Positions 1 through 43,071 of a DNA stretch of 43,071 nucleotides are shown here, in pieces. Location: positions 1 to 43,071 of IMG/VR virus record IMGVR_UViG_3300045454_000140; one strand, 5' to 3'. Source of the stretch: a virus. Below the pieces are notes generated by a model. The model did no database searches, was not told the origin of the DNA, and was given only the letters and a program-made list of their open reading frames with translations. A program made the translations under genes and the position numbers. Position 1 is the stretch's first letter. Every line of letters begins with the position of its first letter.

Positions 1-1356
1 TCATGCCACGGCCTCCAAGCATTGATCAGTCACCTTGGGCTGTAGTTCAAGGACGACTCGCTCAATCCCGTTCGGATGCAATCGTACCTCCAGGTCGTTC
101 GGCGAAACGATCACCTTCTCAACCAGGAGTTTCACGATCCGCGACTGCTCTGCCGGGAAAAGCTGATCCCATATGGCGTCAAGTCTCGTCATGGCCACCG
201 TAACCTTGGCTTCATCCAACGTCGGATCGAGCTCGATGGCGCGCGGCAACATCTCACCAAGGAGATTCGGTGATCGGAGAACCAGCCGCAATTGGTCGAG
301 CACAGCCGACTCTAGCTCTGCTGCAGGTAGGCGAGGTAGTCCTGATGCCCCGGCGTGCTCCTTGGCATCACGTTGCGGTAGGTAATACCTGTAACGGCGG
401 CCGTTTTTCTTCGTCGTGTGCCAAGGCGACAAGGCTCTCCCGTCATTGCCGTAGACGATTCCCTTCAGCAGATAGGGAACCTTGGCCCGTGTGGCATTTC
501 CTCGAACCCGCCCATTACTGGAGAGGATGGTCTGCGCGCTCTCCCAGATATCGCGATCAATCAACGCGGGATGCTCGGCTTGGTACCACTGTTCCTTGTG
601 GCGCAACTCACCGAGATAGGTCCGATTGTTGAGGACTTTGTAGATCAGCCCCTTATCGATCGGCTTGCCTTCGCGGATCTTGCCGTCCTGTGTCACCCAC
701 GACTTCGATGTTGCGCCGTCGAGCTTCAGTTCCCGGACCAGCATCGTGGCGGATCCCAGTTCAACAAAGCGCCGGAAGATATGTCGGATCAGTTTGGCTT
801 CCTGCTCGTTCGCCACCAAGCGCCTGTTAGCGACGTCGTAGCCAAGCGGTGGAACACCTCCCATCCACATGCCCTTGCGCTTGCTCGCGGCGATCTTGTC
901 GCGGATGCGTTCGCCGGTGACCTCGCGTTCAAACTGTGCGAAGGACAGCAGGATGTTCAACATCAGCCGGCCCATCGACGTAGTGGTGTTGAACTGCTGG
1001 GTGACCGAAACGAAGGACACACCGTAGCGTTCGAACACCTCGACCATCTTGGAGAAGTCAGCAAGACTACGTGTTAGACGGTCGATTTTGTAGATTACGA
1101 CCACATCGATCTTGCCGGCTTCGATGTCTGCCATCAAGCGTCGCAGCGCTGGGCGCTCCATGTTGCCACCGGAGAAGGCCGGGTCGTCGTAGTCATCTGC
1201 AACCGGAATCCAACCTTCGGCACGCTGGCTGGCGATGTAGGCATGGCCAGCATCACGCTGCGCATCGATAGAGTTGTATTCCTGGTCGAGTCCCTCATCC
1301 GTGGACTTGCGGGTGTAGACCGCGCATCGCATCCGCCGCTTCAGCACCTCACTCAT
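1..1356 (-). CDS. Large serine recombinase (phage integrase/resolvase family)
   Basis: Site-specific recombinase of about 451 aa, probably the integrase/excision enzyme of this element. The N-terminal resolvase domain carries YTRKSTDEG with the likely nucleophile Ser18, then DRLTR and the FAQFERE helix. A 'recombinase' DNA-binding domain follows (about residues 160-280) and then a long C-terminal region. The usual zinc-ribbon cysteines are absent: the corresponding segment reads SPWHTTKKNGRRYRYY. I chose the ATG at 1356 because it has a GGAGG SD and overlaps the upstream stop (ATGA); a further-upstream in-frame start would overlap the neighbour needlessly. It is co-transcribed with the DUF2924 gene. 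The stop codon is the first three bases of the window. Confidence 0.93.
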   Translation of the reverse strand: MSEVLKRRMRCAVYTRKSTDEGLDQEYNSIDAQRDAGHAYIASQRAEGWIPVADDYDDPAFSGGNMERPALRRLMADIEAGKIDVVVIYKIDRLTRSLADFSKMVEVFERYGVSFVSVTQQFNTTTSMGRLMLNILLSFAQFEREVTGERIRDKIAASKRKGMWMGGVPPLGYDVANRRLVANEQEAKLIRHIFRRFVELGSATMLVRELKLDGATSKSWVTQDGKIREGKPIDKGLIYKVLNNRTYLGELRHKEQWYQAEHPALIDRDIWESAQTILSSNGRVRGNATRAKVPYLLKGIVYGNDGRALSPWHTTKKNGRRYRYYLPQRDAKEHAGASGLPRLPAAELESAVLDQLRLVLRSPNLLGEMLPRAIELDPTLDEAKVTVAMTRLDAIWDQLFPAEQSRIVKLLVEKVIVSPNDLEVRLHPNGIERVVLELQPKVTDQCLEAVA

Positions 1357-1850
1357 CACTTGCCTCCATTCTTGGCCGAGGTCTTCGGTGTTGCCGGCGC
1401 TTTGAGTCCGAAAAACAGTGGTCCAGACCATCGGGTTCCGGTGATCTCTCGGGCAATCATCGACAGGCTCGGGTACATCCGGCCTTCGTAGTCATATTGA
1501 CCGTCTGCTGTGGCGGTCACTCGGTACTCGATCCCTTGATAGTCACGGGTCAAGACTGTTCCGGCCATCGGGCGGTAGTCGCGATCACGTTTTTTGACCT
1601 TGCCGGTCTCGACGATGGCTTCGATACGGCGCTTGTTGCGGTCAAGCATGCTGGCCCCAACCATGCGGAATTCCATTTCTTGGAGCTTGTAGGCGATACG
1701 ACGCTCAAGAAACTGTCGGTTGTGAGTCGGGTTTCCGCTGCCGAAGAGTCTGAGCCAGAGTGACTTGATCTCTGCCATGGGCAGTTCAGGCAATCCAGCG
1801 ATCTGCGCCGCCACGGTTTCTGAGGTGGTAAAGGTGTGGCACGTGTTCAT
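1356..1850 (-). CDS. DUF2924 family protein
   Basis: 164-aa protein with the features of DUF2924: N-terminal AEIKSLWLRLFG helix, RRIAYKLQE, and a C-terminal LTRDYQGIEYRVTATADGQYDYEGRMYPSLSMIAREITG segment that looks like a small DNA-binding or DNA-recognition fold (RAMA/SAWADEE-like in appearance, my inference). DUF2924 genes commonly lie directly upstream of serine recombinase genes in mobile elements, as here (ATGA overlap). It may assist the recombinase, but no function is established. Its start overlaps the stop of the upstream small gene by 4 nt. Confidence 0.8.
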   Translation of the reverse strand: MNTCHTFTTSETVAAQIAGLPELPMAEIKSLWLRLFGSGNPTHNRQFLERRIAYKLQEMEFRMVGASMLDRNKRRIEAIVETGKVKKRDRDYRPMAGTVLTRDYQGIEYRVTATADGQYDYEGRMYPSLSMIAREITGTRWSGPLFFGLKAPATPKTSAKNGGK

Positions 1851-2065
1851 AAAGACTCCATTTCATTGTTGTTGACGGGGTCTGTATGAACGCGCTGGTT
1901 GCCAGAGAAGCCAAGGTCAAACTCGTTCTCTGGGGCAGTAATTCCGGACTTCTGAATTCCACTATCACGAAGGCGCGCAAGGCCATTCGCCAGGAGTGAC
2001 GCCACTTCGCGGCGGCGCTGCTCAGGAGTCATCCGATCGGGTGGAAGTTGTGTGACAGCATGCAT
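1847..2065 (-). CDS. Small hypothetical protein upstream of DUF2924
   Basis: 72-aa protein of unknown function. The ATG at 2065 is preferred over an in-frame TTG at 2083 because an AAAGGA SD sits at a good distance. The first half (MTPEQRRREVASLLANGLARLRD) is helical. The C-terminal codons run through a copy of the ~30-bp element repeated upstream of other minus-strand units, giving LGFSGNQRVHT. It ends by ATGA overlap with the DUF2924 gene, so the three genes form one operon ending in the recombinase. Confidence 0.6.
   Translation of the reverse strand: MHAVTQLPPDRMTPEQRRREVASLLANGLARLRDSGIQKSGITAPENEFDLGFSGNQRVHTDPVNNNEMESL
1886..1915 (-). repeat. Conserved upstream element, copy A
   Basis: Plus-strand core ATGAACGCGCTG, about 10 variable bases, then GAAGCCAAG. 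Four more copies lie at 18921, 19473, 20789 and 21370. This copy is 36 nt upstream of the DUF2924 start and lies inside the 3' end of the preceding gene. Confidence 0.7.
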
Positions 2066-2195
2066 CGGTATCGATCCTTTCAATCCAACTCGCTAGATGC
2101 GAATTGTCCGGAAAGGGTCAGGCCGACACCATGAGGGAATTTATGGCTGCCGCTGGCGGGTGCGGGTTAATGCGGAAGGTGGGAGAACTTCTTGA

Positions 2196-3107
2196 TCAGC
2201 GCCTGACCGGAGGTTGTCCATTGCGGACGAAACGATCGTAGGTGTCTTCCTCTTGCTCGTCGTCGTGGCGTGCACCCTGCCACTCAGCCTCGGGCATCAA
2301 CAGCAGTGTTAACGTGTAGTCGTATTGCCCTGCCACACGGGTCATTTCGGTGACCGGCATGCTCGCCGGTTCACGGGGAAACCAGGACTGAGCACGCCCC
2401 GTCTGGCTGTCAGCCATGTCAAATGCGTTGTAGCTGTGCGCCAAAGCATTGCGGGGTAGTTCGATTGTGTTCTTGCGGGTCGCGAAGTAGGCGCCTGACT
2501 TGAGCGCGGCCTTGTTCGACTTGGCCCACAGCATATGGTCGTCGCGGCTGGCCACCAGAACGGCGCGCTTTGGTGCGATTTCGGTCCAGCGCAAGGCTGC
2601 CGCCGTCAGCGATACTCCATAGCGATCGGCACAGTGGCCCAGCAGATCGAAGCAAATCGGCTGTCCATCCACCTGGCGCCGGAAGTCGTCCAACGGCATC
2701 AGCAAGGTCGACGAGAATAAATCTGCTTCGGCCTCGATGTCCCGCTCGTTGTTGTCACCCGTCTCAATGTCGCCGTCGCCGCATTCGAAAAGATCCTGCT
2801 GGTGACGGTGAAGGATGTAATGACCAAACTCATGCGCGATCGTGAAGCGCTTGCGGCCTTCTGATGGGGTGGCGCTGTTGTAGAGGATCAGCCACTTCGA
2901 GCGCGCCTTGTTAGCTTTCAGGAGGCCATCGAAACCGTCCAGATCCTCGCCTTGGACTTTGTCGATCGGCGAGTCTGCGAAACACTGCCGGGAATATTCG
3001 ACGGCCAGTTCATCTACCTTGACAGGAAACCGCTCCGCCCCCAACACCATGCTGAGCATGGTGGAGATGCGGTTGGCCTCGGCCATGGGCTTCTTGCCTT
3101 CCGTCAT
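2196..3107 (-). CDS. ImmA/IrrE-family zinc metallopeptidase
   Basis: 303-aa protein with a gluzincin-type HEFGH motif at residues 92-96 and a downstream acidic EAEAD segment near residues 125-129 that should supply the third metal ligand. ImmA/IrrE proteases typically cleave a partner XRE repressor after DNA damage or signalling (known for ICEBs1 ImmA and Deinococcus IrrE). Here the gene overlaps the XRE gene by 4 nt (ATGA), the classic ImmR/ImmA arrangement. I infer an antirepressor role in prophage induction. The C-terminal half (about residues 150-303) has no motif I recognise. Confidence 0.88.
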   Translation of the reverse strand: MTEGKKPMAEANRISTMLSMVLGAERFPVKVDELAVEYSRQCFADSPIDKVQGEDLDGFDGLLKANKARSKWLILYNSATPSEGRKRFTIAHEFGHYILHRHQQDLFECGDGDIETGDNNERDIEAEADLFSSTLLMPLDDFRRQVDGQPICFDLLGHCADRYGVSLTAAALRWTEIAPKRAVLVASRDDHMLWAKSNKAALKSGAYFATRKNTIELPRNALAHSYNAFDMADSQTGRAQSWFPREPASMPVTEMTRVAGQYDYTLTLLLMPEAEWQGARHDDEQEEDTYDRFVRNGQPPVRR

Positions 3108-3424
3108 TCATCTTCCCATGCGTCGATGATCTTGCGGATCTTCTTCTTGTCCGGTTCAGACATGGTTTTGTACTTGCGGAAGAATGCCTCGTCGATCACT
3201 TCCTCGTCAGGACTGGAGGTGGAATCGCTAAGCAGGAACTCTGTCGTGACCTCAAGCACGGTGGCGATCTTGCCTATCTTCTCGGCCGATGGCTTCGGGT
3301 CGTCTTTGTTCTCCAGTTCCCATATGTAGCTCTTACTGGAGTCTGTGAGCTCGGCCAGTTGTTCAAGGCTGAGCTTCTTTTCTTTCCGCAATGTACGGAT
3401 CTTGTCACCCAAGGGTGAAGGCAC
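3104..3424 (-). CDS. XRE-family HTH transcriptional regulator (probable prophage repressor)
   Basis: 106-aa regulator with an N-terminal helix-turn-helix: LGDKIRTLRKEKKLSLEQLAEL, recognition helix around SSKSYIWELENK. An acidic and basic C-terminal tail follows (EPDKKKIRKIIDAWEDE). I use a GTG start at 3424 because GAGGAG lies 6 nt upstream; an in-frame ATG 81 nt further upstream would add a residue stretch (VRSGGIIFLFQ) unlike the family. It is followed immediately by the ImmA-like gene. It probably binds the CCGAACG repeats in the divergent intergenic region. Confidence 0.88.
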   Translation of the reverse strand: MPSPLGDKIRTLRKEKKLSLEQLAELTDSSKSYIWELENKDDPKPSAEKIGKIATVLEVTTEFLLSDSTSSPDEEVIDEAFFRKYKTMSEPDKKKIRKIIDAWEDE

Positions 3425-3472
3425 CGTTTTCTCCTCAATTGTTAGCTGGAACAGGAAAATAATACCACCAGA

Positions 3473-3553
3473 CCGAACGTAATCGTACCTGCTTGACAAA
3501 CCCATATTTAATCAGAAATAATCCGCTATCGTTCGGTGTGCCGAACGTAATCG
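3473..3553. promoter_or_regulatory. Operator region of the XRE switch
   Basis: CCGAACGTAATCG occurs as an exact direct repeat at 3473-3485 and 3541-3553. The second copy is half of an inverted repeat, CGTTCGG (3530-3536), TGTG, CCGAACG (3540/41-3547). The sites flank both divergent starts, as expected for an autoregulating phage-type repressor. Binding by the XRE protein is inferred. Confidence 0.6.
3493..3522 (+). promoter_or_regulatory. Putative promoter for the rightward two-gene unit
   Basis: TTGACA at 3493-3498, an 18-bp spacer, and AATAAT at 3517-3522 (5 of 6 to consensus). The predicted start site falls on or next to the palindromic operator at 3530-3547, so bound repressor would block initiation. 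It would drive the genes at 3626-5831. Confidence 0.55.
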
Positions 3554-3625
3554 GTCTTTTAACCCCAACAATAAGGCGGGGCTGCTGGGCTGATCTCCAC
3601 CCGATCCACACCTTTATAAAGGGGT

Positions 3626-4861
3626 ATGTCGATGAATGATGCAGAAAACCTGTCCAAGCTGCTCGGCCATCTGCCGCCGGCAGTATTTCGTGAATTCATG
3701 GTCGAAGAGTTTGAGTTGGCCATGCCAGATCTGGACAAGAAGGCGGCCAAGCGTGACCAGCGGGCGGAAATGGAAGCAGTTCTTTCCGGGCTAGGCATTA
3801 ACCATCGGCAACGCATTGAGGAAGTCGCCGAACGTATCGTGTTGTTGTCTGACGGGGCTGGACAAGACGTTATCGAAGGTTTCCGTGATGACATCTTTGA
3901 CCCCAAAGACCAGGAAGCCTTTGCCGCCATTCGCAATCAGTACGAACGCGCACTGTGGTTGCATCTCAACGCTCCGACCTTGTTTGACGAAGCACTGAAC
4001 GCCCGCCAAGCAGATGTTTTTCGTCAGAGCGCATCGTGTTACTCGGGATTCATTGCCCCCAAGGATCTTTCGGTTCTGGAGGATGAGTCTTCCCGACAGG
4101 CATTTCACCATGCCGTCGCCGACGAATTAGGCTGCGAAATCGACTCGGTCGCAGTTCAGGTATTCAAGCGATTGCGTCCGGACACGCAAACCGGCGAGGA
4201 GATCGACCTCTATCAGATCAGCGTGCACCACAACCGACCACCCGAAATTGTCGATTGCGTCCAGGCAAGCGAGCTTGTGTCCCAAGAGGTCGTTCGGGCT
4301 GTCTCATCGCACATCACCTATGAACCTGCCAATGGCCATCTCGAGGTTTTGTCGAAGGACACCGATGGCCGGGAAGCGCTGGCACGCATCGTCGCCGATT
4401 CTTTACTGCAGTCACCCATTACCGGCGAAAAGATTCCGCTGAAGCAATACGATTACCAGAGCTTGGCTGGGCCGAGGAATTTCGATATCACGGGCGAGCC
4501 TGTCGCCTCCGTCAAGGTGATCGAACTCGGCTACCTGGGTGACAACCACCGGTCACTGCTGGTGAAGATTTGGGCCAAGGATACCGACGATATTCATGCT
4601 GCCGCACGATCCTTGATTTCGCCGGAGTTTGATTTCCGTGATCACCAGCTCAATTACGCGAAGATTTCGATTCGCACCAAGAAAGTCGGGGCAGATCGTG
4701 CCAGGACGATTTCAGTGATTTTGCGAGAGGACAACAAGTGCAACATCAAGACCAAGCGGGAGAAGGATCGCGCCCTCTGTGATCGCCTGCTCGCGAAATG
4801 GAATCTGGTAAAAGTCATCGGCAATGCCTCAGACGAAACTCTCGACGCGCTCGCTGCTTGA
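3626..4861 (+). CDS. Unrecognised protein, first gene of divergent pair
   Basis: 411-aa soluble protein with no family I recognise and no signal peptide or membrane segment. The first ~130 residues are acidic and helix-rich; the rest alternates strand-like segments and ends in a basic region (KTKREKDRALCDRLLAKW). There are two candidate ATGs three codons apart (3626 and 3632) and only a weak GGGG SD. It is transcribed divergently from the XRE/ImmA switch behind a TTGACA promoter overlapped by the repressor operator. The downstream gene starts inside its last 38 nt, so the two are probably co-translated. The position suggests a lysogeny-linked, exclusion or defence function, but that is inference only. 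Confidence 0.7.
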   Translation: MSMNDAENLSKLLGHLPPAVFREFMVEEFELAMPDLDKKAAKRDQRAEMEAVLSGLGINHRQRIEEVAERIVLLSDGAGQDVIEGFRDDIFDPKDQEAFAAIRNQYERALWLHLNAPTLFDEALNARQADVFRQSASCYSGFIAPKDLSVLEDESSRQAFHHAVADELGCEIDSVAVQVFKRLRPDTQTGEEIDLYQISVHHNRPPEIVDCVQASELVSQEVVRAVSSHITYEPANGHLEVLSKDTDGREALARIVADSLLQSPITGEKIPLKQYDYQSLAGPRNFDITGEPVASVKVIELGYLGDNHRSLLVKIWAKDTDDIHAAARSLISPEFDFRDHQLNYAKISIRTKKVGADRARTISVILREDNKCNIKTKREKDRALCDRLLAKWNLVKVIGNASDETLDALAA

Positions 4862-5831
4862 CCTGGTCGACCTGTTCGAGCAATCGAGCCAATCGACCGT
4901 CGATGCCGAGGGACAACGGCTATACGGAGTGCCTGGATGGGTTCTTTCGGGCATCTCGGCCTTGCCAGACAAGCAACTTGATGATTGGACAGATTGTGTT
5001 GGCTATTCGGCATTCTTCCCTGCGCCATGCGGGGAAGACCGGGTGGCAGTTGAGATAGAGGAAGAAGACGTTCCTGATCGCTACAGTTATCGGTGCCCTG
5101 AAACCTTCCGAAAAAAACACATCAGCTCGGCGACGGTTGCTGTCCGATCAGTTCGTATTCCGCAATTCTTGAACTGCGTTGCTGACCTACTCGAAATTCC
5201 GCAAGCATTGCGGCGCGGTATCGAAACTGCGGCCGTGGATAATGTGCTCTGGAATATCGGCAAGATGCGTGTGGCAGGCATGCAGGTTGATGTGTGGGTG
5301 GCTCGAAATCTTTCGTTCTCAATGGAAAACGTGTTCCGGCACCTCCAAAACAGTGCATTGCCTGACCAAGGGGTGATCCTTTCTACCGGAAACAAGCTAC
5401 CCGCGATCATTCATCCCCCGAGGCAATATCGCGTAATCCCGATCAGGGACGTGTTGGTACGTCAGGTGTCATCGCCACACATTGATATCGACCTCATCCA
5501 TCGAATATTGGTGGCCGCCCCCGGCGCAAAACTTGAAGCGTCCCTGCCAGTCCGATTTGATCCCTATTCCAACACACTGGTGATTGCCACGAAATCCATT
5601 AAGCCATGGACAATCAAGGGGGCGAAACAGATCGCTGCAGTCCGCTACCTCTTTGAGCAATTCGAGAATGGCCGGCGATGGGTGCCTGCCGGTGAAATTC
5701 TGGCAGCCGTATATGGATCCAAGGAATCGGGACGCAGCCGCAGAATGCAAAATCTTTTCAGCGGAAATACGTTCTGGGAAGACTACATCGTGAACAACGA
5801 CGACGGTGAGTACGGATTCAATCTTGAATAA
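4824..5831 (+). CDS. Unrecognised protein, second gene of divergent pair
   Basis: 335-aa soluble protein, family not recognised. It begins by overlapping the previous gene by 38 nt and ends 27 nt before an intrinsic terminator. The last ~70 residues (AVRYLFEQFENGRRWVPAGEILAAVYG..., then SGRSRRMQNLF) read like a winged-helix or small DNA-binding module, but this is only visual. The middle holds a strand-rich segment (KLPAIIHPPRQYRVIPIRD). It should be co-expressed with the upstream gene. No catalytic motif is evident. Confidence 0.68.
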   Translation: MPQTKLSTRSLLDLVDLFEQSSQSTVDAEGQRLYGVPGWVLSGISALPDKQLDDWTDCVGYSAFFPAPCGEDRVAVEIEEEDVPDRYSYRCPETFRKKHISSATVAVRSVRIPQFLNCVADLLEIPQALRRGIETAAVDNVLWNIGKMRVAGMQVDVWVARNLSFSMENVFRHLQNSALPDQGVILSTGNKLPAIIHPPRQYRVIPIRDVLVRQVSSPHIDIDLIHRILVAAPGAKLEASLPVRFDPYSNTLVIATKSIKPWTIKGAKQIAAVRYLFEQFENGRRWVPAGEILAAVYGSKESGRSRRMQNLFSGNTFWEDYIVNNDDGEYGFNLE

Positions 5832-5858
5832 CCATCGTCATCCCGCTGCACTCCGCAC

Positions 5859-5880
5859 AACCGCCTTCGGGCGGTTTTTT
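5859..5880 (+). terminator. Intrinsic terminator after the two-gene unit
   Basis: Stem AACCGCC, TTCG tetraloop, GGCGGTT, running into TTTTTT. It separates the divergent two-gene unit from the early/replication block. Confidence 0.88.
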
Positions 5881-5915
5881 GCTTTCTAGACCCCCAATTT
5901 CCACGTTTTTGTTGC

Positions 5916-5960
5916 GCCCGTACACGAGCCCGTACATGGCGGCGGCGGACGCCCGTACAC
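5916..5960 (+). repeat. Three GCCCGTACA repeats upstream of the early block
   Basis: GCCCGTACA occurs at 5916, 5928 and 5951, so the spacings are 12 and 23 bp, near one and two helical turns. The repeats lie in the 133-bp gap between the terminator and the HTH gene at 6014. They look like binding sites for an early regulator. Confidence 0.5.
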
Positions 5961-6013
5961 ATTGAATCCGAAACTGATCTCACGTTTTCGCAACCACTCG
6001 AAAGGAGAAAAAC

Positions 6014-6226
6014 GTGAGTATCAAACACCTCAACCAACGCCAATTGGCCGACCGTTGGGACGTCAGCGAGGCAACGCTTGAACGCTGGCGGACTGAAGGT
6101 ATTGGACCAGTTTTTTTGAAACTTCAAGGGCGCGTGCTGTATCGCGTCGAAGACGTCGAGTCCTTTGAGGCCGACAGCTTGCGCAAAAGCACTTCAGAAC
6201 GTGTCGCCGTCGGAGGTGCAGCATGA
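6014..6226 (+). CDS. AlpA/excisionase-like MerR-type HTH protein
   Basis: 70-aa small DNA-binding protein with LNQRQLADRWDVSEATLERWRTEGIGPVFLKLQGRVLYRVEDVESFE, the compact winged HTH of AlpA/Xis-like proteins (HTH_17 type). The start is GTG with AAGGAG 6 nt upstream. The protein overlaps the next gene by 4 nt. It could act as a recombination directionality factor or as an early-gene regulator; with a serine recombinase in the element, both are plausible. The repeats at 5916-5960 are possible targets. Confidence 0.75.
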   Translation: MSIKHLNQRQLADRWDVSEATLERWRTEGIGPVFLKLQGRVLYRVEDVESFEADSLRKSTSERVAVGGAA

Positions 6227-6684
6227 ACCTCCACGAAATTGTGTCGATGCCGGTCACGCGAGTTTCCGAACTCCCGGCTGAAGCTCTGCAGCAGGCCTTG
6301 GTCTCGGCAATGGCCAACGTCACCCAAGCCAAGGCCATACTCGACCACGTCGAATTCGCCACCGATCTTCGCTACGGCGAACGCGCCAAGGCCCTGCGCC
6401 TTGAGCTCGGAAAGGACACCGGTGTCGTTCATTTTGACGATGGCCGTGTCCGCGTGACTGCCGAGTTACCCAAGCGGGTCAAGTGGAACCAGAAGCTACT
6501 GGCTGACCTCGTCAGTCGAATTGCGGCCTCTGGTGACAACCCCGCCGAGTACATCGACGTCACCTACCGCGTCAGCGAAACGAAGTACCTCGCCTGGCAG
6601 GAATCCCTGCGTTCCCAATTCACCCCCGCACGCACCGTCGAGGTTGGCGCCGCCAGCTATCGGCTCGCACTTCTTTCGGAGTAA
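6223..6684 (+). CDS. Conserved-type phage hypothetical protein
   Basis: 153-aa protein with no named domain that I recognise. It has an N-terminal helical part (LPAEALQQALVSAMANVTQAKAILDHVEF) and a VHFDDGRVRVTAELPKRVKWNQKLLADLV centre. It is translationally coupled to the HTH gene (ATGA) and followed after 5 nt by the next small gene. Its position at the head of the Sak4/DUF669 replication-recombination operon is typical of small early phage genes. Confidence 0.7.
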   Translation: MNLHEIVSMPVTRVSELPAEALQQALVSAMANVTQAKAILDHVEFATDLRYGERAKALRLELGKDTGVVHFDDGRVRVTAELPKRVKWNQKLLADLVSRIAASGDNPAEYIDVTYRVSETKYLAWQESLRSQFTPARTVEVGAASYRLALLSE

Positions 6685-6689
6685 CCATC

Positions 6690-6974
6690 ATGTTGAATAC
6701 CTTTATTGACCTTCTGCGCAAGAAATCCGTATGGCTGTCAGATCTTCCGGCCACCATCCGGGTACCGGGCCACGGTGGCAAACCCACCATCGACGGGCTC
6801 CAGATTGAAGAGGCGAGTGTCGACGACATTGCATTCGCCATCCAGGGCCTGGAATACGAATCCTCCGCCATCAGCGGGCAGCTTCATGCCCTGAGGCGCT
6901 TGCATGACCTGGCGCGAAATCGCGGTGCGCTCGGCACCGACACGGTCGGCGCGATTTTTGGTGGGGAAGCCTGA
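6690..6974 (+). CDS. Small early phage protein, function unknown
   Basis: 94-aa protein, not recognised. It contains LQIEEASVDDIAFAIQGLEYESSAISGQLHALRRLHDLARN, a helical segment that may mediate oligomerisation, and no cysteines. The next gene starts one base after its stop codon, suggesting tight co-expression with the ATPase. Confidence 0.65.
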   Translation: MLNTFIDLLRKKSVWLSDLPATIRVPGHGGKPTIDGLQIEEASVDDIAFAIQGLEYESSAISGQLHALRRLHDLARNRGALGTDTVGAIFGGEA

Positions 6975-6975
6975 C

Positions 6976-7851
6976 ATGGCCATGCCCATCATCACCGCCG
7001 ATCAGCGGCTCGCCGAACCGCGTGGCGTCAAAGGCGTCCTTGTCGGCAAAAGCGGCATCGGCAAGACATCGCAGCTGTGGACGCTCAAGCCGATTGCCTC
7101 TCTGTTCTTCGATCTCGAGGCGGGCCACCTGGCCGTCGAGGGTTGGACAGGCGACACGATTCGCCCGCGTACCTGGCAAGAGTGTCGCGACTTCGCCGTG
7201 TTTATTGGTGGCCCGAATCCGGCGCTGCGCGATGACCAGCCCTATAGCCAGGCGCATTTCGATGCAGTCTGTGAGCGTTTCGGCGATCCGTCCGTCCTCG
7301 ACAAGTACGAAACCATCTTCATCGACTCAATCACCGTCGCCGGCCGCTTGTGTCTGCAGTGGTGCAAAGGACAGCCGCAAGCCTATTCCGAAAAAACGGG
7401 CAAGCCTGACAGCCGAGGTGCCTATGGCCTCATGGGGCAGGAGATGATCGGCTGGCTGACTCATCTGCAGCACACCCGGCACAAGAACGTGTGGTTCGTC
7501 GGCATCCTGAACGAGGCCTTCGACGAGTTCAATCGCCGGGTGTTCTCGCTGCAGATCGATGGTTCAAAAACCGGTCTTGAGCTTCCCGGCATAGTCGATG
7601 AAGTCATCACGCTGGCCGAGATCAAGGGCAGCGACGGTGCCAACCACCGTGCATTCATCTGCCAGACACTGAATGACTGGGGTTATCCCGCCAAGGATCG
7701 TTCCGGTCGGCTTGATCTCATCGAGGAGCCCAACCTCGGGCGACTCATGGAAAAGATCGCAGGCCCGGCACGGCCTGCGCCTGAGCGCCTCGACTTCGCC
7801 AGTCATTCCCTCACTTCCACCCCCGAATCCAACCTGACTCAGGAGCCCTGA
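6976..7851 (+). CDS. RecA-like AAA ATPase (Sak4-like recombination ATPase, AAA_24)
   Basis: 291-aa ATPase with Walker A GKSGIGKT at residues 24-31 and a Walker B-like FIDS near 115-118. Phage proteins of this class (Sak4/AAA_24) are compact RecA-like ATPases that work with a phage ssDNA-binding protein in homologous recombination. The DUF669 gene 2 nt downstream is the expected partner. I start at the ATG at 6976 because it follows the previous stop directly, and a longer reading overlaps the upstream gene. The last 30 residues are low-complexity (PAPERLDFASHSLTSTPESN). Confidence 0.82.
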   Translation: MAMPIITADQRLAEPRGVKGVLVGKSGIGKTSQLWTLKPIASLFFDLEAGHLAVEGWTGDTIRPRTWQECRDFAVFIGGPNPALRDDQPYSQAHFDAVCERFGDPSVLDKYETIFIDSITVAGRLCLQWCKGQPQAYSEKTGKPDSRGAYGLMGQEMIGWLTHLQHTRHKNVWFVGILNEAFDEFNRRVFSLQIDGSKTGLELPGIVDEVITLAEIKGSDGANHRAFICQTLNDWGYPAKDRSGRLDLIEEPNLGRLMEKIAGPARPAPERLDFASHSLTSTPESNLTQEP

Positions 7852-7853
7852 TC

Positions 7854-8444
7854 ATGACCTATTTTGATTTCAATTCCGCTTCCGAACAATCTTCCTTCGA
7901 CCTGATTCCGAAGGGCACCCTGGTGAAGGTGCGCATGACCGTCCGCCCCGGCGGATTCGATGATCCATCGCAAGGCTGGACCGGTGGTTACGCCACCCGC
8001 AATACCAGTACCGGTTCCGTCTATTTGAACTGCGAATTCGTGGTCATGGAGGGTGAATTCGCCCGCCGCAAGATGTGGTCGCTGATTGGTCTCTACAGCC
8101 CCAAGGGCGAAGAGTGGACCAACATGGGCCGTACCTTCATCAAGGCCATCCTGAACTCGGCGCGTGGCGTGCATCCGGGTGACAGCAGCCCGGCCGCCCA
8201 GAATGCCCGCCGCATCAGTGGGTTCGTGGATCTCGATGGCATTGAGTTCCTGGGCAAGGTCGACTGGGAGAAGGATCAGCACGGTCAGGACAAGAGTGTC
8301 ATCAAGGCCGCCATCACTCCCGATCACAAGGATTACGCGGCTTTCATGGGCGGGGTGCGACCGGTTGCGACGGCCAGCCCCGCTGCGCCGACACAAGCCC
8401 CGGGGCGTGGCCCGGTGTCCGGACGTCCCAGTTGGGCGCAGTAA
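7854..8444 (+). CDS. DUF669 protein, ssDNA-binding-protein-like
   Basis: 196-aa protein of the DUF669 type: an N-terminal beta-rich OB-like part (LIPKGTLVKVRMTVRPGG, VYLNCEFVVMEGEFARRKMWSLIGLYS) and a disordered Pro/Gly tail ending in SWAQ. DUF669 proteins sit next to Sak4-type ATPases and are thought to replace SSB in phage recombination. AGGAG precedes the ATG. It lies between the ATPase and helicase genes in one operon. Confidence 0.75.
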   Translation: MTYFDFNSASEQSSFDLIPKGTLVKVRMTVRPGGFDDPSQGWTGGYATRNTSTGSVYLNCEFVVMEGEFARRKMWSLIGLYSPKGEEWTNMGRTFIKAILNSARGVHPGDSSPAAQNARRISGFVDLDGIEFLGKVDWEKDQHGQDKSVIKAAITPDHKDYAAFMGGVRPVATASPAAPTQAPGRGPVSGRPSWAQ

Positions 8445-8459
8445 GGAAGGAGCCTCGAC

Positions 8460-10157
8460 ATGATTCTCCGTCCTCGCCAATCCCTACTCGTCGAGCGCTC
8501 GTTGTCCGCGCTCGGCGATCATGGCAACACGCTTGCCGTCGCGCCGACCGGTTCCGGCAAGACGGTCATGCTTTCAGCACTGACCGGCCGTCTGTTGTCT
8601 GACCCGGATGCCAAGGCCTGCATCCTGGCCCACCGCACTGAACTGACCGGACAAAATCGGGCCAAGTTTGGGCGGGTCAATCCCGGCATGAGCACGACCG
8701 TGTACGACGCCAATGAGAAGTCCTGGTCGGGTCGTGCCACCTTCGCGATGGTGCAGACCCTGTCACGGCAGGCCCATCTGGACCAGATGCCGACGCTCGA
8801 TCTGCTGGTGATTGACGAGGCGCATCATTCGGCCTCGCCGACCTATCGCGCCGTAATCGATCGGGCACAGCAGAAGAATCCGAAGATGTTCCTTGCCGGC
8901 TTTACCGCAACCCCGAACAGGGGTGACGGCAAGGGACTTCGCGAGGTATTCAGCAACGTCGCCGATCAGATCACCCTCGGGGAGATGATCGCTGCCGGGC
9001 ATCTGGTGCCGCCACGCACCTTCGTGATCGATGTCGGTGCTCAGGAAGCCTTGTCCAAGGTCAGGCGTACCGCCGATGACTTCGATATGGTCGAAGTCGC
9101 CGCCATTCTCAACAAGGCGGTGATCAACGAATCCGTGGTCGGGCACTGGAAAGCCAAGGCTGCTGGTCGCAAGACCATCGTGTTCTGTTCCACGTTGGCG
9201 CATGCCGACAATGTCTGCCAGGCATTCAATGCGGCCGGCGTGAATGCACTGGTGGTCAGTGGGGGCCTGCCTGATGCAGAACGGAAGTCGCGCCTCGCCG
9301 CTTACGAGTCGGGGTCCGTGCAGGTACTGGTCAACGTCGCTGTCCTGACCGAAGGGTACGACTACACCCCGACCAGTTGCGTGATTCTTCTACGTCTGAG
9401 TTCGTTTAAGTCAACGCTGATCCAGATGGTCGGCCGTGGATTGCGCACCGTCGATCCCGAGGAATTCCCCGGCGTGATCAAGACGGACTGCATCGTTCTC
9501 GACTTCGGTACCGCGACGCTGATGCATGGCTGCCTTGAGCAGGATGTCGATCTCGACGGCAAGCAGAAGTCCGAAGACGGTGCGAAGAAATCCTGCCCGG
9601 AATGCAATGCCGAAGTGCCTGTTGCCACCCAAGAGTGCCCCATTTGCGGGTTCACTTGGCCACTCGACGTAAGCGAGGTCGTCGAACTGGCCGGCGCGGC
9701 CAGGCAGCCACTCTCCGATTTCGTCATGAGCGAAATCGATCTACTCAAGCGTTCAAACTTCCGCTGGTGTGACCTGTTTGGCAGTGACGATGCGTTGATG
9801 GCCACCGGGTTTCATGCCTGGAGCGGCATCTTCTTCCTGAACGGGCGCTGGTACGCCGTCGGTGGCGGCAAAGACATGCTGACCCACTTGTTGGCTGTCG
9901 GGGAACGCACGGTCTGCATGGCCAAGGCCGACGACTGGATGAATGAGCATGAGTCCGCCGACTCTGCGCATAAGAGCCGGCGCTGGCTGAATGAGCCACC
10001 CACGGCGAAGCAATTGCAGTACCTGCCGGAATCCATGCGTGCCGACTATGGCATGACCCGCTACCAGGCATCCGCCTTACTCTCATTTCAGTTCAACAAG
10101 TCGGTCATCAATCGCCTGGTGCAAGCGGCTAACCAGGAATACCGGGAGGCGGCGTGA
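8460..10157 (+). CDS. DEAD/DEAH-box SF2 helicase with C-terminal zinc ribbon
   Basis: 565-aa superfamily 2 helicase (SSL2/RadD-like). Walker A APTGSGKT is at residues 28-35. DEAH appears in LLVIDEAHHS, motif III-like in FTATPNR, motif V around VLTEGYDYT and motif VI in QMVGRGLR. After the helicase core come two CxxC pairs, CPECN and CPICGF (about residues 378-400), forming a zinc ribbon. A ~150-residue C-terminal region follows. It should unwind or remodel branched DNA during phage replication. Its stop overlaps the GTG start of the next gene (GTGA). Confidence 0.9.
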   Translation: MILRPRQSLLVERSLSALGDHGNTLAVAPTGSGKTVMLSALTGRLLSDPDAKACILAHRTELTGQNRAKFGRVNPGMSTTVYDANEKSWSGRATFAMVQTLSRQAHLDQMPTLDLLVIDEAHHSASPTYRAVIDRAQQKNPKMFLAGFTATPNRGDGKGLREVFSNVADQITLGEMIAAGHLVPPRTFVIDVGAQEALSKVRRTADDFDMVEVAAILNKAVINESVVGHWKAKAAGRKTIVFCSTLAHADNVCQAFNAAGVNALVVSGGLPDAERKSRLAAYESGSVQVLVNVAVLTEGYDYTPTSCVILLRLSSFKSTLIQMVGRGLRTVDPEEFPGVIKTDCIVLDFGTATLMHGCLEQDVDLDGKQKSEDGAKKSCPECNAEVPVATQECPICGFTWPLDVSEVVELAGAARQPLSDFVMSEIDLLKRSNFRWCDLFGSDDALMATGFHAWSGIFFLNGRWYAVGGGKDMLTHLLAVGERTVCMAKADDWMNEHESADSAHKSRRWLNEPPTAKQLQYLPESMRADYGMTRYQASALLSFQFNKSVINRLVQAANQEYREAA

Positions 10158-10576
10158 CATGCGCAATCTGTTCCCGACAAGCCAGGGGGTTCGGCTGGTT
10201 CAACGCCAACTTGCCCCGTCACGACCCTCGACGCTATTCGGATCGATGGGTGTTTTGCTCCATGCGTTGCCTGGACGCGTTTTCCAAACTGATGAACCGG
10301 ACGGAGGGACGCATGGTTGATCCGTCTGAAATGGAAATGGCCGCCATGCACGCCTGTCTGGCCCCGCTCGGGGAGTACGTCGGCAGCATCGGCATGGACC
10401 GCCCCCTGGCTGACTACAGCCGCGACGAGGTGCTGACCCTGATCGATGTGGTGGTGACAGCCTATCAGGCGCGGATGCTCGATGAGCACGAGCGCATCGC
10501 GGCCAAGGATCGTGCATTCCTGGAGGGGCGTCTGGCACGCCCGGCTGTCCCTGCGGGGAAAGGAGTGGCATTTTGA
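10154..10576 (+). CDS. Small zinc-binding phage protein (DUF6511-like)
   Basis: 140-aa protein with a likely zinc site: Cys3-x2-Cys6 and Cys35-x3-Cys39 (FCSMRC), then a helical C-terminal part. The pattern resembles DUF6511 phage proteins, an attribution made from memory only. The start is GTG, overlapping the helicase stop. It ends in TGATG coupling to the nuclease gene. No function is known. Confidence 0.65.
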   Translation: MTCAICSRQARGFGWFNANLPRHDPRRYSDRWVFCSMRCLDAFSKLMNRTEGRMVDPSEMEMAAMHACLAPLGEYVGSIGMDRPLADYSRDEVLTLIDVVVTAYQARMLDEHERIAAKDRAFLEGRLARPAVPAGKGVAF

Positions 10577-11331
10577 TGCTCGACTTCAATCATCGTCCGA
10601 AATTCCACGAGCAGGTCTGTGAACACATAGATGCGGCACTGGTCGCCGAACGCGCGCAGCAAGCTGCACGCCGTTATCTCGGTGGCTCGCGTTTGGGTGT
10701 CGAGTGCATCCGAGCCCTTCAATACGAGTACCGCCAGATCCCCGTCGATCCGGGTCGTGACTTCCCTGGTCGCGTGTTGCGCATTTTCGAGGTGGGGCAT
10801 GTCCTGGAAGATTTGGCGATCCGCTGGCTTCGACAGGCCGGCTTCGAGATCTATACCCGGCGCAGAGATGGTGGCCAATTCGGATTCGCGGTTGCCAATG
10901 GTCGTATCCAGGGGCACGTCGACGGGATTATCGCCAATGCACCGCCTTCACTGGGCTTGTCCTTTCCGATGCTGTGGGAGTGCAAAACCATGAATGACAA
11001 GCAGTGGCGAGACACCGTCAAGCGGGGTGTCGTTGTCACCAAGCCCATCTATGCCGGCCAAATCGCTACCTATCAAGCCTACATGGAACCATCGATTCCG
11101 GGGATTTCCGATAACCCGGCGCTGTTTACGGCCATCAACAAGGACACGCAGGAACTGTGGTTTGAGTGTGTGCCCTTCGATGCCGGGCTCGCCCAACGTT
11201 TGTCAGATCGTGCGGTGCAGGTCATTCAGGCCACCGAGGCGGGCGAAACGCTGCCACGCGGTTCAGTATCACCGACCTTTTTCACCTGTAAGGCTTGCGC
11301 CTGGCAAGACCAGTGCTGGACTTCCGCATGA
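10576..11331 (+). CDS. Cas4-like PD-(D/E)XK exonuclease
   Basis: 251-aa nuclease with a PD-(D/E)XK core: GHVDGII supplies the Asp, LWECKTMN gives the E-x-K pair, and QIATYQAYM is the typical following helix. C-terminal cysteines (FFTCKACAWQDQCW) together with an earlier Cys near residue 45 resemble the Fe-S cluster ligands of Cas4/AddB-type nucleases. With the Sak4 and DUF669 genes it probably resects DNA ends for recombination. The ATG at 10576 is coupled to the upstream stop (TGATG). There is no cas1/cas2 or repeat array, so this is a phage recombination nuclease and not part of a CRISPR system. Confidence 0.82.
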   Translation: MLDFNHRPKFHEQVCEHIDAALVAERAQQAARRYLGGSRLGVECIRALQYEYRQIPVDPGRDFPGRVLRIFEVGHVLEDLAIRWLRQAGFEIYTRRRDGGQFGFAVANGRIQGHVDGIIANAPPSLGLSFPMLWECKTMNDKQWRDTVKRGVVVTKPIYAGQIATYQAYMEPSIPGISDNPALFTAINKDTQELWFECVPFDAGLAQRLSDRAVQVIQATEAGETLPRGSVSPTFFTCKACAWQDQCWTSA

Positions 11332-13520
11332 CGGCAACGATTGATCTTTGGCGCGACTTCAACTCAGCCCCGGAGCCACGCGCAGATTTTGTCGACGATA
11401 TCGATGCAATTCGGGCCGCGTTGCTCGACCGGGTGGAGGCAGTACTGCTGTATCTCTATCCCCAAGGGCGCATTCGCGGTGCGAAATTCTATGTCGGCGA
11501 TGTGGATGGCAGCCCTGGCAAAAGTCTCGTCGTGGAGTTGAGTGGGACTCGGAGCGGCCTCTGGACGGACTTTGCAACGGGCGATGGCGGCGACTTGATC
11601 GATCTATGGGCCCGCGCCCAGGGTCGGACGGCGCAGCAGGATTTTCCGCAATTGATCGATGAGATCCGGCAATGGCTTGGCTTTGTCACACCACCACATC
11701 ATCAAGCACGCGGACTGCATCGGGCCATTGCGCTGGACGAACTCGGCCCGTACACCGCAAAGTGGGACTATCAGAGCGCGGAGGGCGAACTCATTGCCTG
11801 TGTGTATCGCTTCGATCCGGAGCCCGGGTGCAAGGAATTTCGGCCATGGGATGTTCGGGCGCGCATGTGGCGGGCACCCGATCCACGTCCCCTATATAAC
11901 CAGCCCGCTATTCGCCAAGCCTCGACGGTCATTCTTGTTGAGGGTGAGAAATGTGCCGAAGCGCTGATCACCATCGGCGTCGTTGCGACGACCGCCATGA
12001 ACGGTGCGCGCGCTCCGATCGACAAGACCAACTGGTCACCCCTAGCCGGGAAACACGTCGCCATCTGGCCCGACCGTGACATTCCGGGGTGGGACTATGC
12101 CGAGAGCGCTGCCCGGGCCTGCGTGGCTGCCGGTTGTGCCTCAGTCGCGATATTGGAGCCCCCCACCGAAAAACCGGAGAAATGGGACGCGGCCGATGCC
12201 GTGGCGGAAGGCTTCGACTGCCATGCATTTATCGCCAGCGGCGAACGGCTGGTTATTAAAGCGGCACCTCTTGGCTTGCCGACTTTCACTCTCGGACAAC
12301 TCCTGGATGACGATTCGCCACTCCCGGATGATCTTGTTTCCCCTCGGGTGCTGACACCGGGCGGTCTGCTGGTTTTCGGAGGCGCCCCCAAGGTGGGCAA
12401 GAGCGACTTTCTGCTGTCTTGGCTCGCGCATATGGCCGCCGGCGCCTCGTTTCTCGGGATGTCGCCTTCTCGGCCACTGCGAATCTTCTACATGCAGGCC
12501 GAGGTGCAGTACCACTATCTGCGGGAGCGAGTAAAAGAGATTCGCTTGCTGGCCAGTCGGATCGATATCGCTCGGGACAATTTCGTCGCCACGCCCCAAC
12601 TGCATCTGGTTCTCGACGATGATGGCCTGAATCAAATCATCCCGGCAATCGCCAACGCCTTCAATGGGGAACTGCCCGACATCATTGCCATTGACCCGAT
12701 CCGTAATGTGTTCGATGGCGGCGATGCCGGTGGCGAGAACGATAACGGGGCCATGTTGTTCTTCCTGTCACAGCGGGTCGAACGCATTCGGCGCGAGATC
12801 AATCCTGATGCCGGTGTGATTCTGGCGCATCACACCCGAAAGCTGGGCAAGAAGCAGTTTGAGGAAGATCCGTTTCAGGCGCTGGCCGGTGCAGGCAGTC
12901 TTCGCGGCTACTACTCGAGCGGAATGCTGCTCTACCGTCCTGATGAGATGCGTACAACCCGGCAGCTGATCTTCGAGTTGCGCAATGGACCGGGTATCCC
13001 CCAAAAGCATGTCGACAAGATTCACGGTGAATGGCGTGAGGTCGATGCCAACGAACGTCTCGTCATGCAGGATTACGGCGAGAAACTCGATGCCGAGCGT
13101 CGTCGCAAACGGGATGTGATCCTGCAGATCCTCTTTGAAGAGGGACTTCAGGGCCATTGCTACACCGCTAACCAGTTTGCCGAAAAGTTCGAGGGAAAAG
13201 CCGGTCTGGGCGGGGAGCGAACCATTCGTGACCGAATTTCGGCACTGGCCACGCAAGGCTACATCAAGCACTTCCGCAACGCGGCGGACTACAAGTTGTC
13301 GCCACCACGCACCAAGTTCGGCTACATGTGCGTAGAAGGCATGTTGCTGCGCATGCCAGATGGCGAACCGGATATAGATACCGGCGAAGTGCCAAGGAAG
13401 GAAGTCCGTGTCCTGCCCACCCACTTCAAATGCCCCCAATCGGGAGCCGCCTTGCCGGTGGAGAACCCCGAGGTGTGGGTGTACCTCGATGACTCAATTC
13501 ATTCCCAGGAGTCCGCATGA
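11328..13520 (+). CDS. Primase-helicase (Toprim plus RepA/AAA_25-type ATPase)
   Basis: 730-aa replication protein. The N-terminal third is primase-like, with a Toprim segment TVILVEGEKCAEAL near residue 200 and HVAIWPDRDIPGWDYA as the metal-binding DxD. The C-terminal part is a RecA-fold helicase with Walker A GGAPKVGKS (residues 351-359), Walker B DIIAIDPIRN (about 450), and ILAHHTRK. The last ~130 residues look like a winged-helix tail (TANQFAEKFEGKAGLGGERTIRDRISALATQGYI). It should prime and unwind phage DNA at the origin. The ATG at 11328 is coupled to the nuclease stop. Confidence 0.88.
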   Translation: MTATIDLWRDFNSAPEPRADFVDDIDAIRAALLDRVEAVLLYLYPQGRIRGAKFYVGDVDGSPGKSLVVELSGTRSGLWTDFATGDGGDLIDLWARAQGRTAQQDFPQLIDEIRQWLGFVTPPHHQARGLHRAIALDELGPYTAKWDYQSAEGELIACVYRFDPEPGCKEFRPWDVRARMWRAPDPRPLYNQPAIRQASTVILVEGEKCAEALITIGVVATTAMNGARAPIDKTNWSPLAGKHVAIWPDRDIPGWDYAESAARACVAAGCASVAILEPPTEKPEKWDAADAVAEGFDCHAFIASGERLVIKAAPLGLPTFTLGQLLDDDSPLPDDLVSPRVLTPGGLLVFGGAPKVGKSDFLLSWLAHMAAGASFLGMSPSRPLRIFYMQAEVQYHYLRERVKEIRLLASRIDIARDNFVATPQLHLVLDDDGLNQIIPAIANAFNGELPDIIAIDPIRNVFDGGDAGGENDNGAMLFFLSQRVERIRREINPDAGVILAHHTRKLGKKQFEEDPFQALAGAGSLRGYYSSGMLLYRPDEMRTTRQLIFELRNGPGIPQKHVDKIHGEWREVDANERLVMQDYGEKLDAERRRKRDVILQILFEEGLQGHCYTANQFAEKFEGKAGLGGERTIRDRISALATQGYIKHFRNAADYKLSPPRTKFGYMCVEGMLLRMPDGEPDIDTGEVPRKEVRVLPTHFKCPQSGAALPVENPEVWVYLDDSIHSQESA

Positions 13521-14293
13521 GCGCGCAACAGCAAGTTGGCAAAACCGTTGCCAACCTCCCTCCTTATTCGATCGAAGTTGGCAAGTTGGCAAATGCCTGC
13601 CAACTTGAATCCCAAGCAGATCAATCGATTATCGAATTGTCGGCAAATTGGCAGATTGGCAACCCTGCCAACTTGCCAACTTCCGCAAACCCGCATGAAC
13701 ACGAGGTTTCTGAAGATTCTCCAGTTGGAGAAATCTCCCCCTCCTACTTCGTAGGAGAGGGACACAGTGGTCCCTCTGACCTACGTGGAGGGGATGCCGG
13801 TCGATCGCTGATGGTTGATGGGGCCGGATTGTTCAGCACGATCTTCGCTCTGGACCTCGGCACGCATACCGGGTGGGCGATCCAACTCCGAGATGGCCAA
13901 ATCATCAGCGATACCGAGAACTTCAAGCCACAGCGCTTCGAAGGGGGCGGCATGCGCTACTTGCGATTCAAGCGGTGGCTCACTGAGGTCAAGCAGAGCA
14001 GCGATGGCATCGATGCTGTCTACTTCGAGGAAGTGCGCAAGCATGTGGGGGTCGATGCAGCTCACGCCTACGGCGGCTTTCTTGCCACGCTCACGGCGTG
14101 GTGCGAACACCACCAGATTCCCTACCAAGGCGTTCCGGTCGGCACGATCAAAAAACACGCCACTGGTAAAGGCAATGCCAGCAAGGACGAGATGATCGCC
14201 GCAGCCAGGAACCGTGGCCATAGCCCTGGTGATGACAATGAGGCCGATGCGCTGTCGTTGCTGCACTGGGCTATCGAGACGCAGGAGATGTGA
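13517..14293 (+). CDS. RuvC-like Holliday-junction resolvase with repeat-encoded N-terminal extension
   Basis: 258-aa protein. Residues ~107-250 form a RuvC-type RNase H fold: IFALDLGTHTGWAI (first Asp), AVYFEEVRKH (Glu) and GDDNEADALSLL (final acidic pair). It should cut branched recombination or replication intermediates before packaging. The first ~100 residues are unlike the family; they are encoded by an array of TTGGCA repeats and two hairpins and translate into VGKLANAC/ANLPTSAN-like low-complexity sequence. AGGAG and ATGA coupling to the primase gene favour 13517 as the real start. An ATG at 13811 would give the bare domain but lacks a good SD. Confidence 0.82.
   Translation: MSAQQQVGKTVANLPPYSIEVGKLANACQLESQADQSIIELSANWQIGNPANLPTSANPHEHEVSEDSPVGEISPSYFVGEGHSGPSDLRGGDAGRSLMVDGAGLFSTIFALDLGTHTGWAIQLRDGQIISDTENFKPQRFEGGGMRYLRFKRWLTEVKQSSDGIDAVYFEEVRKHVGVDAAHAYGGFLATLTAWCEHHQIPYQGVPVGTIKKHATGKGNASKDEMIAAARNRGHSPGDDNEADALSLLHWAIETQEM
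13533..13682 (+). repeat. Iteron-like array of AAGTTGGCA in direct and inverted copies
   Basis: Copies of (A)AGTTGGCA(A) start at 13533, 13575, 13583, and as variants at 13645 and 13653. Inverted copies lie at 13547, 13598, 13666 and 13674. Neighbouring copies in each tandem pair are exactly 8 bp apart, and inverted copies face the direct ones. This density within 150 bp, directly behind the primase-helicase gene, fits an origin or an operator cluster inside a coding region. Confidence 0.7.
13741..13777 (+). other. Two adjacent perfect hairpins
   Basis: CTCCTAC-TTC-GTAGGAG (13741-13757) is immediately followed by AGAGGGAC-acagtg-GTCCCTCT (13756-13777). They lie just downstream of the iteron-like array and inside the N-terminal extension of the RuvC-like gene. 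There is no U tract, so they are not terminators. Confidence 0.6.
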
Positions 14294-14294
14294 G

Positions 14295-14495
14295 ATGAAG
14301 GTACCGAACATCCCCTATCGCTGCCCGCTCGGTCGCGTTCAGTCGCGTGACGATCCAGAGGTCATCAAACAGCAGGGTTGGAGAGATCAGCACATTCTGG
14401 TGGTCGCTGAGAACGATGACCGCCTGGATTTCATTGAACGTGAATTCGTCCGGCAACTGGGCGAACGTCTGTATGGGGAGAAGCGCCGTGGTTGA
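14295..14495 (+). CDS. Small phage hypothetical protein
   Basis: 66-aa protein, not recognised, beginning MKVPNIPYRCPLGRVQ. It has an AGGAG SD and lies one base after the RuvC-like stop. The sequence includes HILVVAENDDRLDFIEREFVRQLGERLYG, a strand plus helix. The next gene's GTG overlaps its end by 8 nt. It is part of the late segment of the replication operon. Confidence 0.65.
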   Translation: MKVPNIPYRCPLGRVQSRDDPEVIKQQGWRDQHILVVAENDDRLDFIEREFVRQLGERLYGEKRRG

Positions 14496-14895
14496 GTGGA
14501 CAATTGAAGATGTGGCAGCACGTTTTGCAGAAGCAGCTGAAACCAGTCGGCGGCTACCCAGGGTCACTGTCCAGGGCTACTTCAACGTGTGGCCTGCCTT
14601 TGCCAGAGATGCATGGGAAGCCTACCCGGACAACGAGCACGTCTATCGTCCGTTACCTCCGACACCCCAAGCAATCGAACGGATGCTGGAGACGATGCGA
14701 TGGGTGATCTGGCTTGAGGAGGATGACCGTCACCTGGTATGGATGCGTGCCAAGGACATCGACTGGAAGATCATTGCCCGGCGATTGGCATGCCACCGGT
14801 CAACGGCATGGCGGGCATGGCAAAGGGCTTTGACTACCGTCGCTAACCAACTGAACTACGAATCCAATAGCAGCCTGTCTCGCGTGCGGCACTGA
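14488..14895 (+). CDS. DUF6362-like HTH protein
   Basis: 135-aa protein with a C-terminal helix-turn-helix signature: LVWMRAKDIDWKIIARRLACHRSTAWRAWQRAL. The N-terminal part (WTIEDVAARFAEAAETSRRLP...) and overall layout match phage DUF6362 proteins, named from memory. The start is GTG at 14488 with GGGAG 8 nt upstream. As the last gene of the replication operon it may be a late regulator, which is inference. Confidence 0.68.
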   Translation: MVEWTIEDVAARFAEAAETSRRLPRVTVQGYFNVWPAFARDAWEAYPDNEHVYRPLPPTPQAIERMLETMRWVIWLEEDDRHLVWMRAKDIDWKIIARRLACHRSTAWRAWQRALTTVANQLNYESNSSLSRVRH

Positions 14896-15040
14896 AACTA
14901 CGTGAAATCGATGGTTCTTACCAATCAGTGCGAAATCACGAGGCTGAACGCGGGATTTGCCAGCATTTAGGGCTGCAACATTTTCTGGAAATCTTGCTAC
15001 CATTCCTGCTAATGTCACACGCAAGGTCTGACACACACGC

Positions 15041-15064
15041 AAGGCCACAGGAAACTGTGGCCTT
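15041..15064. terminator. Strong hairpin, possible terminator of the replication operon
   Basis: AAGGCCACAG and CTGTGGCCTT form a perfect 10-bp stem closed by a GAAA tetraloop. There is no long U tract, so termination is uncertain; it may instead protect the RNA 3' end. Confidence 0.5.
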
Positions 15065-15183
15065 CGTCGCTTCTGAAAGTGATCTTGCCGGCTGGCTGAA
15101 AAATTCGACGGGTCCTTCCTGGCCAAAAAGCCATGCGGGGGGCGCGAGCCCGGCATTTCGCTACCGTCTGACCACAAATTGAG

Positions 15184-15226
15184 GTTACCAGTTACCACCC
15201 TGGTTACCACCTGAACCGAGTTACCA
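15184..15226 (+). repeat. Four GTTACCA repeats
   Basis: GTTACCA occurs at 15184, 15191, 15203 and 15220, three copies extended to GTTACCACC. The spacings are 7, 12 and 17 bp. They lie directly upstream of the terminator and methyltransferase pair and are possible protein-binding sites. Confidence 0.5.
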
Positions 15227-15237
15227 CCCCATTGACG

Positions 15238-15260
15238 ACCCGCCCCTGTGGCGGGTTTTT
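15238..15260 (+). terminator. Intrinsic terminator just before the first methyltransferase
   Basis: ACCCGCC, 5-nt loop, GGCGGGT, then a run of T. It ends 8 nt before the ATG of the methyltransferase, so it may act as an attenuator as well as ending upstream transcription. Confidence 0.75.
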
Positions 15261-15268
15261 GCATTCCA

Positions 15269-16678
15269 ATGACCGAACAACTGCGCGTCGAGTATCGCAA
15301 GATCGAGACGCTGATCCCTTTCGCCCGCAATCCGCGCACGCATTCCGATGCGCAGATTGCCAAGCTGGCCTCCAGCATCGTCGAGTTTGGCTGGACACAG
15401 CCCATTCTCGTCGACGGCGCCAACGGCATTATTGCCGGCCATGGCCGGCTGGCGGCGGCGCGCAAGCTGGATCTGCTGGAAGTGCCAGTGATTGAACTCG
15501 GCCACCTCTCGTCAGCACAGAAACGGGCCTACGTGATCGCCGACAACCGTCTGGCACTCGATGCCGGATGGGACGAGGAACTGCTCTCGCTGGAATTGGC
15601 TGAGTTGTCCGAGTCCGGTTACGACCTGACCATGACCGGCTTCTCCAACGAGGAGATTGAGGAACTACTGGTCGGTGCCGAGCAGGCATTACAGAACGAG
15701 TCCTCGCCCGACACCGAAGAGGATGCCGCCGACGATGTACCGGAGGCGCCATCGAACCCGGTATCGCGTCCAGGCGATGTCTGGCAGATCGGCGCGCATC
15801 GCGTCATCTGTGGCGATGCCACCGATCCGGTCGTGGTCCGAACCCTGATGGCTGGCGAGCAAGCCGCTCTGTGCTTCACCTCGCCGCCCTACGGCAACCA
15901 GCGGGACTATACGAACACCATCATTGATTGGGATGCCCTGATGCGGGGTGTCTTCGCCAACCTGCCGATGGCCGCGAACGGCCAGGTGCTGGTCAATCTC
16001 GGATTGATTCACCGCGAGCAGGAAGTCATCCCCTACTGGGACGGCTGGCTCGACTGGATGCGTACTCAGGGTTGGCGGCGCTTCGCCTGGTATGTCTGGG
16101 ACCAGGGGCCGGGATTGCCCGGCGACTGGAATGGCCGGCTAGCCCCTTCGTTCGAATTCGTCTTTCACTTCAACAGGAAGGACTCCGAAGCGCGCCGCCC
16201 GAACAAGTTCGTGCCCTGCATCTATGCCGGGCGTGACACCCATCTGCGTGGCGACGGCACCAGCGCCGGTGGCATGCGCAATAAGGATGGCAGCAAGACC
16301 GCCTGGAACCATGTCGGCCAGGTCACGCAGGAGACCAAGATTCCGGATTCCGTCATCCGCATCATGCGGCACAAGGGCAAGATCGGTCAGGACATCGACC
16401 ACCCGGCCGTGTTCCCGGTGGCGCTGCCCCAGTTCGTTCTGGAGTCCTACACAGATGCCGGCGAAATCGTCTTTGAACCGTTCTGCGGTTCGGGCACGAC
16501 CTTGCTGGCCGCCGAGCGCACCGGCAGAAAGGTACGCGCCACCGAGATCGCGCCGGAGTATGTGGACGTCACCGTGAAGCGCTTCCAGCAAAACTTTCCC
16601 GAGGTGCCGGTCACGCTGGCAGCAACGGGTCAGACCTTCGATGCCGTGGCCCGTGAGCGTCTGGGAGGTGCGGCATGA
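15269..16678 (+). CDS. ParB-domain/DNA methyltransferase fusion (TSPPY type)
   Basis: 469-aa fusion. Residues ~5-115 are a ParB/Srx-like N-terminal domain (KIETLIPFARNPRTHS..., GIIAGHGRLAAARKL, VIADNRLALDAGW). The methyltransferase part has motif IV TSPPY at 204-208 before the SAM-binding motif FEPFCGSGTT at 402-411, the beta-class order. TSPPY is common in N4-cytosine enzymes, though N6-adenine activity cannot be excluded. I start at the ATG at 15269 because the ParB domain begins there. No SD is visible and a terminator lies just upstream, so expression may be unusual. It probably modifies phage DNA against host restriction. Confidence 0.87.
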   Translation: MTEQLRVEYRKIETLIPFARNPRTHSDAQIAKLASSIVEFGWTQPILVDGANGIIAGHGRLAAARKLDLLEVPVIELGHLSSAQKRAYVIADNRLALDAGWDEELLSLELAELSESGYDLTMTGFSNEEIEELLVGAEQALQNESSPDTEEDAADDVPEAPSNPVSRPGDVWQIGAHRVICGDATDPVVVRTLMAGEQAALCFTSPPYGNQRDYTNTIIDWDALMRGVFANLPMAANGQVLVNLGLIHREQEVIPYWDGWLDWMRTQGWRRFAWYVWDQGPGLPGDWNGRLAPSFEFVFHFNRKDSEARRPNKFVPCIYAGRDTHLRGDGTSAGGMRNKDGSKTAWNHVGQVTQETKIPDSVIRIMRHKGKIGQDIDHPAVFPVALPQFVLESYTDAGEIVFEPFCGSGTTLLAAERTGRKVRATEIAPEYVDVTVKRFQQNFPEVPVTLAATGQTFDAVARERLGGAA

Positions 16679-17931
16679 CCATCTCCTGGCTTGCCGACAA
16701 GATCGAGCAATGGCCCACGGCCAAGCTGGTGCCGTATGCCCGCAACTCGCGCACCCACTCGGATGCTCAGGTCGCCCAGATCGCGGCGTCGATCGCCGAG
16801 TTCGGTTTCACTAATCCGATCCTGGCCGGAAGTGATGGCGTCATCGTCGCGGGCCACGGTCGTCTGGCGGCTGCTCAGAAGCTCGGCCTGGCCATGGTAC
16901 CGATCGTGGTGCTCGACCATCTGACGCCGACCCAGCGCCGAGCCCTGGTGATTGCGGACAACCGCATCGCCGAGAACGCCGGATGGGATGAGGCGATGTT
17001 GCAGGTGGAACTGGCCGCGCTGCAGGACGATCAATTCGACCTGGCCCTGACCGGGTTCGACGCCGACGCCCTGGCCGATCTACTGGCGGGTGAGGAAAGC
17101 ACTACCGAAGGCGACACCGACGAGGATGTGGTTCCGGACGGGTCCGGCACCGTCGTATCCCGGGCGGGCGACGTCTGGATCTGTGGTGAGCACCGGGTGA
17201 TCTGTGGTGATGCGACCGATGCCGATGCCTACGCGACGGTGCTCGGTGAAGAGATCGCCGACATGGTTTTCACGGATCCGCCGTACAACGTTAACTACGC
17301 CAACTCGGCCAAGGACAAAATGCGCGGCAAGGATCGCGCGATCCTCAACGACAACCTCGGCGACGGGTTCTACGATTTCCTGCTGGCGGCACTGACTCCC
17401 ACCGTGGCGCATTGCCAGGGTGGCATCTACGTGGCCATGTCTTCGAGCGAACTTGACCGCTTGCAGGCAGCGTTCCGTGCGGCCGGCGGCCACTGGTCTA
17501 CCTTTGTCATCTGGGCCAAGAACACCTTTACGCTGGGCCGCGCCGACTACCAGCGCCAGTACGAGCCAATTCTCTACGGCTGGCCCGAGGGTGCTGACCG
17601 CCACTGGTGCGGGGACCGCGACCAGGGAGACGTCTGGCAGATCAAGAAGCCGCAGAAGAACGATCTGCATCCGACCATGAAGCCGGTGGAACTGGTGGAA
17701 CGGGCCATTCGCAATTCGAGTCGCCCGGGCGATGTGGTGTTGGATCCCTTCGGTGGGTCGGGCACCACGATGATCGCGGCGCATAAGTCGGGCCGCCGTG
17801 CGCGGCTGATCGAACTGGATCCGAAGTACGTCGATGTGATTGTGCGCCGCTGGCAGGAGTTTTCTGGTGATAGTGCAATACGGCAATCAGACGGGATCGC
17901 CTTTGATGCTGAATTGACAGAGCAGAATTGA
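16675..17931 (+). CDS. ParB-domain/DNA methyltransferase fusion (DPPY type)
   Basis: 418-aa paralogue-like second fusion, coupled to the first by ATGA overlap. The ParB-like domain (residues ~10-120) is visibly similar to that of its neighbour: NSRTHSDAQVAQIAASIAEFGFTNPIL, IVAGHGRLAAAQKLG, VIADNRIAENAGW. The catalytic motif is DPPYN at 201-205, typical of N6-adenine methyltransferases. The SAM motif is LDPFGGSGTT (356-365), followed by RRARLIELDPKYVDVIVRRW. No cognate endonuclease gene is nearby, so it looks like an orphan modification enzyme. Confidence 0.9.
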   Translation: MTISWLADKIEQWPTAKLVPYARNSRTHSDAQVAQIAASIAEFGFTNPILAGSDGVIVAGHGRLAAAQKLGLAMVPIVVLDHLTPTQRRALVIADNRIAENAGWDEAMLQVELAALQDDQFDLALTGFDADALADLLAGEESTTEGDTDEDVVPDGSGTVVSRAGDVWICGEHRVICGDATDADAYATVLGEEIADMVFTDPPYNVNYANSAKDKMRGKDRAILNDNLGDGFYDFLLAALTPTVAHCQGGIYVAMSSSELDRLQAAFRAAGGHWSTFVIWAKNTFTLGRADYQRQYEPILYGWPEGADRHWCGDRDQGDVWQIKKPQKNDLHPTMKPVELVERAIRNSSRPGDVVLDPFGGSGTTMIAAHKSGRRARLIELDPKYVDVIVRRWQEFSGDSAIRQSDGIAFDAELTEQN

Positions 17932-17934
17932 CGA

Positions 17935-17965
17935 CGGGGACCGAAGTCCCCGCCGGCTTTTCTTT
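17935..17965 (+). terminator. Terminator between methyltransferases and tmRNA
   Basis: CGGGGAC, CGAA loop, GTCCCCG, then CCGGCTTTTCTTT on the plus strand. It ends the methyltransferase operon. The same stem lies just past the 3' end of the convergent tmRNA gene and may serve it too, though its minus-strand U tract is poor. Confidence 0.75.
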
Positions 17966-17969
17966 GGTA

Positions 17970-18245
17970 ACAAGGCTCAAGCAGCCTCGGCAAAGGCCTT
18001 AAGCGGCGATTGCGAAACGCTCATCGTTGGCGTTTAGAGATTTGCTTCATTAACGTCGATCGCCTGACGAGTTGCCTGCTTTCCTTCACTCACCCCGTCG
18101 AAACCAGTGCACCCCCAACTAAGAACACTACGATGTGATGCTTATGATGCTCTTAGGTGGAGGTGGCGGGAATCGAACCCGCGTCCGAAGCGCTTCCAGA
18201 TTGCCGGAATTACAACCATGCGTCGATTATGGGGGTAATGGCCCC
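17970..18245 (-). ncRNA. ssrA: Permuted (two-piece) tmRNA
   Basis: Transfer-messenger RNA, which rescues stalled ribosomes and tags the nascent peptide. On the minus strand the acceptor piece comes first: T stem GCGGG (18182-18178), loop TTCGATT, CCCGC (18170-18166), acceptor 3' strand CACCTCC (18165-18159), discriminator A (18158), then CC. The final A of CCA is not encoded. A 39-nt intervening segment (18155-18117) follows, then the coding piece starting GGGGGTG (18116-18110) and CTGGTTTCGACGGGG. GGGGGTG pairs with CACCTCC over 7 bp, including the G3-U70 wobble that alanyl-tRNA synthetase reads. The tag frame 18031-18002 encodes ANDERFAIAA with stop TAA at 18001-17999. GGAA and GCAAC of the coding piece can pair with TTCC and GTTGT of the acceptor piece (candidate P2). 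Outer boundaries are approximate. Permuted tmRNA genes are known in some betaproteobacteria, alphaproteobacteria and cyanobacteria. Confidence 0.9.
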
Positions 18246-18250
18246 GAATT

Positions 18251-18496
18251 TCAAGGAACGTGTTCACAACATACTGATCCAGTGTTCAATTTATCTAACG
18301 AGAACTCGGGATACAAATCGCCGCTGGTGATGTCCGCCACGTAGCCGACGTCGCTGAACTCACCGGGCTGGTCGGCGAGGATGACGCCGCCGACTGACTG
18401 GATTGCCACGCCGTACTTGCGGGAGAGTTTGGTAAGTTCGGCGATGAACTTGTCGTAATTGGCTTCGAGTTGCGGGGTGATGAGGACGGCTGCCAT
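18251..18496 (-). CDS. Small hypothetical protein next to tmRNA
   Basis: 81-aa protein, not recognised. The core is compact (LEANYDKFIAELTKLSRKYGVAIQSVGGVILADQ, then a YVADITSGDLYPEF tail). The last ~15 residues (SLDKLNTGSVCCEHVP) look like read-through into the leader of the tmRNA gene, whose acceptor piece starts within a few bases of its stop. A GGGG SD precedes the ATG. It follows the 125-aa gene by 12 nt, so the two form one unit under upstream element copy B. Confidence 0.62.
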   Translation of the reverse strand: MAAVLITPQLEANYDKFIAELTKLSRKYGVAIQSVGGVILADQPGEFSDVGYVADITSGDLYPEFSLDKLNTGSVCCEHVP

Positions 18497-18508
18497 GGCG
18501 ATTTCCCC

Positions 18509-18886
18509 TTACGCTGCTTTGGCTTCGAAGGATTCGTCTGTCACTTCGCAGTGGATCACGAAGCCCGTCAGGTAAGGCAGTCCCTTGGGGATGCCGTAGT
18601 CCTTGCTGGTCTGGCGGCCAATCGACCAGCCCATCCATCGGGTGACGGCGGCATCGATGGCTTGCTTGATATCGTGGCCCTGCAGCGTCTCATTGAGGAC
18701 GTCATCCGCAAAGTGGCGTCCGTGGCGGCTGTCGAGGAACAGCCTGACCGATTCGAGGGGCTGGTAGGTGGCGTCCGAGATCGCGGTCATCGCGATCGGC
18801 CAGGCGGCTGCGGCGTTCTCGTTCATCGTGCCAAAAAATCCCCAGGCATCGTTCTGGGTGGCGGGGATGGTTTGCTTCGTGGTCAT
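18509..18886 (-). CDS. Accessory-island hypothetical protein (125 aa)
   Basis: 125-aa soluble protein, family not recognised. It contains NDAWGFFGTMNENAAAAWPIAMTAI and WMGWSIGRQTSKDYGIPKGLPYLTGFVIHCEV. I use the ATG at 18886, which has an AGGAG SD 7 nt upstream; a longer frame would read through the conserved upstream element (18921-18951). Genes of this look occur in small-gene islands of proteobacterial mobile elements together with DUF3489 genes (recollection, not verified). Confidence 0.65.
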   Translation of the reverse strand: MTTKQTIPATQNDAWGFFGTMNENAAAAWPIAMTAISDATYQPLESVRLFLDSRHGRHFADDVLNETLQGHDIKQAIDAAVTRWMGWSIGRQTSKDYGIPKGLPYLTGFVIHCEVTDESFEAKAA

Positions 18887-18920
18887 CGTGGTCTCCTGGG
18901 TTGATCGTTGCGACACCCGT

Positions 18921-18951
18921 ATGAACGCGCTGTTTGATTGAGAAGCCAAGC
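18921..18951 (-). repeat. Conserved upstream element, copy B
   Basis: Plus-strand ATGAACGCGCTG, variable spacer, GAAGCCAAGC. It lies 34 nt upstream of the start codon at 18886. Confidence 0.72.
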
Positions 18952-18971
18952 TAATCTTCGAAGAATTTGCA

Positions 18972-19436
18972 TCAATTTTCGGTGGCGAGTTCGTCGAGCA
19001 GTTTCATCGCGGTGCGGTCGCCGGCAAGGGCAGTCCGCAGGGTGCGCACTGCCTGGTCGATGCTGACCTCGGGCCGCCGATTGTCGAGCAGCCAGCGGAT
19101 CGCGTTGGCCTGATCGTTGCTGGGCGTCGGCGACTCAATCGCCACCCCAACGTACCGACCGTAGCTGCCGCCGGAGGGATCGACATAGAGCGTGGTGCGG
19201 CCGGGGGCGCTGACCTCGACCACACTGCGTTTGCCGTTGCGGTGTCCGCCGTGTCCCGCCAGCCAGTCGCGATCATCCAGCAGGGTGCTGGCGAAGACGT
19301 CGTACTCGGCGGTAGTCAGTTCCTTGCGGTACTCGATCGCGATGGACTCGGGCGGTGCGCTCGGGTCCGTGTTGTGAAGTACCTCGTCGAGGCTGCACGG
19401 TTTGCGGGTAAAGCGGGCGCGGATGGTGGTGGTCAT
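18972..19436 (-). CDS. Accessory-island hypothetical protein (154 aa)
   Basis: 154-aa protein, not recognised, beginning MTTTIRARFTRKPCSLDEVL. It has a GKRSVVEVSAPGRTTLYVDPSGGSYGRYVGVAI beta-rich centre and a helical C-terminus (IDQAVRTLRTALAGDRTAMKLLDEL). GGAG sits 7 nt before the ATG at 19436. It is a single-gene unit under upstream element copy C and diverges from the HU gene. Confidence 0.65.
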   Translation of the reverse strand: MTTTIRARFTRKPCSLDEVLHNTDPSAPPESIAIEYRKELTTAEYDVFASTLLDDRDWLAGHGGHRNGKRSVVEVSAPGRTTLYVDPSGGSYGRYVGVAIESPTPSNDQANAIRWLLDNRRPEVSIDQAVRTLRTALAGDRTAMKLLDELATEN

Positions 19437-19472
19437 GGTGGTCTCCAGTCGGTTGATTGATGCGACAGGTGC

Positions 19473-19503
19473 ATGAACACGCTGTTCAATCAGGAAGCCA
19501 AGC
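19473..19503 (-). repeat. Conserved upstream element, copy C
   Basis: Plus-strand ATGAACACGCTGTTC, variable spacer, GAAGCCAAGC. It lies 36 nt upstream of the start at 19436. GAAC and GTTC form an inverted repeat around the centre. Confidence 0.72.
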
Positions 19504-19569
19504 GTTTTTTGATGAAGAATGAATTGGTGGCAGAATCCCCGCTTTCCAACCAAGGGGAGTAACCACCAC

Positions 19570-19863
19570 ATGAACAAATCGGAACTGATTGAAGCCCTGG
19601 CCACCAAGACCGACGTCTCCAAGGCCGCTGCAAGCAAGTCCGTCGACGCTCTGGTCGAGATCATCACCGCCGCTGTTGCCAAGGGCAACGACGTGGCCCT
19701 GATTGGTTTCGGCACCTTCAAGGCATCGAAGCGTGCTGCCCGTACCGGCAAGAACCCGAAGACCGGCGAAGCGCTCAAGATCGCGGCCACCACAGTTCCG
19801 ACGTTCAAGGCTGGCGCTGCCTTCAAGGCGGCTGTTGCCCCGAAGAAGAAAGCCAAGAAGTAA
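19570..19863 (+). CDS. HU/IHF-family DNA-binding protein
   Basis: 97-aa nucleoid-associated protein: MNKSELIEALATKTDVSKAAASKSVDALVEIITAA, then the signature IGFGTFKASKRAARTGKNPKTGEALKI, and a lysine-rich tail (APKKKAKK). It bends DNA as a dimer and could assist recombination, packaging or origin function. GGGAG precedes the ATG. It is the only plus-strand gene inside the minus-strand island and is followed by a terminator shared with the convergent DUF3489 gene. Confidence 0.93.
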   Translation: MNKSELIEALATKTDVSKAAASKSVDALVEIITAAVAKGNDVALIGFGTFKASKRAARTGKNPKTGEALKIAATTVPTFKAGAAFKAAVAPKKKAKK

Positions 19864-19883
19864 TTCCGTCTCCGTGGGGTGAG

Positions 19884-19923
19884 TCAGGGCGGTGCCGGGT
19901 GACCGGGCCGCCCTGATTGTTTT
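19884..19923. terminator. Terminator between HU and DUF3489 genes
   Basis: TCAGGGCGG and CCGCCCTGA form the outer stem, with a second CCGG/CCGG stem inside, followed by TTGTTTT on the plus strand. It lies between convergent genes and may act in both directions. Confidence 0.85.
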
Positions 19924-19928
19924 ACCGG

Positions 19929-20483
19929 TCAGGTGATCCGGTAGATGCGCTCCCCGCCGTCGGCCTTGTCCGAGGTGAGGTTGAGCCCGAGTTTCTTTTT
20001 GAAGGCCCCGGCGAAGGTGCCTCGCACCGTGTGTTTCTGCCAGCCAGTGGCTTCACAGATCTGGCTGATGGTGGCACCCTCGGGACGCTGCAGCATCTGG
20101 ATCACGGTGGCCTGTTTGCTGTTGTCGCGCATGCGGGGTTTGCCCTCGACGCCGACTTTAAGCAGTCGCTGGGCGGCGTCCTGTTTTTCTTGCGCCCATT
20201 CGGCCTCCTTCGCGGCCACGGCGGCCTCAACCTCCGGGTCGGGATGAAGGGGCGCAGGCGTTGGCAGGTCGCGCCCCAGGGCCACGTAGCCCTCAATGGC
20301 GACGAAGTAGTTGTCCTGGCCGTCGCTGGTGATCAGGGCCTTGTTGAACAGGCCCTGGATGACCTTGTGCCGTGCGCCGCCCTTCACGTTGTCGGGAAAC
20401 CAGACGATCTGGCCCTTGGTCTGGTCGATGGCATGTTCGAGGATGTCGTACTGGGTCGTGCTGAGAGTGATGCGGGTGGTCAT
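19929..20483 (-). CDS. DUF3489 family protein
   Basis: 184-aa protein. The C-terminal ~75 residues match DUF3489: KQATVIQMLQRPEGATISQICEATGWQKHTVRGTFAGAFKKKLGLNL, a winged-helix-like DNA-binding region ending in GERIYRIT. The N-terminal part (LSTTQYDILEHAIDQTKGQIVWFPDNVKGG) is a second small domain. DUF3489 genes often accompany DUF2924 and serine recombinases in mobile elements; here they lie 18 kb apart in the same genome. The ATG at 20483 has an AGGAG SD, and the gene shares a unit with the 81-aa gene just upstream. Confidence 0.85.
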   Translation of the reverse strand: MTTRITLSTTQYDILEHAIDQTKGQIVWFPDNVKGGARHKVIQGLFNKALITSDGQDNYFVAIEGYVALGRDLPTPAPLHPDPEVEAAVAAKEAEWAQEKQDAAQRLLKVGVEGKPRMRDNSKQATVIQMLQRPEGATISQICEATGWQKHTVRGTFAGAFKKKLGLNLTSDKADGGERIYRIT

Positions 20484-20510
20484 GGCGATCTCCTGGTAGG
20501 TGGATGAGTT

Positions 20511-20756
20511 TCAGTCTTCCCAAATCTGGCTGCCGTCGTGGCTGATCCAGAGTCTGGCGTCGTCGTCGGTCGCCATCTCGATGGTGGCGATGCCGCTGGC
20601 AATGTGATGGCCGTCCTTGCCGGTGGCGCGGTAGGTCAGACCGTCGTGGCGAACCTCGCAAGGCCTGCCTGCGAGGAACTCGATCTCGACGTGCATCGCG
20701 CCGCGAGGTTTGTGGTTGGTATCGGTTACGTTGGCGTTGATGGTCTGGGTGGTCAT
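20511..20756 (-). CDS. Small accessory protein (81 aa)
   Basis: 81-aa acidic, strand-rich protein, not recognised: MHVEIEFLAGRPCEVRHDGLTYRATGKDGHHIAS, ending ISHDGSQIWED. GGAG precedes the ATG. It is first in a two-gene unit with DUF3489 (27-nt gap) and lies under upstream element copy D. Confidence 0.62.
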   Translation of the reverse strand: MTTQTINANVTDTNHKPRGAMHVEIEFLAGRPCEVRHDGLTYRATGKDGHHIASGIATIEMATDDDARLWISHDGSQIWED

Positions 20757-20788
20757 GCTCTGCTCCTGCGTTGTGTGATGGTGATTGC

Positions 20789-20819
20789 ATGAACGCGCTG
20801 TTCGGGATGGAAGCCAAGC
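20789..20819 (-). repeat. Conserved upstream element, copy D
   Basis: Plus-strand ATGAACGCGCTGTTC, variable spacer, GAAGCCAAGC. It shares extra flanking sequence with copy E (GGTGATTGC before it and CTGAATCG after it). It lies 33 nt upstream of the start at 20756. Confidence 0.78.
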
Positions 20820-20865
20820 ACTGAATCGAAAAATGTTCGTGAATCCGCACCTGGCTTGATGCAGA

Positions 20866-21144
20866 TCAGGCCGGCCCGCCTTTCAAAACCTTGATGCCCT
20901 CGTGCGCCAGGGTGAGCACGGCGGTTTGATAGGCGACCTGCGACAGGCCCGGCACGTCACGGGCATCGTCGATCAGGGTGTCGATGGTCGGCCGGCTGAT
21001 CGCGCGCATCGCCGCGCAGGCGGCTTCCTGTTGCGCTTCCGTGGCCTCGCGGATTGCCGGGTAAAGGCGGACCAGGGTGGTCAGAGCGTCGTGGGCGAGT
21101 CGCTTGCTCAATGTGTCGATCGAGTCGCGGGTGGTGGTGTTCAT
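20866..21144 (-). CDS. Small accessory protein (92 aa)
   Basis: 92-aa helical protein, not recognised: MNTTTRDSIDTLSKRLAHDALTTLVRLYPAIREATEAQQEAACAAMRAI, then helices to GIKVLKGGPA. The ATG at 21144 has GGGGGAG close upstream; a TTG 15 nt further up is possible. It lies 11 nt after the 59-aa gene, in the same unit. Confidence 0.62.
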   Translation of the reverse strand: MNTTTRDSIDTLSKRLAHDALTTLVRLYPAIREATEAQQEAACAAMRAISRPTIDTLIDDARDVPGLSQVAYQTAVLTLAHEGIKVLKGGPA

Positions 21145-21155
21145 GGCTCCCCCGC

Positions 21156-21335
21156 TCAAAGGACTTCGGACTCGAGGAGCACGTCCTCGTAACTGAAATC
21201 GTGGTTGCCGATGACCTGGCCGTTCTCGAGTTCGTAGCTGGGTTGCTCGTCGCGGTCATTCACGAAGACGACGCGCAGTACCTGGCCGTCGATGCGGATG
21301 TAATCGCCCGGTTGGGCCTTTGTTGCGTAGCTCAT
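21156..21335 (-). CDS. Small accessory protein (59 aa)
   Basis: 59-aa beta-rich protein, not recognised: MSYATKAQPGDYIRIDGQVLRVVFVNDRDEQPSYELENGQVIGNHDF. AAGGAG precedes the ATG at 21335. A longer frame would read through upstream element copy E and is less likely. It is the first gene of the rightmost minus-strand unit and diverges from the terminase genes. Confidence 0.62.
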   Translation of the reverse strand: MSYATKAQPGDYIRIDGQVLRVVFVNDRDEQPSYELENGQVIGNHDFSYEDVLLESEVL

Positions 21336-21369
21336 TGCAGTCTCCTTGCTTGTTGGTGATGGTGATTGC

Positions 21370-21400
21370 ATGAACGCGCTGTTCTGGAGGAAAGCCAAGC
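21370..21400 (-). repeat. Conserved upstream element, copy E
   Basis: Plus-strand ATGAACGCGCTGTTC, variable spacer, AAAGCCAAGC. It lies 35 nt upstream of the start at 21335. Extended similarity to copy D includes GCTTGATG.AGATCA further out. Confidence 0.78.
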
Positions 21401-21448
21401 TCTGAATCGCAACGTTGGAGAACATCTGCGATGGGCTTGATGTAGATC

Positions 21449-21997
21449 ATGGGTCTGTCGATACGCGCCTACGCCCGGCATCGCGGCGTCTCTCACGTGG
21501 CGGTCAAGAAGGCGATCGATAGCGGCCGCATCACGCCCGAGCCCGATGGCACGATCGAGCCAAACCGGGCCGACCTGGAGTGGGCACAGAACACGGTGTC
21601 AGCCAGGAAGCCTGCCCCGGCCAAGGCAGCGCCAGCAGCGGTCGAACCGCCTCGCGCACGGACGATCGAGCCAGCAGAGCCAGCCGCACCCGTTCTCTCG
21701 ACCGGTGGCACCTCGCTGCTGCAGGCCAGGACGGTGAATGAGGTGGTCAAGGCGCAGACCAACAAGGTACGCCTGGCACAGCTCAAGGGCGATCTGGTCG
21801 ACCGGGCCCAGGCGATTGCCCATGTCTTCCGGCTGGCGCGCACGGAGCGTGATGCCTGGCTCAACTGGCCGGCGCGCATCTCCGCGCAGATGGCCGCCAA
21901 GTTGGAGATCGACGCCCACGAACTGCACGTGGCCCTGGAATCCGCCGTGCGCGATCACCTGATCGAACTTGGCGAATTGCGCGCCCGGGTGGATTGA
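21449..21997 (+). CDS. Terminase small subunit (Nu1-like DNA-packaging protein)
   Basis: 182-aa protein. The N-terminal HTH (MGLSIRAYARHRGVSHVAVKKAIDSGRI) should bind the packaging site. A disordered Pro/Ala-rich linker (about 50-90) is followed by a helical C-terminal part (NEVVKAQTNKVRLAQLKGDLVDRAQAIAHVFRLARTERDAWLNWPARI) typical of gpNu1-type small terminases. Its stop overlaps the large-subunit start (TGATG). It is the first rightward late gene after the accessory island. Confidence 0.82.
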   Translation: MGLSIRAYARHRGVSHVAVKKAIDSGRITPEPDGTIEPNRADLEWAQNTVSARKPAPAKAAPAAVEPPRARTIEPAEPAAPVLSTGGTSLLQARTVNEVVKAQTNKVRLAQLKGDLVDRAQAIAHVFRLARTERDAWLNWPARISAQMAAKLEIDAHELHVALESAVRDHLIELGELRARVD

Positions 21998-23982
21998 TGG
22001 AACTGGAAGACTACGAAGGCGCGCTCGACATCGAACGTGCCTGGCGGGAGGGGCTTGTCCCGGATCCGCTGTTGTCGGTGTCGGAGTGGTCTGACAGGCA
22101 CCGCATGCTGTCCTCGAAAGCCTCCTCGGAACCGGGGCGCTGGCGCACCAGCCGCACCCCGTACCTGAAGGCCATCATGGATTGCCTGTCGCCGACCTCA
22201 GCGGTCGAGCGGGTGGTTTTCATGAAGGCGGCTCAACTGGGTGCCACCGAAATGGGATCGAACTGGATCGGCTACGTGATTCACCACGCCCCCGGTCCGA
22301 TGATGGCGGTGTGGCCGACAGTGGAAATGGCCAAGCGCAACTCCAAGCAGCGGATCGACCCGCTGATCGAGGAGTCGCCCATCCTCAAGGAACTGATTGC
22401 ACCCGCCAGGAGCCGGGACTCCGGCAACACCATCCTGGCGAAGGAATTCCGGGGCGGCGTGCTGGTGATGACCGGGGCCAACAGCGCCGTCGGCCTGCGC
22501 TCGATGCCGGTGCGTTACCTGTTCCTCGACGAGGTCGATGGTTATCCCCTCGACGTTGATGGCGAGGGGAATGCGGTGGCACTGGCCGAGGCCCGCACCC
22601 GAACGTTTTCTCGGCGGAAGATCTTCATCGTGTCGACGCCAACGATTGCTGGTGTCAGCACCATCGAACGGGAGTACGAAGCATCGGACCAGCGACGCTA
22701 CTTTGTGCCGTGTCCGCACTGCGGTCATCGGCAGTGGCTGCGCTTTGAGCAACTGCGCTGGGAGCGAGGTGAGGATGGCACCTTCCCGGAGACGGCGGCC
22801 TACGTCTGCGAGTCCTGCGAGGTGCCAATTCCCGAGCATCACAAGACCTGGATGCTGGAGCATGGCGAGTGGCGGGCCATGGTGGAAAAGTCGGCCGAAG
22901 GCAGCAACAAGACGGCCGGCTTTCACCTGTCGAGCCTATACAGCCCGATCGGCTGGCGGTCGTGGCGGGACATCGCCATGGCCTGGGAGCGTGCCATCAG
23001 CAAGGAGTCCGGGTCGTCAGCCGAGATCAAGACCTTCAAGAACACTGAACTCGGGGAAACCTGGGTCGAGGAAGGCGAAGCGCCCGACTGGCAGCGCTTG
23101 CTGGAACGCCGCGAGGACTACCGGATCGGGACCATTCCAGTTGGTGGCCTGCTGCTGACTGCCGGTGCCGACGTCCAGAAGGATCGCATCGAAGTGTCGA
23201 TATGGGCCTTCGGCCGAGGTAAGGAATCCTGGCTGGTTGAGCACCGCGTACTCATGGGCGACACTGCCCGCGACGAGGTGTGGAAAACACTGGCCGGCGT
23301 ACTGCGGGAAACCTGGACGCATGAGACTGGCTGCCAGCTTGGACTAGGTCGTCTAGCACTGGATACCGGCTTCGCGACGCAGGAAGCCTATGCGTTTGTC
23401 CGGGGTGTGCGCGACCCGCGTCTGATGGCCGTCAAGGGTGTAGCCCGGGGAGCAGCACTGATCGGCACGCCGACGGCGGTGGATGCCACCACCGGCGGCA
23501 AGAAACTGCGCCGGGGGATAAAAGTGTTCTCGGTGGCCGGAGGTATCGCCAAGCTCGAGTTCTACAACAACCTGCGCAAGTCCCCGGAGGTCGCCGAAGA
23601 TGGGGTCACGATCCGTTACCCCACCGGCTTTGTCCATCTGCCCAAGGTCGATGCCGAGTACCTGCAGCAACTGTGTGCCGAGCAGCTGGTGACCCGGCGT
23701 GACCGGAACGGCTTTGCCATCCGCGAGTGGCAGAAGATGCGGGAGCGCAATGAAGCATTGGACTGCTACGTCTATGCCCGGGCCGCTGCCGCCGCCTCCG
23801 GCCTCGATCGCTTCGAGGATCGCCATTGGCGTGAACTGGAAAAGCAACTCGGGATGGTCACCTCCGATCCCCCTGAGTCGTCCGATGTACCCGATATCGA
23901 GGCCACCCATAGCGGTGGCCTCGCTGTTTCTGGCGTCCGCAAACCCGGCCGTCAATTGATCCGCAGCCGTTGGCTGACATAA
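21997..23982 (+). CDS. Terminase large subunit, lambda gpA type
   Basis: 661-aa packaging motor and nuclease. Near the N-terminus, FMKAAQLGATEMGSNW is the degenerate Walker A of gpA proteins; RYLFLDEVDGYP is Walker B. A CxxC pair (CPHCGH, CESCE) follows around residues 235-275, then IVSTPTI and the C-terminal nuclease region with LTAGADVQKDRIEVSIWAFGRG and LALDTGF. It translocates DNA into the prohead and cuts concatemers. The ATG at 21997 is coupled to the small subunit. Confidence 0.93.
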   Translation: MELEDYEGALDIERAWREGLVPDPLLSVSEWSDRHRMLSSKASSEPGRWRTSRTPYLKAIMDCLSPTSAVERVVFMKAAQLGATEMGSNWIGYVIHHAPGPMMAVWPTVEMAKRNSKQRIDPLIEESPILKELIAPARSRDSGNTILAKEFRGGVLVMTGANSAVGLRSMPVRYLFLDEVDGYPLDVDGEGNAVALAEARTRTFSRRKIFIVSTPTIAGVSTIEREYEASDQRRYFVPCPHCGHRQWLRFEQLRWERGEDGTFPETAAYVCESCEVPIPEHHKTWMLEHGEWRAMVEKSAEGSNKTAGFHLSSLYSPIGWRSWRDIAMAWERAISKESGSSAEIKTFKNTELGETWVEEGEAPDWQRLLERREDYRIGTIPVGGLLLTAGADVQKDRIEVSIWAFGRGKESWLVEHRVLMGDTARDEVWKTLAGVLRETWTHETGCQLGLGRLALDTGFATQEAYAFVRGVRDPRLMAVKGVARGAALIGTPTAVDATTGGKKLRRGIKVFSVAGGIAKLEFYNNLRKSPEVAEDGVTIRYPTGFVHLPKVDAEYLQQLCAEQLVTRRDRNGFAIREWQKMRERNEALDCYVYARAAAAASGLDRFEDRHWRELEKQLGMVTSDPPESSDVPDIEATHSGGLAVSGVRKPGRQLIRSRWLT

Positions 23983-23994
23983 CTGGAGTAACTC

Positions 23995-24486
23995 ATGAGC
24001 TTGCAAACCCAACTCAATAGCTTCGTCCTCCGCGTTGCCGAGGAATTCAATACCGTCAAAGGCCGCACCGGCACCCTGACGGCACTGACCACGACAGATA
24101 AGTCGAGTCTCGTCGCCGCCATCAACGAACTCAAGGCCGCGATTGTCACGGCGGTCATGATCGACGACCTGCAGGTGTCGACCACGACGACCTATTCGTC
24201 GAACAAGGTGGTCACCTTGCTCGATGCCCTCAAGGCGGACATCCTGGGTGGTGCCGACCCGGCCTACGACACGCTGCTGGAACTCCAGCAGGCCTTGCAG
24301 AACGATCAGTCCGGTATCGCCGCTCTGACATCGGCTATCGACAAGCGCGTCCGCTTCGATGCTGCGCAGACGCTCACCGTCCTGGAGCAGCAGCAGGCCA
24401 GGACCAACATCGGTGCGGTGGCTGCCACTGATATTGGCGACATCGCGACGGACTTTGTCGCGATCTTCGAAGCTGCCCTGGTGTAA
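23995..24486 (+). CDS. Putative virion/tail-fibre-associated protein
   Basis: 163-aa protein with a helical, alanine- and leucine-rich sequence: MSLQTQLNSFVLRVAEEFNTVKGRTGTLTALTTTDKSSLVAAINELKAAI, then LLELQQALQNDQSGIAALTSAIDKRVRFDAAQTLTVLEQQQARTNIGA. Such stretches occur in phage fibre stems and stretched coiled repeats. GGAG precedes the ATG. It sits between TerL and gpW, where structural fibre genes are not expected. The attribution is tentative. Confidence 0.6.
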   Translation: MSLQTQLNSFVLRVAEEFNTVKGRTGTLTALTTTDKSSLVAAINELKAAIVTAVMIDDLQVSTTTTYSSNKVVTLLDALKADILGGADPAYDTLLELQQALQNDQSGIAALTSAIDKRVRFDAAQTLTVLEQQQARTNIGAVAATDIGDIATDFVAIFEAALV

Positions 24487-24489
24487 GGC

Positions 24490-24882
24490 ATGAGCCTCGC
24501 ATCGCAACTCTCTGCGCTGGCCAGCCGCATCGGCAACGAGATCAAGGGGCTGATCCGTCCCGATCACCCCGGACTCGCGCGTGCCTGGGTCAACTTCGGC
24601 TACGCGAATGGGTCGGTGCAACTACGTGCCGCCCACAACGTGGCGTCCGTGACCCGTCTGGCCACTGGCCGATACCGCATCGCTTTTGAGACCGCGATGC
24701 CCGATACGGGGTACTGCTGGGTGGCCACCGGGCGCAGCAATACGAACAGCGGCACCGTTCGCTTCGCTGCTGCTCGCGGCACTGCCGACAACAAGGTGGA
24801 GGCCGGGTTGGAGATCGTCTGTACATCCTCGTCGGGGTCGCTGGCCGACTCCCCTGAGATCAGCCTGGTCGTGTTCCGGTGA
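24490..24882 (+). CDS. Stand-alone tail-fibre C-terminal-domain-like protein
   Basis: 130-aa protein. From about residue 30 it resembles the terminal domain common in phage tail fibres: ARAWVNFGYANGSVQLRAAHNVASVTRLATGRYRIAFETAMPDTGYCWVATG, ending SLVVFR. Both this and the upstream gene begin MSL.SQL or MSLQTQL, suggesting a fibre split into two proteins. It is coupled to gpW (GTGA). Confidence 0.65.
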   Translation: MSLASQLSALASRIGNEIKGLIRPDHPGLARAWVNFGYANGSVQLRAAHNVASVTRLATGRYRIAFETAMPDTGYCWVATGRSNTNSGTVRFAAARGTADNKVEAGLEIVCTSSSGSLADSPEISLVVFR

Positions 24883-25109
24883 GCACACCGACTTATACCG
24901 AGGCCCAGTTGCAGGCCCTGCGCGACGCACTGGCCAAGGGCGAGAAGCGCGTGACCTTCGGTGACAAGACCGTCGAATACCGTTCGATCGATGAGCTTAC
25001 GGCGGCGATCCATGAGGTCGAAGTGGCGTTGCACAAGGATGCCGTGACGACCGGACTGATTCCGCGTGCCGCCCGGCAGATCCGCATCACCACGGCGAAG
25101 GGGTTCTGA
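24879..25109 (+). CDS. gpW-like head-tail joining protein
   Basis: 76-aa protein of the gpW type: YTEAQLQALRDALAKGEKRVTFGDKTVEYRSIDELTAAIHEVE. In lambda, gpW seals the filled head and prepares it for tail joining. The start is GTG overlapping the previous stop, and the portal gene begins directly after. Length and gene order agree with the lambda head operon. Confidence 0.87.
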   Translation: MSTPTYTEAQLQALRDALAKGEKRVTFGDKTVEYRSIDELTAAIHEVEVALHKDAVTTGLIPRAARQIRITTAKGF

Positions 25110-26600
25110 ATGGGCTGGATAAAACGCATCTCGCGCCGCATGTTCGGCGGTAACCCGCTGCACGAGGCCGCTGGTGCCGGTCGGCGTTCGTTTGCCTGGC
25201 TGCCGAGCAATCCGGGTGCCGTCGCGGCAATGACCGCAACCCAGACGGAACTGCGCACCAAGAGTCGTGACCTGGTCAGGAGAAATGCCTGGGCCAACGC
25301 CGCTCTGGAATCCTATGTAGCCAATGCCATCGGCACCGGTATCAAACCGCAGTCGCTGGTCGCGGACCCGACCATCCGTGAGCGGATCCAGGCCTTGTGG
25401 CGCGACTGGACCCTGGATGCCGATGCGGCGGGCCTGACCGACTTCTACGGACTGCAGGCGCTGGCCTGCCGCGCTATGCTCGAAGGCGGTGAAGCGCTTA
25501 TTCGTATCCGCTACCGCCGTAAGGAGGATGGTCTGGCCGTGGCGCTGCAATTGCAGGTGCTGGAACCGGAGCATCTGCCGGTGACGCTCAACACCACGGC
25601 AGAGAACGGCAATGTGATCCGCGCTGGCATCGAGTTCGATCGCCTCGGTCGGCGCGTGGCCTACCACCTCTATCGCACCCATCCCGAAGATGGTGCCCTG
25701 GCCCCGATGTCCGGCAATGGCGGCATGGAAACCGCGCGAATCGATGCCAGCGAAATCCTGCATCTATTCCGCCCGTTGCGCCCGGGCCAGATCCGGGGCG
25801 AACCGTGGCTCGCGCGTGCCCTGGTCAAGCTCAATGAGCTAGACCAGTACGACGATGCTGAATTGGTGCGCAAGAAAACCGCCGCCATGTTCGCCGGCTT
25901 CATCACCCGCCTGGCCCCCGAAGACAACCTGATGGGCGAAGGCTCGGCTGATCCCAATGGCGTGGCGCTGGCCGGGCTGGAACCGGGTACCTTGCAGATC
26001 CTGGAGCCCGGTGAGGACGTGAAGTTCTCCCAGCCCGCCGATGTTGGCGCGAGCTATGCCGAGTTCCTGCGCATGCAGTTCCGGGCGGTCGCTGCCGCCA
26101 TGGGCGTGACCTACGAACAACTGACCGGGGATCTCACCCAGGTTAATTACTCCTCGATCCGGGCTGGACTCCTTGAGTTCCGCCGCCGCTGCGAAGCACT
26201 CCAGCATGGCGTGATCGTCCATCAATTGTGCCGGCCAATCTGGCAGGCGTTCATTGAACAGGCGGTGCTCGAAGGCGCCCTGTCGCTGCCGGGTTATGCC
26301 CGTGGCGGCGCGACCCGGCGCCGTGAGTACCTGGCGGTGAAGTGGATTCCGCAAGGCTGGCAGTGGGTGGATCCGCAAAAGGAGTTCAACGCCATGCTCA
26401 CCGCCATGCGCGCCGGTCTGCTGTCCCGCTCCGAGGCGATCTCGTCCTTCGGCTACGACGCCGAGGATGTCGATCGCGAGATTGCAGCGGATAACGCCCG
26501 GGCGGATGCCCTCGGCCTCGTGTTCGAGTCTGATCCACGCCACGACCTGGGGACTGCACAAGCGGCCCCTGTCTCTCCCGACAACCCGGAGAACCCCTGA
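25110..26600 (+). CDS. Phage portal protein, lambda gpB family
   Basis: 496-aa portal. It has the family opening (RRMFGGNPLHEAAGAGRRS), RSRDLVRRNAWANAALESYVANAIGTGI, a LIRIRYRRKEDGLAVALQLQVLEPEHLP segment, and QLTGDLTQVNYSSIRAGLLEFRRRCEAL toward the C-terminal side. It forms the dodecameric DNA gate at one head vertex. Its ATG directly follows the gpW stop. The C-terminal tail is acidic and Pro-rich. Confidence 0.93.
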   Translation: MGWIKRISRRMFGGNPLHEAAGAGRRSFAWLPSNPGAVAAMTATQTELRTKSRDLVRRNAWANAALESYVANAIGTGIKPQSLVADPTIRERIQALWRDWTLDADAAGLTDFYGLQALACRAMLEGGEALIRIRYRRKEDGLAVALQLQVLEPEHLPVTLNTTAENGNVIRAGIEFDRLGRRVAYHLYRTHPEDGALAPMSGNGGMETARIDASEILHLFRPLRPGQIRGEPWLARALVKLNELDQYDDAELVRKKTAAMFAGFITRLAPEDNLMGEGSADPNGVALAGLEPGTLQILEPGEDVKFSQPADVGASYAEFLRMQFRAVAAAMGVTYEQLTGDLTQVNYSSIRAGLLEFRRRCEALQHGVIVHQLCRPIWQAFIEQAVLEGALSLPGYARGGATRRREYLAVKWIPQGWQWVDPQKEFNAMLTAMRAGLLSRSEAISSFGYDAEDVDREIAADNARADALGLVFESDPRHDLGTAQAAPVSPDNPENP

Positions 26601-26601
26601 C

Positions 26602-27861
26602 ATGAATCTGCCTCATCTTGCGTCCCGTCTTTACGGGACGCCGCTTCTGCTCGCCCGTGCCAAACTGGATGTGATCCTCTCCGTGCTCGGCGAACGCGTC
26701 AATTGGCCAGAGTCAGATCTGGCCGTGCCGAGCATTCTGAAGCGGTCGTCGATCGATGCCCCAGTCGGAATCGCCGTGATTCCGGTGGTTGGCTCGCTGG
26801 TGCGCCGTACCGTGGGACTCGACCCGGCATCGGGCTTCACGTCCTACGCCGAGATCGCCGGCATGGTCGATGCGGCAATCGCTGACCCTTCGGTCGAGGG
26901 CATCGTTCTCGACATTGATTCGCCCGGAGGCGAAGCCGGAGGCGTATTCGAACTCGGCGAGCGCATCCGTGCCGCCGACGGGGTGAAACCCGTCTGGGCC
27001 ATCGCCTCCGATACCGCCTTTTCGGCGGCCTATGCGATCGGCTGTGCTGCCTCGCGCCTAATGGTCAGCCGGACGGGCGGTGTCGGTTCCATCGGCGTAA
27101 TCGCCATGCATGTCGACCAGACAGCCCGGGATGCCCAGCAGGGCTATCGCTACACACCGATCACGGCCGGGGATCACAAGAACGACTTCTCTCCGCACGA
27201 GAAACTTGGCCCCGAGGCCCATGCCCGCCTGCAGGCGGAAGTCGATCGTCTGTATTCGATGTTTGTCGATCACGTCGCGGCGATGCGCAAGCTCGATGCC
27301 GATGCCGTGCGGGCGACCGAGGCCGGCATCTATTTCGGCATGGACGCCGTGACCGCAGGCTTGGCCGATGCCGTCGGCAGTCTCGATGCCGTGCTCGCCG
27401 AATTCAGCAGCTTTCTGGTGGCTCGCCGGGCGCGCGGCCACACGATGTCTGATTCCTCGCGCCTGTCAGCCGTAACTCCCTCAACGCTTATGGAGAACTC
27501 CACCATGCCTTTGACTGCCCCTGTCGATCAACCTCTGACGGATGAGACTGTGACTTCGGCCGCTCCCGACGCGGACAAGCCCGTCGCCGACGAAGCATCC
27601 CCTGCGACCACTGACGCTAGTCGTGCTGATGCGGTTGCCATCGCCGAACTGTGCCAACTCGCTGGCCACCCAGAACTGACCGCTGCCTTCCTCGCCGAAG
27701 GCGTTTCCGAAGCCCATGTCCGCAAGGCGTTGCTGGCCTCCCGTGCGGACAGCCCGGAAATCCGCTCGACGATTGCACCGGATGCCGCGATACCTCAGCA
27801 AAACCAATCTGCCGCCAATCCCCTGATGGCGGCTGTCAAGAAACTCACCGGAAAGGAGTAA
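26602..27861 (+). CDS. S49 prohead protease (SppA/gpC type) with scaffold region
   Basis: 419-aa protein. The N-terminal ~280 residues are a ClpP/SppA-fold peptidase: DSPGG at 106-110, nucleophile Ser141 in DTAFSAAYAIG, and general-base Lys193 in AGDHKNDFSP. The C-terminal ~120 residues are acidic and Ala/Pro-rich like a scaffold (Nu3-like) and carry an internal start at 27505. The enzyme matures the prohead and degrades scaffold. I start at 26602 (GGAG upstream); an earlier in-frame ATG at 26467 lies inside the portal gene. Confidence 0.9.
   Translation: MNLPHLASRLYGTPLLLARAKLDVILSVLGERVNWPESDLAVPSILKRSSIDAPVGIAVIPVVGSLVRRTVGLDPASGFTSYAEIAGMVDAAIADPSVEGIVLDIDSPGGEAGGVFELGERIRAADGVKPVWAIASDTAFSAAYAIGCAASRLMVSRTGGVGSIGVIAMHVDQTARDAQQGYRYTPITAGDHKNDFSPHEKLGPEAHARLQAEVDRLYSMFVDHVAAMRKLDADAVRATEAGIYFGMDAVTAGLADAVGSLDAVLAEFSSFLVARRARGHTMSDSSRLSAVTPSTLMENSTMPLTAPVDQPLTDETVTSAAPDADKPVADEASPATTDASRADAVAIAELCQLAGHPELTAAFLAEGVSEAHVRKALLASRADSPEIRSTIAPDAAIPQQNQSAANPLMAAVKKLTGKE
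27505..27861 (+). CDS. Nested scaffold protein (Nu3-like), internal start in the protease gene
   Basis: 118-aa product predicted from an in-frame ATG at 27505 with GGAG 9 nt upstream. Sequence: MPLTAPVDQPLTDETVTSAAPDADKP..., helical C-terminus ending LMAAVKKLTGKE. In lambda the Nu3 scaffold is made the same way inside the C gene. It is not separated by a stop, so both forms share the C-terminus. Inference from architecture and SD. Confidence 0.6.
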   Translation: MPLTAPVDQPLTDETVTSAAPDADKPVADEASPATTDASRADAVAIAELCQLAGHPELTAAFLAEGVSEAHVRKALLASRADSPEIRSTIAPDAAIPQQNQSAANPLMAAVKKLTGKE

Positions 27862-27864
27862 GTC

Positions 27865-28242
27865 ATGCCCGTCATTACCGAAGGTCTCAATCTGGGCGAT
27901 CTGCTCAAGTACGAAGCCCCCAATCTCTATTCGCGTGATCAGGTCACGGTCGCCGCCGGCCAGAACCTCGTGCTCGGCACAGTGGTGGGCATCGACGCCA
28001 CCACGGCCAAGGTCAAACAGATCGACCCGGCAGCCACGGATGGCACCGAAGTCGCTGTCGGCGTTCTCGCCACGTCAGTCGACGCCACCCTGATCGATCG
28101 CGAGGACGGGATTCTGATTGCCCGTCATGCCGTCGTCGCCGATCAAGCCCTGACCTGGCCGGCTGGTATCGCCCCCCTCGACAAAGCCGCCGCGATCGCC
28201 CAACTCAAGGCAGCGGGTGTGCTCGTTCGCCACGCTGTTTAA
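27865..28242 (+). CDS. Head decoration protein (gpD-like)
   Basis: 125-aa capsid-stabilising protein: EGLNLGDLLKYEAPNLYSRDQVTVAAGQNLVLGTVVGI, then beta-rich sequence and DGILIARHAVVADQAL. It fits the gpD-type trimeric decoration family by size, opening and position between protease and major capsid genes. AAGGAG precedes the ATG. Confidence 0.87.
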   Translation: MPVITEGLNLGDLLKYEAPNLYSRDQVTVAAGQNLVLGTVVGIDATTAKVKQIDPAATDGTEVAVGVLATSVDATLIDREDGILIARHAVVADQALTWPAGIAPLDKAAAIAQLKAAGVLVRHAV

Positions 28243-28254
28243 AGGAGCCATCTC

Positions 28255-29259
28255 ATGCAGAACCCGTTCTCGAATCCCGCCTTCTCGATGGCGAACCTTA
28301 CGGCCGCCATCAATCTCCTGCCGAACCGCTATGGCCGGCTGGAGTCTCTCAATCTGTTTCCGGTCAAGCCGGTGCGCTTTCGTCAGATCCTCATCGAGGA
28401 GAAGAACGGTGTGCTGAATCTGCTGCCAACCTTGCCGGTGGGCAGCCCCGGCACGGTGGGCCAGCGCGACAAGCGCAAGATGCGCTCCTTCGTCGTGCCC
28501 CACATCCCGCACGACGATGTAGTACTGCCGGAGGAAGTCCAGGGCCTGCGCGCCTTCGGTTCGGAAACCGAACTGGAGACGGTAGCCGGCGTCATGGCCC
28601 GCCATCTGGAAACCATGCGCAACAAGCATGCGATCACCCTGGAACACCTGCGCATGGGTGCGCTGAAAGGCATCATCCTTGATGCTGACGGCTCGACGCT
28701 TTACAACCTCTACGACGAATTCGGCATCACGCCCAAGACGATCAACTTCGCCTTGGCCACGGACAGCACGAACGTCCGTCAGAAGTGCGTCGATACCCTG
28801 GCACACATCGAGGAGAACCTGCGCGGCGAGTTCATGACCAACGTCCGCTGCCTGTGCTCGCCGGAGTTCTTCGAAAAACTCATCGCCCATCCCAAGGTCG
28901 AGAAGGCTTACGAGAACTTCCAGCAGGGCGCGATCCTGCGTGACGACGTGCGCACCGGTTTCACCTTTGGTGGCATCGTGTTCGAGGAGTATCGCGGCCA
29001 GGCGACCGATGGCAATGGGGCAACCCGTCGCTTCATCGCGGCCGGCGAGGCGCATGCCTTCCCCGTAGGCACTATCGACACCTTCGGTACCTACGTGGCC
29101 CCGGCGGACTTTAACGAGACCGTCAATACCCTCGGCCAGCCACTCTACGCCAAGCAGGACTCGCGCAAGTTCGAGCGCGGCACCGATCTGCACACGCAGT
29201 CCAACCCGTTGCCGATGTGCCATCGCCCGGGCGTGCTGGTCAAGCTGACGATGTCCTGA
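28255..29259 (+). CDS. Major capsid protein, lambda gpE family
   Basis: 334-aa HK97-fold coat protein. Family features are NPAFSMANLTAAINLLPNRYGRLESL at the start, RDKRKMRSFVVPHIPHDD, VMARHLETMRNKHAITLEHLRMGALKG, and FGTYVAPADFNETVNTLGQPLYAKQ near the end. It assembles the icosahedral shell. AGGAG precedes the ATG. The stop overlaps the next gene (TGATG). Confidence 0.94.
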   Translation: MQNPFSNPAFSMANLTAAINLLPNRYGRLESLNLFPVKPVRFRQILIEEKNGVLNLLPTLPVGSPGTVGQRDKRKMRSFVVPHIPHDDVVLPEEVQGLRAFGSETELETVAGVMARHLETMRNKHAITLEHLRMGALKGIILDADGSTLYNLYDEFGITPKTINFALATDSTNVRQKCVDTLAHIEENLRGEFMTNVRCLCSPEFFEKLIAHPKVEKAYENFQQGAILRDDVRTGFTFGGIVFEEYRGQATDGNGATRRFIAAGEAHAFPVGTIDTFGTYVAPADFNETVNTLGQPLYAKQDSRKFERGTDLHTQSNPLPMCHRPGVLVKLTMS

Positions 29260-29540
29260 TGGCCACGGTCAGCGATCTCTACGCCGCCGCCGGCCGTGCC
29301 GGTCTGCTGACGCCTGCGACGATCGGGGGCGCGGAAGTTCTTGTGGACTTTCGTGCTCCCGATGTGGAGGTGCTTGATGGCCTCGGCCTGTCATCCGACT
29401 TTTCGATTCGCTATCCCGCTGACGAAGTGCCGCTCGACACCGGTCACGAACTCGTGATCGGTGGTGTCACCTACCGGGTGCGGGAAGTTCGCGCAATGGG
29501 TGATGGCTCGGAGTGCCGGGCGACGCTTATGCGCATCTGA
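29259..29540 (+). CDS. Small head-tail connector protein (gpFII-like position)
   Basis: 93-aa protein with VDFRAPDVEVLDGLGLSSDFSIRYPADEVPLDTGHELVIGGVTYRVREVRAM. Small beta-rich proteins at this position in lambda-like phages are adaptors between portal and tail (FII type). The attribution rests on position and size; the sequence alone is not decisive. The start is coupled to the capsid stop. Confidence 0.65.
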   Translation: MATVSDLYAAAGRAGLLTPATIGGAEVLVDFRAPDVEVLDGLGLSSDFSIRYPADEVPLDTGHELVIGGVTYRVREVRAMGDGSECRATLMRI

Positions 29541-29563
29541 TTCATGCTCGAAGGAAATCCACT

Positions 29564-30004
29564 ATGAACTCAATCCGAGAACGCATTCTCCAGGCACTGA
29601 CTAGTCGCCTGGCTCCCCTCGCACAGGGTGAAGGCGCCCAGATCCTGCGATCACCGACAACTGCAGTTACCCGCGAGGCTTCGCCGGCACTGCTGATTTT
29701 TCCCGAGGCGGAATCCATCGCCCAGCGGGCCAACGACCGCATCGAGCGGCATCTGGTCGTCCGCCTCGTAGCGCTGGCGCGTGCTACCGAATCCGAACCG
29801 GCCGAGTTGATTGCCGACCGGCTGATGGTGGCCTGTCACACCGGGCTGTTCTCCGATCCGAATCTGGGCGGTACCACCTTGGGGCTTCAGGAACTCGATT
29901 GTGACTGGGACATCGAGGATGCCGATGCCACGGCTGCCGCAATTCCGGCGCGCTACCAGATCACCTACCGCACCCTGGTCCATGACCTGACGGCCCAGGG
30001 CTGA
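29564..30004 (+). CDS. Tail completion/terminator-like protein
   Basis: 146-aa protein: MNSIRERILQALTSRLAPL, LLIFPEAESIAQRANDRIERHLVVRLVALARAT, then GLQELDCDWDIEDADATAAAIPARYQITYRTL. The fold pattern and place before the major tail protein fit a gpU/gpZ-like tail-completion or terminator protein of siphophages. AAGGAA precedes the ATG at 29564. Confidence 0.65.
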   Translation: MNSIRERILQALTSRLAPLAQGEGAQILRSPTTAVTREASPALLIFPEAESIAQRANDRIERHLVVRLVALARATESEPAELIADRLMVACHTGLFSDPNLGGTTLGLQELDCDWDIEDADATAAAIPARYQITYRTLVHDLTAQG

Positions 30005-30032
30005 TCAACTTTCCATCTAAGGAGTAAACGAT

Positions 30033-30767
30033 ATGGCCTATTTTTCCGGTCAGGGGCGCGTATTCATCGGCGCCCGCACCAGCGGCGGTAATCCTGCCGG
30101 CCTCAACTTTGTCGGCAACGTCCCCGACCTCAAGGTATCCCTCTCGGTCGAGACGCTCGAGCATCAGGAATCGCAGTCCGGCCAGCGGCTCACCGATCTG
30201 CAGATCATCAAGGGCAAGAAAGGTGAGTTTGCCTGCACCCTGGAAGAACTCATCCCGAGCAATCTCGAACTGGCGCTCTACGGCAGCACAACGATCGTGA
30301 CTACCGGCACCGTAACCGACGAGGCCATTGCGACGACGGCCGAGGCAAGCAAGTTGTACCTGCTCGCCAAGCAGAATGTGTCGTCCTTGGTGGTAAAGGC
30401 GGGGGCCACCACGGTGGCCAACACCAAGTACACGGTGAACGCCAAGCACGGCTCCTTCCAATTCACCGACATTACAGGTGTCACCGGTGCCATCACCGCC
30501 AGCTATTCCTATGGCGCAGCCAACGTGACGGCAATGTTCACCCAGCCCTTGCCGGAGCGCTGGGTGCGCTTCGAGGGGCTCAATACCGCCGACGGTAACA
30601 AAGAGGTCGTCATCGATCTCTATCGCGTGGCCATCAACCCGGCCAAGGAACTCTCAGTGATCACCAGCGACCTGCTCAAGTTCGAGTTGTCCGGGCAGGT
30701 GCTCGCCGATCTGACCAAGTCGGCCAGTGGTGAACTGGGTCAATTCGGTCGGATCGTCCTGCTATGA
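30033..30767 (+). CDS. Major tail tube protein
   Basis: 244-aa beta-rich protein beginning MAYFSGQGRVFIGARTSGG. It contains VPDLKVSLSVETLEHQESQSGQRLTDLQIIKGKKGEFACTLEEL and RWVRFEGLNTADGNKEVVIDLYRVAINPAKELSVI. This is a siphophage tail-tube subunit of the gpV type by position and pattern. AAGGAG precedes the ATG. The stop overlaps the tail-chaperone start (ATGA). Confidence 0.82.
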   Translation: MAYFSGQGRVFIGARTSGGNPAGLNFVGNVPDLKVSLSVETLEHQESQSGQRLTDLQIIKGKKGEFACTLEELIPSNLELALYGSTTIVTTGTVTDEAIATTAEASKLYLLAKQNVSSLVVKAGATTVANTKYTVNAKHGSFQFTDITGVTGAITASYSYGAANVTAMFTQPLPERWVRFEGLNTADGNKEVVIDLYRVAINPAKELSVITSDLLKFELSGQVLADLTKSASGELGQFGRIVLL

Positions 30768-31159
30768 AAAAGCCCACTGATCCCCTGGACGTTCTGCCAC
30801 CCGTCCCGGTCGAGATCCGCGTGGCGGACCAAACGATTGCCCTCACGCCCCTCGTGCTGGGCGAACTGCCGGCCTTTGCCAAAGCCATTCAACCCTTCAC
30901 GGCGGATCTCGCCATCGAACCGGACTGGCTGCGTCTTCTGGGCAGTCACGGCGAGGCCATGATTAACGCCATGGCCATCGCCAGCCGCCAACCGCGCGAA
31001 TGGATTGTCGGTCTGGCGCTAGACGAGGCGATCTGCCTTGCGCAGGCCCTGTTCGAGGTGAATGCGGATTTTTTTATCCAGCGGGTGGTGCCGAAGCTGG
31101 GCGAGGCAGTGAGTCGCATCGGCAGTCAGTTGTCTGGTCCGACGCCTGCCAGCGCCTGA
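30764..31159 (+). CDS. Tail assembly chaperone, short form (gpG-like)
   Basis: 131-aa protein: VEIRVADQTIALTPLVLGELPAFAKAIQPFTADL, then REWIVGLALDEAICLAQALFEVNADFFIQRVV. It occupies the gpG slot between major tail protein and tape measure. A seven-T slippery run at 31069-31075 allows a fraction of ribosomes to shift to the -1 frame and make a longer G-T-like protein. Confidence 0.78.
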   Translation: MKKPTDPLDVLPPVPVEIRVADQTIALTPLVLGELPAFAKAIQPFTADLAIEPDWLRLLGSHGEAMINAMAIASRQPREWIVGLALDEAICLAQALFEVNADFFIQRVVPKLGEAVSRIGSQLSGPTPASA

Positions 31160-31359
31160 TCGCACATGGCCATGCCTGGCAGGACATCCGGCACTACACC
31201 CTGGCGCAGGTCGACGCTTGGCTCGACGCCATCCATCGGCAGGAGCAGCGGCAACTGGCCAATCTGCTTACGGTCATTGCCACCGGTAGCCAGGGGACGG
31301 GCGAGGCCATCCGCAAGGCCATTCAGAGCCTCACCGCACCATGCTCAAAATCTCCCTGA
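30764..31359 (+). CDS. Tail assembly chaperone, frameshifted long form (gpGT-like)
   Basis: After a -1 shift at 31069-31075 the frame continues to 31359 and would give a ~198-aa fusion with YPAGGAEAGRGSE..., AHGHAWQDIRHYTLAQVDAWLDAIHRQEQRQLANLLTVIATG. The downstream segment has no good start of its own, ends just inside the next gene, and carries the amphipathic pattern of T-like extensions. Coordinates span the whole fusion; the join is at about 31075. Confidence 0.65.
31069..31075 (+). other. Putative programmed -1 ribosomal frameshift site
   Basis: Slippery heptamer T TTT TTT in the zero frame GAT TTT TTT ATC. It is X-XXY-YYZ compatible, and the -1 frame is open for another 94 codons, as in lambda G/GT. 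No downstream pseudoknot was resolved by eye. Confidence 0.6.
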
Positions 31360-31991
31360 CCACCTCGGGTCTGCTCGACAAGGGTGAATTGGCCGCCTGG
31401 ACCCGCTCACGTCGCGAGGCGATTCACAAGGCGGTCGGCCTGGGGATGCGTGACAGCAGCCGCAGCCTGACGGAAGCACTACGCACTCGCATGCAGTCCG
31501 ATCTGGCGATCCGCAAGCCGGCCTTCCTGCGCTCGATGCGTACCAAGGTGCTGGATCGGGATCCATCGCGGTTACCGGCCTTGCTGGTGGGGTCACGGGT
31601 TTCCTGGCTGGGTGTGCATGTGCGAGGGGCGACCCTGATCGGCAAGATGCTGATCCCGCTGACCGAGTCCGGGCGACGGATGGGCCGCAAGGCTTTCGCC
31701 CGGGTGATCGACACCCTGATGCGTTCCGGCAATGCCTGGTTCATTCGCAAAGGCGGCAAAGTCATTCTGATGGCGGAGAACATCAAGGAGAACGCCTCGG
31801 CCCTGACGCGCTTCAAGCGCGCCGAGCGACAGCGCACTGGGGCGAAATCGATCAAGCGTGGCCAGGAAATCCCCATCGCTGTCCTGGTGCCTCGCGTCAC
31901 CCTGAAACGCCGCTTCGACTTTGACGGGACGGTGCGGCGTGCCATGCCGCAACTGGCTCAATCCATCAATCGCTACCTGAACCGCAACTGA
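31341..31991 (+). CDS. Phage tail-region protein (DUF6441-like)
   Basis: 216-aa basic protein: MLKISLTTSGLLDKGELAAWTRSRREAIHKAVGLGMRDSSRSLTEALRTRMQ, then RRMGRKAFARVIDTLMRSGNAWFIRKGGKVILMAENI, ending FDGTVRRAMPQLAQSINRYLN. It resembles phage DUF6441 proteins (family name from memory). It overlaps the frameshift extension by 19 nt and lies directly before the tape measure. Confidence 0.65.
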   Translation: MLKISLTTSGLLDKGELAAWTRSRREAIHKAVGLGMRDSSRSLTEALRTRMQSDLAIRKPAFLRSMRTKVLDRDPSRLPALLVGSRVSWLGVHVRGATLIGKMLIPLTESGRRMGRKAFARVIDTLMRSGNAWFIRKGGKVILMAENIKENASALTRFKRAERQRTGAKSIKRGQEIPIAVLVPRVTLKRRFDFDGTVRRAMPQLAQSINRYLNRN

Positions 31992-31992
31992 C

Positions 31993-34593
31993 ATGACTTC
32001 CGATCGCGCACAGATCCTCATCACCGCTGTCGACCAGACCCGCACGGCCCTGGATGGCATCCGGAACAACCTCGGGCGCCTGGGTGACGAAACCCGCCGT
32101 GTGCAGGGATTGCTGGCAGGCCTGGGTGTCTCGCTCACGCTGGGCGCGTTCGCGGCACTGGTCAAGGGAGCGATCGACTCTGCCGATGAACTGAACAAGC
32201 TCTCCCAGAAAATCGGCATCTCGGTCGAAGCATTGTCGACGCTGCAATTCGCCGCCCAGTTGTCGGATGTCGGGCTTGATACCTTAAAGACCGGCCTGAA
32301 AGGACTCTCCGCCAACCTGACGGAAGCACGTTCCGGACTGGGGGAAGGCGCTGCCCTGTTTCAGGCACTCGGTGTCTCGGTCGAGGATACGGCGGGTAAT
32401 CTCAAGTCATCGGACACGATCCTGCTGGAGATTGCCGATCGCTTCGCCAGCTTCGAGGACGGAGCCACCAAGACGGCCCTGGCGGTCAAGCTCTTCGGCA
32501 AGAGCGGGATGGACATGATCCCGTTCCTGAATCAGGGGGCATCGGGAATCCGCGCACTGATGCTGGAAGCCGAGCTGCTCGGCCTGAAGTTGTCGACCGA
32601 AACCGCTCAGGCGGCTGAAGCCTTCAACGACAACCTGACAGCGCTCAAAGCCTCGTCTTCCGGGTTGGGCATAACGCTTGCCACCGAGTTGCTGGCACCC
32701 TTGCGGGTCGTGACCGATGCCATCCGCGACGGACAAGGAGAAGCGACCGGCTTCGCAGCCATTCTCGGCGGTGCCCTCAAAACCACCCTGGAGGCGATTC
32801 TCGTTCTTGGCGTGAATGTCGCCTACGTCTTCAAGTCGATGGGCACCGAGATCGGTGGCATGGCCGCGCAACTCGCCGCGCTGGCCCGCCTCGACATCCG
32901 GGGTTTCAAGGCGATCGGCGAAGCCATGCGGGAAGATGCCGCCAAGGCGCGTGCCGATGTTGATGCCTTATCGGCGCGCATCCTCAATCCACCCCAGGCG
33001 CGCTCTGCAGGGCCAGCTCCTACCACTCCGACTGCGGGAAATACGGGCGCGGCGACAGAAGACATGCAGCGCATGGCCTGCGTGCTATCGGGCGGTGAAT
33101 GGCGTGGCGGACGCTGCATCAAGAAAGGCGCGGAAGCCAAGGACAACAGTGCAGCGCGCCTGGCAGTCCTGAAGGCACAGGCTGACGCAGAATTCCGTCT
33201 GCTCAAGACCGGGCTGGATCAGCAGAAGGCCGCCCTCGACCGGGCCCTGGATGATCGCCTGGTATCGATTCGGGACTACTACGCGCAAAAGACCCGTCTT
33301 GAGCAGGCGGCCATCGACGAGGATGTTTCCCGCAAGACCGAGGAACGCAATGCCCAGCAACAGATGGCCAATGGGAAAAATGCGGGCGGGAAAGACGAGG
33401 CCACCCGGCTGCGGGCCATGGCCGAGGTCAAGAAGCTCGATGGCGAGATAGCCGTTCTGGCACAACAACGCGGTGAGATCGAGGTGGCCAATGCGCATGC
33501 GGCGGCCAATGCCGAACGGCAACTCGCCAATGAGCTCGCCCGGGTACGGGATCGTCTCGCCGAGGTGCGGGGAGGCTCGGGTGGTGACAGTACTCGCGCC
33601 CGCTTGCAACGCGAGTATCAGCCCCTGATCGAGCAGTTACAACGCATGGGGGATACCGCCGGCACGCAGGATGTGGCGCGGCTGATTGATGTTGAGTCGG
33701 ATCTGGCGGAACTGTCCCGCTTCGAGCGCGAGTACCAGACCGCGACCGAGCGACTCTCGCTGCGGGGTCGGGAACTCCAGGTGCAAAAGGAGGCGGGGCT
33801 CATCACCGAGACCCAGATGCGGCAGACGCTGCTGGGTTTGCAGGCCGAGACGGCACGGGAGGTCGAAGCGTTGATCCCCAAGATGGAGCAACTCGCGCAA
33901 TCGACGGGTTCCGAGGAAGCGGTCAATCGGGTGGCACGGCTGAAGATAGAAATTGCCAGCCTCAAGACAGTGACGGACGAGGTGGCGGTCCGCATCAATG
34001 GTGACACCCAGAACGCCTTTGCCACGATGTTCGAGCAGATCGGCTCGGGCGCCAAGTCGGCCAAGGATGCCTTCTCCGATTTTGCGCGCAGCGTGCTGGC
34101 CTCGATCAACCGGATCGCTTCGCAGAAACTCGCCGAGAGTTTGTTCGGTGCGATTGGGGGCGGTGGCGGCAGTGGTGGCAATGGTGGCCTGGGTGCCTTC
34201 ATCAGCGGACTGTTCAAGGGCTTCGCCACGGGTGGCCTGGTCAGCGGGCCGGGAACTTCGACCTCGGACTCGATCCCGGCGCGTCTGTCGGCCGGGGAGT
34301 ATGTCCTGCGGGCCGCTGCAGTGCGCCGGCTCGGTGTGGATTTCCTCCACGCCCTGAACGGCGGACTCAGTGTTCCCCGCTGGCAGGGTGTGCGTCTGGC
34401 CTTCGCCGAGGGTGGTCTGGTACCGCCAGTTGCCCCGGCAACGACAGGGGGCGGGGCCGGTCAGGCGGTACGCATCGTCAATGTGATCGATCCCAGTCTT
34501 GCCGCCGACTACCTCACTTCCCCCGCTGGCGAAAAGTCGATTCTCAACATCCTCTCGCGCAATGGCTCGGCCGTGCGCGAGATTCTGCGTTAG
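31993..34593 (+). CDS. Tail tape measure protein
   Basis: 866-aa protein setting tail length. The N-terminal part (AVDQTRTALDGIRNNLGRLGDETRRVQGLLAGLGVSLTLGAFAALVKGAIDSADELNKLSQKIGISVEALSTLQFAAQ) matches the phage tail tape measure entry region. A long coiled-coil middle (about residues 380-700, rich in A, E, K, Q, R) follows, then a Gly-rich stretch (GGGGGSGGNGG) and AGEYVLRAAAVRRLGVDFLHALNGG at the C-terminus. A two-Cys insert (CVLSGGEWRGGRC) lies near residue 360. The length implies a tail of about 130 nm by the usual rule of thumb. Confidence 0.92.
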   Translation: MTSDRAQILITAVDQTRTALDGIRNNLGRLGDETRRVQGLLAGLGVSLTLGAFAALVKGAIDSADELNKLSQKIGISVEALSTLQFAAQLSDVGLDTLKTGLKGLSANLTEARSGLGEGAALFQALGVSVEDTAGNLKSSDTILLEIADRFASFEDGATKTALAVKLFGKSGMDMIPFLNQGASGIRALMLEAELLGLKLSTETAQAAEAFNDNLTALKASSSGLGITLATELLAPLRVVTDAIRDGQGEATGFAAILGGALKTTLEAILVLGVNVAYVFKSMGTEIGGMAAQLAALARLDIRGFKAIGEAMREDAAKARADVDALSARILNPPQARSAGPAPTTPTAGNTGAATEDMQRMACVLSGGEWRGGRCIKKGAEAKDNSAARLAVLKAQADAEFRLLKTGLDQQKAALDRALDDRLVSIRDYYAQKTRLEQAAIDEDVSRKTEERNAQQQMANGKNAGGKDEATRLRAMAEVKKLDGEIAVLAQQRGEIEVANAHAAANAERQLANELARVRDRLAEVRGGSGGDSTRARLQREYQPLIEQLQRMGDTAGTQDVARLIDVESDLAELSRFEREYQTATERLSLRGRELQVQKEAGLITETQMRQTLLGLQAETAREVEALIPKMEQLAQSTGSEEAVNRVARLKIEIASLKTVTDEVAVRINGDTQNAFATMFEQIGSGAKSAKDAFSDFARSVLASINRIASQKLAESLFGAIGGGGGSGGNGGLGAFISGLFKGFATGGLVSGPGTSTSDSIPARLSAGEYVLRAAAVRRLGVDFLHALNGGLSVPRWQGVRLAFAEGGLVPPVAPATTGGGAGQAVRIVNVIDPSLAADYLTSPAGEKSILNILSRNGSAVREILR

Positions 34594-34601
34594 GAACTGC
34601 C

Positions 34602-35408
34602 ATGGCCTGGACATCCGGTACCGCTTCGGACTACCTCGACCTGCTGACCCGCCTCAAGGCCTTCGTCACCGAGCAGATGCTGCCCGCCAACGAGCGCTGG
34701 CAAGTCATGCGCTGGGTACCGGGGCCGCCGGCCGAACTGGTGCTCAAGGGCGTCGGCCTGGCCGGCAGCGACGAAATCTATGTCGCAATCCAGACGGAGA
34801 CATCGTCGGACTACGGCAACTGGAAACTGCGGGGCTATGTCACCTACAACCCCGGAGTGGCCTTCGATGCCCAGTACAACAGCAGTCAAACCTACTACGC
34901 GCTGCTGACCCTTTCGGCAATGCCGTACTGGTTTGTCGCCAACGGTCGCCGCATCGTCGTGGTGGTCAAGACCGGCACCTACTACGAGTGTGTGCATCTC
35001 GGGCTGTTCCTGCCCTATGCCACGCCGGCCCAATATCCGTATCCCCTGGTGGTGGGTGGCTCGTACAACGGTTCGACGCGCTGGAGCAACGCTTATACCT
35101 ACCGTAACCATCTGCCGCGCACGGCCGGCTATTCCGGTGCGTACTGGTCGCCAACGGGCACATGGAACAGCAGTCCGTATTTCTGGCCGGGCACATGGGG
35201 CAACAATCAGCGCGAAGCCCCGGATGGCAGCTATCCGCTGTTGCCCTTCGTGATGCAGGGCCTGGGCGAACTGGACGGCATGTACAGCGTGCCGGGCTAC
35301 GGCAATTCCGTGGAGAACATCATCACCGCCAATGGCGTGGATCACCTCGTGGTGCAGGACGTGTATCGCACCGGGTACTACGACTATTGGGCACTGAAGC
35401 TGGCATAG
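34602..35408 (+). CDS. Aromatic-rich virion protein (putative tail tip/receptor module)
   Basis: 268-aa protein rich in Tyr, Trp and Gly: MAWTSGTASDYLDLLTRLKAF, NWKLRGYVTYNPGVAFDAQYNSSQTYYALLTLS, TTG-type short repeats of YNGSTRWSNAYTYRNHLPRT. No named family recognised. Together with the next gene, also aromatic-rich and starting with a similar N-terminal helix pattern, it probably forms part of the tail tip or baseplate. It starts 8 nt after the tape measure. Confidence 0.7.
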   Translation: MAWTSGTASDYLDLLTRLKAFVTEQMLPANERWQVMRWVPGPPAELVLKGVGLAGSDEIYVAIQTETSSDYGNWKLRGYVTYNPGVAFDAQYNSSQTYYALLTLSAMPYWFVANGRRIVVVVKTGTYYECVHLGLFLPYATPAQYPYPLVVGGSYNGSTRWSNAYTYRNHLPRTAGYSGAYWSPTGTWNSSPYFWPGTWGNNQREAPDGSYPLLPFVMQGLGELDGMYSVPGYGNSVENIITANGVDHLVVQDVYRTGYYDYWALKLA

Positions 35409-35505
35409 ACCAACGCCGCATCGCCGACCTCGTTCCCCCTTCTTCCCATCCATCTTCCACATGCTGATTGCGGTAGTGGTCGGCACGTAAGGCGTTCCAA
35501 CACTT

Positions 35506-36267
35506 ATGGCATTCCAATCCGGCATCACCACCTCCCCGAACGACCTGCTCGACAAGATCCGGCTCTTCGCTACCACCTACTGCGGTTACACGCAGTTGAT
35601 GTACCAGGCGGACTCGGGCTACTACCGGCTGCACCTGCAGCACGCGGGCAGCGGCCAATACGTCAATCTGCACTCCTGGAGCAGTTACCTCGCGGCCTAT
35701 GGCTCGACCTCGTTCAGCAGCGGCCTGGCCTACGGCTCACAAACCGTATCGGGGGGCTCGATCTCGGCCAACCTGCTGTCCGGCAGTGCCGAATACTTCC
35801 TGTTCGGCGGTGACGGCTATTGCTATTGCGTCATGCAAAGCTCGAGCACTGCCTACAATCAGTTGTTCTTTGGTCAGATGACCAAGTCCTGCAGTTTCAC
35901 CGGAGGCGCCTTTCTCTCCGACACCTACAGCGGGGCTGTGCGCGCTGACATTGACGGCGCGACCAATGCCTGGAAAACCGCCAACGGATCCGGCAACACC
36001 TCGTCGCGGATGTTCTACACCAGCCTGACGCGACAACTCGACAGCTATTCACCAATCTCCTTCAACGGGGTGACGCCGCTGTATCCGATCACCGTCGAGG
36101 TGGGACGCACCACACCGACCTACTATTACTCGATGGTGGGCTACATCCCCGAGGCCCGCCTGCTGCGCATGAACGGTCAGTACGCCAACAAGGACATCGT
36201 GACGCTCGGCAGCGACGAGTGGATGGTGTTCAACACCTACTATGGCGGCTACGCCTTCAAGAAATGA
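35506..36267 (+). CDS. Second aromatic-rich virion protein
   Basis: 253-aa protein: MAFQSGITTSPNDLLDKIRLFATTYCGYTQLMYQADSGYYRLHLQHAGSGQYVNLHSWSSY, later VEVGRTTPTYYYSMVGYIPEARLLRMNGQYAN. The opening (MAFQSG..., helix, L.K.) parallels that of the preceding gene, suggesting ancient duplication. No family recognised. The SD is weak. It overlaps the next gene by 4 nt (ATGA). Confidence 0.7.
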   Translation: MAFQSGITTSPNDLLDKIRLFATTYCGYTQLMYQADSGYYRLHLQHAGSGQYVNLHSWSSYLAAYGSTSFSSGLAYGSQTVSGGSISANLLSGSAEYFLFGGDGYCYCVMQSSSTAYNQLFFGQMTKSCSFTGGAFLSDTYSGAVRADIDGATNAWKTANGSGNTSSRMFYTSLTRQLDSYSPISFNGVTPLYPITVEVGRTTPTYYYSMVGYIPEARLLRMNGQYANKDIVTLGSDEWMVFNTYYGGYAFKK

Positions 36268-37955
36268 CGACCTTTGCCGGCGCGTTACTGCCTTCGGGAT
36301 TCCAGGGCGATCCGGCCTATGCCTTGCCGGAGAAATTCCTGCCGGCACCGTTTCGCCCTTATGAGGGGGCCATTGCCCGATTCTCCAGCGGCGGTTCCCT
36401 GACCAACCTTCTGCCGGTCAGCGAACTGCCAATGGGTTTCGCCGGCTTTACGATCCGACAGTTCGAACAGCACTGGTATCACCAGATTCATCTGCTGCCG
36501 GGCAAGATCATCCTGGGCAATCTACTGTCGACGCAGATGCGGCAGATCGAAGTGTGGAACGCGCATTTCGCCACCAAGACCCTGTCGGCTATCGTTGGCG
36601 AGAACGATGGTGGCATCGTGCTGTCGGGCAGCAGCAATCCACCGACCACCTTCGGCATGCTGTCGTCGCGCTTGTACGAGGTTTCCATCAGTCTTGATGG
36701 TCCCCCGGTCATCGAGGCGTCCTTCACCTTCCAGTTTCCTGGGGAGACACCGCGCCTGAGCATCTCGGGTCGGCGGGTCGTGGTCTTTGGCCTGCGACCC
36801 CACTGGGGCGAGTCCTGGCTGGAGCGACTGGCCTGGGCCACCGATGTGCTGACCGCCCGGGATGGCACGGAGCAGCGCGTGAGCCTGCGCGTCAATCCGC
36901 GTCGCTCGCTCGAATTCACGATCCTGCTCGGGCGCGACGATGCGGCATTGCTGGATGTCCTGCTGTCGGCCTGGCAGTCGCGGGTCTATGCCTTGCCGAT
37001 CTGGCCGGACAAGACGCAGTTGGCGGGCAGCCTGGTGGCGGGAAGCACCTTCATTCCACTGACGACGACGCACCTGGAGTACGAGGCCGATGGCCTGCTG
37101 GTGATCGGTACCGACAGCCGCAATACGGAGGCGGCGGAAGTGCTGTCGGTCGCCAGCAATGGCGTGACGCTCAAGCAACCCATCCTCCAGTCCTGGCCGG
37201 CAGGCGCCTTCGTGACACCGGCGCGGACTGCACGGCTGCGCATCAGTCAGCCGGTAACGCGGATCACGGAAGCCATCGTGACGGCCCGGGTGGTGTTCGA
37301 TATCGCGGGAACCACCACGATCACCAAACAGGACAACGCCACCAGACTGAGCAATGTGCCGATCTGGCCGATGACCTTCCCGCGACCGAACCGGGAGCGT
37401 GATGTCGAGGTAGAGTATCAGCGGCTCGCTGAGGTTCTGGACTACGAGACCGGCATTACGGCGGTGGATGACTCGGGGGCACGACCGTTCATTCGTCGCG
37501 CCTTCGATTTCCGCTTTACCAGCCGTGCCGAGATTGCCGCCTTCAAGGGCTGGCTGGCGGCCCGTGCCGGACGCCTGGTGGCGTTCTGGCAGCCGGGCTG
37601 GGAATCGTCCATCGTGCCGACCCGCAAGATTCTGTCGAACCAGACGGTGATGACCGTGGCGGCGCGGGGTTATGCCCTGTACTTCAACCCGATGCCGGGG
37701 CGCACCGAAGCGGCGTTTCTGCACAAGAACGAGACCTGGTACTACCGCACGATCCTGAGCTTTGGTGCCGGGACCACCTCTGAAGAGGAAACGATGACGC
37801 TCGATCAGACCTTCGGCTTCGACGCCAACCCCGAAGACTGGCTCGCGATTTACTTCCTGGAAAAAACCCGACTCGACAGCGACCAGATCGAATTGCACTG
37901 GATCTCTGACCGGATCGTCGAATCGGCGCTGCCAATCAAGAGCATCAAGGGATAA
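36264..37955 (+). CDS. Phage minor tail protein (distal tail-like)
   Basis: 563-aa protein. The C-terminal part, EVEYQRLAEVLDYETGITAVDDSGARPFIRRAFDFRFTSRAEIAAFKGWLAARAGRLVAFWQPGWE, is typical of minor tail proteins preceding the BR0599-type gene in GTA- and siphophage-like tail modules. The middle contains LLDVLLSAWQSRVYALPIWPDKTQL and repeats its own motif. It is probably part of the distal tail. The ATG at 36264 is coupled to the previous stop. Confidence 0.75.
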   Translation: MTTFAGALLPSGFQGDPAYALPEKFLPAPFRPYEGAIARFSSGGSLTNLLPVSELPMGFAGFTIRQFEQHWYHQIHLLPGKIILGNLLSTQMRQIEVWNAHFATKTLSAIVGENDGGIVLSGSSNPPTTFGMLSSRLYEVSISLDGPPVIEASFTFQFPGETPRLSISGRRVVVFGLRPHWGESWLERLAWATDVLTARDGTEQRVSLRVNPRRSLEFTILLGRDDAALLDVLLSAWQSRVYALPIWPDKTQLAGSLVAGSTFIPLTTTHLEYEADGLLVIGTDSRNTEAAEVLSVASNGVTLKQPILQSWPAGAFVTPARTARLRISQPVTRITEAIVTARVVFDIAGTTTITKQDNATRLSNVPIWPMTFPRPNRERDVEVEYQRLAEVLDYETGITAVDDSGARPFIRRAFDFRFTSRAEIAAFKGWLAARAGRLVAFWQPGWESSIVPTRKILSNQTVMTVAARGYALYFNPMPGRTEAAFLHKNETWYYRTILSFGAGTTSEEETMTLDQTFGFDANPEDWLAIYFLEKTRLDSDQIELHWISDRIVESALPIKSIKG

Positions 37956-37958
37956 CCG

Positions 37959-38756
37959 ATGTCCTACCTCACGCAGGAAACCTCGGCGGCCGCTGGCCTG
38001 CCGGTGGAACTCTATCGCTTCGTTCTTGGCCAGCAGATCTGGGCGGTGACCAGCGGCCGCGATGTCGTGACCTACCAGGCGGATACCTATCAGCCGGCTG
38101 TTCTGAGCCGTTCCGGACTGGAACAATCACCGGATTTCTCGCGCAATGGTATCGAATTGGAATGTGCGCGCGACTTTGCGGTGGCCCAGTTGTTTGCCGC
38201 CAGCCGGCCCAACGGGGTGGTTTCCCTGACGCTGTTTCGCAATCACTACGGCGACAGCGAGTACATCACCGCCTGGAAAGGTCGCGTGGCGTCGGTGGTG
38301 TTTGCCGGTAGCGGCGCGACGATTCGCTGCGAGTCGATCTTCACGGCATTGAAGCGCCCTGGGCTGCGGGCGCATTACCAGACCGGTTGCCGCCATGCCC
38401 TTTACGACCCGGGCTGTGGCATCAACAACCAGGCCTACAAGATCGCCGGCACGTTGAGCGCGGTCTCCGGACTGACGGCAACCTCGGTGGCTTTCCTGTC
38501 GCAGAGCAGCGGATGGCTGACCGGTGGTTACCTGCGCGTGGGTGGCGTGCCGCGCATGATCACCCAACACTCGGGCGATACGGTCACGCTGTCGAGCGTC
38601 CTGCCCGGACTGGCGGTGGGCGGTGCCTTCGAAGCCTTCGCCGGCTGCGACCGCAGTTTCTCGACCTGCCAGAGCAAGTTCGGCAATTCGCTGAACTTTG
38701 GCGGATTCCCCTGGATACCGGCAAAGAACCCCTTTGCCGGCGACTCGATCATCTGA
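37959..38756 (+). CDS. Phage BR0599-family tail protein
   Basis: 265-aa protein with the DUF2163/BR0599 pattern: VELYRFVLGQQIWAVTSGRDVVTYQADTYQP, GIELECARDFAVAQLF, then the Cys-containing C-terminal region with YQTGCRHALYDPGCGIN and CDRSFSTCQSKFGNSLNFGGFPWIP. In GTA and related phages this protein sits at the tail tip next to a hub and peptidase. Here no NlpC/P60 peptidase gene follows. Confidence 0.85.
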   Translation: MSYLTQETSAAAGLPVELYRFVLGQQIWAVTSGRDVVTYQADTYQPAVLSRSGLEQSPDFSRNGIELECARDFAVAQLFAASRPNGVVSLTLFRNHYGDSEYITAWKGRVASVVFAGSGATIRCESIFTALKRPGLRAHYQTGCRHALYDPGCGINNQAYKIAGTLSAVSGLTATSVAFLSQSSGWLTGGYLRVGGVPRMITQHSGDTVTLSSVLPGLAVGGAFEAFAGCDRSFSTCQSKFGNSLNFGGFPWIPAKNPFAGDSII

Positions 38757-38759
38757 ATC

Positions 38760-38999
38760 ATGTGGACTCAAATTCTCATCTGGGTGGTGACCACGGTCAT
38801 CGGTGCCTTGCTGAGCCCCCGGCCGCCCAAACCGGCTTCTATCTCGCCCGGCAATGTCGAGGCTCCAGTGGCCGAACAGGGCAAGCCCATCCCGGTGTTG
38901 TTCGGCACGCGCGTGATCCGCCAGGCCAACTGCGTCTGGTATGGCGACATCAAGACCACGGAAATTCGCCAGACGTCTGGCAGTGGAGGCAAGAAATGA
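38760..38999 (+). CDS. Small membrane-anchored or tail-tip protein
   Basis: 79-aa protein with an N-terminal hydrophobic segment (WTQILIWVVTTVIGALLS) followed by PRPPKP and GKPIPVLFGTRVIRQANCVWYGD. The second half matches the usual opening of phage tail-hub proteins, which here is a separate gene. It is coupled to the next small gene (ATGA). Confidence 0.68.
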   Translation: MWTQILIWVVTTVIGALLSPRPPKPASISPGNVEAPVAEQGKPIPVLFGTRVIRQANCVWYGDIKTTEIRQTSGSGGKK

Positions 39000-39196
39000 C
39001 AGTGATCGCAACCCACGAGGACGCCAAGGCCCTGGGCTATTGCAATGCTGGGCTGCGCAAATGGTTCCCTCGTGACGGGGTTAGTTTCGATGACTTCCGC
39101 AGGGACGGCGTAACGACCGACTGGCTCCGGGCCACCGGCGACGCCATGGCCATGCGTCTCGCCGAGGCAGTCGAACAACGCGAGCAGGTGGCCTAA
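38996..39196 (+). CDS. Small phage protein (66 aa)
   Basis: 66-aa protein: MTVIATHEDAKALGYCNAGLRKWFPRDGVSFDDFRRDGVTTDWLRATGD. GGAGG precedes the ATG. Similar small proteins are found beside tail-hub genes in related phages (recollection). Function unknown. It is followed immediately by the hub gene. Confidence 0.7.
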   Translation: MTVIATHEDAKALGYCNAGLRKWFPRDGVSFDDFRRDGVTTDWLRATGDAMAMRLAEAVEQREQVA

Positions 39197-41407
39197 GTGG
39201 GCGGTGGCGGAAAACGCGGTGGCGGCTCGAGTTCCTATGTCGTTGGCCATCGCTACTACGCGGGGCTCCATCTGGTCCTGTGCCATGGGCCGGTCGATGC
39301 CATCACGCGCATCATTGTCGGCGAGCGCACGGCCTGGAGCGGCAGCATCACGAGCAGCCAGACGATCTACATCAATGCCCCGCAGCTGTTCGGCGGCGAT
39401 TCACGCGAAGGCGGCGTGCAGGGCTATGTCGAGGTGAAGTTCGGCGGCCCGGCTGAAACGGTGTCCGGCTATCTGCAGCAGAAGCTCGGCAGCATCATTC
39501 CGGCGTTTCGCGGCGTGTTGTCGCTGATCGTCCAGCAGTGCCAACTGTCGGCGATGAACCCCTACATCAAACCCTGGAGCGTCGAGGCACGTCGCATCCC
39601 GGCACCGGCTGCGCTCTATGGCGGCAACATCAACAATGACGCCAACCCGGCTCACATCATCTACGAGTGTCTCAACAACGCGACTTGGGGCTTGGGCCAC
39701 GCGACCAGTGAGATCGATCCAGGCAGTTTCCAGACGGCCGCCAGTACGCTGGCCAGCGAACAGTTCGGACTCTCCCTGTTGTGGGATCGCGAACAGCCCC
39801 TCGAAGAGTTCATCGGCGAAGTGCTGCGCCACATCGATGGCACGCTCTATGTCCATCCGCGCACCGGGCAATACACCCTGAAACTCGCCCGGGCGGATTA
39901 CAGCCTTCCCAACCTCATGGTGCTGGATGCCACCAATATCCTGGCATTGGAAAGCTTCTCGCGTCCGGCCGAATCCGAATTGATCAACCAGGTCACGGTG
40001 CGTTACCGGGACCGCAGCACCGACAAGGATGCGGCGATCACTGTGCATGACCTGGCGGCACTGGAACTGGCCGGTGGTGTGGTGTCCTCGGTGACGGTGG
40101 ACTATCCGGGCATCAGCAATGGCACGCTGGCCTCGAAGGTGGCGCTGGGTGACCTCAAGCAGTTGTCCGTGCCCCTGGCCAAGGCGACGCTGGTCGCCAA
40201 CCGCAAGGCGGCCAGTCTCAATATCGGCGATGTCTTCAAGCTGACCTGGCCGGAGTTGGGCATCGCCCAACTGGTGATGCGGGTGGTGCGCATCAGCTAT
40301 GGCACCCTGACTGATGGGCGGGTGCGTATCGAATGTGTCGAGGACATATTCGGCTTGCCCTCGGCCACCTATGTCTCACCGACGCCCACCTCCTGGGTCT
40401 CGCCACTGACCGCTCCGGCGCCGGTGCCGTTCAGGAAGCTGGGCGAGGCACCATGGTGGACGGTGGTGAAACGGGTGGTTGGCGAATCGGCGACGGCCCG
40501 GGCCGAGCTTGATCCAGAAAGTGGTCTCCTGGTGGTGTGCGCAAGCCGGCCCTCCGGAGATTCCCTCAACGTGAAGGTGCTGACGCGCCAGGGCAGCGCC
40601 GCCTTTGCCGAGGTTGAGGCGATGGGTTTTACGCCCAACGCGACGCTGATCAACGACATCGACCCGGCCGCCACCGTGCTGGCGATCGGCAACGGGCAGG
40701 ACCTGGAGTCGGTCGGCCTCGACAAGCTGGCCTATCTCGACGACGAGATCGTGGCCATCAAGGCGGTGAATCTCGGTGCCGGGACGGTCACGGTGGAACG
40801 GGGCATTCTCGATACTGTTCCGGTGAGTCATCTGGCCGGTGCGCGGCTCTGGTTCGCCGATGGCGTGGAAGCCCTGATCACCGAGCAGTATCTGTCCGGG
40901 GAATCACTGCAGGTCAAGCTGCTGCCGTCGACCGGCATGGGACGCCTGGCGGAGTCAGCGGCGACGGCCGATAGCTACACGTTCGCCAAGCGGATGATCA
41001 GGCCGTATCCGCCGGGGAATGTGCGGGTCAATAACGTGATGTGGCCCACTGTGATTCTGGGCCAGATGGCGCTGACCTGGGCCCATCGCGACCGGATGCA
41101 GCAGACCGTCTATCTGGTGACGCAGTCGGAGGGCAACATCGGCCCCGAGGCGGGGACCACCTACACGGTTCGCATCTACAACGAAAACCTTGGGCTCCAA
41201 AAAACCCTCACGGGTCTGACCACGACTTCCTTCACCTACACAACCACCGACGAGGCCACGGACAGCGGGCTGGGCCGGATCAACGGACGGATCAAGGTCG
41301 AAATCGAGTCGGTGCGCGACGGGCATGTCAGTTGGCAAAAGCAGACGCGGAGTTTCGAGCGGGCGGGCTTCGGCCTGAACTACGGCAAATACTATGGAGG
41401 CATCTGA
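39197..41407 (+). CDS. Tail hub/host-specificity protein
   Basis: 736-aa tail-tip protein with a GTG start. The Gly-rich opening (GGGGKRGGGSSSYVVGHRYYAGLHLVLCHGPVDAITRIIVGE) is typical of GTA-like tail hub proteins. It contains WSVEARRIPAPA, a central SSVTVDYPGISNG..., LGDLKQLSVPLAKATLVANRKAASLNIGDVFKLTWPELG segment, and a C-terminal fibronectin-like part. It likely forms the central hub and bears receptor contacts. The next gene is coupled (TGATG). Confidence 0.83.
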   Translation: MGGGGKRGGGSSSYVVGHRYYAGLHLVLCHGPVDAITRIIVGERTAWSGSITSSQTIYINAPQLFGGDSREGGVQGYVEVKFGGPAETVSGYLQQKLGSIIPAFRGVLSLIVQQCQLSAMNPYIKPWSVEARRIPAPAALYGGNINNDANPAHIIYECLNNATWGLGHATSEIDPGSFQTAASTLASEQFGLSLLWDREQPLEEFIGEVLRHIDGTLYVHPRTGQYTLKLARADYSLPNLMVLDATNILALESFSRPAESELINQVTVRYRDRSTDKDAAITVHDLAALELAGGVVSSVTVDYPGISNGTLASKVALGDLKQLSVPLAKATLVANRKAASLNIGDVFKLTWPELGIAQLVMRVVRISYGTLTDGRVRIECVEDIFGLPSATYVSPTPTSWVSPLTAPAPVPFRKLGEAPWWTVVKRVVGESATARAELDPESGLLVVCASRPSGDSLNVKVLTRQGSAAFAEVEAMGFTPNATLINDIDPAATVLAIGNGQDLESVGLDKLAYLDDEIVAIKAVNLGAGTVTVERGILDTVPVSHLAGARLWFADGVEALITEQYLSGESLQVKLLPSTGMGRLAESAATADSYTFAKRMIRPYPPGNVRVNNVMWPTVILGQMALTWAHRDRMQQTVYLVTQSEGNIGPEAGTTYTVRIYNENLGLQKTLTGLTTTSFTYTTTDEATDSGLGRINGRIKVEIESVRDGHVSWQKQTRSFERAGFGLNYGKYYGGI

Positions 41408-41757
41408 TGGCAAGTACTGATCCGAATCTCGGACTGACCTACGGCTGGACACTCGGTGAGTCCGGGTGGCACACAACAATGGACAGCAATTTGAAGCGGC
41501 TCGGGGCGGTGGTCGGGCTCGCGGTCAAGGATCGGGATCTGGTCACGCCGCCGGCCAGTCCGGTCGATGGCGACCGCTACATCATTCCGGCCGCTGCGAC
41601 CGGTGTGTGGGCTGGCAGGACCAACCAGATCGCCGTGCGCGTGGCCAGTGCCTGGGAGTACTACACGCCGAAGGTCGGCTGGCTTTGCTACATCGAGGAC
41701 GAGGCCGTGCTCTCGGCCTACAAGAGCACCGGCTGGAGTGCCGGCATCGCGATCTGA
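41407..41757 (+). CDS. DUF2793 tail-associated protein
   Basis: 116-aa protein of the DUF2793 type: PNLGLTYGWTLGESGWHTTMDSNLKRLGAVVGLAVKDRDLVTPPASPVDGDRYIIPAAATGVWAG, ending with an aromatic WLCYIEDEAVLSAYKSTGWSAGIAI. DUF2793 domains occur in or next to tail-tip proteins and may be fibre or collar components. The start is coupled to the hub stop. Confidence 0.82.
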   Translation: MASTDPNLGLTYGWTLGESGWHTTMDSNLKRLGAVVGLAVKDRDLVTPPASPVDGDRYIIPAAATGVWAGRTNQIAVRVASAWEYYTPKVGWLCYIEDEAVLSAYKSTGWSAGIAI

Positions 41758-41778
41758 CATCGCTTAACCAACCCGACG

Positions 41779-41801
41779 AGCCCACCCACGAGGTGGGCTT
41801 T
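41779..41801 (+). terminator. Hairpin after the tail operon
   Basis: AGCCCACC, short loop, GGTGGGCT, then TTT. The U tract is short, so this may be a partial terminator between tail and lysis genes. Confidence 0.6.
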
Positions 41802-41822
41802 CCAATTCTGGAGGACGAAATC

Positions 41823-42116
41823 ATGGATGCAACCCCAATGGAACGCCGCAAGATGGTGACCATCCCGCAAGAAGAGTTCGAAGCGATGCTGGAGCGTGCT
41901 GCTGAACGGGGCGCTCGCGCTGCATTGCACGGCGTGGGCCTGGATGGTGAGGATGCCGCTCACGACATCCGGGAACTGAGAAACCTGCTGGATGCCTTCA
42001 ATGAGGCCAAGCGCACGGCCGGCATCACCCTGGTCAAAATGATCGTCACTGGCCTGGTGCTGGCCTTGCTGGCTGGCACCGTGCTCAAGATCAAGTTGTT
42101 CGGGGGGCAGCCATGA
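41823..42116 (+). CDS. DUF6127-like membrane protein of the lysis cassette
   Basis: 97-aa protein with one C-terminal transmembrane segment (LVKMIVTGLVLALLAGTVLKI) after an acidic/basic helical part (ERAAERGARAALHGVGLDGEDAAHDIRELRNLLDAFNEAKRTAG). This matches phage DUF6127 proteins by pattern (from memory), which lie beside holin genes. GGAGGA precedes the ATG. It may be a holin partner. It overlaps the next gene by 4 nt. Confidence 0.75.
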   Translation: MDATPMERRKMVTIPQEEFEAMLERAAERGARAALHGVGLDGEDAAHDIRELRNLLDAFNEAKRTAGITLVKMIVTGLVLALLAGTVLKIKLFGGQP

Positions 42117-42589
42117 TCGAGACGCTACTCGGCGGCCTGCTGGGTGGGGCCTTCCGCCTCGCACCGGAAATCCTGAAGTGGATGGACCGCAATGGTGAGC
42201 GAACTCACGAACTGGCGATGCAGGACAAGGCGCTGGAGTTCGAGAAACTGCGTGGTGCGCAGCGTATGGGCGAAATTGGTGCCACAGCCGACGCAGCATG
42301 GAATACCGGGGCAATCGAGGCACTGAAGGAGGCCGTTGCAGCCCAGGGGCAACGCTCCGGGGTGAAATGGGCCGATGCGCTGTCGATCAGCGTGCGGCCC
42401 ATCATTACATACTGGTTCATGCTGCTTTATTGTGCGGCCAAGACGGCGGCGTTTGTGGCGGCCGTCACTGCAGGTGCCGGTTGGGGCACGGCGATCCTGC
42501 ATGCCTGGACGGAAGCCGATCAGGCACTGTGGGCGGGCGTGCTGAATTTCTGGTTCCTCGGGCGCGTGTTTGACCGGGTGCGGGGATGA
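42113..42589 (+). CDS. Holin of the GTA 3TM type
   Basis: 158-aa protein with hydrophobic segments in the C-terminal half (RPIITYWFMLLYCAAKTAAFVAAV and ALWAGVLNFWFLGRVF) and a short N-terminal one (LLGGLLGGAFRLAPEIL). The middle is amphipathic (MQDKALEFEKLRGAQRMGEI). It fits the 3TM GTA-holin family, which permeabilises the inner membrane for endolysin release. It overlaps the endolysin gene by 4 nt. Confidence 0.8.
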   Translation: MIETLLGGLLGGAFRLAPEILKWMDRNGERTHELAMQDKALEFEKLRGAQRMGEIGATADAAWNTGAIEALKEAVAAQGQRSGVKWADALSISVRPIITYWFMLLYCAAKTAAFVAAVTAGAGWGTAILHAWTEADQALWAGVLNFWFLGRVFDRVRG

Positions 42590-43071
42590 CGCTGCTGGCA
42601 AATGAGGTACCCGCCGCAGCCATTGAGCTGGCCAAGCGATTCGAAGGCTTCCACCGGGTGCCGAAGCACGATCCTCACCGTGCCTATCCCTACATTTGCC
42701 CGGCCGGCTACTGGACGATTGGATTCGGGCATCTATGCCACCCAGATCACTCACCCATTACCGAGGAGGAGGGGGAGTCTTATCTGGCGCAGGATCTGCA
42801 GACGGCACTTCGGGCGACGCTGCGCTATTGCCCAGTGTTGGCCGCTGAGCCCGAGGGACGGCTCGCGGCCATTCTGGATTTCACGTTCAACCTCGGTGCA
42901 GGACGGCTGCAGACGTCGACATTGAGACGGCGGATCAACCAGCGGGACTGGTCAGCGGCAGCGGCTGAACTCGGAAGATGGGTGTACGGCGGCGGAAGAG
43001 TCTTGCCTGGGCTGATTGCACGCAGGCAAGCAGAATGCTCGTTGTTGTTGCGAGGGAGATTTGCTATATGA
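42586..43071 (+). CDS. Endolysin, GH24 lysozyme-type muramidase
   Basis: 161-aa lysozyme cleaving the peptidoglycan backbone. The catalytic triad region is E20 in KRFEGF, C38 in YPYICPAGYWTIGFGH at the position of the usual Asp, and T44. A Cys in that place is seen in other phage lysozymes of this class. C-terminal fold motifs are AILDFTFNLGAGRLQTSTLRRRIN and LIARRQAECSLLL. No signal peptide or SAR segment is evident, so release needs the upstream holin. The stop is the last codon of the window, so any Rz/Rz1 spanins lie outside. Confidence 0.9.
   Translation: MTLLANEVPAAAIELAKRFEGFHRVPKHDPHRAYPYICPAGYWTIGFGHLCHPDHSPITEEEGESYLAQDLQTALRATLRYCPVLAAEPEGRLAAILDFTFNLGAGRLQTSTLRRRINQRDWSAAAAELGRWVYGGGRVLPGLIARRQAECSLLLRGRFAI

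What the first reader, a model, noticed from the sequence alone, without database searches (positions are those of the whole stretch)
17970..18245. Complete permuted (two-piece) tmRNA gene inside a phage genome
Seen: on the minus strand the T arm and acceptor 3' strand (CACCTCC) come first, then a 39-nt intervening segment, then the 5' end GGGGGTG, the GGTTTCGACGGGG signature and a tag frame ANDERFAIAA followed by TAA. GGGGGTG and CACCTCC pair over 7 bp with a G-U at position 3-70, the alanine identity element. Known: such circularly permuted ssrA genes exist in some betaproteobacteria and other lineages. Inference: the phage carries its own ribosome-rescue RNA, either captured from a host or kept to secure lytic translation. 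The tag ends AIAA where LAA is usual, which might alter proteolysis. It sits between methyltransferases and small accessory genes with phage genes on both sides, so it is not a chromosomal flank.
Basis: partly seen in the sequence, partly recalled or inferred. Interest (0 to 1): 0.93.

Follow-up and report, generated by a model that had tools for sequence, protein, structure and literature searches.

The report
Host-derived ribosome-rescue RNA in a phage
A temperate bacterial virus carries a complete, host-derived copy of the two-piece RNA that frees stuck ribosomes, and at least two and probably three relatives carry copies at the same spot that match different bacteria, so these viruses seem to have picked up this gene again and again.

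Summary
In detail: 17929-18267 (-) holds a complete circularly permuted betaproteobacterial ssrA gene (RF01850, 269 bits, full length) with tag ANDERFAIAA, a G3-U70 acceptor stem, its own TTGAAA-17-CATAAT promoter and a 3' hairpin. It lies inside a temperate tailed-phage genome. Closely related phages lack it cleanly: a pair 94-97% identical on both sides differs by one 366-bp ssrA cassette. Four phage contigs carry ssrA at this site, tail to tail with a methyltransferase gene. Their RNAs fall in different clades of chromosomal Rhodocyclaceae ssrA (W 100% over 255 nt, L015 98%, L099 96% to their nearest hosts; only 76-86% to each other). So host ssrA entered this site at least three times, or an old cassette was overwritten by host alleles. 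One host genome's only ssrA ends in the phage methyltransferase tail, which suggests phage-to-host traffic too. Permuted tmRNAs in phages are already published (phage Melnitz), so the gene is a new member of a known kind. The new parts are the 'moron' setting in temperate beta-phages and the repeated, host-matched acquisition. Function in infection is inferred, not shown.

The parts
17911..18301 (.). ssrA cassette: the whole stretch absent from close relatives
   Evidence: relatives align to W17858-17910 and resume at W18302-18318; sister pair L507/L349 differs by a 366-bp block at the same place
17929..18267 (-). permuted two-piece tmRNA gene (ssrA) with conserved promoter region
   Evidence: RF01850 269.2 bits full length; ARAGORN
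18226..18254 (-). sigma-70-like promoter TTGAAA-17-CATAAT
   Evidence: 10 of 12 consensus matches; hexamers kept in phage and host copies
18156..18221 (-). piece A: T arm and acceptor 3' strand (CACCTCC, discriminator A, CC)
   Evidence: 66/66 identical to MAG GS19
18117..18155 (-). intervening segment removed from the mature RNA
   Evidence: 39 nt; 38/39 as in host genome G018
17929..18116 (-). piece B: acceptor 5' strand GGGGGTG, GGTTTCGAC signature, tag frame, 3' domain
   Evidence: 188/188 identical to MAG GS19
17999..18031 (-). tag reading frame ANDERFAIAA and TAA stop
   Evidence: ARAGORN coding part 217-249
17932..17955 (-). 3' GC hairpin (CGGCGGGGAC-TTCG-GTCCCCGTCG) ending the gene
   Evidence: RF01850 consensus helix; compensated change versus G018
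16675..17931 (+). ParB-like/N6-N4 DNA methyltransferase, convergent; its TGA stop lies in the end of the tmRNA gene
   Evidence: phrog_498, PF01555; C-terminal tails compared
18251..18496 (-). small accessory ORF upstream; its last codons lie in the cassette
   Evidence: the ORF listing; no family match
1..1431 (-). large serine integrase of the phage
   Evidence: phrog_95, PF00239, PF07508
21994..23982 (+). terminase large subunit (start of the packaging/structural module)
   Evidence: phrog_15 E 5e-259

Best explanation
The cassette is a complete host ssrA transcription unit (promoter, permuted gene, terminal hairpin) sitting as an independent 'moron' between two convergent phage transcription units. 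Shown: it is an intact gene, it was taken from Rhodocyclaceae-type hosts, it is absent from close phage relatives, and phages of this group carry host-matched copies at this same site. Inferred: the transcript is cut by host tRNA-processing enzymes into the two-piece tmRNA, charged with alanine by host AlaRS through G3-U70, bound by host SmpB, and used for ordinary trans-translation with a host-type tag. It would then add tmRNA capacity (gene dosage in the lysogen and, more so, after phage DNA replication) when infection makes many broken or non-stop mRNAs. Repeated acquisition of host-matched alleles suggests a benefit rather than an accident.
For: Full-length RF01850 match and tag. Promoter kept. 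Empty sites in close relatives and in about 20 Rhodocyclaceae prophages. Same site in phage contigs L015 and L099, and in L140. The mature parts of the window RNA are identical to the single ssrA of MAG GS19 (255/255) while sequence 60 nt up- and downstream is only 54-69% alike (random 48%); L015 98% to G379, L099 96% to G211. Tree: three phage RNAs in three host clades, starred branches force three changes. Methyltransferase tree: the four carriers are scattered, minimum four changes. Phage versus nearest host: no RNA pair broken, some changes compensated. The spacer and flanks vary while the mature RNA does not, as expected if the RNA is under constraint.
Against: No expression, processing or function data. 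Carriage is rare: 4 among about 120 distinct relatives. Identity with the host could reflect recent capture, with no time yet for decay, rather than selection in the phage. The phage has no recognised SmpB in the region examined, so it depends on the host's. L140 is cut inside the tmRNA at its contig end and L015's contig begins about 180 bp upstream of it.
Confidence: 0.72

Rival explanations
1. One ancestral insertion, later overwritten: ssrA entered this site once, spread between phages by recombination in the flanking genes, and its sequence was repeatedly converted by homologous recombination with the ssrA of whichever host the phage lived in. (This rival concerns the history of the cassette and is compatible with the function proposed above.)
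For: All carriers have a similar short methyltransferase tail whose TGA stop lies in the tmRNA end (..AELTEQN*..DVLVAQN*..EMSVGNN*..ADSQET*), and tails FSGx are shared by window, L140 and L015. Host genome G175 has a single ssrA followed by the same kind of phage tail, evidence that phage and chromosomal ssrA exchange.
Against: Carriers are scattered among empties, so many clean losses or many transfers are needed; the empty-site relatives show no ssrA remnant.
Confidence: 0.4
2. Passenger: the gene was caught by chance near an integration or recombination event and has no effect on the phage.
For: Rare in the group; some relatives with the same type of integrase sit directly downstream of the host's one-piece ssrA (G097, G172, G178, G406), so ssrA is physically within reach of aberrant events.
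Against: Intact promoter, RNA and hairpin in window, L015 and L099; at least three host lineages represented at one site; no broken pairs. In the sampled hosts with permuted ssrA the prophages are not next to ssrA.
Confidence: 0.25
3. Assembly chimera or host flank: the contig joins phage DNA to a host ssrA.
For: Contigs L140 and L015 end in or near the tmRNA, as happens when a second near-identical copy is in the sample.
Against: The window and L099 contigs have phage genes on both sides; a chimera needs shared sequence on both sides, and the flanks are phage-specific and collinear with tmRNA-less relatives.
Confidence: 0.03
4. Decoy: the phage RNA competes with or inhibits host trans-translation, as the tag-less tRNA-like RNA of mycobacteriophage DS6A does when expressed in E. 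coli.
For: A phage tmRNA-like inhibitor is known (PMC11915505, PMC4131195).
Against: Here the tag frame, both pieces and all consensus helices are present and the mature RNA equals a host's; DS6A has little more than the tRNA-like domain.
Confidence: 0.05

Closest known systems
Two-piece (permuted) tmRNA of phage Melnitz and other marine/aquatic phages (PMC9004378)
   Same: Complete permuted ssrA inside a phage genome; proposed acquisition from bacteria; authors count 53 unique two-piece tmRNAs in phage genomes, 50 from marine or aquatic samples.
   Different: Melnitz is a marine myophage without integrase whose ssrA is alphaproteobacterial-like and associated with a glutamine riboswitch; here a temperate phage with a serine integrase, a betaproteobacterial-type gene equal to a Rhodocyclaceae chromosomal ssrA, a sigma-70 promoter, and clean empty sites in relatives.
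Chromosomal permuted ssrA of Rhodocyclaceae (RF01850; MAG GS19, genome G018)
   Same: Mature RNA identical (GS19) or 97-98% (G018), same tag, same promoter hexamers, spacer 38/39 in G018.
   Different: Located in a phage genome; flanks unrelated.
ssrA of mycobacteriophages (Bxz1, Wildcat and others) and Stenotrophomonas phages
   Same: Phage-borne tmRNA.
   Different: The mycobacteriophage genes are not reported there as permuted; no presence/absence at one site was examined for them here.
Prophages and islands that integrate at ssrA (e.g. CP4-57, Dehalococcoides islands; PMC10107115, PMC3146451)
   Same: Phage-ssrA association.
   Different: Those use ssrA as attachment site and restore or alter its 3' end; here the whole gene is in mid-genome, about 16.5 kb from the integrase.

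Membership tests
permuted betaproteobacterial tmRNA (RF01850) | covariance-model match over the full length | tested here: met
   269.2 bits, 1-331/331
permuted betaproteobacterial tmRNA (RF01850) | T arm/acceptor-3' piece before acceptor-5' piece with short spacer | tested here: met
   18221-18156, 39-nt spacer, 18116-17929
permuted betaproteobacterial tmRNA (RF01850) | G3-U70 alanine identity pair and 7-bp acceptor stem | tested here: met
   GGGGGTG/CACCTCC read from sequence
permuted betaproteobacterial tmRNA (RF01850) | in-frame tag ending in a hydrophobic -AA degron and a stop | tested here: met
   ANDERFAIAA TAA
permuted betaproteobacterial tmRNA (RF01850) | processed to a two-piece RNA and active in trans-translation | not testable with these tools
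   needs RNA and tagging assays
phage moron | extra gene between phage genes, absent from close relatives | tested here: met
phage moron | own promoter | tested here: met
   TTGAAA-17-CATAAT, conserved in host copies; activity not tested
phage moron | own terminator | tested here: inconclusive
   conserved GC hairpin at the 3' end but no U-run terminator found by the scan
attachment-site remnant of ssrA | partial ssrA next to the integrase | tested here: not met
   complete gene at 18 kb; integrase at 1-1431

The most novel reading that the evidence does not exclude
A group of temperate beta-phages is under recurrent selection to carry an ssrA that matches its current host, renewing it by exchange with the chromosome, and in turn donates ssrA alleles to hosts (G175), so that a core ribosome-rescue gene is trafficked by phages.
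Probability: 0.35. Interest if true: 0.75.

Novelty: new member of a known kind. Interest (0 to 1): 0.52.

Why it matters
tmRNA is a near-universal core gene, and why some phages carry it is an open question. Here there are near-isogenic phage pairs with and without the cassette, a defined insertion site, and several host-matched alleles. That makes the question testable: delete or swap the cassette and measure burst size, lysogen fitness and host range in laboratory strains. The phage tail next to a host's only ssrA also suggests that core rescue genes can be replaced through phages.

Tried and rejected
(1) 'AIAA is a phage-specific tag change': rejected. (2) 'All related phages carry it': rejected; of 80 terminase relatives only L099's contig has it, and of 80 methyltransferase relatives only L301 (the L140 contig), as a partial gene at the contig end. 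(3) 'Carriers are one clade': rejected on the methyltransferase tree. (4) The doubled hits in G400 as host plus prophage copies: identical including flanks, i.e. assembly redundancy. (5) The L526-L528 hits as further phage-borne permuted tmRNAs: they are one-piece host-type ssrA genes at contig starts. (6) attR of prophages next to ssrA: no usable repeat found; serine integrases leave too short a core. (8) The host of the window phage could not be named: the record is 43 kb only and looks trimmed at gene ends.

Full report
What is there. The minus strand of 17929-18267 matches the Rfam model of betaproteobacterial permuted tmRNA over its whole length (269.2 bits, cut-off 84), and ARAGORN reads the tag ANDERFAIAA. 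The order is: promoter TTGAAA-17-CATAAT (18254-18226), piece A with T arm and acceptor 3' strand (18221-18156), a 39-nt spacer, and piece B with GGGGGTG, the GGTTTCGAC signature, the tag (18031-17999) and the 3' domain ending in a GC hairpin. 48 of 51 consensus pairs are standard.

Where it lies. The window is an IMG/VR virus record of 43,071 bases. Both ends coincide with stop codons of ORFs, which looks like a provirus trimmed at gene boundaries (inference). It has a large serine integrase, a repressor-like gene, replication genes, two tandem ParB-methyltransferase genes, terminase, portal, protease, capsid, tail genes and endolysin. The tmRNA is between the second methyltransferase (16675-17931, convergent) and a group of small minus-strand genes, about 3.2 kb before the terminase small subunit.

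It is an extra cassette. Relatives with 92-96% methyltransferase identity align to the window up to 17858-17910 and again from 18302-18318, with only 16 to about 90 bases instead of the gene. The clearest pair is the L099 phage (L507) and L349: 97.4% identical over 2.8 kb on one side, 94.2% over 3.1 kb on the other, with 366 bases containing ssrA against 16 bases. About 20 prophages in Rhodocyclaceae genomes also have no tmRNA there. Of the 20 host genomes examined, 10 have a one-piece tmRNA; most of the others have a permuted one.

Same site, different alleles. Four phage contigs carry ssrA at this site: the window, L140 (cut in the gene at its contig end), L015 and L099. In all four the methyltransferase ends in a short tail whose TGA lies in the end of the tmRNA gene, whereas in relatives without tmRNA the reading frame takes other ends, often running on into the antisense of the next gene. 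On a tree of 124 methyltransferase genes the carriers are scattered, minimum four changes. The mature RNAs are each nearest to a different chromosomal ssrA: window 255/255 identical to MAG Rhodocyclaceae GS19, L015 98.0% to G379, L099 96.1% to G211, while the phages are 85.5% (window-L015), 76.5% (window-L099) and 85.5% (L015-L099) alike. On a tree of 129 RNAs the three full-length phage genes fall in three host clades, and well-supported branches force three changes. GS19 (G005), G018, G306, G379 and G211 each have one permuted tmRNA; those of GS19, G018 and G041 share chromosomal neighbours. The window's spacer is 38/39 identical to G018's, and L015's is 25/25 identical to G306's, while 60-base flanks outside the gene are about 50-69% alike against 48% for random sequence aligned the same way. 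So host ssrA has entered this site at least three times, as new insertions or as replacement of an older copy. The data do not decide between these two; the similar tails argue for replacement, the scattered distribution for repeated gain or spread between phages.

Traffic the other way. Genome G175 has one permuted ssrA. Directly after it, overlapping its end, are about 38 codons of this phage methyltransferase's C-terminus..ELDPKYVDVIVRRWQDFSGGRATRQSDEVACDDVLVEHN*, most like L140's ..FSGGSATRQSDKAAFNDVLVAQN*. Beyond that the contig continues with chromosomal-type genes, and no other window protein matched the 19 kb examined. A simple assembly chimera would not explain the second junction. 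The simplest reading is that a carrier phage's ssrA end replaced or became the host's.

Function. Phage copies show no broken base pairs relative to their nearest hosts and some compensated changes. The tag is host-type: ANDERFAIAA, ANDEQFAIAA, ANDERFAVAA and ANDERFALAA are ordinary chromosomal tags in this family. The most likely function is ordinary trans-translation with host SmpB, AlaRS and proteases, raising tmRNA supply during infection or lysogeny. That is inference; no expression or activity data exist here. A decoy role such as that of the DS6A fragment is unlikely because the gene is complete.

Known and new. Two-piece tmRNAs in phages are published: Melnitz, with 53 unique permuted tmRNAs in phage genomes, 50 of them from marine or aquatic samples (PMC9004378), and 79 unique bacteriophage tmRNAs in the 2025 tmRNA database (PMC11915505). 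The open-access searches found no report of a permuted tmRNA as a moron in temperate beta-phages, of clean empty sites, or of repeated host-matched acquisition; subscription papers were not searchable. I therefore file the gene as a new member of a known kind, with an unusual and testable evolutionary pattern.

Noticed in passing
L212 3726-4471 (Dechloromonas agitata is5); G010:C1:1035746-1036471: Two permuted ssrA copies head to head about 20 bp apart; the second has the tag ANDEQFAIAA but a degraded T-arm piece, so it looks like a decaying duplicate.
   Followed up: partly
G097:C77:60849-63757, G172:C71:49144-52060, G178:C44:13581-16091, G406:C1:883-3780: Relatives of this phage with a related serine integrase sit about 0.8-1.3 kb downstream of the host's one-piece ssrA, suggesting that the ssrA 3' region is an integration site for part of the family.
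   Followed up: partly
L520 9540-10160 (genome G175): The genome's only permuted ssrA is followed by a 38-codon remnant of the phage methyltransferase, overlapping the tmRNA end.
   Followed up: partly
L125, L129, L133, L154 (viral contigs): Permuted tmRNAs with an unusually long predicted tag, AKANTFEYFQVPVTLATANDAEFAIAA; possibly ARAGORN starting the frame too early.
   Followed up: no
plasmid NZ_CP017753.1 240696-241006 (Cupriavidus sp. USMAHM13): A permuted-tmRNA-like stretch, 76% identical over 79% of the query, on a 278-kb plasmid, annotated as a hypothetical protein.
   Followed up: no
window 15248-17931: Two adjacent ParB-like/N6-N4 methyltransferase genes that are homologous to each other (tandem paralogues).
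   Followed up: no
window 19519-19863: Phage-encoded HU/IHF-like DNA-binding protein (PF00216) on the plus strand within the minus-strand accessory gene group.
   Followed up: no
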